Made by a program: the position numbers and the translations under genes. Source: Blastocatellia bacterium (GTDB lineage: Bacteria > Acidobacteriota > Blastocatellia > Pyrinomonadales > Pyrinomonadaceae). Taken from it: a stretch of DNA of 53,531 bases. Below are positions 1-53,531 of this stretch, one piece after another. Location: positions 1 to 53,531 of the forward strand of contig JACCVY010000246.1 of assembly GCA_013697915.1 (NCBI GenBank). Direction: 5' to 3'. The stretch's first letter is position 1; each line of letters begins with the position of its first letter. The notes beneath the pieces are model-generated. The model saw nothing but the letters and a program-made list of their open reading frames with translations, was not told where the DNA came from and did not search any database.

Positions 1-1
1 C

Positions 2-85
2 CCGCCTTTATTGCCTGGCGCGGTCTGGATCAACCCGCCCAAACTGCCGGGCGGCCTACCGGACTCCAAGCCGGTGCTACACTAA
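2..85 (+). CDS. possible C-terminal end of a truncated plus-strand gene
   Basis: One frame is open from the window edge to a TAA at 83-85 and encodes a Pro/Gly-rich end that closes with PDSKPVLH. There is no start in view and no recognised domain. It could be the tail of a real gene lying to the left, or chance. It is listed because nothing else explains the first 100 bases. Confidence 0.2.
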   Translation, partial: PPLLPGAVWINPPKLPGGLPDSKPVLH

Positions 86-111
86 ATTCACATCGGTCAG
101 TGTCTCAAAGT

Positions 112-768
112 CGTTGACACGCGCCGCCCTGCGCCCTGCGCCGTCGCCAGGCCATTTGCGTTAACTGTCGCTACAGCCGTGTTAGTGCTGGTCCAGCTTG
201 CGTCGAGAACTGTGGTAGCAGACAAGACATTGCCGTAGCAGTCCTGCCTGCGCTGCTTCGCCGTGAATTGACTCGTATCACCAAGGAAAACCCGTGACAC
301 TGCCCGGATCGCACCAGCCATCGAAGAAGGTTGGCTGACAGCAAGTGCCACAGGCAGAAGTGAGACTCAGTCCTCTGACCACATCGACCTGTTCGGCACG
401 TCCAATCATGGTGAGATCCTCACGCCCATCAACCGACCAATAAACTTGTCCACTTGTTGCAGCCAGGGGAATCGTGTGGCCGCTTTCGTCAGGCGTCTGA
501 TTGTCACGCAGCTTGCGAATGTCGAGGGCGATTGTTTGTCCGACCGCAATCGTCTTGATGCCAGGAGCGTACGCGCCACCTTCGTAGTTGATTTGCAACT
601 GATACTTTTGCGGATGATCGGTCGTGTTCTTGAGGTAAACAAAGGTTGATGCGCTGTCTTCAATGCCCCAGGGATACTTTCCCGTGCTGCTGCTTTGCGC
701 TTTTGCATCCACCAGAGGAACGCGAAACACTTGATTGCCGCTGCTGCTTACAGTCAGAGCCGACATCA
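112..768 (-). pseudogene. frameshifted partial duplicate of the 1526-3931 gene
   Basis: This stretch is a near-copy, roughly 95% identical by eye, of an internal block of the large gene downstream (about 2083-2732). It covers the region before and including the BIG2-like Ig segment. One extra A near 283-284 (ccaagg against ccagg in the intact copy) splits it into two minus-strand frames. The first encodes the VSSSGNQVFRVPLVDAKAQ region and the second the GDTSQFTAKQR and BIG2 region. Homology stops abruptly at both ends and no signal peptide or full C-terminus is present. It is best read as a remnant of tandem duplication followed by deletion. It is also a possible donor for gene conversion with the intact copy. 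No function is expected. Confidence 0.8.
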
Positions 769-912
769 CAGCATCCCTCCCTTAGCTTGGAGAATGATAC
801 CTTGAGTGTGGATGCTAAGAATGGAACCAGGATCTCAAACGGGCTGTTTTTGCATTCAGGTTTCCGGAGGAAACGGCGTCCACTGGATGATCGTTGCGTT
901 GCATGCTGCCAC

Positions 913-1500
913 TTACTTCCGTTGGTGCTCCAGATGTTCTGGGCGGTCTATCTTGCTTGACAGTTTTTCAAAATAAGTATGCAGCGCCTTGGCTGTAGTG
1001 TCGTCACTATAGGTGGTACCGTCAGCGAATGCAATCCTTTGTACCATCAAGACGACTATCGCCTTCATTGGCCCCCGAAGTAGTAGTTTTTCACGCAACT
1101 CGTCCGTCAAAGGAACAATTTCGTCTAGGTGGTCGTCTCTAAATGTTTGTCCGGGCATTATCAGTTCGTCAGTAACTCTTCCTGACGAAGGTCCCGCACC
1201 CGTAAGGGTTCCACCTGTACCAAACGATGTCCACATCATCGGAGTCAAGTAGCGAATTGGTTTCGTTCCGACGTTGTAAAGTTTATAAGCGACCGCTAAT
1301 TCACGGCCGTCGATACTCAAGAGTAGCTTTGTGTCCTCAAATCGTATCGGAGCCCCGGGCTGAGATGCGATAAGAAGTAAGACATTCTCATTCGGAACGA
1401 TAACGTAGCGCTGACCTTCTCTTTTGCCGTTTTGTTGCCCGCCGGCCGTGTCAGTCGCCCACAAGAATAGAAGAGACAAAACGATAAGTCGATATCGCAT
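913..1500 (-). CDS. small secreted protein of unknown function
   Basis: This is a 195-residue protein. The start at 1500 is chosen because it begins a clear Sec signal peptide (MRYRLIVLSLLFLWATDTAGGQQ), with AAAGGG about 10 bases upstream. Longer in-frame starts only add a polar tail. The mature part has a beta-rich appearance and contains VVLMVQRIAFADGTTYSDD. The FADG segment resembles VEYADGSIWER in the secreted protein at 39773-40483, suggesting both belong to a broad secreted family. The gene starts 25 bases after the stop of the large BIG2-containing gene, so the two are probably co-transcribed. Function is not known. Confidence 0.75.
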   Translation of the reverse strand: MRYRLIVLSLLFLWATDTAGGQQNGKREGQRYVIVPNENVLLLIASQPGAPIRFEDTKLLLSIDGRELAVAYKLYNVGTKPIRYLTPMMWTSFGTGGTLTGAGPSSGRVTDELIMPGQTFRDDHLDEIVPLTDELREKLLLRGPMKAIVVLMVQRIAFADGTTYSDDTTAKALHTYFEKLSSKIDRPEHLEHQRK

Positions 1501-1525
1501 CAGGAATCGCCCTTTCCGATGGTTT

Positions 1526-3931
1526 CTATGGACATACAAGATGGACAGTCCCCTGGCCTGTGTAGGACTCGCCATTCTGGTATGTACCCCCTACGGTGAT
1601 CTTGACACTGTTGGTTGTTCCGCTTCGATCTGCCTTCCGTCTCAAGTAAACAATTACGTAAGGCGGACTGTCGTTACCAAAGAAGTCATAGGTGGTTCCA
1701 TCAATAAGGCTCGGCGCAAATTCAAATTTGTTATCGCTAGACAGTATAACGAAACTGGTGGTTGGGTTACTGCAGCAGCCGGCTGAGTATTGTGGTAGTT
1801 GAAACTTAGCCTTAATCGAGAAACGGTCTCCTCCGCAAGCATCCGGCCCAGTTGTTGTACTTATGGTTAAACTGACACTATTAAACTGGTTGAACTGGGC
1901 AGTCTGATTACTGCCTATTAAGGTGACGTCCATAAATCTGATGGCCAGCACATCACAGAGCGCACTTGCAATGAAGGAGTTGTATCGGTGGTAGCAATGC
2001 CCTCCAGTGCAGTTATCTGGATCCCAGTTACAACCGCTAGCATAATAATCGATGTATTGCATATCCCAAGTGGCGTTGATGTTCGTTGACCCTGCGCCCT
2101 GCGCCGTCGCCAGGCCATTTGCGTTAACTGTCGCTACAGCCGTGTTAGTGCTGGTCCAGCTTGCGTCGAGAACTGTCGTTGCAGACAAGATGTTGCCGTA
2201 GCAGTCCTGCTTGCGCTGCTTCGCCGTGAATTGGCTCGTATCACCAGGAAAACCCGTGACACTGCCCGGATCGCACCAGCCATCGAAGAAGGTTGGCGGA
2301 CAGCAGGCGCCACAGGCAGATGTGAGACTCAATCCTCTGACCACATCAACCTGTTCGGCACGTCCAATCATGGTGAGATCCTCGCGACCATCAACCGACC
2401 AATAAACCTGTCCACCTGTTGCATCCCGCGGAATCGTATGCCCGCTTTCGTCCGGTACTTGACTATCACGCAGCTTACGAACGTCCAGGGCTACTGTTTG
2501 CCCGGCCGCAATCGTCTTGATGCCAGGAGCGTACGCGCCACCTTCGTAGTTGATTTGCAATTGATACTTTTGCGGATGATCGGTCGTGTTCTTGAGGTAA
2601 ACAAAGGTTGAAGCGCTGTCTTCAATGCCCCAGGGATATTTTCCCGTGCTGCTGCCTTGCGCTTTTGCATCCACCAGAGGAACGCGAAACACTTGATTGC
2701 CGCTGCTGCTTACACTTTGCGCCGACATGACGACGCTTCCCGGAGGGCCGGAATACTCAAACTCCAAACCTGTTGACGTAATGTTTCGCAGTAGACTCGC
2801 TTTGATAGCTTGCGCCAATCTTACTTCTTTCACTTCACCGGGAGCGAGGCGGACCGTCGGAAGAGATACCACGCCAGAGCTGCCATTGCTTGTGGCGTAC
2901 GGCATGCGTCCGGTTAGAACTACCTGAGACTCACCGCCGTTGCGTACCACCGCAACCTGTGTCAGTTGCTCCCCCGCAATCTTGCCGATGCGCAAGCCCG
3001 CACCATCGAGCCGTGATGATTTTGCGGTTTGTGGATCGGAGAATTCCACCACTGAAGAATAGCCAACCGTCGGCTCCTGAATCAGCGCGCGTGCCAGCAA
3101 TGCGCCGGGAGCGCCGCTATGACTAATAGAGATTCCTCCGACCGCCGCTAAGGTTGCGCGTCTTCCGCGCGCGAGGTCTTGCACATCCATGATGCGTGTT
3201 TCGTGGGGCGTAAGAGATAAAACTTCCGGCACGGTCTGCTTGGGGGCAGTGCCATCCACGATTACGTTCGCGGAGAGCGGCGCATCACTGGTGTTTGAAA
3301 CGATAAGCCGCAGCTCTGCCTTGTGCGATGGCAGCCACCAGACACTTTCGAGCCTGGAGGAGGCGAACATCATAGGCTCGCTCAGTTCCTCATCAAAGAT
3401 TAAGCTACGATTAGTGTCGACCAGCTTAACCACGCCGCCAAGTTCCATGTCTTTCCCTTCGTAATGGACCTGAAGACTGCCTTCGCGAAACGCCGGACCC
3501 GCGGCAGTCACCCATTCACTTAGTTCAAAGCCACGAACCGTGTTCCCTTCGAGTATGATGGGCGGAGCCGCAAACTGTTCGCCGGTAAGACTGAAAAGAG
3601 TGACTCCGATGTTCATGCTGTGCGGTCCCTGATTACTCAGCATGAGGGTCGCGCTCAAGCCGTCATTCAAACTGTAATAAGAAGCGGCGAGCACATGCGG
3701 CATATCCACGTGCTCCTGGGTATGTGTAGAGCCGATTATTCGAGATTTATTTAGAACGGCGTCGCTCCCGCCGGTGGCTCCGCTCTTTGATATCTCGGCG
3801 CGCGCCAGAGAGCCGCCTCTCGGTAGCGGCACGAACGAGACTGCCATTAGAATTATTACTGCGCATGCGGTGAGTAGTTTGTATCCGGTTGCCGCTTTCA
3901 GTTGAGCTTCACGCGATCTTTGGTTTTTCAT
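1526..3931 (-). CDS. large secreted Cys-rich protein with BIG2-like domain
   Basis: The protein is 801 residues from the chosen ATG at 3931, which has GGAGAG five bases upstream and opens a signal peptide with a hydrophobic core (TACAVIILMAVSFVPL) ending near LARAE. Residues of about 30-400 are repetitive beta-type sequence without a recognised family. Around residues 400-560 lies the block duplicated at 112-768. Residues of about 570-630 look like a bacterial Ig-like group 2 (BIG2) fold (DASWTSTNTAVATVNANGL). The last 170 residues are rich in cysteine pairs, as expected of a disulphide-stabilised extracellular domain. The frame stays open upstream to an alternative ATG at 4108, which has its own AGGGG site, so a 59-residue extension or a short upstream peptide cannot be excluded. 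Likely a cell-surface or secreted adhesive protein; the role is inference. Confidence 0.8.
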   Translation of the reverse strand: MKNQRSREAQLKAATGYKLLTACAVIILMAVSFVPLPRGGSLARAEISKSGATGGSDAVLNKSRIIGSTHTQEHVDMPHVLAASYYSLNDGLSATLMLSNQGPHSMNIGVTLFSLTGEQFAAPPIILEGNTVRGFELSEWVTAAGPAFREGSLQVHYEGKDMELGGVVKLVDTNRSLIFDEELSEPMMFASSRLESVWWLPSHKAELRLIVSNTSDAPLSANVIVDGTAPKQTVPEVLSLTPHETRIMDVQDLARGRRATLAAVGGISISHSGAPGALLARALIQEPTVGYSSVVEFSDPQTAKSSRLDGAGLRIGKIAGEQLTQVAVVRNGGESQVVLTGRMPYATSNGSSGVVSLPTVRLAPGEVKEVRLAQAIKASLLRNITSTGLEFEYSGPPGSVVMSAQSVSSSGNQVFRVPLVDAKAQGSSTGKYPWGIEDSASTFVYLKNTTDHPQKYQLQINYEGGAYAPGIKTIAAGQTVALDVRKLRDSQVPDESGHTIPRDATGGQVYWSVDGREDLTMIGRAEQVDVVRGLSLTSACGACCPPTFFDGWCDPGSVTGFPGDTSQFTAKQRKQDCYGNILSATTVLDASWTSTNTAVATVNANGLATAQGAGSTNINATWDMQYIDYYASGCNWDPDNCTGGHCYHRYNSFIASALCDVLAIRFMDVTLIGSNQTAQFNQFNSVSLTISTTTGPDACGGDRFSIKAKFQLPQYSAGCCSNPTTSFVILSSDNKFEFAPSLIDGTTYDFFGNDSPPYVIVYLRRKADRSGTTNSVKITVGGTYQNGESYTGQGTVHLVCP

Positions 3932-4437
3932 CTTGGCTCTCCAGTTAGGTTGGAATTTTTTGAGGCCGGCTGGCAAGACTGTTGCAACCAAAACTGCAGC
4001 AGCAAGCGGGAAACCTCCGTCGCGGAGAATTCCATTTCCGAGGATGTCGCTGTAGGAAACAGGGAAGTACCATTCCGGAGAGGCATGCGCTAAAGCTTGT
4101 GAGTGCATTGAGAGGTCCCCTTTGCAGCTTGACCAACTCGAGGGGAAGTTAACAGGAGAGGAACTCTTTCTGAGGAGTGAGACTCTTGTTAACTGCAAAT
4201 TACAAAGACGAACGCAATCTACTCTCAACGCATAGAGCCGTCAAGGAACACATCGTATAGAAGCAATTCGCGCATGAAGCCTTGGCTAGGACCGATTTGT
4301 ATTCAAGCGACTGACAACTTGAGTGCGATCTTCTTCGTCGGTCGCGGACGTTCGCTCACGGGTCGTGGCAGTTGCTCTAGGGAAGTTCCGAGCCAATCGT
4401 AGTAAACTGGGACCACTGCGCCCTGCGTGGTTCGTCA

Positions 4438-5358
4438 ATGAAGAAACAAATCAGGAAACCGGCTCCAACGACAACCGATAACGCTCCCGACGTGGTGATC
4501 ATCACGGGATTGAGTGGCTCTGGAATGTCGTCGGCCACAAATGCTTTTGAAGATCTTGGTTATTTCTGTGTCGATAATCTGCCGATTACGATGCTGTCGA
4601 CATTTTCACGGCTAATGACTCCGCACAGTGATGAAAAAGTAATTGAGCGAGCTGCTCTGGTTATTGACATTCGTGAAGGCACGTTTTTAGTCGCCTTTGA
4701 AAAACAATTGAAAGCGCTGCGCGCTGCGGGGCTGGGCGTGTATGTCTTGTTCCTCGAAGCCTCGGACGATGCGCTGCAACACCGCTTCAGTGAGACACGC
4801 CGGCCGCACCCGGCGGACACGGGCCAGGGATTGTTGCAGGCGATTCGCGGCGAGCGCACTGCGATGGCGCGAATTCGTGCCGAAGCCGACCAAATTATCG
4901 ACACTTCCGAGCACACCGTACATACGCTGCGCAAGCATCTGCTCGACCGATTTAGTCTCGACCGTAAGGCCGGTTCGATGCGGGTTGAAGTTCTCAGCTT
5001 CGGTCACAAGTTTGGCAATCCGGGCGATCTGGAATTGTTGTTTGATGTGCGTCACCTGCCAAATCCTCATTTCGTTCCAGAGCTGAAACCGCTATCGGGG
5101 CACGACAAACGAGTTGTAGAGTATTTGAATGCGCAGCCGGAAGTGGAAGAGACTTTGCGACGCTTCAGCGAGTTGCTGGATTACCTGCTGCCGCTGTACA
5201 AGCGCGAAGGTAAAGCCTATGTAACAGTTGGCATCGGTTGCACCGGCGGGCGGCACCGTTCAGTGATGATCGCAAACGCTTTGGGTCGTCGGCTGCGGCA
5301 CTCAGGTTTTGATGCTCGCGTGGTCCATCGTGACGTGAAAAAAAACCGGCAACGCTGA
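4438..5358 (+). CDS. rapZ: RapZ-family nucleotide-binding protein
   Basis: The protein is 306 residues, slightly longer than the usual 280-290. It has the P-loop region GLSGSGMSS (24-32), the family signature EDLGYFCVDNLP (38-49), a Walker-B-like VIDIRE near 78, and the C-terminal VGIGCTGGRHRSV near 261-273. In E. coli RapZ binds the small RNA GlmZ and presents it to RNase E, tuning glucosamine-6-phosphate synthase; other relatives act in PTS-linked control. The Walker A lysine is replaced by Met30, so ATP/GTP binding may be altered. It is followed by EIIA, HPr and EI genes, matching the common rapZ-PTS linkage. No strong Shine-Dalgarno precedes the ATG. Confidence 0.95.
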   Translation: MKKQIRKPAPTTTDNAPDVVIITGLSGSGMSSATNAFEDLGYFCVDNLPITMLSTFSRLMTPHSDEKVIERAALVIDIREGTFLVAFEKQLKALRAAGLGVYVLFLEASDDALQHRFSETRRPHPADTGQGLLQAIRGERTAMARIRAEADQIIDTSEHTVHTLRKHLLDRFSLDRKAGSMRVEVLSFGHKFGNPGDLELLFDVRHLPNPHFVPELKPLSGHDKRVVEYLNAQPEVEETLRRFSELLDYLLPLYKREGKAYVTVGIGCTGGRHRSVMIANALGRRLRHSGFDARVVHRDVKKNRQR

Positions 5359-5442
5359 GTGAGGTTTATGTCTCCACCTTCCGTTTGCCCACCCCGGGCA
5401 AGCAAGCCACGGTTGGAACTTTAAAAGTGTGGGGTAACGAAG

Positions 5443-5898
5443 ATGAGCAGCAAAAACGAGCAACCAGAAAAAACGGAAGGCGGCCGGAGAGTGGCAGGCG
5501 TGATTGTCACGCACGGTCATTTGGCCGGCGAGTTACTGGCTGCCGCTGAGATGATTGTGGGTCCCATATCTTTCATCACGGCTGTTTCCATCGGCTGGCA
5601 CGACGACGTAGATGCCGCTCGTGATGAAGTGCAGCGCGCTATAACGCGTGTCTCGCAAGGCGCCGGGGTCCTGTTGCTTACGGATATGTTTGGCGGCACG
5701 CCCACCAACATCGCCTCGATGTTCCTCGAGGACGGAAACATTGAAGTAGTTACTGGAGTGAACCTGCCGATGGTCATTAAGCTTGCCAGTCACGACGGCG
5801 GTGATTCGCTAATCTTGACGGCGCGGCATGTCTCGGAACTTGGGCGACAGGGAATCTACCTTGCCGGCGATTTGCTCGCCCCTCCCGCAAAAATCTAA
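5443..5898 (+). CDS. PTS EIIA component, mannose family
   Basis: This is a 151-residue cytosolic protein matching the EIIA-Man domain. It has VAGVIVTHGHLA at 17-28, with His24 as the expected phosphorylated histidine, then LLLTDMFGGTPTNIA and VVTGVNLPMVIKL. In permease systems this domain accepts phosphate from HPr and passes it to EIIB. Here no EIIB, EIIC or EIID gene follows, so it more likely serves as a regulatory phosphate acceptor. The first 16 residues are a polar extension. It lies 84 bases after rapZ and 16 bases before the HPr gene and is presumably co-transcribed with both. Confidence 0.93.
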   Translation: MSSKNEQPEKTEGGRRVAGVIVTHGHLAGELLAAAEMIVGPISFITAVSIGWHDDVDAARDEVQRAITRVSQGAGVLLLTDMFGGTPTNIASMFLEDGNIEVVTGVNLPMVIKLASHDGGDSLILTARHVSELGRQGIYLAGDLLAPPAKI

Positions 5899-5914
5899 TG
5901 TCGGAAACAGAGCA

Positions 5915-6199
5915 ATGATCGAGCGCAAACTACTGGTCAATGCGCGACTGGGTTTACACGCGCGCGCCGCCGCCAAACTAGTGCGCCTGACAAACACCTT
6001 TCACAGTAACGTTCTCTTGCGGCGCATCGAGGGTGGGCCGAATGCCGACGCAAAGTCAATCTTAAGCGTGCTGATGTTGGCCGCCACCGCCGGCACCGAA
6101 CTGGAGGCCAGCGTTGAGGGAGTTGACGAACAGGCGGCCATGCTTGCGATCGAAAAACTGTTTGCCGAGAGTTTTGGCGAGAGAGAAGTAGAGGTGTAA
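5915..6199 (+). CDS. ptsH: HPr phosphocarrier protein
   Basis: The protein has 94 residues. The ATG at 5915 is chosen because it places the active histidine at the canonical position 15 (LGLHARAAAKLV). Ser48 in DAKSILSVL corresponds to the regulatory serine that HPr kinase phosphorylates in other bacteria; no HPr kinase gene is visible here. It carries phosphate from enzyme I to EIIA. Its stop codon overlaps the start of the enzyme I gene by one base (gtgTAATG), which indicates translational coupling. Confidence 0.95.
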   Translation: MIERKLLVNARLGLHARAAAKLVRLTNTFHSNVLLRRIEGGPNADAKSILSVLMLAATAGTELEASVEGVDEQAAMLAIEKLFAESFGEREVEV

Positions 6200-7983
6200 T
6201 GAAAGAGCAAACGCCGGAGATTCGCTGCAAAGGACTTGGCGTTTCCGAGGGTGTTGTGATTGGCCAGGTGCTGCGCCTGGTCGACGGCGCGTCGCAAGTC
6301 TCCCGTTGGAGCGTAAAGGCCGAAGACCTGGAAAAGGAGACGCAACGCTTTCGCGATGCCGCCGCGGCTGCAAGTCAGCGACTGCGGAAAATTCGCGATC
6401 AGGCTGGAGGACGACTGGGTAACGAATACGCCTATATCTTCGATGCTCATGTGCTGTTGCTGGAGGATGAAAAATTACTGGGAGATATCGTTGAATACAT
6501 TACGGCTGAGCGCGTTAACGCCGAGTGGGCGATCAAGGTCGTTGGAGACCGCCTGACCGCGCTGTATTCCGAGATCAAAGACGATTACCTGCGCGGTCGC
6601 GGCTCCGACATCGAGGATGTGATGCAACGCCTTTTGACGGCACTTAGCGGCGCGCGACCCGAGGATCTTCAGCTCGCGGAAGATGCCGTGATCGTTTCGC
6701 GTGACCTGCTGCCTTCGGCATTAGCTGAATTGGATCTCACACACGCGCAGGCGCTGGCGACTGATAGCGGCGGCTGGACCTCTCACACGGCGATTCTGGC
6801 GCGCGGTATTGGGTTGCCGGCCGTGGTGGGCTTGAGAGACTTTTATCGGCGCACAAAAACTGGTGACCGGATAATCGTCGATTCCCACCGCAACGAAGTA
6901 ATTCTCCATCCGTCAAGAGAAACTCTGGCCGGTTATGATAAGCAGACCGGGCAACCTTCAGCCCGTCGCAAAGCTGCACACGTCGCAGATCGCGGCGCTT
7001 TGCGGACGCAGGATGGCGTTGAGATAAAGCTGCGCGCCAACATCGAACTGCCCGCTGAATTCGACGGTGTTGAAAAATACGGCGCCTGCGGAATCGGACT
7101 CTACCGCTCGGAGTTTCTGTTGGCGCGCAACGGGCTGACTGTCTCAGAACAGGAACAGCGCATCGCCTACGAAGCCGTAGCCAGGCTGGCGGGGGAAGCC
7201 GGCGCCATCATTCGCCTGTTTGATTTAGGCGGCGAGAACACTCGTTCACATTTTCGCGAACCCGAAAAGAACCCGGCGTTGGGACTGCGCGCCATTCGTT
7301 TTGGACTGCGCAACGATAGCGTCATGCGGCGGCAGTTGCGTGCCATCTTGTTAGCGGCAGCAAGCGGCAAACTGAAAATCGTTTTGCCTATGGTTACCGA
7401 TGTGAGTGAGGTCAAGCGTGTGAAAGCGATGATTGGTGAAGAGATCGCCAAACTAATGGATGAAGGACAACCTTACGGTGACGTGCCTATCGGTGCCATG
7501 ATCGAAGTCCCAGCGGCCGTCATGATGGCAGAAAAAATTGCTGCTTGCGTAGACTTCTTCGAACTCGGAACAAATGATTTGGTCCAGTACACGCTCGCGG
7601 TTGACCGGAGCAACGACGAAGTCGCCGATTGGTTTCGTACCCTGCACCCGGCAGTGCTTGAAGGAATTAGTCGCAGCCTCAAAGCGGCAGAGCAAGCAGG
7701 CATCCCCGCAATTGTTTGCGGCGAAATGGCGTCAACGCCCGCCTATGCGGTTTTGCTGATTGGGTTGGGCGCAACAGATTTAAGTATGACACCATCGGCG
7801 ATGCCGCGCGTGCGCAGTACGCTGGCGGCAATCGACTCGGCCTCAGCGCGCATCATCGTCGATGAATGTTTGACCTGCGAAGGAGCTGATGAGGTGGAAT
7901 ACCTTGTCCGTACGCGGCTGGGGAGTCGCTGGCCACATCTGTTTCCAGCATCGAGCCTGCCACAACCGCGTCCCACCGAATAA
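6199..7983 (+). CDS. ptsI: phosphoenolpyruvate-protein phosphotransferase (enzyme I)
   Basis: This 594-residue enzyme starts the PTS phosphorelay by taking phosphate from PEP and giving it to HPr. In order are the N-terminal HPr-binding helical region, the swivelling domain with the active histidine in SGGWTSHTAILAR (His196), and the C-terminal TIM barrel. The barrel carries the PEP-binding GIGLYRSEFLL and LGLRAIRFGLR, the signature ELGTNDLVQYTLAVDRSN, and the acid/base Cys507 in IVCGEMAS. The usual Arg in GGRTSH is Trp here. There is no N-terminal GAF domain, so it is the sugar-type EI architecture rather than PtsP, although no sugar permease is nearby. It is the last gene of the rapZ-EIIA-HPr-EI run. 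Confidence 0.96.
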   Translation: MKEQTPEIRCKGLGVSEGVVIGQVLRLVDGASQVSRWSVKAEDLEKETQRFRDAAAAASQRLRKIRDQAGGRLGNEYAYIFDAHVLLLEDEKLLGDIVEYITAERVNAEWAIKVVGDRLTALYSEIKDDYLRGRGSDIEDVMQRLLTALSGARPEDLQLAEDAVIVSRDLLPSALAELDLTHAQALATDSGGWTSHTAILARGIGLPAVVGLRDFYRRTKTGDRIIVDSHRNEVILHPSRETLAGYDKQTGQPSARRKAAHVADRGALRTQDGVEIKLRANIELPAEFDGVEKYGACGIGLYRSEFLLARNGLTVSEQEQRIAYEAVARLAGEAGAIIRLFDLGGENTRSHFREPEKNPALGLRAIRFGLRNDSVMRRQLRAILLAAASGKLKIVLPMVTDVSEVKRVKAMIGEEIAKLMDEGQPYGDVPIGAMIEVPAAVMMAEKIAACVDFFELGTNDLVQYTLAVDRSNDEVADWFRTLHPAVLEGISRSLKAAEQAGIPAIVCGEMASTPAYAVLLIGLGATDLSMTPSAMPRVRSTLAAIDSASARIIVDECLTCEGADEVEYLVRTRLGSRWPHLFPASSLPQPRPTE

Positions 7984-8144
7984 ACTCGCCGCTCTGAAGA
8001 TCCAGCCGAAATTATCAGCAATTGCCTTCAGAATTAGAGAAACCGCGCCTTTTTTGCTGTTTACTCATAAAGGAACATGATTCGGTGGGCGAGGTGCCCC
8101 AAGTCCGCCAAAAATTACATGATTCGAGCAAATTCGGGAGGAAT

Positions 8145-9308
8145 ATGAAAAACCCAATCTTTGCAGCATTGGTCCTGAGTGTCGCGTTGGCGGTTACGGC
8201 CGCAGCGCAGGTGAATCCGGCGATCTCGGCGGCTAACTCGCCTGTCGCAAAGTCGGTGGCAACTAAACCGGAGGCGGCGCCTGACTCGGCCAAGGCCACA
8301 CGCGCGCGCGTCCTGAATCAAACTCAGAAGAGCCCGACAACTAACAGCCCAAGCGCTGACGCCCAAGGTTTTCAAGCCCACGCCAAAGTGAATTTCAAAA
8401 ACCGCGCGCGGTTGGAATCCCTACCCGCTAAAGCTTCTGCCATCGATACCACCCGAGTCAGAAGTGTAGCGAGCTCAGCCAGTGCCGCGAGCGAGCCAAA
8501 AGCTGCCACAAACAAAAACGCCGAAGCGCCCAACTCAAATTTGAATGCTAACGCTCCTACAATTGCAGCGATGACCCTGGCATCCAGCCAGATCTATCAC
8601 GTGGGCGTTGGTGACGTTCTTGATCAACTCAACAGCAATCCCGGTCAGGAGTCGCCGCTGTTTACTGTACTAAGTGGGGGCATGTTGGAATACCCGCTGG
8701 CCGGTAGTCCACTAAAGGTAAGCGGCATGACGACGTCGGAAATTGCGACGACTCTGCGAACGAAAATAAAACTCTTTGAGGATCCGGCCGTAGTGGTGAA
8801 TGTTCGCGACTATGCCAGTCATACTGTAACAATAAGTGGCTTTGTGGCCGTGCCAGGCACTAAGACCTTGCGCCGGGAAGCAGTTCCTCTTTACGCGTTG
8901 CTTGCCGAATCGTTGGTCCTGCCGGACGCGGCGCGTGCAACTGTCACTCGCGCTACTGGCACTATCACCATCGACCTCAAGGATGCAAACTTGTCCGCGA
9001 CGTTGGTTCTGCCCGGTGACGTCATCAAAGTTTTAGGATCTGCTGCCGCGACCGAATTCTTTTTTGTGGCTGGCGAAGTAAAACTCCCGGGAGAGAAGTC
9101 CTATCATTCTGGCTTGACCTTGACGCAGGCGATCCTTTCCGCCGGCGGGGCGACGAACGGCGCGGGCGAGAGAGTTCGAGTTTCTCGACAGGGAACTGAT
9201 GGTCGTTTGATCACTGAAGAATTCAACCTCCGAAGAATTCTGGATGGCAAGGTTGTCGATCCGCTTTTGCAAAAAGACGATCGCATCGAACTCACAGCCG
9301 CGAACTAA
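8145..9308 (+). CDS. polysaccharide export protein (Wza-like, SLBB domain)
   Basis: The protein has 387 residues from the ATG at 8145, which follows a strong GGGAGGA site and opens a signal peptide (MKNPIFAALVLSVALAVTAAAQ). Residues of about 25-140 are a low-complexity Ala/Ser/Lys/Asn linker. The polysaccharide biosynthesis/export domain follows (YHVGVGDVLDQL near 150, then SGGMLEYPLAG and VSGMTTSEIATTLR). The C-terminal half has SLBB-type beta-grasp segments (VTISGFVAVPGT and FFFVAGEVKLPGEKSYHSG). Proteins of this kind form the periplasmic or outer-membrane channel for exopolysaccharide. No lipobox cysteine is seen and no glycosyltransferase genes adjoin it, so its polymer cannot be named. 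Confidence 0.88.
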   Translation: MKNPIFAALVLSVALAVTAAAQVNPAISAANSPVAKSVATKPEAAPDSAKATRARVLNQTQKSPTTNSPSADAQGFQAHAKVNFKNRARLESLPAKASAIDTTRVRSVASSASAASEPKAATNKNAEAPNSNLNANAPTIAAMTLASSQIYHVGVGDVLDQLNSNPGQESPLFTVLSGGMLEYPLAGSPLKVSGMTTSEIATTLRTKIKLFEDPAVVVNVRDYASHTVTISGFVAVPGTKTLRREAVPLYALLAESLVLPDAARATVTRATGTITIDLKDANLSATLVLPGDVIKVLGSAAATEFFFVAGEVKLPGEKSYHSGLTLTQAILSAGGATNGAGERVRVSRQGTDGRLITEEFNLRRILDGKVVDPLLQKDDRIELTAAN

Positions 9309-9332
9309 ACTATTTCTCAGTAATGCGAAGTG

Positions 9333-9373
9333 AAGGGCAGCCTACCTACAGGTCGGGGGTTGCCCTTTTTTCG
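9333..9373 (+). terminator. rho-independent terminator after the polysaccharide export gene
   Basis: AAGGGCA at 9333-9339 pairs perfectly with TGCCCTT at 9361-9367, with further CC/GG pairing toward the loop. A run of six T begins inside the right arm. It lies 25 bases after the stop of the upstream gene. Confidence 0.8.
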
Positions 9374-9430
9374 TGTTCATGTTCGTATCAAGCGTTTTCT
9401 TGTAAGGCCGTCTATAATTCACGTCAACCG

Positions 9431-9895
9431 ATGAAGCTGCCCTCGACAAACCTGGCCTACGTCTTAATTGGAAAATCAATCCTGGAAACTCTTCTTGTTG
9501 GTTCGCTGGCGGTCATCGCGTTTCTTACGGTGCTGCCACCATCTTTTCACGGCTGGGGCGAAATAACCGACCACGGCGTTGCGGGTTGGGCAGTTAATAG
9601 TGGCTCGCCCTGGGAACGAGTTGAAGTCCAACTGTTTGTCGACGGAAACTTTTTCGCCACCGAGGTGGCCAACCGATCGCGTCCCGATGTTCCTTCGGCG
9701 CACTGGGCTTTGGACGAGTGGCATGGTTACGCCTTTGAGATCAAATCACTTACGCCTGGGCCGCATGAAGCGCGCGCGTACGCATTGCGGACTAGCCGCC
9801 AGGCAACAAAAAAATCATTACAACTGGTAGGCACGCCGATTCCATTTATCGTAGGAACCGACGGCATATTTCGAAAGCCGCCTGATGCCAAGTGA
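9431..9895 (+). CDS. membrane-anchored protein of unknown function
   Basis: The protein has 154 residues from the ATG at 9431. One hydrophobic segment (LLVGSLAVIAFLTVL, residues about 20-35) anchors it. The remainder looks like a compact beta-sandwich: VAGWAVNSGSPWERVEVQLFV followed by FFATEVANRSRPDVP and a Trp/His pair. This arrangement resembles carbohydrate- or Ig-like accessory domains, but no family can be named. A TATAAT at 9413-9418 sits 12 bases before the ATG and would give an almost leaderless transcript; no good -35 is seen. The downstream CPBP gene overlaps its end, so the two are probably translated together. Confidence 0.65.
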   Translation: MKLPSTNLAYVLIGKSILETLLVGSLAVIAFLTVLPPSFHGWGEITDHGVAGWAVNSGSPWERVEVQLFVDGNFFATEVANRSRPDVPSAHWALDEWHGYAFEIKSLTPGPHEARAYALRTSRQATKKSLQLVGTPIPFIVGTDGIFRKPPDAK

Positions 9896-10583
9896 AGAAC
9901 AAATGATGGATGTCGATACTAAAACTTCGCTCGACAAACTGCCGGCGGGCATGGAGCGATCTCTTCCCCTTTGGGAGATTGCGTCAGTGGTCACGTCCTG
10001 CTTAATCGCTGAGTGGGCTGTGCTCGTTTTCATTGGCCGCAACAAATTGGTAATGGCGATACCCGTCACCTTGGCGTTCGCATTGATGTTGTACTCCCAT
10101 CGGGAGCGCGGTGAAACTTTGCGCGACATTGGACTGCGCACTGACAATTTTCTTGTTTCCTGCCGCTTGCTTTTATTACCGACCGTGCTTGCCGTGCTCT
10201 TGATCCTTACTTTCGGTTGGTTCACGAGCCAGGGTCATTTTGGCGCGCCCTGGCGCTGGCGTTTTGTTGCGCTGCCGTTGTGGGCACTCTTCCAACAGTA
10301 CGTATTGAACGGATTCATTAATCGGCGAGCGCATATGGCGCTGGGCGCGGGAGCGAAAAGCATCGCCCTGGTAGCAATTGCTTTCAGCGTTCTTCATCTG
10401 CCTAGCCCGCTGCTCGCACTCCTCACACTCGTAGCGGGAGCTACGTGGGGATTCGTTTACCAGCGGTCGCCTAACCTGTATGCCCTCGCTCTCTCTCACT
10501 CGGCCGTGTCGCTGACTCTTGCTATGATCGTTTCTCCGTATTGGCTAAATGGGTTGCGCGTCGGCTTTAAGTATTTTGGTTAG
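9885..10583 (+). CDS. CPBP-family intramembrane protein (CAAX protease-like)
   Basis: This 232-residue integral membrane protein has about seven hydrophobic segments. The three conserved CPBP/Abi motifs can be placed: motif 1 at LFQQYVLNGFINRR (about 135-148), motif 2 at FSVLHLP (about 166-172) and motif 3 at LALSHSAVS (about 199-207). Catalytic members use EExxxR in motif 1; here the acidic pair is QQ while the Arg and both His remain, so protease activity is doubtful. It overlaps the preceding gene by 11 bases. An alternative ATG at 9903 would remove the overlap. Function in this organism is unknown. Confidence 0.75.
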   Translation: MPSEEQMMDVDTKTSLDKLPAGMERSLPLWEIASVVTSCLIAEWAVLVFIGRNKLVMAIPVTLAFALMLYSHRERGETLRDIGLRTDNFLVSCRLLLLPTVLAVLLILTFGWFTSQGHFGAPWRWRFVALPLWALFQQYVLNGFINRRAHMALGAGAKSIALVAIAFSVLHLPSPLLALLTLVAGATWGFVYQRSPNLYALALSHSAVSLTLAMIVSPYWLNGLRVGFKYFG

Positions 10584-10660
10584 CCTTCGTCTAGCATAAT
10601 TTAACTGTCTGCCAACCACGCTGTACCTGTTGAACACTGCTTTGATATACTGAAAAAGCC

Positions 10661-11338
10661 TAGCAAGTGAACAGGTCGGGCGGTCGCTGCTGATTCAAAT
10701 CTCAAATAATCAGATTTCAGATCTCAATTTCAGGTCTTGGATCCAGCTTGAGATAAGGTCAGGAGAGGAAAGTCCGAACACCAAAGGGCAGCGAGCCCGC
10801 TAACGGCGGGGCGTCCGATAATCTCGGATTACAGACTTCAAATCCTGGGTGAAAACTTGAAGTTGCCGCTGGGTCGGCATTGGTCAACCGCGGAATTGAA
10901 ATTTGCAATCTGAGATTAATTGGACGACGACAAGTGCAACAGAAAGCAAACCAGCTTGGTTGGAAATCTCAGATCTAAGATTTGGGATCTCAAAACTGAG
11001 TGATGGGTGAAACGGTGCGGCCCCCAGGGGCTTAAAGTAAGAGCGCACCGGCGCGTCTGGTAACAGATGCGGCCAGGCAAACTCCTCGCGGTGCAAGATC
11101 AAATAGGGAGGCGTCAAAAGGGCTGCCCGCCCAAAGTGGTGCAAACCGCTACGACCTCCGGGTAGATCGCTTGATCCAACTGGCAACAGTTGGACTAGAT
11201 GAATGATCGCCACTCCGATTTGAGATCTCAGATCTTAAGTCCCAAATCTGAGACTCAACAAAGCCAGATTTTTTGAGCTTAAGATTTAATATCTCAAATC
11301 GGAGAACAGAATTCGGCTTATAGACCTGTTCTACTTCG
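10661..11338 (+). ncRNA. rnpB: RNase P RNA, type A, with expanded helices
   Basis: This is the catalytic RNA of RNase P, which trims tRNA 5' leaders. P1 is a perfect 9-bp helix (10669-10677 with 11323-11331) and P2 pairs 10679-10685 with 11205-11211. The conserved core is intact: GAGGAAAGTCCG (10765-10776), AGTGCAACAGAAAGCAAACC (10933-10952), GTAAGAGCGCACCG (11038-11051), AAATAGGGAGGCG (11101-11113), CTAGATGAATGATCGCC (11195-11211) and ACAGAATTCGGCTTATAGA (11306-11324). Usual length is 350-420 nt; this one is about 670. The excess lies in four AT-rich hairpin expansions at about 10690-10760 (P3), 10817-10921 (probably P9), 10953-11000 (P12) and 11213-11304 (P19). A TATACT at 10646-10651 is a plausible -10 box. 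Confidence 0.95.
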
Positions 11339-11394
11339 CTTGGCGCTAAGCATTCTCGGCGCTTCACCAATTTTCGAAAGAGAGGCTGCGATAG

Positions 11395-11673
11395 ATGGCG
11401 AATCGTAAAGGAGTTTTCATTGGCGCGTACGTGCCCAACCATTTGAAGGAGTCCTTAAGGCGGCGTGCGGCGGCCGAACATAGAACCCTCTCGCAGGAGA
11501 TTACGCGCATTCTGGAGGAAGCCGTGCACGGTAAAGGACTACCGGCCGGCAGCGTGGATCGACGCAATCGTGAATCGACGCCACGTCGCCGCACAACTGA
11601 TCCTGCGCCTCGCCGTCGCAACGTCGACATCGATTATTCCCGCGGCAGCAAACCAGGCGACGATCGCAGCTAA
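11395..11673 (+). CDS. ribbon-helix-helix DNA-binding protein
   Basis: The protein has 92 residues. The first 50 form an Arc/MetJ-type ribbon-helix-helix: a beta strand (GVFIGAYVPNHLKESL), then helix 1 (RRRAAAEHRTLSQEI) and helix 2 (TRILEEAV). The remaining tail is very basic and disordered (RRRTTDPAPRRRN). FitA-like antitoxins share this fold, but no toxin gene adjoins it, so a stand-alone regulator is as likely. It begins about 60 bases after the end of rnpB; no separate promoter was identified. Confidence 0.75.
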   Translation: MANRKGVFIGAYVPNHLKESLRRRAAAEHRTLSQEITRILEEAVHGKGLPAGSVDRRNRESTPRRRTTDPAPRRRNVDIDYSRGSKPGDDRS

Positions 11674-11690
11674 ACCGTTCGGTCACTCTC

Positions 11691-12002
11691 TTGAAGTTTC
11701 TTGTCATCGCTGCCCTTTTCGCGCTGCTGCTCTTGCTGGTCTATTCGCGCGTCTACCCATACCTGCAAGCCCTGAAAAAACTACTGACGGTCGCGCGCAC
11801 AATTACCGACTCCCCGTCCACCTCGAATTCTGCGAGCCGCGACGGCGGCAGGGCCGATAGTAGGTTAGTGCGTTGCGTTGCCTGCGGAACATGGGTCCCG
11901 GCCGAGCGCGCTATTGGAAGCGGCGCCGGCGGCGCAGTTTATTGTTCGCGCGAGTGTCTGGAGAAAAAGTCCGATCGACGTGAAAAGAAGTTAGCAGGAT
12001 GA
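11691..12002 (+). CDS. PP0621-like membrane protein with zinc-ribbon
   Basis: The protein has 103 residues with a TTG start at 11691, 17 bases after the ribbon-helix-helix gene. One N-terminal membrane segment (FLVIAALFALLLLLVYSRVY) is followed by a short linker. A C-terminal treble-clef or TRASH-like metal site comes next: CVACGTWVPAERA then YCSRECLEKK, giving four cysteines. This layout matches the small PP0621-type family, often found near signalling genes, whose function is not established. The end is lysine/arginine rich. Confidence 0.7.
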   Translation: MKFLVIAALFALLLLLVYSRVYPYLQALKKLLTVARTITDSPSTSNSASRDGGRADSRLVRCVACGTWVPAERAIGSGAGGAVYCSRECLEKKSDRREKKLAG

Positions 12003-12078
12003 CGCAGCGTGGGAGAACCATCGTTTTCACCATAGCGTTCAGGAAGATCTAATCAAGTCAGAGAAAGTGCCATACAAA

Positions 12079-12310
12079 GCTCGCGAAGCGAGCGAAAGCA
12101 TAAAGCCTGGAGTGGAGCGTAGCGGAACCCCAGGATCGTTGAAGGACAAAGCAAAAGCCCGCGAAGCGGGCGACGGCGTCTCCATTATGAACAAATCGCA
12201 GCCTTTACGCTGTCACACGCTGCGCGCGCTCGGTTTTCTTACCTTTGTCATCCTGGGGTTCCGCTGCGCTTCAGCCCAGGCTTTATGCTTCCACCCGCTG
12301 CGCGGGTCTT
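12079..12310. repeat. palindromic repeat family A, copy 1
   Basis: This is a roughly 230-bp nested inverted repeat. The left arm contains AAAGCATAAAGCCTGGAGTG and GGAACCCCAGG; the right arm contains CCTGGGGTTCCGCTGCGCTT and AGGCTTTATGCTTCC. Inner palindromes such as GCCCGCGAAGCGGGC lie between them. It fills most of the gap between the zinc-ribbon gene and the transporter gene. Other copies are at 33374-33591 and 49707-49932. The small ORFs it seems to contain are repeat-derived. No transposase is present. Confidence 0.9.
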
Positions 12311-12361
12311 AAAAGGTAAGCCCGCATGAACTTGTTGAGGGCTTCCTAGACATTGGCGCGC

Positions 12362-13762
12362 TCACTCACCTCTCGCGGCCTCTTCCGGCAACAAATTACC
12401 GGCTTCATGAATGGCCTTGTTCGTATCGGTAAGGTAAAGAATGATGATGCCGGCGATGAAGAAAATTATCAGGGAGAGCAGCGCTTGCCGGTAAGAACCT
12501 GTTGCCGCCACCACAGCTCCGAAAGTGAGCGGGCCGAGCCACGAGGTGCCGCGTTCGGAAACCTCATAAATACCAAAAAACGAAGCCTCTCGTCCCGCTG
12601 GAATCATCCGCGAGAACAGTGACCGCGAAAGCGCTTGTGAGCCGCCCAAAACAATGGCTATGAATATCGCCATGATCCAGGCTTCAGAGGTCGTGTGCAG
12701 AAAACCATAGCCGTAAATGACTACGCCCGCCCACAGCACCAGTGAAATCAGAATTGCACTTTTCGTTCCAATCAAGTAAGCGATTCGCTCAAACAGAAGT
12801 GCGCCAAAGATGGCGACAAACTGCACCATCAGAAAGATGAGCAGTAGAAACGACTGGTCCGTCTTCAAACCGCGCGCCACGAAAAGCTCCTGCGCCAGAA
12901 AGACCGACGCCATACTGATTACTGTTTGAATACCGTCGTTAAAGAACAAGTATCCAATGAGGTATCTCAGGGTATGCCGCAGACGCGCTAACTCGCGGAA
13001 CGTCCGGCCCAGCTCTGAAAATCCCACCGTCAGATAAGTCTTTCCCGGCGGCAAAGCTTTTTCTGTCGTGCGCGTTTTGAGAGTTGCAAACGTGATCAGC
13101 GCGAACATGCCCCACCACACGCCGGCCGAAAGCAACGAGAGCCGCACGGCCATGTAAGGATCAAGACCGAGCCGGCCTGCGCTTTTCACCAGCAGGAAAT
13201 TGAGCGCCAGGAGTACACCTCCGCCGAGATAGCCGTAAGCAAAGCCGCGGCTCGACACTTTGTCACGCTGATCTTCGGTGGTGATGTCATTGAGAAAGCC
13301 GTTGTAGAAAACTATCGTCGCGCCAAAGCTCAGATTGGCGACGATAAACAAAAGGCCACCCAGCAAATAGAGCCTGCCGGAAACAAAGAACATCAAACAC
13401 GTGGCCGCGACGCCGATATAGCAGAACAGCGCCATCATCTTCTTTTTCAAATTCGAGTAGTCGGCAACCGCGCCAAGCGTCGGCAACAGGAATATCTGCA
13501 GGAAGACGGCAACGGAAACGCAGGTGGGGAAAAAAGACTTTGAAGTGATAGCGCCCACCGGACCGAGATTGACAACGATTCCATTCTCGCCGACCACTTG
13601 CTGCGTTATCTCAGTCAGGTAAGGACCAAAGAGCGTGCTTACGATGGTGGTGGAAAACGCCGAGTTGGCCCAGTCGTATATCTTCCAACCAAAAACTTCA
13701 CGCGGATTATTCTTCTGGAGAGCGGGACCTTCGGATTTGGCAGGATGCTTTGTAGCGGTCAT
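12362..13762 (-). CDS. UMF1-type major facilitator transporter
   Basis: This 466-residue protein has about twelve membrane segments and matches the bacterial UMF1 (Atg22-like) branch of the major facilitator superfamily. Characteristic are the N-terminal FGWKIYDWANSAFSTTIVST, GAVADYSNLKKKMM after the second helix, FYNGFLNDI, the central loop and the late GSQALSRSLFSRMIPAG. Yeast Atg22 exports amino acids from the vacuole; the substrate of the bacterial members is unknown. It is a single gene, convergent with the upstream small genes and separated from the next minus-strand gene by repeat family E. Confidence 0.88.
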   Translation of the reverse strand: MTATKHPAKSEGPALQKNNPREVFGWKIYDWANSAFSTTIVSTLFGPYLTEITQQVVGENGIVVNLGPVGAITSKSFFPTCVSVAVFLQIFLLPTLGAVADYSNLKKKMMALFCYIGVAATCLMFFVSGRLYLLGGLLFIVANLSFGATIVFYNGFLNDITTEDQRDKVSSRGFAYGYLGGGVLLALNFLLVKSAGRLGLDPYMAVRLSLLSAGVWWGMFALITFATLKTRTTEKALPPGKTYLTVGFSELGRTFRELARLRHTLRYLIGYLFFNDGIQTVISMASVFLAQELFVARGLKTDQSFLLLIFLMVQFVAIFGALLFERIAYLIGTKSAILISLVLWAGVVIYGYGFLHTTSEAWIMAIFIAIVLGGSQALSRSLFSRMIPAGREASFFGIYEVSERGTSWLGPLTFGAVVAATGSYRQALLSLIIFFIAGIIILYLTDTNKAIHEAGNLLPEEAARGE

Positions 13763-13783
13763 GTCTCAGGCTGGCACGATGTA

Positions 13784-13841
13784 GTTCAGAGTCCAAGCTT
13801 TAGCTTGCTTGACGCGGCAGCCTAAAGGCTGGACTCTGAAC
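13784..13841. repeat. palindromic repeat family E, copy 1
   Basis: Perfect 11-bp outer arms (GTTCAGAGTCC at 13784-13794 and GGACTCTGAAC at 13831-13841) enclose the small palindromes AAGCTTTAGCTT and CAGCCTAAAGGCTG. A second full copy is at 31435-31500 and a half copy at 23156-23180. Confidence 0.88.
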
Positions 13842-13868
13842 TTCCGGCTTCAATTCCATCTATACCTT

Positions 13869-14756
13869 CTATCGACGGCTTTGCGTCAAGGTTTCAAGTA
13901 TCGCGGGGGTAATGTCCGCAAGGGTTCTTATTCGACTTGCAATACGATTTTGATCATATCCCCAAACTATTGTGGGAACCGGGTTCAGCGTGTGATTGCG
14001 CGACGAAAGATCTTCGATGTTGCCGTGATCGCTGGTGAGTATAACGGAAGTGCTATTCAAATCAAGACGAACTAATAACTGCCTGATAAGCCGCGCAAGG
14101 TTTTGCAAAGTAGTTCTGGCTAGTTGCAGATCCTGTTTGTGTCCGATCTTGTCGGTGATGAAATATTCGTAGAGCGTAAACCTGTTCTTTGTGACGAGCG
14201 GTGCGAGAACTTCCGCGGCTTGTTCAGCGCTGCGCAGCTCGACATCTTCCCCGCGTTCTATTAGCAACTGATTAGTAAAGTCATGAAAGACGGCGCGACC
14301 TGCCTTCAGGTCGGCGACTTGGCGAAAGGGCAGCTCAGCGGCTTCCATTGCCGCCGTGGTTGCCGAGACCCAGCGCGGTCGCTCGTCAAAAAAGCGCTGC
14401 GTGTAAGTATTTGCAAAGGTGATGGGCCCAACACCGGCACGCTTCAACTGTAGAAAGATCGAATGCTCGCGCAGGATTTCCAGCATTGCCGCATTCGGAA
14501 ATCCCTGTTTGTGATAACCAAGCAGTTGGGGAACGTTTATTCCGGTGAGAATTGTGGTCTGGCCGGAAGCGCTCTGTGGCCGGCCTTCGATTCCCATACG
14601 CGCGTCCGTAGGCACGACGATACCGTCGTGTATTGTTGTGGCTTTCTCATCTGCGAATAGCGCCAACGGCTCTGCTTCAGCCAGACCCTCGAAAGGATTT
14701 TGTGGGCCTCGCGTCCCAATACCAAGACCGTCAATGAAGAAAAGCAGAACAGACAT
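13869..14756 (-). CDS. metalloenzyme of the phosphoglycerate mutase/alkaline phosphatase superfamily
   Basis: This 295-residue cytosolic protein has the metal- and substrate-binding motifs of the alkaline phosphatase/iPGM superfamily: LFFIDGLGIG with metal-binding Asp9, SASGQTTILTG (about 63-73) in the nucleophile position, YFITDKIGHKQD (about 200) and TSDHGNIEDLSSRNHT (about 243-258). It is much shorter than iPGM (about 510 residues) because the inserted mutase domain is missing, so a phosphatase or phosphopentomutase-like activity is more likely than true mutase activity. The substrate cannot be told from sequence. It stands alone on the minus strand. Confidence 0.78.
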   Translation of the reverse strand: MSVLLFFIDGLGIGTRGPQNPFEGLAEAEPLALFADEKATTIHDGIVVPTDARMGIEGRPQSASGQTTILTGINVPQLLGYHKQGFPNAAMLEILREHSIFLQLKRAGVGPITFANTYTQRFFDERPRWVSATTAAMEAAELPFRQVADLKAGRAVFHDFTNQLLIERGEDVELRSAEQAAEVLAPLVTKNRFTLYEYFITDKIGHKQDLQLARTTLQNLARLIRQLLVRLDLNSTSVILTSDHGNIEDLSSRNHTLNPVPTIVWGYDQNRIASRIRTLADITPAILETLTQSRR

Positions 14757-14805
14757 TAATGGTGATGAATATCATCCGCAGTCTTCGAGCGCAACTGGGA
14801 TTCTG

Positions 14806-14961
14806 GATAATCCTATCAAAGGCGGAAGCCCACTTTCGATGCTTCTCAATAACTTGAAGAACGCAGGATATATCGACAAGGGACAATACGGGACTGATCG
14901 AACGATCAGACTCACAGCGAAGGGCGAAAAAGAAGGCCACGGAAGTGTTGCACGGAGTTAG
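14806..14961 (+). pseudogene. fragment of a small winged-helix-like protein
   Basis: The frame encodes PIKGGSPLSMLLNNLKNAG and then DRTIRLTAKGEKE. This has the hydrophobic rhythm of a helix-turn-helix with a wing (a hairpin ending in LTAKGE). No start codon belongs to it, and the upstream part of the same open frame is antisense to the metalloenzyme gene. After GEKEG the likely continuation (KATEVLHGVST) lies in another frame. It is best read as a decayed remnant. The parent family was not recognised. Confidence 0.4.
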
Positions 14962-15082
14962 CACGTGATTGCAAAGGCAATCCAACGCTTGCAGCGAGCC
15001 CCAAGCCGAAAAGAAATCAAACGTAAGCTGTATTTGGATTAGCTATGAGTCAAAGAAAGCCCGCATACAAATTCGCTGAGTG

Positions 15083-15178
15083 GATGAAAGCGGTGAAGAT
15101 TATCTCTACCCGGCCGAGTATTTCGTCTTTGTGGAGTTACCAAGGGCAGTGGAAGAGTCCCTAGTGCGAGCTGCGTAA
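15083..15178 (+). pseudogene. C-terminal remnant of a small conserved protein (DESGEDYLYP type)
   Basis: The 31 codons before the TAA at 15176-15178 read DESGEDYLYPAEYF then VFVELPRAVEESLVRAA. This closely fits the C-terminus of a short conserved bacterial protein, as I recall it, that normally ends in ESGEDYLYPA..F..IELP. An in-frame TGA sits at 15077-15079, two codons upstream, where the family continues (IR-VDESG), and no intact N-terminal half is present. This is a degraded gene in a run of broken accessory genes. Confidence 0.55.
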
Positions 15179-15218
15179 TCCTCGCCGAGGAACTTATTCC
15201 CAGCTATGATTAATTTCC

Positions 15219-15451
15219 ATGAGCACGCTTCTTGATGATCTGGAGAGACAGGCGCGAGGGCTCTCGCCGCATGAAAAGGCTACTCTGGCCCGTATTCTGA
15301 TCGAAGAGCTTGACCCTGCTCTCTCGATGCCGAAGTTGAACAATTGTGGATTACTGAGGCCCAGCGCCGGTACGAGGCTTTTCTCAACGGTGAACTCGAA
15401 GCGTTACCCGGTGATGAAGTTATGGCCAGGGCACGACGCCGCCTGCAATGA
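15219..15451 (+). pseudogene. addiction-module antitoxin, frameshifted
   Basis: The first 33 codons match the putative addiction-module component family (LARILIEELDPAL). In the CTCTCTC run at about 15320 the frame is lost by two extra bases. In the other frame the protein resumes perfectly with DAEVEQLWITEAQRRYEAF and ends ARARRRLQ at the TGA 15449-15451. Removing one TC restores a normal antitoxin of about 76 residues. Its stop overlaps the start of the toxin gene (ATGA), the usual layout of such operons. The lesion lies in a dinucleotide run, so slippage and reversible switching are conceivable. Confidence 0.8.
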
Positions 15452-15748
15452 TTGCGTATCGCTTCCTCCTTCCAGCCGAAGAAGAGATGACCGAAGCATC
15501 TCTATTCTATGAAGCCGCTTCGACTGGGCTCAGGAGCAATTTTCTTGATGATGTGAGTCGTGTTATCGAAAGGCTTCGTGAACATCCCTACCTGGGGACA
15601 GACCGTCGCCGCGAATCTTAGGAAAACCCTCCTGCATCGCTTTCCCTTCAGCCTAATTTACTCAGTCGAGGCGGATCAGATTCTCATCATTGCCGTTGCC
15701 CATTACGGTCGGCATCCAGATTATTGGCAAGATCGGGTTGACCGCTAA
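15448..15748 (+). pseudogene. RelE/ParE-type toxin, frameshifted
   Basis: The ATG at 15448 overlaps the antitoxin stop. The first frame gives MIAYRFLLPAEEEMTEASLF and VSRVIERLREHPYLG. Near 15597-15603 (ctggggacag) one net extra base shifts the frame. The next frame continues TVAANLRKTLLHRFPFSLIY and ends in AVAHYGRHPDYWQDRVDR, the typical ParE/RelE C-terminus with the YxxxxxRHPxYW pattern. A full toxin would be about 99 residues. As written the product is truncated and should be inactive. Both partners of the module are therefore broken. Confidence 0.8.
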
Positions 15749-15902
15749 GAAATAGTGATAGGAATCGGCCATTTCCGAAAAACAGTAAGCCCGTGTTCGT
15801 CTTTTGTCGCGGCTGATCGTTGAAGTCCCGCCTTGAAAGAAGATACGATAGCACCCGCCTTAGACCTCGCCGTTAGACCCCCTTCAGTTCGAAGAGGTTG
15901 GA

Positions 15903-18464
15903 ATGAACCGAAAGCTGACAAGTCACGCCTCGACTCGCTCTATTCGCTCGACACATTCGCCTGATTGTAAATTCTTCTACTCGAGCCTGCTGTGCACAGC
16001 GACATTTTGTCTGCTGGTTTTAGTCCCCAGCGCGATGGGCCAACACTTGACGGGCCGCATCAAGGGTACTGTCAAGGTCACTAGTGAAGCCACAGATGTG
16101 CCTCCGGCTTTACTTGTAGGGGCGCGGCTTACGCTTGTCAATCGTGACCTGCCGGACCAACTGTTCAAAGTAGTCACCGACGATGTGGGCAATTTTATTT
16201 TCCCCGATCTGCCGGCGGCGACGTTTGTGCTGACGGTTGAAGCTGATGGATTGGCCACCGTGAAGCGTGAAATCAGTCTGCCGCCGGGTGTAGGGCTGAC
16301 CGTTGAAATCGTGATGAAATCTACGATTTCCGAGACGGTTACCATTCGTGAGGAAGAGGGCCTGCTCAGCACGGCCGAAACAACCACCAGCAATACCGTC
16401 CGCGCCCAAACACTGACGGCTGTGCCGCTGCCGGCAGAGAACTATCAGAGCGCGCCGCTGCTGAATCCCGGTGTGGTGCGCGGACTGGACGGAGTGGACC
16501 ACCAGAAAGGAGCCCGCGCAGGTCAGAGCGCCTACACAGTCAACGGTGTGGACATCACGGATCCCGTTACGGGCAACCTCGCCTTCGACATCCCGCTCGA
16601 AGCGGCGGCAAACGTAAGAACCGAAGAGAACCCGTACTCGGCGGTGTTTGGCCGGCTTACCGGCGGTGCGACCGATCTCGAAACCAAAGGCGGCAGCAAC
16701 AAATTCAAAGTCACGGCCGCGCGCATCTTTCCAACTTTTCGCAACACCTTCACCGGCGCGATCGATTCATTTCGCCCGCGCGTCACCTTTAGCGGGCCGG
16801 TCGCCCGCGATCGTCTTTTCTTCCTGCAGTCCCTTGAGTACCGCTTCACGCGCACTCGCGTGCCGAGCCTTAAAGCTCCGGGGGACGAGTCCACTTCCGA
16901 GAACTTCAGCTCGTTCACGCAGTTCGACCTCCACCTCAACAAGACTAATAGCGCCAAATTTGTTGCGGCATTTTTCCCAGAGAAAGTACGCTTCGCCGGA
17001 CTCAACACTTTCAATCCGCAGCGGACGACACCGAATACGAAGCAGCGAGGGACGCTCTTCTCGATCTCCGAGCAGGCAATCTTCAAGGACACCTCGTTTC
17101 TCTCTTCCACCTTTAGCTACAAGACCTTTGACCTTGATGTCTTCGGGCAGGGGACGCGACCGCTTGAGTTGTTGCCGGAAGGCAACACCGGTAACTACTT
17201 CGCCGACATCCGCAGGCAGTCGCAAAGGTTTCAGTGGCGGGAGGTTTACTACTCGCACGGGCTTGAATTTCATGGTCAGCATTCCTTGAAGCTCGGCGGC
17301 GAAATTGATTACTCGCGCGTGACGGGTGTGTTCCGCGAAAACTCGACCCTGATCAGACGGCAAGACCAAAGCCTTGCCCGGCGCATAGAGTTCGGCGCAG
17401 CGGCGAACGTTACAAGCAGTCTCGGCGAATTCACTGCTTTCGCGCAGGATCGGTGGGTCGTCAATAAGAAGCTTACGGTCGACGCCGGCCTGCGCTTCGA
17501 CCGTGATTGGCTGGCCCGGCAGAACGCCATCTCGCCGCGCCTTTCGTTTTTATATCTGCCGCTCAAGAATCACGCCACGGTCATACGCGGCGGAATTGGT
17601 CTCTTTTACGATCGCACTCCGCTTAGCGTCGGCTACTTCAGTCAGCTTTCCGAGCGCACCGTTACTACGTTTGCCGCAGACGGCATCTCGATAACTGAAG
17701 GCCCGCGTCGTTTCGCCAACATAGTCTCCGCGCGGTTGCGCAACCCACGCAGCGTCAGGGCGAGCCTGCAAATCGATTTCCCAATCGCGAGTAGCGTGAC
17801 GGGACGCATTGGTTATCTGCAACGCTCAAGCACAGACGATTTCATCGTCGACCGCGTGGACGCATCAGGCGGATTAAACGATGGCGCCCTTGTGCTCAGC
17901 AACCTCGGCCGTTCGCGCTACCGCGAGGTGCAACTGCTGGCCATCTATGACAACCCGCGCATCGGTACGCTGAACGCTGCTTACGTGTGGTCCAGCGCTC
18001 GAGGAGATCTCAATTCGATTGATAACTTTCTCGGCGATTTTCCGGCGTTCGTAGTGCGGCCGAACGAGTATGGACCACAGCCCTTTGACGCGGCCCACCG
18101 GTTCCTTGCTTATGGCCAGTTGCGAATGCGCTACGGTATCAACATCTCGCCCGTGCTCGAGATTCGATCGGGCTTCCCGTTCTCCTTTGTTAATGAGCAC
18201 TTGGATTTTGTCGGCGCGCGCAACCAGGCGGGAAGCTTCCCAACTTTTCTGTCGCTTGCCATGCAAGTTACGAAAGGTTTCGCCATACCAAAGTTCGTAC
18301 CGAGGATTGGAGGACGACGAATGCGAATCGGCGCGGCCGTTCTTAATACCACTAACCACTTCAACCCCAGTGAGGTACAAAATAACATTACCAGCCCACG
18401 ACTCGGTCAGTTTTTCAACAGCCTCCGTACGTCCGTGCGCGGCAAGTTCGAGTTCGACTTCTAG
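15903..18464 (+). CDS. TonB-dependent receptor-like outer membrane protein with carboxypeptidase-regulatory-like domain
   Basis: The protein has 853 residues. The start follows GAGG and leads into a signal peptide whose hydrophobic core (TATFCLLVLVPSAMG) begins about 35 residues in, so a shorter start is possible. Residues 50-140 are a carboxypeptidase-regulatory-like beta domain (GRIKGTVKV and GNFIFPDLPAATFVLTVEAD). A plug-like region follows (TLTAVPLPAENYQ, NGVDITDPVTGNLAFDIPLE, ENPYSAVFGRLTGGATDLET). The rest is beta-barrel sequence rich in alternating aromatics, ending in FEFDF with the terminal Phe expected of outer-membrane barrels. This is the Oar/TonB-type architecture expanded in Acidobacteriota. 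The ligand is unknown. It is preceded by the decayed toxin-antitoxin genes and stands alone. Confidence 0.88.
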   Translation: MNRKLTSHASTRSIRSTHSPDCKFFYSSLLCTATFCLLVLVPSAMGQHLTGRIKGTVKVTSEATDVPPALLVGARLTLVNRDLPDQLFKVVTDDVGNFIFPDLPAATFVLTVEADGLATVKREISLPPGVGLTVEIVMKSTISETVTIREEEGLLSTAETTTSNTVRAQTLTAVPLPAENYQSAPLLNPGVVRGLDGVDHQKGARAGQSAYTVNGVDITDPVTGNLAFDIPLEAAANVRTEENPYSAVFGRLTGGATDLETKGGSNKFKVTAARIFPTFRNTFTGAIDSFRPRVTFSGPVARDRLFFLQSLEYRFTRTRVPSLKAPGDESTSENFSSFTQFDLHLNKTNSAKFVAAFFPEKVRFAGLNTFNPQRTTPNTKQRGTLFSISEQAIFKDTSFLSSTFSYKTFDLDVFGQGTRPLELLPEGNTGNYFADIRRQSQRFQWREVYYSHGLEFHGQHSLKLGGEIDYSRVTGVFRENSTLIRRQDQSLARRIEFGAAANVTSSLGEFTAFAQDRWVVNKKLTVDAGLRFDRDWLARQNAISPRLSFLYLPLKNHATVIRGGIGLFYDRTPLSVGYFSQLSERTVTTFAADGISITEGPRRFANIVSARLRNPRSVRASLQIDFPIASSVTGRIGYLQRSSTDDFIVDRVDASGGLNDGALVLSNLGRSRYREVQLLAIYDNPRIGTLNAAYVWSSARGDLNSIDNFLGDFPAFVVRPNEYGPQPFDAAHRFLAYGQLRMRYGINISPVLEIRSGFPFSFVNEHLDFVGARNQAGSFPTFLSLAMQVTKGFAIPKFVPRIGGRRMRIGAAVLNTTNHFNPSEVQNNITSPRLGQFFNSLRTSVRGKFEFDF

Positions 18465-18526
18465 GCGCTGAGACCTGGAGTGTTCACCTGGTCGCTACCG
18501 CTCAGGGTTCTAATGTTGAATGACTT

Positions 18527-19915
18527 TCACTCGGCATCGAGTTGCCCGCGTTCACGATAGAGGTTGAGCTTGTTGTGAAGGGTCTTCAAACTAATTCCCA
18601 GCAGCTCCGCCGCGCGCGTTTTATTGTTCTTGGTTTTCTTTAGCGTGCGTATGATCATCTGCCGTTCGACTTCTTCGATTGGCGTGCCGACCGGAAAGGT
18701 GATTGTGTCTTCGTTTCGGGAACGCTCGCGTTGATCGATTGGATAAGGAGCAAAGTGATGTCGCTCAATCTCTTCACCGGAGCAAATGATTACTGCGCGC
18801 TCGATTACATTTCTTAGCTCGCGAACGTTGCCCGGCCAGGCGTGAAATTGCAAAGCAGAAATCGCGGCAGGATGAAGAAAACGCGCCGGCCGCGAGTGTT
18901 TCTCAGCCAGCTTGGTTACCAGGTATTGTGCCAACAGCGGCAGATCTTCTTTCCGTTCCTTCAGCGCAGGTATTTGGATGCGAAACACGTTGAGGCGGTA
19001 AAGCAAATCTTCGCGCAAGGTTCCTTTGGCGATGGCTTCCTGCGGATCCTGGTTGGTAGCGGCAAGAATTCGCACGTCAATATCGATCTCTTTTTGACTT
19101 CCCAAGCGCCGCACCGATCGTTCTTCAATAACGCGCAACAGTTTGGCCTGCAACATCGCCGGCATTTCGGAGATTTCGTCTAAGAGCAGTGTCCCGCCCT
19201 CGGCCAGTTCGAAACATCCCGGACGTCGCGAGGCCGCGCCGGTGAATGCGCCTTTCTCGTGCCCAAATAATTCAGACTCCATCAAGCTCTCAGGAATCGC
19301 CGAGCAGTTAATTCCTACGAACGGTCTGTCTTTGCGCGGGCTCAGTTGATGGATGGTGCGGGCGACGAGTTCCTTGCCTGTGCCTGATTCACCGGTGATC
19401 AAAACGGAAGCTGACGACGGCGCGATTTGTTCAACTAACGAATAGATTTCGCGCATTGCCGGCGAGCTGCCGACGAGTTCGCCAAAAGCGCCTCGATCCT
19501 GGAGTTCGCGCCGGAGCACTTCGTTTTCACGTCGCGCTTCCGTTAATTCCACCGCGCGTTCCAGCACGACGCGAAGCGCGTCCGCATCCAACGGCTGTTC
19601 CAAACAGTGGTAGGCCAATTCTTCCTTTACAGCCCGCTTCGCGATATCTATTGACCTGGATTCGGTGAGTAGAATCACAGGCACCCCGCTTTGCTGTGCC
19701 TTCAACTCGCGCAGGACACGGAAGCTGTCGTCCGTTGCCAATGAATTGCTGTCGATGATCACAGTTGGGTCGGCTTTGAGGATTGTTTCCAGGCTCAGGG
19801 CGAGGCCGTCTTCGATTAGCACGTCATAGCCCCAGGAGGTGACCAGTTGTTGTAGTGCCTGACCGGTGGTTTCGTTCGGGTCAACTATGAGTATGCGTCG
19901 CGACGAGAGTGACAT
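18527..19915 (-). CDS. sigma-54-dependent response regulator, NtrC family
   Basis: The protein has 462 residues. A receiver domain (1-125) is followed by an AAA+ sigma-54 interaction domain with Walker A GESGTGKE, the sigma-54 contact motif GAFTGA, Walker B GGTLLLDEI and an arginine finger region (REDLLYRLNVFRI). The C-terminal Fis-type helix-turn-helix is TRAAELLGISLKTLHNKL. It should activate RNA polymerase containing sigma-54 at enhancer-bound promoters. The receiver is unusual: the phospho-acceptor Asp in VIIDSN is kept, but the N-terminal acidic pair is reduced (VDPNE) and the conserved Lys is Gln (EQPLD). A histidine kinase of the matching NtrB type lies 27 kb away at 47129-48577; pairing of the two is only a possibility. 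Confidence 0.93.
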   Translation of the reverse strand: MSLSSRRILIVDPNETTGQALQQLVTSWGYDVLIEDGLALSLETILKADPTVIIDSNSLATDDSFRVLRELKAQQSGVPVILLTESRSIDIAKRAVKEELAYHCLEQPLDADALRVVLERAVELTEARRENEVLRRELQDRGAFGELVGSSPAMREIYSLVEQIAPSSASVLITGESGTGKELVARTIHQLSPRKDRPFVGINCSAIPESLMESELFGHEKGAFTGAASRRPGCFELAEGGTLLLDEISEMPAMLQAKLLRVIEERSVRRLGSQKEIDIDVRILAATNQDPQEAIAKGTLREDLLYRLNVFRIQIPALKERKEDLPLLAQYLVTKLAEKHSRPARFLHPAAISALQFHAWPGNVRELRNVIERAVIICSGEEIERHHFAPYPIDQRERSRNEDTITFPVGTPIEEVERQMIIRTLKKTKNNKTRAAELLGISLKTLHNKLNLYRERGQLDAE

Positions 19916-19998
19916 CGGAAGTCAGTTTAGCATGAAGGCGTTGTTCGCAGATTACACAGATTACGCAGAACATTGCAGTAACCGGCGTAATCTGCGGA

Positions 19999-20799
19999 TT
20001 AAGTTTGCTTGAAGTAGTCAGCGATGGCGCGAGCAAGGAAAGGAATTGTTGACTGTTCCGGTTGAATCTCGACCTTGAGTCCAAACTGGGCGGCCGCCTG
20101 CGACGTGATGTCTCCCAGACAAGCGATCGTGATTCCGGAAAGGACCGTGCTGAGATCCTGAGTATCAAAAAGCTGAGCAAGGTTTCTGACTGTCGAGGCG
20201 CTCGTGAAGGCGATGCAATCAGCGCCGCCCGAAAGCAGCGCCGCCACCCGCCCGCGATCAAGTTTATCCGGCAGGGCAGTGCGATACACCGGAACAATGT
20301 CGACGCGCGCGCCTGCTTCCTCGAGTGCTTTTGGCAGAAAGTCGCGGGCAACGGACGCGCGTGGCAGCAATATGTTTAGACTCTTGAAGGCGTCAATTCC
20401 GCCTATGAATCGCTCCAGGGCGGAAAAAACGCCTTCCGCTTTGAAGTCATCGGGAATGACGTCGACATGAACCTTCAGATCGCCCAGCCGCTCTGCCGTC
20501 GCTTCGCCGATAACGCAAACTTTCAACTCATCAAGACTAGCGGCGTCATGGCCCAGCGCCGTTAGCCGCTTGAAAAAATAATTCACCGCGTTGACGCTGG
20601 TCAGTACCAACCAGTCATAGCCGTAAAGATGATTGATTGCTTCGTCCAAACGCTGATAGTCGTCAAGCTCCTGTATCTCAATTGTCGGACAGGCGATTAC
20701 CTGAGCGCCATATCGCTCGAGTTCATGCGCAAACTCGTCAGCCTGAGCCAGAGCACGAGTAATGACGATTGTGCGTCCGGTGAGCGGTAGACTATTCAC
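19999..20799 (-). CDS. hemD: uroporphyrinogen-III synthase
   Basis: HemD closes the linear hydroxymethylbilane with inversion of ring D to give uroporphyrinogen III. The chosen GTG at 20799 gives 266 residues, normal for the family, and begins just before LPLTGRTIVITRALAQ. An ATG at 20826 would add nine residues; neither has a clear Shine-Dalgarno. Recognisable parts are DEFAHELERYGAQVIACPTI, DWLVLTSVNAVNYFF, a VCVIGEATAERL-like loop and DCIAFTSASTVRNL. The gene overlaps the hemC stop by eight bases and is the last gene of the hemXACD run. About 80 bases separate it from the NtrC-like gene. Confidence 0.92.
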   Translation of the reverse strand: MNSLPLTGRTIVITRALAQADEFAHELERYGAQVIACPTIEIQELDDYQRLDEAINHLYGYDWLVLTSVNAVNYFFKRLTALGHDAASLDELKVCVIGEATAERLGDLKVHVDVIPDDFKAEGVFSALERFIGGIDAFKSLNILLPRASVARDFLPKALEEAGARVDIVPVYRTALPDKLDRGRVAALLSGGADCIAFTSASTVRNLAQLFDTQDLSTVLSGITIACLGDITSQAAAQFGLKVEIQPEQSTIPFLARAIADYFKQT

Positions 20800-21727
20800 T
20801 GGAATCAAGTAACTCGCGGGCTCCATTGGCCAACAATCTTTCAGCAAGTTCGCTACCGAGCTGTTCCGCTTTATCGATGGAACCTGAGATACGATCTTTA
20901 AGAATTTGCTTTCCGTGGACGTCGGCGACCAGTCCATCAAGCTTAATGGTTTTGTCGCGGACAGACGCGTAAGCAGCGATGGGCAATTGGCAACCGCCAC
21001 CGAGGCTGCGCAGGAAAGCGCGTTCGGCAGTACAAGCCAGCCGCGTAAACTTGTGGTCCAACTTGCCGAGCGCATTAGTAATTTGCTGATCCTCAGCCCT
21101 TGTTTCTATAGCAAGTGCGCCCTGTCCAGGGGATGGCAGCATCTGCTCACTTGGAATCGCAGCGCTTATGCGATTCTCAAGCCCGAGCCTGCGCAGCCCA
21201 GCACAAGCCAGCACCAGGACATCGTACTGACCTTCGTCAAGTTTCCTTAGGCGCGTGTCCACATTCCCGCGGACGTCTGCAAAAACCAGATCGTTGCGCA
21301 AATGCTTCAGTTGGGCCAGGCGACGCGGGCTGGAGGTTCCGACAATCGCCTTCTTTGGCAAACTGGCGATTGATGCATTGCCGGTATTTTGCGCCTTTCG
21401 CCCCAACACCAGGGCATCGCGCGGATCTTCGCGTTTGCAAATTGCAGAGATCGTGACCCCTTCCGGAAGAATTGTTGGCAGGTCTTTGAGCGAATGGACC
21501 GCGAGATCGATCCGTCCATCAAACAGCGCGTCTTCGAGTTCCTTTGTGAACACGCCCTTGCCACCAATCACTGACAGCGGATCAGTTTTAACGTCACCCG
21601 AGGTCGTAATGATTTCTATCCGGGTTTCGAGTGAAGGATCGATTCGTTTGAGCTCACCTTGAACGAAACGCGCCTGCGTGAGCGCCAGCTTTGAACCGCG
21701 CGAACCAATGACGAGGATCTGTTTCAT
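20792..21727 (-). CDS. hemC: hydroxymethylbilane synthase (porphobilinogen deaminase)
   Basis: This 311-residue enzyme polymerises four porphobilinogens. The start at 21727 is chosen because MKQILVIGSRGSKLALTQA is the family N-terminus; the longer frame extends into the hemA gene. Visible motifs are SLKDLPTILP, GTSSPRRLAQL, VRGNVDTRLRKLD, PSPGQGALAIE and LGGGCQLPIAAYA, where Cys (about residue 246) carries the dipyrromethane cofactor. It lies 13 bases after hemA and overlaps hemD. Confidence 0.96.
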   Translation of the reverse strand: MKQILVIGSRGSKLALTQARFVQGELKRIDPSLETRIEIITTSGDVKTDPLSVIGGKGVFTKELEDALFDGRIDLAVHSLKDLPTILPEGVTISAICKREDPRDALVLGRKAQNTGNASIASLPKKAIVGTSSPRRLAQLKHLRNDLVFADVRGNVDTRLRKLDEGQYDVLVLACAGLRRLGLENRISAAIPSEQMLPSPGQGALAIETRAEDQQITNALGKLDHKFTRLACTAERAFLRSLGGGCQLPIAAYASVRDKTIKLDGLVADVHGKQILKDRISGSIDKAEQLGSELAERLLANGARELLDSSE

Positions 21728-21740
21728 TTGGTGAAGGGAA

Positions 21741-23009
21741 TTAGTCTTCGAGGCCGAAGATGTCGCGCCATGCCTCAATGATTTCAGCGTCGCTGGCATC
21801 AGACGAATGGCGCATCTGACTCAACATGGGATGGGAAAGTTTGTTCACTGTGGACATCAACAAACTCTCGATGCTGGATTCCTGTTCCGGAGTCAATGGT
21901 CCGAGGCGGTTTCGTTGCCGCTTCAGCTCATGACGCGCAATATCCTGAAACATTTGTTTCAAGGCACCGATGGCGGGGCCGCTCTCAAGCGCGCGTAAGG
22001 CCTGTTGGAACTGCATTATCTCGGATTCGACAATCAACTCTGCACGCTCCGCTTCGCGTTCCCGTTCGCGAATGTTTGACGTAACCACCGATTCGAGATC
22101 GTCAATATCGAAAACAAAGACGTTAGGGATTTTGCCGACGGCGGGATCGATGTTTCGCGGTACGCTGATGTCGATAAAGAAAACGGGCCGGTTGCGTCTT
22201 GTTGCCAGGGCATCTCGAACCATTTGCTCGGTGACAACGTAGCCCTCGGCGGCAGTCGAACAAATAACGATGTCGGCTTGCGCCAGGTGGTCAGCGAGCC
22301 GGCTAAAGGCTACCGGCGTGCCACCAAGCTCACTCGCCAGGGCGCGAGCGGGCCCTTTCGATCTGTTCGCCAGCAGAACATTGGAAACTCCGGCACTGAC
22401 CAAATGGCGCGCCGCAAGTTCGGCCATCTCGCCGGCGCCAATCAACAGTGCGGTCCGTCCCTCGAAGGAATCAAAAATCTTCTTACCGAGTTCCACCGCC
22501 ATGTAACTGATGGACACGGCATTCGCGCCGATTCCCGTTTCCGTGCGAACGCGCTTGGCTACGCGAAAGGCGTGATGGACCAGCCGGTTTAAGATCCTGC
22601 CGGTGGCGCCTGCTTCAAGCGCAATTGAATACGCGCGCCGCACCTGGCCCAGGACTTGTGGCTCGCCAACCACCATTGAGTCGAGCGATGACGCCACGCG
22701 GAAGAGGTGGCGCACGGCTTGATCATCGGTGTGGTGGTACAGTTCCTTTTCAAACTGCGATCGCGGCAACGCGTTCGCTCGCGTCAAAAACTCAACCATG
22801 CGTTCAGTAGCTTCATGCAGTCTATCGGTAGCTGTTTCAGTCAACACTTCCACGCGGTTACAAGTGGAAACGATCAGCCCCTCCCTCACAATGTCGCCGT
22901 CAACCAGCGAGCGCAATCCCGTCGCGCAGGCATCATCCGACAGCGCCAATAGCTCGCGAACCGCGAGCGGCGTTGCCTTGTGATTAACTCCTACTAAGAC
23001 TATCGACAT
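21741..23009 (-). CDS. hemA: glutamyl-tRNA reductase
   Basis: This 422-residue enzyme catalyses the first step of the C5 tetrapyrrole route, from glutamyl-tRNA to glutamate-1-semialdehyde. The start at 23009 gives MSIVLVGVNHKATPLAVRE. The catalytic Cys50 lies in VSTCNRVEV, the NADPH site in LLIGAGEMAELAARHL and the dimerisation helices at the C-terminus. A longer open frame upstream (reading SPLPQPSPKGRG) is encoded by repeat family F and is rejected as coding. This gene places haem synthesis on the C5 pathway in this organism. Confidence 0.96.
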   Translation of the reverse strand: MSIVLVGVNHKATPLAVRELLALSDDACATGLRSLVDGDIVREGLIVSTCNRVEVLTETATDRLHEATERMVEFLTRANALPRSQFEKELYHHTDDQAVRHLFRVASSLDSMVVGEPQVLGQVRRAYSIALEAGATGRILNRLVHHAFRVAKRVRTETGIGANAVSISYMAVELGKKIFDSFEGRTALLIGAGEMAELAARHLVSAGVSNVLLANRSKGPARALASELGGTPVAFSRLADHLAQADIVICSTAAEGYVVTEQMVRDALATRRNRPVFFIDISVPRNIDPAVGKIPNVFVFDIDDLESVVTSNIREREREAERAELIVESEIMQFQQALRALESGPAIGALKQMFQDIARHELKRQRNRLGPLTPEQESSIESLLMSTVNKLSHPMLSQMRHSSDASDAEIIEAWRDIFGLED

Positions 23010-23020
23010 TGAATTCTTTC

Positions 23021-23110
23021 TCCCTCTTCCTTTGGGAGAGGGTTGGGGGAGAGGGCTTGTGCGCGTTAAGCTTCGCACCCTCCCCTAACCCCTCCCAAAG
23101 GGAGAGGAAG
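23021..23110. repeat. palindromic repeat family F
   Basis: An inverted repeat built from CCTTTGGGAGAGGGTTGGGG and its complement CCCCTAACCCCTCCCAAAGG, with a loop of about 25 bases. The TTTGGGAGAGGGTTGGGG motif is a dispersed repeat found in many unrelated bacteria. It lies directly upstream of hemA and creates a false N-terminal extension of that gene. Confidence 0.85.
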
Positions 23111-23155
23111 AAACCAACAACTCAGACGTTCCTTTAGTTTGCGTCTTTAAAGAGA

Positions 23156-23180
23156 CAAGCTAAAGCTTGGACTCTGAACT
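23156..23180. repeat. palindromic repeat family E, half copy
   Basis: CAAGCTAAAGCTTGGACTCT and the following GAACT match one arm of the family E elements at 13784-13841 and 31435-31500. The partner arm is missing, so this is a degenerate or solo arm between hemA and hemX. Confidence 0.65.
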
Positions 23181-23192
23181 ACGCTCGCGACG

Positions 23193-24011
23193 TTAGCCAA
23201 ACACGTGGTAGCCACCCATCATTCTGGCGCCAAAGAAAGTGCAAAGGACCAGCGCGAAACCAGCAACTCCTATCCATGCCGCTCTTCGTCCCCGCCAGCT
23301 GGCCGACGAGCGATAAGCGATCAGCGAAACGTAAAGTAACCAGGTTAGCGCAGCAAAGATCTCTTTCGGATCATTGTGCCACAGCCTGCCGTCGCGCGAC
23401 GATGCCCAAAGCATCCCCGTCGCGATGCCGACTGTCAAAAGAGTCAGGCCGATTGCCGTCGAGCTGGTGGCGATTTCATTAACGGTAGTCAGCGAAGGCA
23501 GACGATGAAAAATTGCGCCGAAGGTTTTTAGTTTCAGCTCCCTTTCCTGCAAAAGGTACATGATGCTGGCTATGAAGACGACAAAGAACGCCGCATACGC
23601 GAAGAATAACAGCGTGGTATGCACCGGAAAGAGCCAGGCGTCTCGAACCGACACAGCATTCGTCGCGCTTTCGGTTGCCGAACGCGTGACGGTTGCAATA
23701 AAAACCAACAATGAAACCAGCGGCAGTATGAAGGTTCCCAACGGTCGCGCGCGATAGCGATAAAGAAGCAGCGAGTAACTCGCAACCAGCGTCCACGCAA
23801 GAAAGGAGAGCGTCTCCCGAAGATAAAAAAGCGGGTAATGGCCGGCAATTATCCAGTCCGCCGCCAATGCGGCTGTGTGCAATAAGAAGCCGGCAGCCAG
23901 AGCCACTTCGGAAACGCGTTGCAGCGCGCGGCGCTTATTAATAAACGCGAGCACCGCATGAATCGCGGCAACCACATAAGCAGCCAGCACGGCCAGTAAA
24001 AGAGATCTCAT
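23193..24011 (-). CDS. hemX: CcsA/HemX-type cytochrome c assembly membrane protein
   Basis: This 272-residue protein has eight predicted membrane helices. The start at 24011 is chosen because the first helix begins at once (MRSLLLAVLAAYVVAAIHAV). The cytochrome-assembly signature is present: a His-bearing helix (LFPVHTTLLFFAYAAFFVVF), a Trp-rich periplasmic segment ending LWHNDPKEIFAALTWLLY, and a late His (GGYHVFG). HemX proteins sit beside hemA in hemAXCDB operons and affect HemA level or haem handling; close relatives (CcsA/CcmC) transport haem for cytochrome c maturation. Its place at the head of hemACD favours the HemX role. Confidence 0.88.
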   Translation of the reverse strand: MRSLLLAVLAAYVVAAIHAVLAFINKRRALQRVSEVALAAGFLLHTAALAADWIIAGHYPLFYLRETLSFLAWTLVASYSLLLYRYRARPLGTFILPLVSLLVFIATVTRSATESATNAVSVRDAWLFPVHTTLLFFAYAAFFVVFIASIMYLLQERELKLKTFGAIFHRLPSLTTVNEIATSSTAIGLTLLTVGIATGMLWASSRDGRLWHNDPKEIFAALTWLLYVSLIAYRSSASWRGRRAAWIGVAGFALVLCTFFGARMMGGYHVFG

Positions 24012-24033
24012 TGCTAATAGGCGAGCAGGCGCA

Positions 24034-24062
24034 ATTCTAATTGAGGAATGAGGCAGCAGCAA
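24034..24062 (-). promoter_or_regulatory. putative sigma-70 promoter of the hemXACD run
   Basis: On the minus strand TTGCTG (24057-24062), a 17-bp spacer and TAGAAT (24034-24039) give near-consensus -35 and -10 boxes. The expected start is near 24027, about 15 bases before the hemX ATG at 24011. Confidence 0.55.
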
Positions 24063-24304
24063 GCAGCATGAGGATGGGAACTGTTACTCTGGGAGTGCAC
24101 TTCGTAAAGAGGGGGCTCGCAGCTATAAACATCTCGCTCCTCTGGAGCGAAAACGAATCAGGTGTCGCACTTGTCAGGTGAATCCACTTTTGTTAAGCCA
24201 CGTCTTCTTGTTTGCTCTTATTCACTCGTGCTAGTTTTGCTCGCCTTCAAGAGTAGGACAAACTTTCCAGTCTGTCCCAAAAGATGACTGGCAAGAATGC
24301 GACT

Positions 24305-24889
24305 ATGCCTGATCGAAACGAAGCCTGGGAATTGTTGTGTGAATACACCAAAGGCGACGGCCTCCGCAGGCATGCGCTGGCGGTGGAAACGGCGATGCGC
24401 GCCTGCGTGAAGCGCTATGGAACGGCGGAGGATGACGAAGATGAGTGGGGACTGGTAGGACTGCTTCACGATTTCGATTACGAAATGTTTCCCACTGCCG
24501 ACCAGCATCCGTTCACTGGCGCAAACATACTTTGCGGGCGCGGTTATTCCGAGCGTTTCATTCGCGCCATCATGGGCCATGCGACGTACACCAACGTGCC
24601 GCGCGATACGGCGATGGCGCGCGCTCTATTTGCCACCGACGAACTGTGTGGCTTCCTGGTGGCTTGCGCCCTGGTGAGGCCGACTAAGAGCCTTGACGAT
24701 CTTGAAGTATCTTCGGTGAAGAAGAAGTTAAAGGACAAAGCCTTTGCGCGCTCGGTAAACAGGGACGACATTCGGCAGGGAGTCGAAGAATTGGGTGCCG
24801 ATATCGACGAGCACATTCGCTTTGTGATAGACGCGTTGCGGCCAGTGCAGGAACAGATTGGACTGAAGCGTTTGGACCAACAGACTTGA
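24305..24889 (+). CDS. HD-domain hydrolase-like protein
   Basis: The protein has 194 residues from the ATG at 24305 (an in-frame ATG at 24284 would add seven). It has the HD metal-binding pattern: LRRHALAVE, then LLHDFDYE with the HD pair, HPFTGANIL and a late Asp in FATDELCG. Such short HD proteins are metal-dependent phosphohydrolases acting on nucleotides or related substrates. The length and the motif DELCGFLVACALVRP match a widespread family annotated only as HD-domain protein. It is divergent from hemX. Confidence 0.82.
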   Translation: MPDRNEAWELLCEYTKGDGLRRHALAVETAMRACVKRYGTAEDDEDEWGLVGLLHDFDYEMFPTADQHPFTGANILCGRGYSERFIRAIMGHATYTNVPRDTAMARALFATDELCGFLVACALVRPTKSLDDLEVSSVKKKLKDKAFARSVNRDDIRQGVEELGADIDEHIRFVIDALRPVQEQIGLKRLDQQT

Positions 24890-24911
24890 ATGCGTGACCA
24901 ACTATCGTTGG

Positions 24912-25241
24912 CTAGGTTGCATGCAGAACAGGCTGCGGTTGGTTTGGACGCGAACGCGAAGTCACGATCGAGGCAAGCACAAAGGCAGCCAATATCAAGA
25001 GCAGAGAAATGATAGTGGTGAGTGCTGCCTGAAGTTTTCGCCGGCGTGCGGTATGGCGGTAAACGAAGATCGCTGCTATCAACGTAGCGACGAAGGGCAA
25101 AAGAAACGTTGAGAAGACGACAGCGCCAGGTTTCATCAACGGCGATAGAGACGAAAAGACAAAGAGTATGATTGCTATGGCGCCGCCCGCTCCTACAACA
25201 GCGGCTATCAGCGAGGAGACAAATACCAGCTTAAGTCGCAT
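24912..25241 (-). CDS. small membrane protein of unknown function
   Basis: The protein has 109 residues and three hydrophobic helices (LVFVSSLIAAVVGAGGAIAI, VVFSTFLLPFVATLIAAIFV and AALTTIISLLLILAAFVLA), with a basic loop RHTARRRK between the second and third. GAAGGAAAA lies upstream of the ATG. It is convergent with the HD gene. No family was recognised. Confidence 0.6.
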   Translation of the reverse strand: MRLKLVFVSSLIAAVVGAGGAIAIILFVFSSLSPLMKPGAVVFSTFLLPFVATLIAAIFVYRHTARRRKLQAALTTIISLLLILAAFVLASIVTSRSRPNQPQPVLHAT

Positions 25242-25403
25242 GCGTTTTTATTTTCCTTCAAGAGCGGTGGTTGCCGTGAATTCGCCTGGATGGTAGCAGT
25301 ATGCCGAAATGCGGGCCAAGGATACCACAGCATTTCAACCGGAGCGTCTGCTGCGTAAACTGTTAGTTTCCGGCGCAACGTTCTGGCGCGCTACACTGCA
25401 AAC

Positions 25404-26324
25404 ATGGTTACCAGAAGCGCACTAATTTATCTGTCCAGACAGGAGGGGCTCAAAGAGTTTGCTACCCGCTTCCGTCCCTTCAAAAGGCTGACGACGCGTT
25501 TTGTCGCCGGAGAGAACATTGACGAAGCGGTAGCCGCCATTCGCGAACTGAACGCCGAGCGCTGTTCCGCATCATTCGATCATTTAAATGAGTCGGTCGC
25601 AAACCCGGCCGAAGCTGAAGCCGAAGTAAAAGAGTATCTGCGTATCCTGGCGCAGATTGACGAGACGGGAATCGACTCGAATGTGTCCATTAAGCTCTCT
25701 CAGTTTGGGCTGGAACTCGATCCGGAACTTGCCTACAAAAACGCGCGCGCTATTGTTGAAGATGCAGCTCGTAGAGGGCACTTTGTGCGGGTGGACATGG
25801 AAGGCTCGAACTTTACCCAGGCGACGATGGACATCTTCAAACGCTTGCGTGCCGAGTTTGGTCTGAATGATGTCGGGATCGTTTTGCAGTCGTATCTGCG
25901 TCGCACCTATCAGGACGCCCAGGAGCTGGTGAAGTTGCCGGCGCGCATACGCATCTGTAAAGGCGCTTACAACGAACCGCCCGAAGTTGCCTTTCCCGAC
26001 AAGAAAGATACAGATGAAAACTATGTGAAGGTAATGCAGTTGTTGCTTTCGAGCGGCGTATACCACGGAATTGCGACGCACGACCCGCACATGATTGACG
26101 CCACCATCGCTTTTGCCCAGAAACAGGGAATCGGCAAAGAAGCGTTTGAGTTTCAAATGCTCTATGGCATCCGCCGTGACTTGCAGCGGCAACTGGCGAA
26201 AGACGGATATAACATGAGAGTCTACGTGCCGTACGGCAAACACTGGTATCCTTACTTCATGCGACGGCTCGCGGAACGCCCGGCGAACATCTGGTTCGTT
26301 TTGAAGAACATGCTCAAGGGTTGA
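25404..26324 (+). CDS. proline dehydrogenase
   Basis: This 306-residue monofunctional enzyme (PutB/ProDH type) oxidises proline to pyrroline-5-carboxylate with FAD. The TIM-barrel motifs are present: SIKLSQFGLELD, HFVRVDMEGSNF, DVGIVLQSYLRRTYQDAQEL, RICKGAYNEPPEVAF, GIATHDPHMI and the C-terminal YNMRVYVPYGKHWYPYFMRR, in which paired arginines bind the proline carboxylate. There is no P5C dehydrogenase domain and no such gene nearby. It is followed closely by repeat family D. Confidence 0.95.
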   Translation: MVTRSALIYLSRQEGLKEFATRFRPFKRLTTRFVAGENIDEAVAAIRELNAERCSASFDHLNESVANPAEAEAEVKEYLRILAQIDETGIDSNVSIKLSQFGLELDPELAYKNARAIVEDAARRGHFVRVDMEGSNFTQATMDIFKRLRAEFGLNDVGIVLQSYLRRTYQDAQELVKLPARIRICKGAYNEPPEVAFPDKKDTDENYVKVMQLLLSSGVYHGIATHDPHMIDATIAFAQKQGIGKEAFEFQMLYGIRRDLQRQLAKDGYNMRVYVPYGKHWYPYFMRRLAERPANIWFVLKNMLKG

Positions 26325-26325
26325 G

Positions 26326-26415
26326 TTGTAAAGCATACTGTTAGTTTGCGGTGGCTCGTTGCCGCTTAAACTTGAAGGCTGAGCAACCGCCGCAAACTAA
26401 CAGTTTGCTTTACAA
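26326..26415. repeat. palindromic repeat family D, copy 1
   Basis: The left arm TTGTAAAGCATACTGTTAGT (running on to TTTGCGG) pairs with the right arm CCGCAAACTAACAGTTTGCTTTACAA, which ends at 26415. It lies directly after the proline dehydrogenase stop. A shorter related palindrome (GCAGACTAACAGTCTGC) follows at about 26421-26437, and a half copy is at 29692-29725. Confidence 0.85.
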
Positions 26416-26456
26416 CGGAACGCAGACTAACAGTCTGCATTTGCAGCGAATTTTCT

Positions 26457-26966
26457 ATGGACAATCTCGTTTGGATTCTCTGGTGCATACTTGGCGCGAT
26501 CCTGATCGTGGCCGAAGTTTTCACGTCGGGTTTTGTGCTGCTGTGGTTTGGCATCGGCGCGTTGGCGGCCGCGTTTGCCGGCATCATCGGCATCCATAAC
26601 CTGGGTTTGCAGTTCATAATCTTTGCCGTCGTTTCGGTCGGTTTGACGTTGGCTTCACGCACAATTTTTCTCAACTACTTTTCGCGCGAACACAGCGGCG
26701 ACTCTCTGCGCAGCGGCGTTGACTCGTTGCCGGGAAAGATCGGCACTGTAGTTTCTTCAAGCCGTGGCGCGATGCAGGAGGGCGCGGTTAAAGTTTTTGG
26801 CTCGACGTGGACGGCATACCCCGCCGCGGGAGAAACGGCGCTCGAGGCGGGCGAGCGCGTGCGCGTGGAGAGCGTTGAAGGCGCATCAATCTATGTGCGG
26901 CGCATTGACGAAGGCGTTGATTGGCGTGCGCAGGAACTGCCTGAAGCCACAGATAAAAGCGGATAA
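26457..26966 (+). CDS. NfeD-family membrane protein
   Basis: The protein has 169 residues with three to four N-terminal membrane helices (VWILWCILGAILIVAEVF, VLLWFGIGALAAAFAGIIG and LQFIIFAVVSVGLTLAS). A C-terminal OB-fold domain follows (PGKIGTVVSSSRGAMQEGAV and AGERVRVESVEGASIYVRR). NfeD proteins usually partner SPFH/stomatin-like proteins and may modulate membrane proteolysis; no stomatin gene is adjacent. It lacks the N-terminal ClpP-like protease domain of long NfeD forms. Confidence 0.87.
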   Translation: MDNLVWILWCILGAILIVAEVFTSGFVLLWFGIGALAAAFAGIIGIHNLGLQFIIFAVVSVGLTLASRTIFLNYFSREHSGDSLRSGVDSLPGKIGTVVSSSRGAMQEGAVKVFGSTWTAYPAAGETALEAGERVRVESVEGASIYVRRIDEGVDWRAQELPEATDKSG

Positions 26967-27002
26967 AACGAACTTGCCTCAAGAGTCATGGGCCGCGTTA
27001 GG

Positions 27003-27189
27003 TTCGGCTTTGCCGCCTGATGTGCGGCGGTGGCTATGCCCGCCGACAGCAGCCAGATTATTCGCGGGCTATGCCCTGGTCCCAGCTTAAACCTTCGCAG
27101 TCATTGGGCCAAAAAGGGCATAGCCCAAAATGTAAAGACACCTATACGGCGGGGCATAGCCACCGCGCACATCAGGCGGCAAAGCCGAA
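27003..27189. repeat. palindromic repeat family C
   Basis: Outer arms of 43 bp (27003-27045 and 27147-27189) are reverse complements with about two differences. The left arm starts TTCGGCTTTGCCGCCTGATG and the right arm ends AGGCGGCAAAGCCGAA. A second nested pair, GGGCTATGCCC with GGGCATAGCCC, lies inside. It occupies the gap between the NfeD gene and the convergent PP2C gene. Confidence 0.9.
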
Positions 27190-27258
27190 GCGGTACCAAC
27201 AGGTGACTCTTAGGGCAAAGCTGAATAAAACCGGCAAAGGCACAAACTATGGGCAAAG

Positions 27259-28188
27259 CTAGCGGGGTTCGGTGTCGTGCTCATAACTGTCGTCGAGGGT
27301 CATATCTTCTTCGAGCGGTGGGAGCTCGATGGTAATGCGGTCGGTGTCCGGCTCCTCTAATTCGTCGCCACTAAAGCGTGCCAGAATCACCGTGATGTTG
27401 TCCTCGCCGCCGCGATTATTTGCCTCAGCAATCAACTCATCACACGCCGTCGAAAGATCTTCATTGCTCGACACGATGTTTTGAATATCTTCCGAGCGCA
27501 GCTTTCCTGACAGTCCATCACTACACAGCAGCAACATATCGCCGCGACGCAAACGTATTCTACCGGTCACCGGCGTAACGTCGCCCTGGGCACCAAGCGC
27601 TTGCAGAATCACATTCCGAAACATGTGGGTTTCGGCTTCGGCTTCGCTTATCTGGCCCACGTCAACAAGTTGTTGGACGAGAGACTGATCCTTGGTTGCC
27701 AGCCGAATCTGATCTTTGCGAATGATATAACCGCGGCTGTCGCCTACCTGCACGAGATCGAGAAAGTCTTTGTGAATCGCGGCGCCGGTGAAGGTCGCGC
27801 CCATGCCGGCGCAGCGCGAATCTTCCTGGCTGCGATTATGTATGGCGTGGTTGGCGTAAACGGTCGCGTGCTTCAGGCATTCGACCAGCGGCGCTTCGGG
27901 GTCGCAGCCATCTTCAGAATTGCCGCCCATAATCATGTCGCGCACCGAATCGACGGCCATGCGGCTGGCAACATCACCGGCCAGTGCGCCGCCCATGCCG
28001 TCCGAGACAACGAGCACCAGGCCCTTTTCACCGAGCTCAAAGTCCGCTAATTCTTTTGGCGCGGCGGTACCGTCAGATCCAGTCCAGGTGGTTTCCCGCG
28101 AAAGTTCGAGCACAAGAAAATTGTCCTCATTACCGCGGCGGACACGGCCCACATCTGATTTTGCGTGCAACTCAACGTTCATAGGCAT
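27259..28188 (-). CDS. PP2C-family Ser/Thr protein phosphatase
   Basis: The protein has 309 residues (an ATG two codons further in, at 28182, is equally possible). PP2C/Stp1 metal-binding motifs are all present: GRVRRGNEDN near 14-23, VVSDGMGGALAGD near 60, LVQVGDSRGYII, LLLCSDGLSGKL and NRGGEDNITVILARF near 260-275. The last 35 residues are an acidic tail (EEPDTDRITIELPPLEED). It should reverse phosphorylation by Hanks-type kinases such as the one at 33862-35397. A plausible promoter lies just upstream. Confidence 0.94.
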   Translation of the reverse strand: MPMNVELHAKSDVGRVRRGNEDNFLVLELSRETTWTGSDGTAAPKELADFELGEKGLVLVVSDGMGGALAGDVASRMAVDSVRDMIMGGNSEDGCDPEAPLVECLKHATVYANHAIHNRSQEDSRCAGMGATFTGAAIHKDFLDLVQVGDSRGYIIRKDQIRLATKDQSLVQQLVDVGQISEAEAETHMFRNVILQALGAQGDVTPVTGRIRLRRGDMLLLCSDGLSGKLRSEDIQNIVSSNEDLSTACDELIAEANNRGGEDNITVILARFSGDELEEPDTDRITIELPPLEEDMTLDDSYEHDTEPR

Positions 28189-28217
28189 GTGAAGACAATT
28201 CGGGAAAAGTCTACGAA

Positions 28218-28247
28218 ATTCTACCTCTATCGAAGTTTAACTGTCAC
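28218..28247 (-). promoter_or_regulatory. putative promoter of the PP2C phosphatase gene
   Basis: On the minus strand GTGACA (28242-28247), an 18-bp spacer and TAGAAT (28218-28223) resemble sigma-70 boxes about 30 bases before the start codon. The -10 box is identical to that proposed for hemX. Confidence 0.4.
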
Positions 28248-28309
28248 TTCCGGTTGTGCGCGGATGCAATTGTCCGCAATACAAGAATTGATTCAAGGCC
28301 AATTCAGAT

Positions 28310-29449
28310 TCAAACACTATTTAAAGCTTGATCGAGGTCGGCAATTATATCATCGGTATCTTCCAACCCTACCGAAACCCTAACCAGACCATCCGTGATG
28401 CCCAGCCGTTCCCGCTTGGCCGCGTCAACAGAAGCGTGTGTCATCGTAGCCGGATGCGATATTAAAGTCTCAACGCCGCCAAGACTTTCCGCCAGTGTGC
28501 ATAACTTCACGGCCTCAAGCACAGTCCGGGCCGCAGCCAGCGAACCGACATCGAATGCCACCATGCCGCCAAAGCCGCGTTGCTGGCGCCTGGCGAGTGC
28601 GTGTTGCGGATGCGATGCCGATCCCGGGTAATAAACTTTTCTTACTTTCGGATGTTCCTCGAGAAAAGCGGCGACGGCGCGGCCTGACTTGTCGTGCTGC
28701 TCCATGCGTAGCGCCAGCGTCTTGGTGCCGCGCATTACCAACCAGGAATCAAGCGGCGAAAGGATAGCGCCGGCGCTGTTTTGAATGAACCCGATCCATT
28801 CGGCATCGGTTTCGTCATTCAGCACCACGGCGCCGCCGATGCCGTCCGAGTGTCCATTCAAATACTTGGTGGTCGAATGGACCACGATGTCCACGCCAAA
28901 CTCAAGCGGCCGTTGCAGGTAGGGCGACATGAACGTGTTATCGCAAACAACGCGCGCACCCGCGTGATGCGCGATCTCGGAAACTTCCTTCAGGTCGGTA
29001 ACGATCATTACCGGGTTTGTCGGTGTCTCGACAAAAAGCATTTTGGTGTTGGGCCGCATGGCCGCTTCCACGTTCAGCGCATCCGACGTATCCACGAAAT
29101 CAAATTCAATGTTGTAGTTTGCCAGCACCCGCGTGAACAGACGAAACGTGCCGCCATAGGTGTTGTCGGATACAACGACGTGCTCGCCTGCTTTTATCAA
29201 GCGCAGCGTGGCATCGATCGCGGCCATGCCTGAGGCAAAGGCAAATCCAAAGCGTCCGCCTTCCAGCGCCGCAATGTTTTGTTCCAGCGCGCTACGAGTC
29301 GGATTTTGGGTGCGCGCGTATTCGTAGCCCTTGTTTTTACCAAGGCCTTCCTGCGCGTAAGTTGATGTTTGATAAATCGGAACTGTGACTGAGCCGGTCG
29401 CCTGGTCTGGTTCCTGGCCGCTGTGTATAGCTGTAGTTGCGAAACCCAT
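28310..29449 (-). CDS. trans-sulfuration PLP enzyme (cystathionine gamma-synthase/lyase family)
   Basis: This 379-residue Cys/Met metabolism enzyme uses PLP. The start at 29449 (MGFATTAIHSGQEPD) is the family N-terminus; the longer frame runs into a short-period repeat tract. Motifs are VPIYQTSTYAQ, YEYARTQNPTR, ALEGGRFGFAFASGMAAI for phosphate binding, VVCDNTFMSPYLQRPLE and VVHSTTKYLNGHSD with the PLP lysine at about 195, then SLGGVETLISHPATMTHAS. Sequence alone does not separate the synthase (MetB) from the lyase (MetC/CTH) activities. It stands alone. Confidence 0.92.
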   Translation of the reverse strand: MGFATTAIHSGQEPDQATGSVTVPIYQTSTYAQEGLGKNKGYEYARTQNPTRSALEQNIAALEGGRFGFAFASGMAAIDATLRLIKAGEHVVVSDNTYGGTFRLFTRVLANYNIEFDFVDTSDALNVEAAMRPNTKMLFVETPTNPVMIVTDLKEVSEIAHHAGARVVCDNTFMSPYLQRPLEFGVDIVVHSTTKYLNGHSDGIGGAVVLNDETDAEWIGFIQNSAGAILSPLDSWLVMRGTKTLALRMEQHDKSGRAVAAFLEEHPKVRKVYYPGSASHPQHALARRQQRGFGGMVAFDVGSLAAARTVLEAVKLCTLAESLGGVETLISHPATMTHASVDAAKRERLGITDGLVRVSVGLEDTDDIIADLDQALNSV

Positions 29450-29691
29450 ATATCGATGAATCGTAAATCGTAAACCGCGAATAGTAAAATGCGCTGAGTT
29501 AGTCGGGCGATTCGACAGCCGTTCGGAGTGGTTGATTATGGAGCGACGCATGTTAGCCCGCGTGTCGTGAGGTGTCAATTAGCATAGCTCGAGTGTAAGG
29601 CTCAAGTTGATGTCCGATAAGCTCTGGCTTGTCGTAACGCCACGACAAATTAAACTTTACCGGACACTTGGTTTTCAAGTTGAGCGCCGCC

Positions 29692-29725
29692 CCGCCACCG
29701 CAAACTAACAGTTTGCTTTACTAAA
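29692..29725. repeat. palindromic repeat family D, half copy
   Basis: CCACCGCAAACTAACAGTTT followed by GCTTTAC matches the right arm of the family D element at 26326-26415. No left arm is seen. It lies upstream of the VWA gene fragment. Confidence 0.65.
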
Positions 29726-29827
29726 GTTGGGAAACAGAGCCCCTGTAGTGGTTTTCTCCGGGAAAGGTTTTGCTCAGCCTAACTGGTCTACAGCGTCCCC
29801 GATTTGGCGCTTTAAGGAAAACCATTG

Positions 29828-30313
29828 ATGACACGAATCGCCCTTATCCTGCTGGTCCTCTTGCATCTTTTCGTTGGCGCGTCCCTTGTGCGCGCACAGT
29901 CTGCAACAGCGCCGACGCTGCGACCCGCGATCGAGCCCGTACGAGTTTCCGGCTCGGCACAAACCACTGCGACAGCGGAAGAGCCTGAAGTTGACGAGAA
30001 CGACGTGGTGCGCGTCAGCACTAGTCTGATCACCGTGCCCGCGGAAGTGATGGACCGCAATGGCCGTTACATTGGTAGTCTGCGCAAGGAAGACTTTCGC
30101 GTTTTCGAGAATGGAGTCGAACAAGAGCTGTCTTATTTTGCCAGCGTCGAACAACCATTCACAGTTGCGTTGCTGTTGGACGTGAGTGGTTCTACTCAGC
30201 CGCGCCTGCAGGCAATACGCGCGGCGGCCAATGCCTTCATTAAGCGTCTGCGCCCGAATGATAGGCTGCTAATCATTTCCTTTGACGGCAAATCATTAGC
30301 ACCGCGGCTTTAG
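29828..30313 (+). pseudogene. VWA-domain secreted protein, truncated by a palindromic element
   Basis: The gene opens with a signal peptide (MTRIALILLVLLHLFVGASL, cleavage after VRAQ), a low-complexity stretch and RVSTSLITVPAEVMDRNGRY. It then enters a VWA domain with a metal-ion site (VALLLDVSGSTQ) of the acidobacterial secreted VWA type. At IISFDGKS, about 155 residues in and barely half-way through the VWA fold, the reading frame runs into repeat family G and stops four codons later. No VWA continuation is found beyond the element, so the 3' half is deleted rather than merely interrupted. Family members are usually about 300 residues. The product is unlikely to fold. Confidence 0.75.
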
Positions 30314-30477
30314 CCCGGTGGTGAAGTTCTGCAAAATGATTCCTTGAACCGTTTCCAACGGTTTCTCGTGATCCTCCTGCCGAAAAAAAACCGTTAGAAA
30401 CGTTTCGTTGTCAATTCCGGTTTGCTATCACGCATTATGAAAGGGCGCCCCTGATGGCTGAAGCCGCGGTGCTAATG
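30294..30477. repeat. palindromic repeat family G, at the break in the VWA gene
   Basis: Arms of 22 bp at 30294-30315 (starting CATTAGCACCGCGG) and 30456-30477 (ending CCGCGGTGCTAATG) are complementary with one mismatch. A second inner pair (CCGTTTCCAACGGTTTC and AACCGTTAGAAAC) lies in the middle. The element begins exactly where the VWA reading frame loses its homology. Confidence 0.85.
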
Positions 30478-30576
30478 AGATCGCTTTGCGTCTCCCGCCC
30501 GGCGCTCTCAGTGAAAGCGAATCACAGCCAACTTCTTGAAATTTCAAACTGACCCACTACCTACCAGTTCATTACG

Positions 30577-30606
30577 TTGACATTGCTTAGGTGCGCAAGC
30601 TAATCT
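30577..30606 (+). promoter_or_regulatory. putative promoter of kdsB
   Basis: A perfect TTGACA at 30577-30582, an 18-bp spacer and TAATCT at 30601-30606 match the pattern seen upstream of tRNA-Gly (39553-39581) and gap (52039-52068). The expected start near 30613 would leave the kdsB GTG at 30615 almost leaderless. Confidence 0.6.
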
Positions 30607-30614
30607 GTTACCCC

Positions 30615-31454
30615 GTGAATCACACGGATCCAAATCCTCAAAACAACAACAAAACAAGAGTAGTCGCAATAATCCCCGCTCGTTACGAGTCTACTCGTCT
30701 GCCCGGCAAAGCCCTGCTCGAGATCGCCGGAAAACCGATGATTTGTTGGGTTGTTGAAAGTGCGCTCGCTGCCCGAAACGTCGAGCGAACAATCGTCGCA
30801 ACCGACGACCAACGCATTTTCAAGGCAGTAGAGTCAGCCGGTTATAAAGCCGTCATGACTCGCCGCGACCACAAGAGCGGGACCGATCGCATAGCCGAAG
30901 TTTTAGCGGCTTTGCCTGATGCCGAGATCATTGTGAACGTCCAGGGCGATGAGCCGCTGATTTCGTCTATCACTATTGAGAACGCCGTCGACGAGATGAT
31001 AAGCGATGAGCGCGCCGGAATCGTGACAACCTGGGAGTCGATGGAATCCGCCGCCGATGTACTGAATCCGGATGTTGTAAAGATCGTGGTTGATGACCGA
31101 GGACGGGCACTTTATTTTTCTCGAGCGCCTGTGCCTTATCCGCGCGACGCAGCCCGCAAACACGGCACCCTGGCAGAAGCACTGCACCACGAGCCGCCAC
31201 TGTTATCGTCTTTCCGCAAGCATACCGGCCTTTACGTTTATCGCCGCCATGTGTTGCTGGACTTCAACAGTTGGCCGCAGTCGGAGCTGGAACGGCTTGA
31301 GTCGCTGGAACAACTACGAGCGCTCGCGCACGGGGTTGAAATCAAAGCCATCGAAGCATCATCGCGATCGATAGGTGTCGATACGGCAGCGGATCTGCAA
31401 CGAGTGCGATCAATTGTTGAGGAAGAGGCTTATAGTTTAGAGTCCAAGCTTTAG
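30615..31454 (+). CDS. kdsB: 3-deoxy-manno-octulosonate cytidylyltransferase
   Basis: KdsB activates Kdo with CTP to CMP-Kdo for lipopolysaccharide assembly. Motifs are VVAIIPARYESTRLPGKALL, ATDDQRIF, RRDHKSGTDRIAEV, IVNVQGDEPLI, ALYFSRAPVPYPRD and FRKHTGLYVYRR. A GTG at 30591 keeps the frame open, but it overlaps the promoter -10 region, so the GTG at 30615 (279 residues) is preferred; neither has a Shine-Dalgarno. The last codons (SLESKL, stop 31452-31454) are written by repeat family E, so the natural C-terminus has been replaced by repeat sequence. Confidence 0.93.
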   Translation: MNHTDPNPQNNNKTRVVAIIPARYESTRLPGKALLEIAGKPMICWVVESALAARNVERTIVATDDQRIFKAVESAGYKAVMTRRDHKSGTDRIAEVLAALPDAEIIVNVQGDEPLISSITIENAVDEMISDERAGIVTTWESMESAADVLNPDVVKIVVDDRGRALYFSRAPVPYPRDAARKHGTLAEALHHEPPLLSSFRKHTGLYVYRRHVLLDFNSWPQSELERLESLEQLRALAHGVEIKAIEASSRSIGVDTAADLQRVRSIVEEEAYSLESKL

Positions 31455-31500
31455 CTTGAAATCCGGGGAACACGGCAACCTAAAGGTTGTACTCTGAACT
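31435..31500. repeat. palindromic repeat family E, copy 2
   Basis: GTTTAGAGTCCAAGCTTTAG and CCTAAAGGTTGTACTCTGAA form the two arms. It matches the element at 13784-13841 and overlaps the last 20 bases of kdsB, including its stop codon. Confidence 0.85.
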
Positions 31501-31586
31501 TCTCGAGCTTTTGAATGATAAGCAGAGGTAAGAGCTAAGAGGTAATGGCAAAGGCAGAAGGCGTAGGGCGAAAGAAAAAGGAGTAA

Positions 31587-33284
<1,698 letters not shown>

Positions 33285-33373
33285 TCAAATATCAGGCACG
33301 ACGCACCATTAATTGATTCCTATTCCTTTGTCACCGCTTTGCAGAAAGAGTCGCGCGGGGAGGAAGGACAACT

Positions 33374-33591
33374 CAGCCTGCGGAGCAGGCGAGAGCATAA
33401 AGCCTGGGGTGAAGCGTAGCGGAACCCCAGGACAGTGAATTGAAAATAACAAAGCCCGCGGCGCGGGCGACAGCCATCACCGCTGACGCTATCGCCCGCT
33501 CCGCGGGCTGGCGTCATCTTGGGATTATTAACCTGGGGTTGCGCTACGCTTCACCCCAGGCTTTACGCTTTCGCCTGCTCCGCAGGCTGGA
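33374..33591. repeat. palindromic repeat family A, copy 2
   Basis: The left arm holds GCCTGCGGAGCAGGC, AAAGCCTGGGGTGAAGCGTA and GGAACCCCAGG; the right arm holds the complement, CCTGGGGTTGCGCTACGCTT and GCCTGCTCCGCAGGC. Inner GCCCGCGGCGCGGGC and GCCCGCTCCGCGGGC also pair. It lies in the 577-base gap between pyrG and the kinase gene; I see no gene or RNA in the remaining 33592-33861. Confidence 0.9.
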
Positions 33592-33861
33592 ATGTCAGTG
33601 ATGAATCGTTGAAAGTCTTCTCACAGCATCAATTACTTTTTGTGCAAGGCCCCTTTGCCTGAACCTTGCGGTTAGGGCCAAGTATGGACGCACGACAGGA
33701 CTCGCAAAGTAAATCTCATACGCATTCATTCCGCAGAATGTAATCAAACACTATTAGTTTTCGCACAAATGTGAGCGCGCGCTTGGATAGACTTGCGCTG
33801 CAAGTGCATCTCTCTGTGTTTTGCGAGATAATCCCCCCGCTCTTCCCACTATCGAGTTCAT

Positions 33862-35397
33862 ATGCTGCAATGCCCCACATGCGGACGGCGCTACTCCCGG
33901 GACTTTGAAATTTGTCCCGAGGACCAGTCGCCACTTCAAGCTGACGCAACAAATGCCGGATCGCTTCCCACCGATCCATTGCTCGGCCACACGCTCGACG
34001 ATAAATACCGCTTGGAGGCGCAACTGGGCGTTGGTGGTATGGGCACGGTTTATCGCGCCCGCCATCTGCTTATTGACCGTCCAGTCGCCGTAAAAGTTTT
34101 GAACCCGCGTTTTGTGGAAGACGAAGCAGCGCGCACGCGCTTTCAAAGAGAAGCCCGCGCCGCCGGCAGGCTGCAGCACACTAACGCGGTAACGGTGACA
34201 GACTACGGCCAAACGCAGGATGGCTATGTCTATATCGTGATGGAGCTGCTCGAGGGACGGACGCTGCGCGACATTCTGGCGAAAGAAGCTCCGTTAGACG
34301 CGGCGCGGTCAGTATCGATAATGCTACAGGTATCGGCTGCAGTCGCGGCGGCTCACGATGCCGGGATCATTCATCGCGATTTGAAACCAGCGAATATTTT
34401 TATTGTGCAACGAGCTGAAGTACCGTCGGTGGTTAAGGTTCTTGATTTTGGCATTGCCAAACTGGCCGCGGAATCACTTGAAGAGGATGACATCAAAGCG
34501 TTGACTCAAGTCGGCGCGATGATTGGCACGCCGCGTTACATGTCGCCAGAACAATGTGATGGTGCTGAGCTGACGCCGGCTGCTGATGTTTACAGCCTGG
34601 GCGTGATTCTTTATGAAATGTTGACCGGCGCGGTACCCTTCAGCGGATCGACGCCGCTGGCGATCGCGATGAAGCACACTTCGGAGTTGCCGCGGCGTCC
34701 GCGTGAATTTGTAGCTTCGATTCCGCCGGCGCTGGAAGAAGTCGTGTTGCATGCCCTGGAAAAGAGTCCGCAGAATCGTCCCGCGAATGCTGCCGAGTTT
34801 CGCCGTGAATTACTTGCAACTGCAGAACGTCTCGGACTGGAACACGCAGCGATCGCCAGCTCGCCAAACATTGAAGCCTTGCGCAGCGTCGGCAAGGAGT
34901 CGCCATCAGGGCGTCTGGTCGTAGACATTTCGAAACTAAGAGAAACCCGCGCCGCCAATAGCGACGCAACCGAGGTCACAGTTGTCAGCCCTTCTGTGAT
35001 GGCCGTAGCGGGCGTACCGGCCATTAAGAATTCTGCGGCACAATCGAACAATCAATCCTTTTCGCGCCTCTCAGTTTCATTTACCGACCGATCGACGAAG
35101 CAGTTCCTGCTGATTGCGGCCGCGATTGCGGTGGTGCTGGCGCTTGCTTTGGCCTTCGTCGCCGTCAGATCCAGCCGTGCAGTTCCGGAAGCGGCAGCGG
35201 TGGCGAGTCCCAGCGTCAGTCCCAGCGTCAGTCCCAGCGTCAGCCCTACGCCTGAGCCCTCACCATCGCCAGTAACTTCGCCGTCCGCTTCGCCCAGGCG
35301 CGAAAGCCGAAAGCCTGCGCCCGCAAACAGCAACCGAGGATCGAAAGGGAACTCAGTTTTTAAGAAATTCAAGCGCATATTTAAGAACCCGTTCTAG
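33862..35397 (+). CDS. Hanks-type Ser/Thr protein kinase with zinc-ribbon and membrane anchor
   Basis: The protein has 511 residues. It begins with a zinc-ribbon-like [20 protein letters not shown]. The kinase domain (about 48-310) has the glycine loop [18 protein letters not shown] with the ATP-binding Lys, the catalytic loop [10 protein letters not shown] near 170, DFGIAKL near 194 and the activation segment [11 protein letters not shown] low-complexity linker leads to one membrane helix ([20 protein letters not shown], about 413-435). The extracytoplasmic tail is Ser/Pro-rich with a tandem SPSV repeat and a basic end. It lies 14 bases before kdsA and may control Kdo or envelope genes; that link is inference from position. 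Confidence 0.94.
35209..35244 (+). repeat. 12-bp tandem repeat inside the kinase gene
   Basis: Three copies of CCCAGCGTCAGT (the last with a final C) encode PSVS units in the extracytoplasmic tail. The period is a multiple of three, so copy number can change without breaking the frame. Confidence 0.9.
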
Positions 35398-35411
35398 TAG
35401 ATTCGCCCGGT

Positions 35412-36254
35412 ATGTCCGTACACAATCACGTGAAACCTTTCCAGGTCGGCAACACAACTTTTGGTGACGGACGACTGACGATCATCGCCGGTCCTTGCGT
35501 CATTGAATCGCGAGAGCACGCCCTAATGATGGCGCGTGAGTGTTCGGTACGGGCGCAAAAGGCAGGACTCGATTTCGTTTACAAGTCTTCATTCGATAAA
35601 GCCAACCGCTCGTCGGTAAAAAGCTTTCGTGGACTGGGAATGGAAGCCGGCCTCGAGGTGTTGCGGGAAGTGAAAACGGAAGTCGGCGTTCCAGTGCTGA
35701 CTGATATTCACGAAGTGTCGCAGGTTGCGCCGGTTGCGGAGGTGGCTGATGTGCTTCAGATTCCTGCTTTCCTTTCGCGGCAAACCGATCTGGTTTTGGC
35801 AGCAGCGCGATCAGGCCGTGCCGTCAATATCAAGAAAGGACAGTTTCTTGCGCCGCATGATGCGCGGAACATTGTTGATAAAGTGCGCGCAGTTGGTTGT
35901 GAAAAATTGATGCTGACTGAGCGGGGCGTCAGTTTTGGTTACAATAATCTGGTCGTGGACATGCGATCGTTTCCTATCATGCGAGAATTTGGTGTGCCGG
36001 TGGTTTTTGATGTTACCCACTCGCTGCAACTGCCGGGTGGGCTCGGACATGCAACGGGAGGCCAATCCGAATACATCGAACCGCTCGCACGCGCCGGTGT
36101 AGCTTGCGGTGTTGATGCGGTTTTCATGGAAGTGCACGAGTGTCCCGAGCGAGCGCCTTCAGACGGACCAAACGCACTGCCGCTCGAACGAATGGAGTCG
36201 TTACTAATGGTGTTGCGCGACATTCACCAGCTTATTCGAAACACGTTACTGTAG
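35412..36254 (+). CDS. kdsA: 3-deoxy-8-phosphooctulonate synthase
   Basis: This 280-residue aldolase joins PEP and arabinose-5-phosphate to Kdo-8-phosphate. It shows [62 protein letters not shown]-like [44 protein letters not shown] and [18 protein letters not shown]. The Cys in GPCVIE and the absence of an obvious metal set need alignment to decide between metal-dependent and independent classes. It follows the kinase gene by 14 bases and lies 53 bases before the peptidase-like gene. Confidence 0.96.
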
Positions 36255-36307
36255 GTCAAGTTTTAAAAACGCCGAATCCTGATGTTTGCTGTAAGCCACA
36301 TCTTCTT

Positions 36308-38602
36308 ATGCAGAGAACTCTCGCAGTCTTTCTAACAGTCATTTTTATTTTAGTTTTTTCTTCCGGGGTTGCAGCTCAGGAAGAAGCAAGAGCGGCCTGG
36401 CAAATAAACAGGTTCGATATCAACGCAAACCTGCAGCTTCCCCAGCGCCTGCTGGCGGCAACGGCGCTGCTGAGTGCGACGAACGTTGGCCGCGGGTTGG
36501 GTTCGTCTTTCACATTTCGCATCAATGGAAAGGCGTCGATTAAAACTGTGACAGTTGGAAGCAGCAGCGCCAACTTCCGAACAGTTCCCGAGAGTTACGG
36601 AAATCTTCAAAGGGTTACCGTGACCTTGCCGGCAGGAGTTGCGCCAGACGGATCGCTCGCCTTGAATATCAGTTACAGCTTGCCGGTCGAGAGCAACACC
36701 GGGCTGGCTGCAATCTCGCCGATAGGATCTCAGTTTCTGCCAATGTCGTTTTGGTATCCCGCGCCGAGTACACCGTACACCGGCAAGGGTGCCGACACTG
36801 CGCCGGTGCGGGTGGTTGTTAACGGTGCGGGCGTAATCAGTTCCGGTGTTGAAAAAAGCGATCAGTCTGGATCAGTTATCTACGAAAACGCTCTAAACGG
36901 CGAGCCATTTTTTCTACAGAGTGACTGGGAAAAAGTAGATGGAACTGGAGAGAACAAAAACATCTCGGCGTTTGTGACGCGTGGCTCGCCCGTTGAGGAT
37001 CGCAAACGTGCGGAAGCATTAATCGCGTTGGCGGGCAGCGCTCGCGCTTTCTATGCGGGTTTGCTGGGCGCAGCGCCGGAAGCTCCCATTCGACTTGTAT
37101 CAGTGCGGCGCGGCGCAGGCTTTGACGATAGTGGCACGGTGTTGTTGGAATCCGGCGCTTTTCACCGCGCGCAGCTTGACTCGACGACAGCTCTGCTGAT
37201 TTCTGAAGCGATAGCGCGTCTTTGGATCGGCGGGCAGACGCCGGTTCGCGCTGAAGGTGGGGCAGTGTTGCGTGAAGGCCTGGTGCGATTTCTGGCGACA
37301 CAATTCATCGAAAAACAATTCGGGCAAAGCGCTGCCGAAACAGAACGCATACATGAACGGCTGGCCTACAGTGCCGTGGTCTTGCGAGAAGCGCCCCTCT
37401 CAAAAGTAACCGCGCTCGACCCTACCTATTTCAGCACAGTGCCCAACAAGGGAGCGATGGTCTGGCGGCTGGTTGAGCGGCGCTTGGGCCACGACGCTTT
37501 TATCAACATCGTTCGTGAAGTGTTGGTGTCGGGTAAGGGAAGCGGGATGACTCTGGCGGCGCTGCGAAGTGTAATAGCCCAACGTGGCGGCGACGCAATA
37601 AGAATTCTATTGGATCAACTGCTCGACCAGTCCACCGATCTCGATCTAATGATTGGTTTGCCGCAACAGCGAGGCAGCGAATCAGTATCAGCGTTACGCA
37701 ACGTCGGGGCGATCGATGTGGTCACAACCGTCACAGCAACTACCGCAAGCGGGCAGCAAATTTCCGTCGACATAACCGTGCCGGGACGAGGCTTCGCTGA
37801 AGCAGTATTTAAGACCTCAGCGCGAGTTATACGCGTCGAGATCGATCCGGAAAAACTCTACCCGCAAGTGGATTATGCAAACGACAGCATGCCGCGAACG
37901 CCGGAGCTTCGTGACGCGCTTGCTGAAGCGACGCGACTGTTAGGCGCGCAGGATTTTGTCAAAGCGGAGTCTTCCGCCCGGGCGATCCTCGCAAACACGC
38001 CGCAGATGCAAGAGGCAGGCATCATCCTGGCGCGCGCGCTGCTTGGGCAGAATCGGACAGATGAAGCGGAAAAGCTTTTCCGTTCTCTACTGGCACTATC
38101 GCTGCCAACGCCGGCGGCGATCGCCTGGGCCAACATAGGCCTGGGCGAAATCAGTCTGAAGAAGGGCAGGGCGGCGGAAGCGGCCAGTCTTTTCACCGCT
38201 GCTGTGCGGGCCGACGCAGAATACGCTTCGTCGCTGGCGGCGCGAAACGGACGGATCAGGGCCGAGATGGCCGCAAACCTGTTACAGGTAGACCCCGCGA
38301 TTCGCAATTTCATCGGACAGTTGGACCAGGCGATTGCTAGCGGTAAGAAAGTGGAGTTGGAGCCGCGCGTCGGGTCAGGGGAATTAGTCAGATTTATTAG
38401 CGGCGTGGTCGGTACTCAACCTGAAGTCTGGCGCACCAAGGCTTTGCGCACCGAACAGTGGGATGCGGATTTGTTCGCCGCCGACGTAAGTCTTGAGACT
38501 AAGGAGTTGGGCAAGGAACAATCCGGTACCGCGCTCTATATTCTTTCGCGCAGCAACGGCAATTGGAAACTAGTGGGGATCGATCTGTTTGAAGTCAGGT
38601 GA
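36308..38602 (+). CDS. secreted M1-peptidase-like protein lacking the zinc site, with TPR repeats
   Basis: The protein has 764 residues from the ATG at 36308, which opens a signal peptide (MQRTLAVFLTVIFILVFSSG, then VAAQ). The upstream frame overlaps kdsA and is rejected. The first 270 residues are beta-rich, like the N-terminal domain of M1 aminopeptidases. Residues 300-308 read EAIARLWIG where M1 enzymes have HELAHQWFG, and E323 stands at the right spacing of the third ligand. Both zinc histidines and the catalytic Glu are replaced. Residues of about 520-640 contain TPR-like helices (EATRLLGAQDFVKAESSARA, ARALLGQNRTDEAEKLFRSL, IGLGEISLKKGRAAEAASLF). A non-catalytic scaffold or binding role is inferred. 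It sits between kdsA and kdsC. Confidence 0.75.
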   Translation: MQRTLAVFLTVIFILVFSSGVAAQEEARAAWQINRFDINANLQLPQRLLAATALLSATNVGRGLGSSFTFRINGKASIKTVTVGSSSANFRTVPESYGNLQRVTVTLPAGVAPDGSLALNISYSLPVESNTGLAAISPIGSQFLPMSFWYPAPSTPYTGKGADTAPVRVVVNGAGVISSGVEKSDQSGSVIYENALNGEPFFLQSDWEKVDGTGENKNISAFVTRGSPVEDRKRAEALIALAGSARAFYAGLLGAAPEAPIRLVSVRRGAGFDDSGTVLLESGAFHRAQLDSTTALLISEAIARLWIGGQTPVRAEGGAVLREGLVRFLATQFIEKQFGQSAAETERIHERLAYSAVVLREAPLSKVTALDPTYFSTVPNKGAMVWRLVERRLGHDAFINIVREVLVSGKGSGMTLAALRSVIAQRGGDAIRILLDQLLDQSTDLDLMIGLPQQRGSESVSALRNVGAIDVVTTVTATTASGQQISVDITVPGRGFAEAVFKTSARVIRVEIDPEKLYPQVDYANDSMPRTPELRDALAEATRLLGAQDFVKAESSARAILANTPQMQEAGIILARALLGQNRTDEAEKLFRSLLALSLPTPAAIAWANIGLGEISLKKGRAAEAASLFTAAVRADAEYASSLAARNGRIRAEMAANLLQVDPAIRNFIGQLDQAIASGKKVELEPRVGSGELVRFISGVVGTQPEVWRTKALRTEQWDADLFAADVSLETKELGKEQSGTALYILSRSNGNWKLVGIDLFEVR

Positions 38603-38623
38603 GTGCTTTCGCCGGCGGTAAGA

Positions 38624-38773
38624 AAGAAGATTTACCATTTACCATTTTTCATTTGTCATTAAGCATCGAATAACCTGTTGCCAGGGAAAAAGATTAGCGG
38701 AGCGGGATCTGGGAGGATCGGAAATGGAAAATGGAAAATGAGAAATGAAAAATGGTAAATGGTAAATCTTCTT
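38624..38773. repeat. short-period degenerate repeat forming a hairpin (class I), upstream of kdsC
   Basis: AAGAAGATTTACCATTTACC and the following ATTTTTCATTTGTCATT at 38624-38660 pair almost perfectly with the stretch ending AATGGTAAATGGTAAATCTT at 38770. Each arm is itself made of degenerate units of about seven bases (TTTACCA, TTTTTCA, TTTGTCA). Confidence 0.8.
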
Positions 38774-38810
38774 AATCCGGTCCGCCCCCGCTTAGCTCCA
38801 CTTAACTAAC

Positions 38811-39344
38811 ATGGTAGATCTAGCCACAATCGAGCGTCGCGCTTCGCACATCAAACTCCTTTTGTTGGACTGCGACGGTGTGCTTACCGACGGCAGGCTT
38901 TGGCTACTGCAAGAAGGCGACGAGCATAAGGCTTTCAATACGAAGGATGGTTTGGGACTTGAGCTGCTGCGCCGCGCCGGACTGCGCGCCGGCATTATTA
39001 CCGGCCGAACTTCATCCGCACTGGCGCGCCGCGCCGAAGAATTAGGGATCGAGTTTTTGCGGCAAGGCAACGAACAAAAAATAGCTGCTTTCGAGGAAGT
39101 CTTGCGTTCCGCTGGAGTTGAGGAAGACGAGGTTGCTTTCGTGGGAGACGACTTAAGCGACATCCCGCTAATGCGGCGGTCGGAATTTGCCGTGGCGGTT
39201 GCTGACGCCGTTGCCGAGACACGCGCTGCGGCCCATTATGTCACGCAGGCTAAAGGCGGTCGCGGTGCTGTGCGTGAAGTTATCGAAATCATTTTAAAGT
39301 CGCAAGGACGCTGGAACGATCTGATTGAAGGGTACATGAAGTAA
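38811..39344 (+). CDS. kdsC: 3-deoxy-manno-octulosonate-8-phosphatase
   Basis: This 177-residue HAD-superfamily phosphatase releases phosphate from Kdo-8-P, the step between KdsA and KdsB. Motif I is LLLDCDGVLTDGRL with Asp20 and Asp22, motif II is GIITGRTSSALARRAEEL, the conserved Lys is in QGNEQKIAAFEEV, and motif III is VAFVGDDLSDIPLM. The length and the absence of a cap domain fit the tetrameric C0 KdsC type. It is flanked on both sides by class I repeats, so it may have its own transcript. Confidence 0.95.
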   Translation: MVDLATIERRASHIKLLLLDCDGVLTDGRLWLLQEGDEHKAFNTKDGLGLELLRRAGLRAGIITGRTSSALARRAEELGIEFLRQGNEQKIAAFEEVLRSAGVEEDEVAFVGDDLSDIPLMRRSEFAVAVADAVAETRAAAHYVTQAKGGRGAVREVIEIILKSQGRWNDLIEGYMK

Positions 39345-39385
39345 GGAATCCGCAGCAGGTTTTGCCTCGCGCCAGTAAAGATCTT

Positions 39386-39530
39386 CTATTTTTCATTTTT
39401 CATTTGCCATTGGGAGCCGCTGACCCAGTGCAGATGAGAACTTCCTTTCGGAAAAAAGAGAGCCTTGGAGACCCAACCTTCCTTGCTTGCAATGACAAAT
39501 GGAAAATGAGAAATGATAAATGGAAAATCT
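39386..39530. repeat. short-period degenerate repeat pair (class I), downstream of kdsC
   Basis: TCTATTTTTCATTTTTCATT followed by TGCCATT on the left and AATGACAAATGGAAAATGAG followed by AAATGATAAATGGAAAATCT on the right are imperfect inverted copies of the same seven-base-period sequence as 38624-38773. The tRNA-Gly promoter follows directly. Confidence 0.75.
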
Positions 39531-39552
39531 AAGGCCCATCAGTCGTCGTTCG

Positions 39553-39581
39553 TTGACACTGGCAGGGGCGTTAACTAATCT
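39553..39581 (+). promoter_or_regulatory. putative promoter of tRNA-Gly
   Basis: TTGACA at 39553-39558, a 17-bp spacer and TAATCT at 39576-39581. The transcript would start near 39588, about 45 bases before the mature tRNA. Confidence 0.65.
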
Positions 39582-39632
39582 TTCGCCTAAGGAGAAGCTG
39601 TAGTACTTCCCAGTTTTGATTGAAACTCACGA

Positions 39633-39707
39633 GCGGGCGTAACTCAATGGTAGAGTGTCAGCTTCCCAAGCTGAAAGTTGCGAGTTCGATCCTCGTCGCC
39701 CGCTCCA
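39633..39707 (+). tRNA. tRNA-Gly (anticodon CCC)
   Basis: A complete cloverleaf: acceptor GCGGGCG with CGCCCGC, D-arm with CTCAATGGTAGAG, anticodon stem TCAGC/GCTGA enclosing loop TTCCCAA (anticodon CCC, reading GGG), and T-arm with GTTCGATCC. The CCA end (39705-39707) is encoded in the gene. Confidence 0.97.
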
Positions 39708-39772
39708 GATTTCCCTGGAATTGGAACCGGCCAAAACCCGGCGGTTTCGTGATTGGGTGTTGGAGATAAGTT

Positions 39773-40483
39773 ATGCCAACTCTTTTGTTCCTGCTGTTAG
39801 TTTTACTGTTGTTCTCACCGCCGCAGAATCCGATGCCGCCCACAGAAACCGTCAGCGCTAAAGATGCTTCCCAAATCTCAGTGCTCAGCTTCAGGTGGTC
39901 TCGGATACGCAAAACCGTCAAAGGGGAACCTCAGGGAGTTACGCCGGCTCGCGAGATGATTCCCGACAATAAAACCTATCAGCGAAATGCTCGAGTCAAT
40001 CAGCCGGTAGGACAGCGCGATCCTAATGAGGACACGGTCGACGGTCGCAGCGCCGCGATTGAAAAGATAGTGCAGGAGTCGCGCACGGCGCCGCCGAAGT
40101 CGCTGGACACCTTTGCTTATGAAGTGAAGCTCGCCAACGGCAGCAGGAAAGCGATCGATGTTGTGTTTTGGGAATACCAATTCATCGATCCGGCGAGCCC
40201 AGCGACACCCGCCCGGCGCCAGTTTCTTTGCGGGGCAGGAATAAAGTCAGGCAAAGAGAAGGAGCTGCAGGCATCAAGTTTGTCTGGACCAAGCGATGTA
40301 GTCAGCGTGGAGACGTTAACAAATAGCTCCAGCAAACGTTTGCAGGAGATGGTGCTGATCAATCGGGTGGAATACGCCGACGGTTCCATTTGGGAACGCA
40401 AGGGCTGGCGGTTTTCGGAAATTCGCGTAACGCTGAAACGCGTGCTGGCAACGCCCTGGACCGAACCCTGCCGGGCACTGTGA
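39773..40483 (+). CDS. secreted protein of unknown function
   Basis: The protein has 236 residues, preceded by GGAG at 39761-39764. A short very hydrophobic leader (MPTLLFLLLVLLLFS) serves as signal peptide or anchor. The remainder has a polar linker (PDNKTYQRNARVNQPVGQRD) and a beta-rich domain with FAYEVKLANGSRKAIDVVFW and VLINRVEYADGSIWERKGWR. The last motif resembles the FADGTTY segment of the protein at 913-1500. It lies 65 bases after tRNA-Gly. No function can be assigned. Confidence 0.75.
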   Translation: MPTLLFLLLVLLLFSPPQNPMPPTETVSAKDASQISVLSFRWSRIRKTVKGEPQGVTPAREMIPDNKTYQRNARVNQPVGQRDPNEDTVDGRSAAIEKIVQESRTAPPKSLDTFAYEVKLANGSRKAIDVVFWEYQFIDPASPATPARRQFLCGAGIKSGKEKELQASSLSGPSDVVSVETLTNSSSKRLQEMVLINRVEYADGSIWERKGWRFSEIRVTLKRVLATPWTEPCRAL

Positions 40484-40532
40484 ATCAGTCCGCATTCTCC
40501 TTAAGCAAAACCTAGCGCGCGGGTGATGCGAA

Positions 40533-41240
40533 TTACATTTGGTATTCAAAGCGAGCCACGTCTGACTCCCCAAGAATCACAGTGTCGCCGGAGTTTAACG
40601 ACGCTTCGGTTACCCGATCGCCCCTGGGATCGTTTATGAACGTGCCATTACGAGATTCCTGATCGACGATCTTCACCTGTCCGTCGCGCACGCCGATCCA
40701 GAGATGACGTTTGGAGATACGAGGATCGGCTACTACGATCTGCGACAAACTAGGTTCACGACCGATGTACGCGCCTTCCGGCTTCACCTCGAACTCCTGT
40801 CCCGCCAAAACACCGGAAGTGAACTTGATAATTCCGTAGCTGATAGTGACTGTCTTCTCGCGCGTGATGGCGACGGTGCGCGACGGATCGAAATCGAGCG
40901 AACCGAAATCCGGTACGGGGTTATCGGAGGTGGCTTCGACCGCGCTCGGTTCAGGCGAAATTAGCGGTGCCTCAAACGCAGGTGGCGCCGAGTCAAAAGC
41001 CGGCGGCGCCGATTCAAAATCCGGTGTCGCAGCCATCAGGTCTGGCTCGGCAATTTCCGGCGCCGGCGAAGCGGCGACATCAAATGACGGAGCGGCAGGC
41101 GAAGCGGCGGCGAGTTGAGCCTTTTTTCGCTTTCGGGAAATGAAAAAGATCGCCAACCCGACCGCGACGATCACGACGACAAAAAATAGCAACAGAAGAA
41201 CAACGCCAATAATGACCCACATCGTCCAGCCAGAATCCAT
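40533..41240 (-). CDS. membrane-anchored FHA-domain protein
   Basis: The protein has 235 residues. One N-terminal membrane helix (MWVIIGVVLLLLFFVVVIVA) is followed by a basic stop-transfer segment, an Ala/Pro/Asp/Phe low-complexity linker and a C-terminal FHA domain (about 130-235). The phosphothreonine-binding signature is present: GAYIGREPSLSQIVV, DPRISKRHLWIG and ESRNGTFINDPRGDRV. FHA domains read phosphothreonine made by Hanks kinases, so this protein may act with the kinase at 33862-35397 and the phosphatase at 27259-28188. AGGAG precedes the ATG. It is convergent with the secreted protein gene. Confidence 0.92.
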   Translation of the reverse strand: MDSGWTMWVIIGVVLLLLFFVVVIVAVGLAIFFISRKRKKAQLAAASPAAPSFDVAASPAPEIAEPDLMAATPDFESAPPAFDSAPPAFEAPLISPEPSAVEATSDNPVPDFGSLDFDPSRTVAITREKTVTISYGIIKFTSGVLAGQEFEVKPEGAYIGREPSLSQIVVADPRISKRHLWIGVRDGQVKIVDQESRNGTFINDPRGDRVTEASLNSGDTVILGESDVARFEYQM

Positions 41241-41449
41241 CTCAATATGCTCCTTGGAAGAATAGTCAGTTAGATGTTTGGTGCTAGCGGGTGGAATATT
41301 AGCCTAAAAACGTCTTGATTGGTTGAAAATTCTGCGAATGTGCGAACCAGCGAACCGGCTCCCTTGGTCCGAATGGGAGAGCGGCTTTGGCCGTAGTGGT
41401 CATGGTATACTTCGCCTCTCAGGTTCTGATGAGTTTTTCCGGAGTGGTT

Positions 41450-41746
41450 ATGGCCGAGACGACGCGTTTCACTGTTATCTGTCCCTGCTGCGAAGCGACA
41501 TTGGGAATTGACTCGCAAACCGGCGCGCTGATTTCGCACGAAGAAAAAAGTAAGCCGCTGGCCTCATTCGAGGACATGGTCAAGGGCCTCGACAAGCAGA
41601 AGCAGGTGCGCGAACAGATCTTTGCTCAGGAACTGAATTCGATGAAGGATCGCGATCGCATTCTTGAAGAAAAGTTTCAGGAGGCCATGAAGCGCGCTGA
41701 GAAAGACAAAGACAAACCTTATCGTAACCCCCTCGATTTGGATTGA
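41450..41746 (+). CDS. small zinc-finger-like protein of unknown function
   Basis: The protein has 98 residues. The ATG at 41450 is chosen because GGAG lies six bases upstream and it opens directly into ETTRFTVICPCCEATLGID. The CPCC pair near residue 11 is probably half of a metal site or a redox pair; no second CxxC is present. The rest is charged and helical, probably a coiled coil (DKQKQVREQIFAQELNSM and RILEEKFQEAMKRAEKDKDK). It is divergent from the FHA gene. No function is known. Confidence 0.7.
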   Translation: MAETTRFTVICPCCEATLGIDSQTGALISHEEKSKPLASFEDMVKGLDKQKQVREQIFAQELNSMKDRDRILEEKFQEAMKRAEKDKDKPYRNPLDLD

Positions 41747-41868
41747 ACTTGATTGACTTGAGTTGAAACCCCCGCCTTGCGTGCTGCGTAGTTAGCAACA
41801 CGGACCAATGAAGTAATCATCGAATCTCCCAGACTATTCTGCGAATCCATATTTCTGGAGTTAACTGA

Positions 41869-43287
41869 ATGAAGCAGCAAAAATTTGTACGTTTGTTGAT
41901 GCTTGTCTCGATCTTTGCGATCTCGCTCGGTTGTGCCGAGGTTTTGCGGGCACAAGGGTCGCTGCCAAAAATTGCCTTTCGGGATCGGAACCTGGCAAAC
42001 GGGATGCGCGTGTTGAGCGCGGTGGACCATTCCAGTCCGACCGTAGCAATTCAGGTTTGGTATCACGTCGGCTCAAAAGACGATCCGGTCGGCCGCAGCG
42101 GTTTTGCGCATCTGTTCGAACACATCATGTTCAAAGCTACGAAAAACATGAAGTCCGAAATGATGGACCGTCTGACGGAGGATGTGGGTGGCTTTAATAA
42201 CGCCTTCACCAATGCTGATGTGACGGTCTATTACGAAGTTGTGCCTTCGAACTATCTCGAGACGTTGTTGTGGGCCGAAGCTGATCGTCTATCGGGACTG
42301 ACCGTCGACGAGCCGAATTTCAAATCTGAGCGCAGTGTTGTCGAGGAAGAATATCGCCAGAGTTATTTGGCGCCGCCCTACGGCATGTTGGAATATTTGA
42401 TCGAGCAACAATCGTTCATTGCCCATCCTTACAAGCGACCGACCATTGGCAGTATTGAAGACCTCGACGCCGCGTCGCTGGAAAATGTGCGCGCGTTCCA
42501 CAACACGTTTTATCGACCTGACAATGCGACGCTGGTAGTGGCCGGCGATTTTGATCCGAAGCAACTCGACGCCTGGGTTGACAAATATTTGGCGCCTATT
42601 GCCAAGCCCGCCATTGCGCTGCCGCGCGTCAATACCAAGGAGCCGGAACGCACAGCCGAGCGACGCATAACTCATTACGCCGTGAATGTGCCGTTGCCCG
42701 CAATAGCGTTGACCTACCTGATACCTTCGCAGAAGAGTCCTGACTCTCCGGCGTTGCGCGTCGCGGCGACGATCCTGGCCCAGGGTGAGTCTTCGCGGCT
42801 CTACCAGTCGCTCATTTACGATCAGCAAGTGGTGCAAAGCGCGGATGCCACTCCGGATCTGCGTGAGGACGCTAGCGTCTTTTATTTCAATCTGGTGCTT
42901 GCCAGTGGCAAGAAGCCTGAAGAAGGCGAGCGCGCGTTACTGGCTGAGATTGCAAAAATGCAGAACGCGGCAGTTACGGCCGCCGAGCTGGACAAGGCGA
43001 AGAACCAACTGGTAACGAACGAACTGCGACAGCGTGAGACGAGTAATGGCAAAGCATTGTCGCTTGGCGAAGCGGCGGTGTTGCTCGGCGATCCCAATCG
43101 AGTCAACACGGATTTGGCTCAGCTACAGGCTGTAACCGCGGCTGACGTTCAACGCGTAATGAAGAAATACTTCACGGCGGCGAACCGGCTGGTTATTTAC
43201 TACCTGCCGAAGGCTGAACAAAGAACCAGCAATTTAAGAAATCCGGACGATCAGGCTCAGCGCGTACCGGGAGGGCAAGGAAAATGA
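41869..43287 (+). CDS. M16 peptidase, catalytic member
   Basis: This 472-residue inverzincin-type zinc peptidase has a signal peptide (FVRLLMLVSIFAISLG) that ends either at SLGC, a poor lipobox, or after LRAQ. The inverted zinc motif HLFEH (His81, Glu84, His85) and the distal Glu in SVVEEEYRQ about 76 residues later are intact. Two M16 half-domains follow, with YRPDNATLVVAGDFD at the domain boundary. It overlaps the next gene by four bases (ATGA), forming a heterodimer-type pair as in mitochondrial processing peptidase-like systems. Location is probably periplasmic. Confidence 0.93.
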   Translation: MKQQKFVRLLMLVSIFAISLGCAEVLRAQGSLPKIAFRDRNLANGMRVLSAVDHSSPTVAIQVWYHVGSKDDPVGRSGFAHLFEHIMFKATKNMKSEMMDRLTEDVGGFNNAFTNADVTVYYEVVPSNYLETLLWAEADRLSGLTVDEPNFKSERSVVEEEYRQSYLAPPYGMLEYLIEQQSFIAHPYKRPTIGSIEDLDAASLENVRAFHNTFYRPDNATLVVAGDFDPKQLDAWVDKYLAPIAKPAIALPRVNTKEPERTAERRITHYAVNVPLPAIALTYLIPSQKSPDSPALRVAATILAQGESSRLYQSLIYDQQVVQSADATPDLREDASVFYFNLVLASGKKPEEGERALLAEIAKMQNAAVTAAELDKAKNQLVTNELRQRETSNGKALSLGEAAVLLGDPNRVNTDLAQLQAVTAADVQRVMKKYFTAANRLVIYYLPKAEQRTSNLRNPDDQAQRVPGGQGK

Positions 43288-44777
43288 AGATCAATATGAT
43301 CCGCAATGTAGCGCTGATTTCGCTGGCTCCGTTCGTCGCTCTTCTAGTTACTCCAATGCGTACGAATGCGCAGTCAGCAGCTCCGCAAGCAACGCCTCCG
43401 CCACCGGCGTCGCCGCGCTCAGCGCAGTTTCCCAAACCAGTCGAAAAGACCTTGGCAAACGGTCTGCGTGTGATCGTCGTTGAGCGTAAAGGCACTCCAT
43501 TGGTTGCTGCTCAATTGTTGATAAAGAACGGGGCTGAAGTTGATCCGCCGGAGTTGGCGGGTCTCGGCAACATGACCGCCAGCCTTTTGACTAAAGGTAC
43601 CGAAAAACGCAGCGCCACCCAGATCGCCGAAGCGATCGAAGCGCTGGGCGGATCGCTTGACGCGTCCGCGCGTTGGGACTCTTCACGAGTGGGCGTGAAT
43701 GTGATGTCGTCAAAGCTTGGACCAGCGCTGGAGATTCTTTCCGATGTGGTGCGGCGGCCGACTTTCAAAGAAGATGAAGTTGAACGTCTACGACAACAAA
43801 CGCTGGACGACCTGACGGTCGAGTTGGGCCAGCCGGGGTCGATCGCGCGTTACGTCGCGGCTCGGGTTGTTTTTGGTGATGCGCCCTACGGCCAACCGCT
43901 GGCCGGCACGCCGCAGTCAATCGCCCGACTCGGTCGCAACGACGTCGTCACTTATCACGGCCGCTTTTATCGTCCCGACAATGCCATTCTTGTTTTGGGT
44001 GGCGACCTGAAAGCTGCCAACGCATTCAAACTGGCGCAACAGTATTTTGGAGACTGGGCCAAGCCGGGGACAGCGATGCCAACTTTGCCGGTTAGCAAGC
44101 TGCCTGCATCGGCGAGTCCGCGTGTCGTAGTCGTCGATAAACCCGATGCCGGCCAGGCCGCCGTGTTATTGGCGCGCACGGGAATTCAGCGCAAGGATCC
44201 GGATTATTACCAGGGCCTGGTTGCCAACTCGATGTTGAGCGGATACTCCGGTCGCTTGAATCAGGAAATCCGGATTAAGCGCGGACTTAGTTACGGCGCC
44301 GGCAGCACGCTCGATACGCGTCGCGAAGTTGGACCATTCCTCGCTTCCGCGCAGACCAAAAACCAATCGGCCGCGGAAGTCGCTGGACTCCTCTTGTCCG
44401 AAATCGATCGCTTGTCATCGGCCGCGGTGCCGGATGTGGAACTAACGCCGCGCAAAGCTGTGGTCGTGGGAAACTTCGCGCGCAACCTGGAAACTGCTTC
44501 CGGTCTCGTGGCGCAGGTGTCGTCGCTAGCGCTTTATGGAATCAGCTTCGACGAGATTAACCGTTACATCACAAACGTGCAGGGGATCACTGCCGGCGAC
44601 GTGCAGAAATTTGCGGGCAGTCATCTCGCGGCTAGTAACGCCAGCATCATCGTGGTGGGCAATGCGAAGGAGTTTCTGCCGGCGTTGCGTAAACAGTTTC
44701 CTCAGGTGGAGGTGATTCCGGTGGCGGAAATGGATTTGAACTCTGCACTGCTGCGAACAAAGCAACCGAGCAAATGA
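43284..44777 (+). CDS. M16 peptidase-like, non-catalytic partner
   Basis: The protein has 497 residues with a signal peptide (VALISLAPFVALLVTPM, then RTNAQ). It has the M16 fold (LANGLRVIVVERKGTPLVAA, YRPDNAILVLGGDL, IRIKRGLSYGAGSTLDTR) but no HxxEH motif; the corresponding segment reads LGNMTASLLTKGTEKR. The R/Y pair in the C-terminal half (RGLSYGA), which binds substrate in the partner's active site, is kept. This is the usual division of labour in M16 pairs. Translation is coupled to the catalytic gene. Confidence 0.93.
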   Translation: MKINMIRNVALISLAPFVALLVTPMRTNAQSAAPQATPPPPASPRSAQFPKPVEKTLANGLRVIVVERKGTPLVAAQLLIKNGAEVDPPELAGLGNMTASLLTKGTEKRSATQIAEAIEALGGSLDASARWDSSRVGVNVMSSKLGPALEILSDVVRRPTFKEDEVERLRQQTLDDLTVELGQPGSIARYVAARVVFGDAPYGQPLAGTPQSIARLGRNDVVTYHGRFYRPDNAILVLGGDLKAANAFKLAQQYFGDWAKPGTAMPTLPVSKLPASASPRVVVVDKPDAGQAAVLLARTGIQRKDPDYYQGLVANSMLSGYSGRLNQEIRIKRGLSYGAGSTLDTRREVGPFLASAQTKNQSAAEVAGLLLSEIDRLSSAAVPDVELTPRKAVVVGNFARNLETASGLVAQVSSLALYGISFDEINRYITNVQGITAGDVQKFAGSHLAASNASIIVVGNAKEFLPALRKQFPQVEVIPVAEMDLNSALLRTKQPSK

Positions 44778-44811
44778 TCAGTTGGTTAGAGAGCAACTGA
44801 TCGGTCATCGC

Positions 44812-45008
44812 TTTACGCCGAAGGCGTTCGCTAACTTAGCCCAGGGTAACACCCTGGGTTAGAGAGTCAAGACAAAGTGTTTACGCTGAAAGTGTTTTGA
44901 TAGCGTCAGTTCACTTCCGTATTATCAACCCCTTCAGGGTGAAACTCATGCTGCATCGGTTCCCGGGGTGTTACCCCGGGCTAATTTAGCGAACGCCTTC
45001 GGCGTAAA
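44812..45008. repeat. palindromic repeat family B
   Basis: Perfect 23-bp terminal inverted repeats (44812-44834, TTTACGCCGAAGGCGTTCGC..., and 44986-45008) flank an inner pair, TTAGCCCAGGGTAACACCCT with GGGGTGTTACCCCGGGCTAA. A separate 9-bp hairpin (GATCAGTTG with CAACTGATC, 44776-44802) follows the M16 stop but has no T-run. Together they fill the 315-base gap. Confidence 0.92.
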
Positions 45009-45092
45009 CTGTAACCAGCTTCCAACCCAAGTGGCGTAGTCCTACCAATCTTCCGCTCAAAGCTTGATCTCAGGTTATACTCGCCCAAATCC

Positions 45093-46859
45093 ATGCATCC
45101 TGACCTGCGCACATTTCTCGATCTTCTATATCGAGAAAACGAAATCCTGAACATCGAAGCGGAAGTTGATCCTTATCTCGAGGTCGCGGAAATTCATCGC
45201 CGCGTAATCGAGGGAGGCGGGCCGGCGCTTTTGTTCAAACGCGTGAAGGGAAGTCGCTACCCGGTGGTTACCAATCTTTTCGGCACCGCGCGGCGCATTG
45301 AATTTGCCTTTGGTCCAAAACCGGAAAGGTTAGTGCGCGAGTTGGCTCAGGTGGCTGAATCGTTGTTGCCCCCAAGACCTTCCGAACTATGGGAGCATCG
45401 CTCACTCGCGTTTGAAATGCTGCGACTCGGAACGAAGAACACGCAGCGCGCGCCGGTCAAACAGGTGCTGGATCAACCAGCGCGGCTTGACGAGTTGCCG
45501 GTGCTAACAACCTGGGACGAAGACGGTGGTCCATTCATCACCCTACCTCTTGTCTACACCGAAAATCCGCTGACGAAGAAGCACAATCTGGGCATCTATC
45601 GCCTGCAGGTCTACGACGCCAAGTCCACTGGTTTGCATTGGCAGATTCAGAAAGGCGGAGGGTTCCATTATCACGAAGCGGAAAAGATGAATGAGCCCTT
45701 GCCGGTTACCGTATTTCTTGGTGGTCCACCGGCGTTGATACTCGCGGCCATTGCGCCGCTGCCTGAAGATGTTCCGGAGCTTGTGCTCGCTTCGTTGCTG
45801 GCGGGCGAAAAGTTGAAGCTGACACAAAACCCACTTGGTGGCCCGCATCGTTTAGCGGCAGCCGCCGAGTTTGCGCTGGTGGGCAACGCGCAACCTCACG
45901 TGAGACGCGCTGAAGGTCCATTCGGCGATCATTATGGTTACTACTCGCTGCAACATGACTACCCGGTGTTTGGAGTTGACGCGGTCTTTCATCGGCGCGA
46001 TGCAATTTATCCGGCAACGGTAGTTGGCAAGCCGCGCCAGGAAGATTTTTTCATCGGCGATTACCTGCAGAAGTTGTTGTCGCCGTTGTTTCCGTTGGTG
46101 ATGCCGGGCGTTCGCGATTTATGGACCTATGGCGAAACCGGATTTCATTCGCTGTGCGCCGCAGTCGTGCGCGAACGTTATGGTCGCGAGGCGCTGGTCT
46201 CAGCTTTTCGCATCCTTGGCGAGGGCCAGCTTTCGTTAACCAAGTTTCTATTGCTCACCGACACGCCACAAAATCTTCATGACTTCTCGCATTTACTTGA
46301 GCATGTGCTGGCGCGCTTTAACCCGGCTACGGATTTGTTCATCTTTGCAAACGTGTCGATGGATACGCTCGATTACACCAGCGGAAAAGTGAACGAAGGT
46401 AGCAAGGCTGTAATGCTGGGTTTGGGTAAAGCGAAGCGCGAGCTGCCGCGCGAATTTCGGGGCCAGTTGCCGCGCGACGTGACAGCGGCTGAGGTGTTTT
46501 GTGGCGGCTGTCTGGTTGTCCAGGGATTCTCTTACGCGGAAGATCCGGAGCAAGCGGCGCGGCTCGCAAAAGAGGATTGGTTGCGAGATTGGCCTCTAGT
46601 CATTCTTCACGACGATGCGAAGGTGGCGCGCTCGACATCTGATTTTCTGTGGTCCACCTGGACGCGCTTTGAACCCGCCGCCGACATTTATGCAGCCGAA
46701 ACGAAAGTCGTTCGCCATCACCTGTCGTATGAAGGTCCAATTGTTATCGACGCGCGCACCAAGCCCGGTTTTCCGAAAGAGTTGATTGTCCGGGATGATA
46801 TTGCGGCCTTAGTCGATCGCCGCTGGCCTGAGTATTTTCCAAACGGCTCCGCTGGCTGA
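45093..46859 (+). CDS. UbiD-family decarboxylase
   Basis: This 588-residue prenylated-FMN-dependent decarboxylase family member shows FLDLLYRENEILNIEAEVDP at the N-terminus, then GGPALLFKRVKGS, PVVTNLFGT, NLGIYRLQVYDAKSTGLHWQ with the family's conserved Arg, PLPVTVFLGGPPALILAA, VRRAEGPFGDHYGYYS and a long C-terminal domain. UbiD itself acts in ubiquinone synthesis; other members act in the futalosine menaquinone route. No ubi, mqn or ubiX gene is adjacent, so the substrate is open. A TATACT at about 45075-45080 is a possible -10 element. Confidence 0.9.
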   Translation: MHPDLRTFLDLLYRENEILNIEAEVDPYLEVAEIHRRVIEGGGPALLFKRVKGSRYPVVTNLFGTARRIEFAFGPKPERLVRELAQVAESLLPPRPSELWEHRSLAFEMLRLGTKNTQRAPVKQVLDQPARLDELPVLTTWDEDGGPFITLPLVYTENPLTKKHNLGIYRLQVYDAKSTGLHWQIQKGGGFHYHEAEKMNEPLPVTVFLGGPPALILAAIAPLPEDVPELVLASLLAGEKLKLTQNPLGGPHRLAAAAEFALVGNAQPHVRRAEGPFGDHYGYYSLQHDYPVFGVDAVFHRRDAIYPATVVGKPRQEDFFIGDYLQKLLSPLFPLVMPGVRDLWTYGETGFHSLCAAVVRERYGREALVSAFRILGEGQLSLTKFLLLTDTPQNLHDFSHLLEHVLARFNPATDLFIFANVSMDTLDYTSGKVNEGSKAVMLGLGKAKRELPREFRGQLPRDVTAAEVFCGGCLVVQGFSYAEDPEQAARLAKEDWLRDWPLVILHDDAKVARSTSDFLWSTWTRFEPAADIYAAETKVVRHHLSYEGPIVIDARTKPGFPKELIVRDDIAALVDRRWPEYFPNGSAG

Positions 46860-46873
46860 TGTGCCTAAGGTTT

Positions 46874-47082
46874 GCTTGGACTTGTCCGCAAAACTTGAAA
46901 GCCATTCCGCACGCAATAAGTTGTTGTAGGAGACCGCGCACTTCGATTAATTCGCAGGTCAGGAAGGGTGGTTTACCCCCGCTCGTTGAATGCCATTCAA
47001 AGTGGGCGGGGGCAAGCCACCCTTCCCGACCTTGAGGTTACCCGCTTGGACTTGTCGCCAAAACTTGCCAGCCATTCCGCAC
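46874..47082. repeat. palindromic repeat family H between 39-bp direct repeats
   Basis: Direct repeats of 39 bp (46874-46912 and 47044-47082, starting GCTTGGACTTGTC and ending GCCATTCCGCAC, 35/39 identical) flank an inverted repeat. Its arms are AGGTCAGGAAGGGTGGTTTA (from 46956) and CAAGCCACCCTTCCCGACCT (to 47032). It fills the gap between the decarboxylase and the convergent kinase gene. Confidence 0.85.
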
Positions 47083-47128
47083 TGGCCGAGCCGTACAAAT
47101 TAGAATGGAGATGACAATCTGTCTTGGT

Positions 47129-48577
47129 CTACAGCGACAGGCGAACCGTAAACACCGCGCCGCCCGTTATTGAGTTTGCCGCAGTCAACGTCCCGCCGTG
47201 TTGCGTGATGACCCGATGGGCCAGCGCGAGGCCAACGCCGTGGCCGGTGGCCTTGGTAGTGAAGAAAGGTATGAAGATGCGTTGCAAATCTGCCGGCTCA
47301 ATCCCTTCGCCGGTGTCTCTAACTTTAATTACGGCCCATTGTTTGCCGACCTGATCGCGCTCGGTTGAAGTGGAAACTTCGACGCGGCGATCGGTTTGGC
47401 TGTCCTGAATCGCTTCGGCGGCATTGCGAATTAGATTGAGTAGGACCTGACGCAACATGCGCTCGTCAGCGCGGATGAGAGCTTCCGACTCAGCGAGCGA
47501 AACGCCCGCGGTCCCAGTAATAACGAGCTCGACGCGACGTTGCGCGAATAGTTGGCGCAGCTCGCCGGCACATTCGCCGATCAGTTCCTTTACATCTACC
47601 TCCTCAAGATGCAGCGGTTGCGGCCGGGCAAAGTTCAAAAACGACGTCACCATCTCGGAAAGATTTCTGACTTCGCCCAGCAACGATGCAGCGACAGTTG
47701 TGCCTTTTTCATCCAGCTCAAGGCTCTGAAGCAGTTGCACGTAGCCATGAAGCGCCGCGATTGCATTCTTAAATTCATGGGCCAGCCCCGCTGACATTTC
47801 ACCCAGGCTTTCCAAATTCTTTTTTAGCGCCACCTGCTCGCGCAGTTGGGTGACTTCAGTGATATCGGTCAAAAGACAAAGCGCCCCACGCTCATTTTGC
47901 TCAGGCGAAATGTTGATGGGAGCGATTGTGGCCCCCAGACGCCGCGGCAGACGATCGCTGCTGATTACCTCAATCTCTTCGCGACGAAAAAGTCTCCCGG
48001 TTTCGAGACATTGCTGGACCATCTGCGCCAGTTGCGGCAGGTGTTGCAGTAACGTGGCCACGGATTGGCCCAGCGCTGCACCATCAACTTCCAACAGCGC
48101 CCGACCAGGCGCGTTGATGACGGTTGAGCGGCCATTGCCATCAAACGCAATCAGACCCGACGGCACGCTGGCTACGATGCGCTCGTTGAACTGCTCGGCT
48201 GAGGCCGCGCGCTTGCTGGCCTCACTGCGCAACTCCTCAAGCACTTCACGTTGCTTTTGTAGTTGAGCGACGACCGATTGAAACGTTTCCAAAACGAACT
48301 CGCCTTCATCCTGTGATCGGTTGGCCGGCGCAGTCAGCGAGGCTTTTTCAGCTTCGCCCATGAGCTGCCGATAAGGTCGCAGCAACCTGCGCAACAAAAA
48401 CAAGATGCACAGCAAGCTGCCCAGGAGAATTGCGACAAAAGCTGCGAGCAGGAGTGGGCCGCGAGTAGCCGGAGTCTCTGGAATCAACAAATACAGAAGA
48501 ATCGTAAAAAGCGCTGCCAGCAAAAAGAAGCCGGCGAGCAACGACAATCCGAATTGGTAACGGGTTCGGTGACGCAT
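47129..48577 (-). CDS. sensor histidine kinase, NtrB/ZraS-like
   Basis: The protein has 482 residues. The start at 48577 is chosen because the longer frame is encoded by a repeat tract. Two membrane helices (FGLSLLAGFFLLAALFTILL and LLLAAFVAILLGSLLCILFL) lead to a coiled linker, then a PAS domain (about 140-250) and a DHp domain with MSAGLAHEFKNAIAALHGYV, where His267 is the phospho-acceptor. The ATPase domain has an N box (LLNLIRNAAEAI), G1 (VRDTGEGIE), F box (FIPFFTTKATG) and G2 (GHGVGLALAH). The HEFKN form is typical of kinases paired with NtrC-type regulators, such as the orphan at 18527-19915. Confidence 0.93.
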   Translation of the reverse strand: MRHRTRYQFGLSLLAGFFLLAALFTILLYLLIPETPATRGPLLLAAFVAILLGSLLCILFLLRRLLRPYRQLMGEAEKASLTAPANRSQDEGEFVLETFQSVVAQLQKQREVLEELRSEASKRAASAEQFNERIVASVPSGLIAFDGNGRSTVINAPGRALLEVDGAALGQSVATLLQHLPQLAQMVQQCLETGRLFRREEIEVISSDRLPRRLGATIAPINISPEQNERGALCLLTDITEVTQLREQVALKKNLESLGEMSAGLAHEFKNAIAALHGYVQLLQSLELDEKGTTVAASLLGEVRNLSEMVTSFLNFARPQPLHLEEVDVKELIGECAGELRQLFAQRRVELVITGTAGVSLAESEALIRADERMLRQVLLNLIRNAAEAIQDSQTDRRVEVSTSTERDQVGKQWAVIKVRDTGEGIEPADLQRIFIPFFTTKATGHGVGLALAHRVITQHGGTLTAANSITGGAVFTVRLSL

Positions 48578-48584
48578 TACAAGA

Positions 48585-48741
48585 ATTTCGGAATTCGAGT
48601 TTCGGAATTCGAATTTCCGCAAGTGCAGGTTTGGACTGTAAGCATCAGTTGATTGTAATCGTCAGTTACGTCGACTAGGCGTGGGATTGTGATTCGACTA
48701 TCACCAGCGAAAATCCGAAATCCGAAATCCGCAATCCGAAA
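48585..48741. repeat. short-period degenerate repeats (class I) between kinase and prepilin peptidase genes
   Basis: AATTTCGGAATTCGAGTTTC and GGAATTCGAATTTCCG on the left, and AAAATCCGAAATCCGAAATC and CGCAATCCGAAATTC on the right, are variants of one seven- to eight-base unit in opposite orientations. The left tract falsely extends the kinase reading frame. Confidence 0.75.
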
Positions 48742-48742
48742 T

Positions 48743-49636
48743 TCACCGAAACTGTCCCGCATACCATTCGACAATCTGCCGGCCGCTGAGCAGAGCGGCA
48801 ATAGCGCCAATCCCCAGAAATACTCCGAACGGCAACAACATTTGCATATTTCGTTTGCCCTGCCGCGCCATCAGCACAATGCCGATTATTGAGCCGGACA
48901 ACACACCGAGAAAGATATTTAGTATTGTCAGACGCCAGCCAAGATAAGCGCCCACCATGAACATCATCTTCACGTCGCCGAGGCCCATCGCTTCAATGCC
49001 GCGCAGTTTTTCCCAGGTCCACCCCATTAGCCATAAGGAGCCCCCGCCGATCAATGCCCCGATCAATGCGCCAATGAGCGACGCAGCCCAAAGCGGCATT
49101 CCCGCAAGCACGCCGTTAAGCAGCATCGGCAAATCGTCGAAGTGTGGCGTGCCAGTCAGATAGGGAAGTGCCAGACGAGCTACTAAAGCGAACACCATTC
49201 CCGGATATGTGATCGCGTTGGGCAGGATCATATGCTCTGCATCAATGAAGAGCAGGGCAGTGACGGCAGTAACAAACAAAAGATCAAACGGCAGCGCGAC
49301 GCTGAAGCCATCGTGCCAGGCCGTGGCAACAAAAAGGAGCGCCGTCAATGCTTCAACCGCCGGATAGCGCGCGGAAATGTGCGTCTTGCATTTGCGACAG
49401 CGTCCGCCCAGCATCAGGTAACTCAACACCGGTACGTTGTCATAGAAAGCGATAGCCGTGCCGCACGAGGGACACTTAGAGCTGGGCAAAACAATCGACT
49501 CTTCACGCGGCAGCCGGTGAATGACGACGTTCAGGAAGCTGCCAATGATCGCGCCTACGACGCCGACGACGATGTAAAAGAATGGTTGGGGAACTAAGCT
49601 GATGTCCGGAGAGATCGCTGTTAAGGAAAGATGCAT
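48743..49636 (-). CDS. prepilin peptidase (type IV leader peptidase)
   Basis: This 297-residue membrane aspartyl protease cleaves and N-methylates type IV prepilins. The N-terminal part has GSFLNVVIHRLPRE and the zinc-binding cysteines KCPSCGTA and CRKCKTHIS. The catalytic aspartates are in FIDAEHMILPN and GLGDVKMM. Seven to eight membrane helices are visible. A cytosolic loop between helices (MGWTWEKLRGIEAM) precedes the GxGD motif. No pilin genes are adjacent. TATACA just upstream of the start suggests a short leader. Confidence 0.95.
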   Translation of the reverse strand: MHLSLTAISPDISLVPQPFFYIVVGVVGAIIGSFLNVVIHRLPREESIVLPSSKCPSCGTAIAFYDNVPVLSYLMLGGRCRKCKTHISARYPAVEALTALLFVATAWHDGFSVALPFDLLFVTAVTALLFIDAEHMILPNAITYPGMVFALVARLALPYLTGTPHFDDLPMLLNGVLAGMPLWAASLIGALIGALIGGGSLWLMGWTWEKLRGIEAMGLGDVKMMFMVGAYLGWRLTILNIFLGVLSGSIIGIVLMARQGKRNMQMLLPFGVFLGIGAIAALLSGRQIVEWYAGQFR

Positions 49637-49706
49637 GCCGCGAGCATTGTATATTATTTCAACAGCCTTGCGGCGACCGAGTACACAACCGCGCGCGCCA
49701 AAACGA

Positions 49707-49932
49707 ACTCAGCCTGCGGAGCGGGCTATAGCATAGAGCCTGGGGTGAAGCGCAGCGCAACCCCAGGACACCGCGAGTTGAAAACGCCAAAGCCCGCGGC
49801 GCGGGCGACAGCTTTACCTCACCTCAAAGGCTATCGCCCGCTTCGCGGTCTGGCATATCTTTGGACCACTAACCTTGGGTTCCGCTACGCTTCACCCCAG
49901 GCTCTATGCTATCGCCTGCTCCGCCGGCTGGA
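49707..49932. repeat. palindromic repeat family A, copy 3
   Basis: The arms include AGAGCCTGGGGTGAAGCGCA with GCAACCCCAGG on the left and GGTTCCGCTACGCTTCACCC with CAGGCTCTATGC on the right. The inner GCCCGCGGCGCGGGC pairs with GCCCGCTTCGCGG. It is closest to copy 2 and lies between the prepilin peptidase and TolC-like genes. Confidence 0.9.
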
Positions 49933-50002
49933 AGACAGAAGAATGCGATTGCCGGGAATTACCCCAGCAATCGCAAATCGGAATTGAAAATCTGTCGTGA
50001 AG

Positions 50003-51901
50003 CTACGGCGTTGGGGAGTCAACAATCACGTTGTTGGCCCGCAACGTTGTCGATGTCGCACGTTGCAAACTGGATCGCGCCTTGTTGTAATCGGTCTCCG
50101 CCCGCAATTCCTGATCGCGCGCGTTAGCCAACGCGTTTTCCCTTTGAAATAACAGGAAGGTCGTCGAGCGCCCCACGGCATAGAGCCGTTGTTCACCCTG
50201 GAGTTGAACCTCTGCATTCTCGCGAGCGGTTCGCGCTGTTACAACTCTGAGCCGCGCCGACTCAACTGCCTGCGCGGCATTGCGAACGTCGACCTCGGCT
50301 ACTTGCTCCTGAGATCTCATTGACGCTTCGAGTTGTTCGCGCTGGATCCTGGCGCCGGCCAAATTCGCTTTTGCCGTCTGGTTCCTGAGCGGAATCTGAA
50401 TCGCGACACCCACACTGACGTTACGCGTCGAGAAGCCGAAAAGATTGTTCAGATCCTGCCCGTAACCACCGACCAGATTCGCAGGCGGTGTCGCAGCGGG
50501 ACAAGTCTTTCCCACCGTAGGATCCGGAATGCATCGTGCCCCTGCCAGCCCGGTTGTCGCCAGGGTGGTCTGCAGATCAAACTGAGGCTTCGTCTGGTTC
50601 TTGAAGTACTGAACGTCGAGATCATTGATCTCGCGCTGGATTCGCAACCGCTGCAGGTCTGGACGATTCTTGCGAGCTTCGCTGATCGCGTCATTCAAGT
50701 TAACCGGATTGACGTCAACAACCGGCGTATCGGTAGGTGTGATCTGCGCAGACCACTCGGGACTAGTTGTATCCTTGAGCATTAGTTGCTTCAGATTGTT
50801 CTCGGCGGTGGAGACCGTTTGTGTTGCAGTCAAGAGCGCCGATTCACGTGTGGCCATCTCCGTTAGAACTTCCGCCCGTTCAAGTGGCGCCTTGACGCCC
50901 ACCGAGATCTGCGCCTCAACAACACGCAGATTTTCGCGAGTGAGATTTAAGTTTGCCATTTGTATTTGTTGGTCTCGCAAAGCAAATGCCAGGTCCCAAT
51001 ACGCGCTTTGCACCTGGGAGATCACATTAATCGTTCGCTGCCGGAAATCAGCGTCCGATTGTTCGAGACGCTTCTTCTGCACCCGGATCTGATGCCGATT
51101 GCTATCGATTGAGCGATTGCGCCAAAGCGGCTGAGTAAATGACAACGCCAGATTCGAGGCAAAGATTGGATTCAGCGTACTGCTGGTGGCGTTCGTAACC
51201 GTCTTGGTGTTAGCGAAACTAAGCGCGTACTGGCCGCCGCCGTAGCTAAAGGCTTTGCTAACTGTAGGGCTCAAAGTATAGACCGTTTGCGAAGTCGTTC
51301 CGGTGCTTGTGGCACCGCTGAAAATACTCGTCTGCGGCGTAATGCGTTTGTCGTATTGCGGCGTGATGCTAAAGATTGGATCGTAGACTCCCTCGAGCGA
51401 GCGCAGTTGAGTCTCGGCGTAACGCACATCATCGCGCGCCACCTCGATGTCGTTATTGTTTTGCAGTGCTCGCTTAATAGCGTCGTTGAGCGATAACGCA
51501 ATCGTGTTGTCGCTGGTCACGCCCAGGCGCGTCAGATTCGGCAGCGGCGGCAGTGGCCTTTGTTCCACCGTTGGAAATAGAGGCGCAGCCGGCTCGTCTG
51601 TGATCGAACCTTCCGGCATCGGAGTCGGCAGCGGCGTTTGCGATGGTGTGTTCGTTACACCCGGCACGACAGGCTGGACACCCGGCGCAGTGGGCGGCAC
51701 CGCCGGAGGAGTTTGCGGTGCCGGCTGTTGCGTGGCTGGTGGAGCCGTTGGACTTTGAGTCTCCGGGCCGGGCGGCGTCGCCGCGTTTGGCGTAGGACTC
51801 GCCACCGGCACTTGTGCCCAGCTGGCTCCGGCTGTGGCCGCAATAAAAAGTGCGCAGCACAGCAGCCTGTTGACATGATTGCGAGAAACGAGAATCGACA
51901 T
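50003..51901 (-). CDS. TolC-family outer membrane protein
   Basis: The protein has 632 residues from the ATG at 51901, with AAGGAG about 10 bases upstream; a TTG at 51919 overlaps that site and is rejected. A signal peptide (LLCCALFIAATAGASWAQ) is followed by about 80 residues rich in Pro, Thr and Ala. Two repeated outer-membrane-efflux domains follow (SLNDAIKRALQNNNDIEVAR and VNPVNLNDAISEARKNRPDL), with long coiled-coil helices and the SFTQPLWRNRSID strand. Such proteins form the trimeric exit duct of tripartite exporters. No inner-membrane pump or adaptor gene is present next to it. Confidence 0.93.
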   Translation of the reverse strand: MSILVSRNHVNRLLCCALFIAATAGASWAQVPVASPTPNAATPPGPETQSPTAPPATQQPAPQTPPAVPPTAPGVQPVVPGVTNTPSQTPLPTPMPEGSITDEPAAPLFPTVEQRPLPPLPNLTRLGVTSDNTIALSLNDAIKRALQNNNDIEVARDDVRYAETQLRSLEGVYDPIFSITPQYDKRITPQTSIFSGATSTGTTSQTVYTLSPTVSKAFSYGGGQYALSFANTKTVTNATSSTLNPIFASNLALSFTQPLWRNRSIDSNRHQIRVQKKRLEQSDADFRQRTINVISQVQSAYWDLAFALRDQQIQMANLNLTRENLRVVEAQISVGVKAPLERAEVLTEMATRESALLTATQTVSTAENNLKQLMLKDTTSPEWSAQITPTDTPVVDVNPVNLNDAISEARKNRPDLQRLRIQREINDLDVQYFKNQTKPQFDLQTTLATTGLAGARCIPDPTVGKTCPAATPPANLVGGYGQDLNNLFGFSTRNVSVGVAIQIPLRNQTAKANLAGARIQREQLEASMRSQEQVAEVDVRNAAQAVESARLRVVTARTARENAEVQLQGEQRLYAVGRSTTFLLFQRENALANARDQELRAETDYNKARSSLQRATSTTLRANNVIVDSPTP

Positions 51902-52038
51902 TACAGCAAACTCCTTCAAATGACGCTTATTGGATCACCCGGGACTGAACACACTGTTAGCAAACAGGCTAGTGCGATCAAGTCTTTACTACGCTATTTA
52001 GTTGAAAGCGGTTTCAAAAAGATGTAAAGAACGTTGGC

Positions 52039-52068
52039 TTGACACTGCCAAGGCGCGCCGCATAATCT
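52039..52068 (+). promoter_or_regulatory. putative promoter of gap, with a hairpin in the leader
   Basis: TTGACA at 52039-52044, an 18-bp spacer and TAATCT at 52063-52068 (alternatively a 16-bp spacer and CATAAT). The start would be near 52075, leaving a leader of about 125 nt. The leader contains a perfect 9-bp hairpin, CACAGACTT (52115-52123) with AAGTCTGTG (52151-52159). Confidence 0.65.
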
Positions 52069-52197
52069 TGCTCTTCTTTACTCAAGTGCAAGTTTCTGTA
52101 GTTTTAGTTTGTGGCACAGACTTCAGTCGATGCTACAAACCCGCAGACTAAAGTCTGTGTACGTTTTATCAGGAAAATTCGTAGGAGGGTTTTGCAA

Positions 52198-53205
52198 ATG
52201 GCGGTAAAGGTGGGCATCAATGGCTTCGGTCGCATTGGCCGGAATATCTATCGCACTTCGATTGGCGATCCGGATATCGACATCGTCGCCGTCAACGATC
52301 TGACAGACACCAAGACGCTCGCATATTTGCTGAAATATGACTCCGTTTTGGGCAACCTGGATCACGAGATCTCTTCAACTGAAAACGGAATCAAAGTGGA
52401 GAATGACGAGTTCCGCGTCTTCTCGCAAAGGGATCCGGCAGCAATTGATTGGGAATCCGTTGGCGCCGAAATTGTTGTTGAGTCAACCGGAATATTCACC
52501 AAGGCTGAAGACGCGCGCAAACATCTGCGTGGTTCGGTAAAGAAAGTTATCATCTCGGCTCCCGCGAAGAACGAGGACATCACAATTGTTCTCGGTGTGA
52601 ACGAAGACAAGTACGACAAGGCGGCTCATCACATCATTTCCAACGCGTCGTGTACGACAAACTGCCTGGCGCCGGTCGCGAAAGTGATCCACGAAAAGTT
52701 TGGCATTAAGTCGGCGCAGATGACCACCATCCATTCCTACACGAACGACCAGCAACTGCTTGACCTGCCGCACAAGGATTTGCGTCGCGCGCGCGCCGCC
52801 GCGCTTTCGATGATTCCAACGTCAACGGGCGCGGCAAAGGCCGTGGCTTTGGTGTTGCCGGAGTTGAAAGGAAAGTTTGACGGCATCTCGGTGCGCGTGC
52901 CGACGCCCAATGTGTCTTTGGTTGACGTGGTGATGGATGTTGAAAAAGAAACCAGCACCGAAGACGTGAACCGCGCACTTAAGGACGCAGCGAACGAAGA
53001 GCTGCGGGGCATTCTCGCGTTTTCAGAAGAGCCGCTGGTCTCCAGCGACTTCAAGCGCAACTCGAATTCTTCGATCGTCGATGCGGAATACACCAAAGTT
53101 ATTAACGGTCATTTGGTGAAAGTGCTTTCGTGGTACGACAACGAGTGGGGCTACTCTTGCCGCGTTCGCGACCTCGTTAAATTCATCGCGCAGAAGGGAT
53201 TTTAA
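52198..53205 (+). CDS. gap: glyceraldehyde-3-phosphate dehydrogenase
   Basis: This 335-residue glycolytic enzyme converts glyceraldehyde-3-phosphate to 1,3-bisphosphoglycerate. The ATG at 52198 follows GGAGGG and opens the Rossmann motif MAVKVGINGFGRIGRNIYR. The catalytic Cys (about 152) lies in SNASCTTNCLAP, with the His in TTIHSYTNDQQ and the C-terminal WYDNEWGYSCRV. A Gly-type NAD preference is suggested by VNDLTD after the second strand. The pgk gene follows 84 bases downstream. Confidence 0.98.
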   Translation: MAVKVGINGFGRIGRNIYRTSIGDPDIDIVAVNDLTDTKTLAYLLKYDSVLGNLDHEISSTENGIKVENDEFRVFSQRDPAAIDWESVGAEIVVESTGIFTKAEDARKHLRGSVKKVIISAPAKNEDITIVLGVNEDKYDKAAHHIISNASCTTNCLAPVAKVIHEKFGIKSAQMTTIHSYTNDQQLLDLPHKDLRRARAAALSMIPTSTGAAKAVALVLPELKGKFDGISVRVPTPNVSLVDVVMDVEKETSTEDVNRALKDAANEELRGILAFSEEPLVSSDFKRNSNSSIVDAEYTKVINGHLVKVLSWYDNEWGYSCRVRDLVKFIAQKGF

Positions 53206-53288
53206 TAGCAGTAACGAGTGACAGGTGACGAGTAAGAAGTTTCTCAACTTGGCACTCGGCACCTGTCACTTGGCACTCGGCACTGCCT
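53206..53288. repeat. short-period degenerate repeat between gap and pgk
   Basis: GTGACAGGTGACGAGT on the left, and CTTGGCACTCGGCACC then TGTCACTTGGCACTCGGCAC on the right, are variants of one eight-base unit in both orientations. They form an imperfect hairpin that fills the whole gap-pgk spacer. The pgk ATG has no visible Shine-Dalgarno as a result. Confidence 0.75.
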
Positions 53289-53289
53289 T

Positions 53290-53531
53290 ATGAAGCTGTC
53301 AATCGAAGGCCTCGACCTGAAGGGCCAGCGCGTCTTTGTGCGGGTGGACTTCAACGTGCCGATTAAGGAAGGTAAGGTGACGGATGACACACGCATCACT
53401 GCGGCGTTGCCGACGATCCGGTTCGCACTTGAGCAGGGCGCGCGTGTGATCCTCGCGTCGCATCTGGGCCGGCCTAAAGGCGAACGCGTGGAAAAGTACA
53501 GTCTGCGGCCAGTCGCCGAACATCTGGCGAC
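53290..53531 (+). CDS. pgk: phosphoglycerate kinase, N-terminal part (cut by window end)
   Basis: The first 80 codons read [20 protein letters not shown] followed by [28 protein letters not shown] and ASHLGRPKG, the N-terminal substrate-binding region of phosphoglycerate kinase. The gene continues beyond the window. It makes ATP from 1,3-bisphosphoglycerate, the product of the gap gene just upstream. Confidence 0.96.

Follow-up and report, generated by a model that had tools for sequence, protein, structure and literature searches.

Vioque reportedly described, in 1997, STRR (short tandemly repeated repetitive) heptamers in rnpB of heterocyst-forming cyanobacteria. Only helix P12 is said to be lengthened in cyanobacteria, and catalysis in vitro reportedly does not depend on the repeats. 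To our knowledge, repeats which lengthen the arms of rnpB have previously been described only in cyanobacteria. STRRs have been described as repeats, mostly of 7 bp, which are scattered between genes and form hairpins; no function is known for them (PMC2670836). P12 has been called dispensable in some cases, e.g., in cyanobacteria (PMC2858038). Simple sequence repeats with a heptameric unit, such as GGGNATC in Xanthomonas and Nostoc, also form intergenic 7-nt tandem arrays; these vary in length and sequence between close species (PMC4692102). REP/REPIN sequences and Rickettsia palindromic elements are dispersed, palindromic and hairpin-forming repeats. Extended class A RNase P RNAs, e.g., those of CPR bacteria, have lengthened helices and a preserved core; the passages on them mention no shared repeat class (PMC8172020). 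A literature search retrieved nothing on Pyrinomonadaceae together with RNase P, nor on RNase P RNAs that contain Rickettsia palindromic elements.

Here we examine rnpB, the gene of the tRNA-trimming ribozyme, in a soil acidobacterium of the family Pyrinomonadaceae. It resides in a DNA stretch of 53,531 nucleotides (the window). Named relatives retrieved with the 5' end of the gene are MAGs of Pyrinomonadaceae and of other Acidobacteria, class Blastocatellia. The gene carries inserts built from a degenerate 7-nt unit, TYTSARA, in tandem. Like the STRRs, this repeat is dispersed across many intergenic sites, forms hairpins and is present inside rnpB, where it lengthens peripheral helices. It differs from them in that the phylum is another one, the unit is self-complementary, and four helices are affected, up to six in relatives, versus reportedly P12 only. 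GGGNATC repeats are G-rich and quadruplex-capable, whereas TYTSARA is AT-rich, self-complementary and enters a structural RNA. REP/REPIN and the Rickettsia elements are discrete units of roughly fixed length and sequence; here we see variable arrays of a short unit without fixed boundary. By this comparison the closest precedent is the cyanobacterial STRR in rnpB, and the apparent novelty is another phylum, another unit and four to six helices. The original prediction for this locus, which knew of no described case with four related insertions, has to be corrected in so far as this precedent has been described.

We propose that this is the sole class A rnpB of the genome, a working gene, whose outer hairpins are lengthened by TYTSARA arrays of an intergenic family which are tolerated, gained and lost. 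We put the probability of this reading at roughly 0.8. The features of the locus, all on the forward strand, are as follows.

10631-10651, + strand: promoter-like block GTTGAACA...TATACT, conserved upstream of rnpB in at least 20 family members.
10658-11344, + strand: rnpB, class A RNase P RNA, from the Rfam match at 10668-11336, single copy and P1 pairing; probable ends.
10688-10764, + strand: extended P3, 77 nt, heptamer units, from the Rfam alignment; identity with the P3 insert in the nearest relative, G004, 92%.
10813-10926, + strand: extended P9, 114 nt, heptamer-like arms and a GC-rich middle, from the Rfam alignment; fold z -6.2.
10957-11001, + strand: extended P12, 45 nt, heptamer units, from the Rfam alignment and the comparison with G004.
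11013-11036, + strand: 5' strand of P13 plus a loop insert, 17 nt and GC-rich, from the Rfam alignment; common to several same-genus species.
11212-11305, + strand: extended P19, 94 nt, a long palindromic heptamer hairpin; fold z -9.4; a 20-nt scar in G004.

The covariance model RF00010 matches the gene end to end (model positions 1-367, 236 bits versus a gathering score of 100, E 8e-77). All core blocks are found in the covariance alignment and the core is intact; with its full-length match and conserved core the RNA belongs to class A, as had been predicted. The P1 pairing, also predicted, runs on even further outward (GCCTAGC / GCTTGGC), which is seen in relatives as well. Given this outward pairing the transcript probably extends from about 10658 to 11344, i.e., 687 nt, which refines the predicted length of about 670 nt. 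End points and lengths delivered by the covariance model are unreliable in these genomes: a fast scan put the end of this rnpB at 11280, the full match at 11336. A second rnpB of standard length, which the original prediction had named as a counter-argument, is ruled out by a genome-wide RF00010 search: no further match exists in the 4.5-Mb, 97%-complete genome. The promoter-like block was missed by a generic consensus promoter scan. With its full-length match and single copy the gene looks functional, in line with the prediction.

Elsewhere in the window, a small ORF starts at 11395 on the + strand just 3' of rnpB (MANRKGVFIGAYVPNHLKESLRRRAAAEHRTLSQEI); judged by eye, it may encode a ribbon-helix-helix type protein. 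In G003, G011 and G015, three species of the same genus, the sequence 3' of rnpB begins in a similar way (ATGGCTAATCGC). The neighbouring - strand ORFs 278-769 and 1526-4228 share a near-identical stretch (FRVPLVDAKAQ...GRAEQVDVVRGLSLTSACG), a local duplication.

Against the RF00010 model, P3, P9, P12 and P19 each carry an AT-rich extension between their two strands. These are the four predicted helices, P9 having been called probable, and the position between the strands of peripheral helices agrees with the predicted tolerance of such sites. In three same-genus species with a short rnpB the corresponding segments measure 18 (P3), 28-40 (P9), 9-25 (P12) and 17-26 nt (P19). The prediction did not mention the P13 loop insert, GCCCCCAGGGGCTTAAA, a GC-rich hairpin outside the heptamer class which is missing from G003 and G011.

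The words which the prediction took to be shared among the inserts occur above chance, yet they are only fragments; the unit is the heptamer. The four inserts contain nine perfect TYTSARA units, whereas dinucleotide shuffling gives 1.4 +/- 1.1 and in none of 2000 shuffles as many as nine; their lag-7 self-match is 0.387 versus 0.253 (again 0 of 2000). Nine of the 33 perfect units in the whole window fall in the 678-base rnpB stretch. An 11-mer, AATCTCAGATCT, was discarded as the unit, as the genome contains just two copies of it; the heptamer consensus does find the family. The P9 insert is mixed, with heptamer-like outer arms and a GC-rich middle. TYTSARA equals its own reverse complement, so any array folds into a hairpin, and the predicted self-complementarity is real. 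The P19 insert forms a hairpin of -39.8 kcal/mol, the outer part of which is the predicted pairing of 11213-11226 with 11291-11304. Folding is clearest in P9 and P19 and weaker in P3 (z -1.5). Since it is expected of any array of a self-complementary unit, folding alone does not show selection.

The heptamer is by no means confined to rnpB. A genome search, as suggested by the original prediction, allowed up to one mismatch to (TYTSARA)3 and took the same pattern backwards as control; it yielded 22 array sites versus one. The 119 other Pyrinomonadaceae (Acidobacteriota) genomes possess 0-234 sites each, with controls mostly near zero. In a sample of loci from the own genome (G000), G004 and G017, 14 of 17 array clusters lie outside ORFs, though coding sequence, defined by the same rule, makes up 87% of these loci. 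The arrays are a short-tandem-repeat family scattered through Pyrinomonadaceae DNA, mostly between genes. No known Rfam RNA families were present at the 18 array loci scanned. For the P19 insert, 16 genomes of the genus hold only partial matches of 16-50 nt elsewhere; near-identical copies of fixed length, as expected of a discrete mobile palindromic element, did not turn up. A fixed donor such as a REP, a MITE or a Rickettsia palindromic element is therefore rejected for P19. Two loci stand apart. In G004 (L182) heptamer-like units of a longer period lie in a long minus-strand ORF, apparently a repeated LKSEIS-like coding stretch. In G076 (L145) a heptamer array, TTTCAAATCTCAGATCTGAAATC, is located immediately 3' of rnpB, in no helix.

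Across about 100 genomes of the family the length of rnpB lies between about 370 and 675 nt. Most heptamer inserts belong to the own genus (g1) and one other (g3), and they are sporadic elsewhere; together they occupy six helices, P3, P9, P12, P13, P15-17 and P19. A tree built from the rnpB core requires at least 5, 6, 9, 3, 7 and 6 changes, respectively. Insert presence is patchy, with 3 to 9 changes per helix. The original prediction would have been contradicted if relatives across the class had all carried the inserts. They do not: G003, G011 and G015 have 0-1 genomic arrays, rnpB genes of 403-433 nt and no match to the P19 insert. All sequences compared are draft assemblies (rnpB of G016 is partly N, those of G012 and G005 are truncated by contig ends); nevertheless, assembly artefacts are an unlikely source of the inserts, because separate MAGs agree.

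Two or more perfect units are present in 21 rnpB genes, and 19 of these belong to genomes that have 10 or more arrays besides (Fisher p 0.0005, which ignores kinship). Phylogenetically independent pairs are too few to reach significance, although nearly all pairs which differ go the same way as this association. Array-poor exceptions exist, as rnpB of G057 and G133 carries units. Conversely, 40 of 59 array-rich genomes have no rnpB inserts; G082, with 234 sites, has an rnpB of 390 nt. Array load is not sufficient for rnpB inserts and predicts them poorly. Separately, one MAG (G048) has two different class A rnpB on two contigs (L143, L144), possibly by contamination. Apparent P3 segments of 95-124 nt in L074 (G042), L079 (G077) and L114 (G095) coincide with Rfam matches of standard length and are probably anchor errors.

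The nearest relative, G004, shows how inserts come and go. The rnpB cores of G000 and G004 are 97.8% identical. Over aligned bases the P9 and P12 inserts are 84% and 82% identical; P3, P9 and P12 inserts are common to both species and therefore inherited. Thus, the prediction of one repeat class entering this RNA several times holds for the single class, which is present elsewhere in the genome too; separate insertions are unsupported. At P19, the 94 nt of G000 face a 20-nt scar, CTCCGGTGCAAATCGGAG, in G004. The insert's 3' arm survives in the scar, an indication of loss by deletion. At P15-17, G004 has an extra insert (83 versus 46 nt). By alignment, then, at least two large indels separate these two genes.

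How the arrays arrived can be seen in two ways. An array which starts or lands in the tip of a peripheral helix would merely lengthen that helix; the catalytic core would still fold, and the insert would be tolerated. Afterwards arrays may grow, shrink or get lost, conceivably when replication slips or the template is switched at a hairpin; a first copy may or may not have come from elsewhere. The data agree equally well with copying in and with growth in place, starting from palindromic hairpin tips. In the strict form of the latter, with nothing copied in, slippage or template switching would have lengthened near-palindromic ancestral tips; the intergenic arrays would be independent products of the same bias. 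The P19 tip of G015, CTTCGATTTAATCGAAG, is such a near-palindrome; short and intermediate P19 forms exist (17 nt in G003, 19 nt in G015 and, as a perfect hairpin, 26 nt in G009, against 94 nt in the present gene), and the P19 insert has no donor copy beyond the partial matches. Yet the heptamer appears at helices with differing ancestral tips, e.g., the GC-rich P9 and P13, and in species which have the intergenic family, while species without the family keep short tips. We hold this strict form to be a serious candidate, with somewhat less than an even chance. Estimates concerning array arrival are not exclusive of our main statement.

A stronger claim would be that the heptamer actively spreads and prefers RNase P RNA hairpin tips, rnpB being a recurrent sink in many species through favoured template switching or useful hairpins. 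This we consider unlikely.

According to our main reading the inserts would be transcribed and, as we assume, kept in the mature RNA as neutral passengers, and passengers are what the arrays most likely are. Alternatively, the inserts might be removed or the RNA cut there, like the intervening sequences of fragmented 23S rRNA, leaving a shortened or fragmented mature RNA. RNase III can cut structures of the kind seen in P19, a long perfect hairpin; nevertheless, the sequence bears no marks of cutting sites, and we judge this course of events unlikely.

Could the extensions be functional, kept by selection because they make the ribozyme more stable or recruit a protein or another RNA? They are recurrent in RNase P RNA and absent from tmRNA: tmRNA matches in 14 of these genomes measure 388-402 nt, and none of 13 cleanly cut-out sequences contains a perfect unit, so these tmRNAs are free of inserts. 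(rRNA was found in one of eight genomes checked; the apparent 23S rRNA gap there, in G006 at L200, consists of masked N.) Further, between G000 and G004 only 11 pairs are broken versus 19.5 under random substitution (p 0.006). Fewer broken pairs would, however, be expected under arm-to-arm template correction and under selection for pairing alike, and double compensatory changes are not in excess. Also against a function, number and place of the inserts vary freely between close species, G004 appears to have lost the P19 insert, three species of the genus have none at all, and the cyanobacterial repeats are reportedly dispensable for catalysis in vitro. A selected function thus seems to us very unlikely.

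Ordinary helix-length variation with chance AT-rich sequence is hardly credible: P3, P12 and P19 of RNase P RNA do vary in length in many bacteria, and non-heptamer rnpB extensions occur in this family, too (e.g., G061, G123), but both the number of heptamer units and the period of 7 greatly exceed what shuffles give, and TYTSARA forms a genome-wide family.

In this family nature provides a graded set of versions of a single essential ribozyme, about 370 to 675 nt long, with indels at six helices and sister species which differ by whole inserts. This set allows a test of which peripheral helices of RNase P RNA lengthen freely, and of the birth and loss of a self-complementary heptamer repeat.
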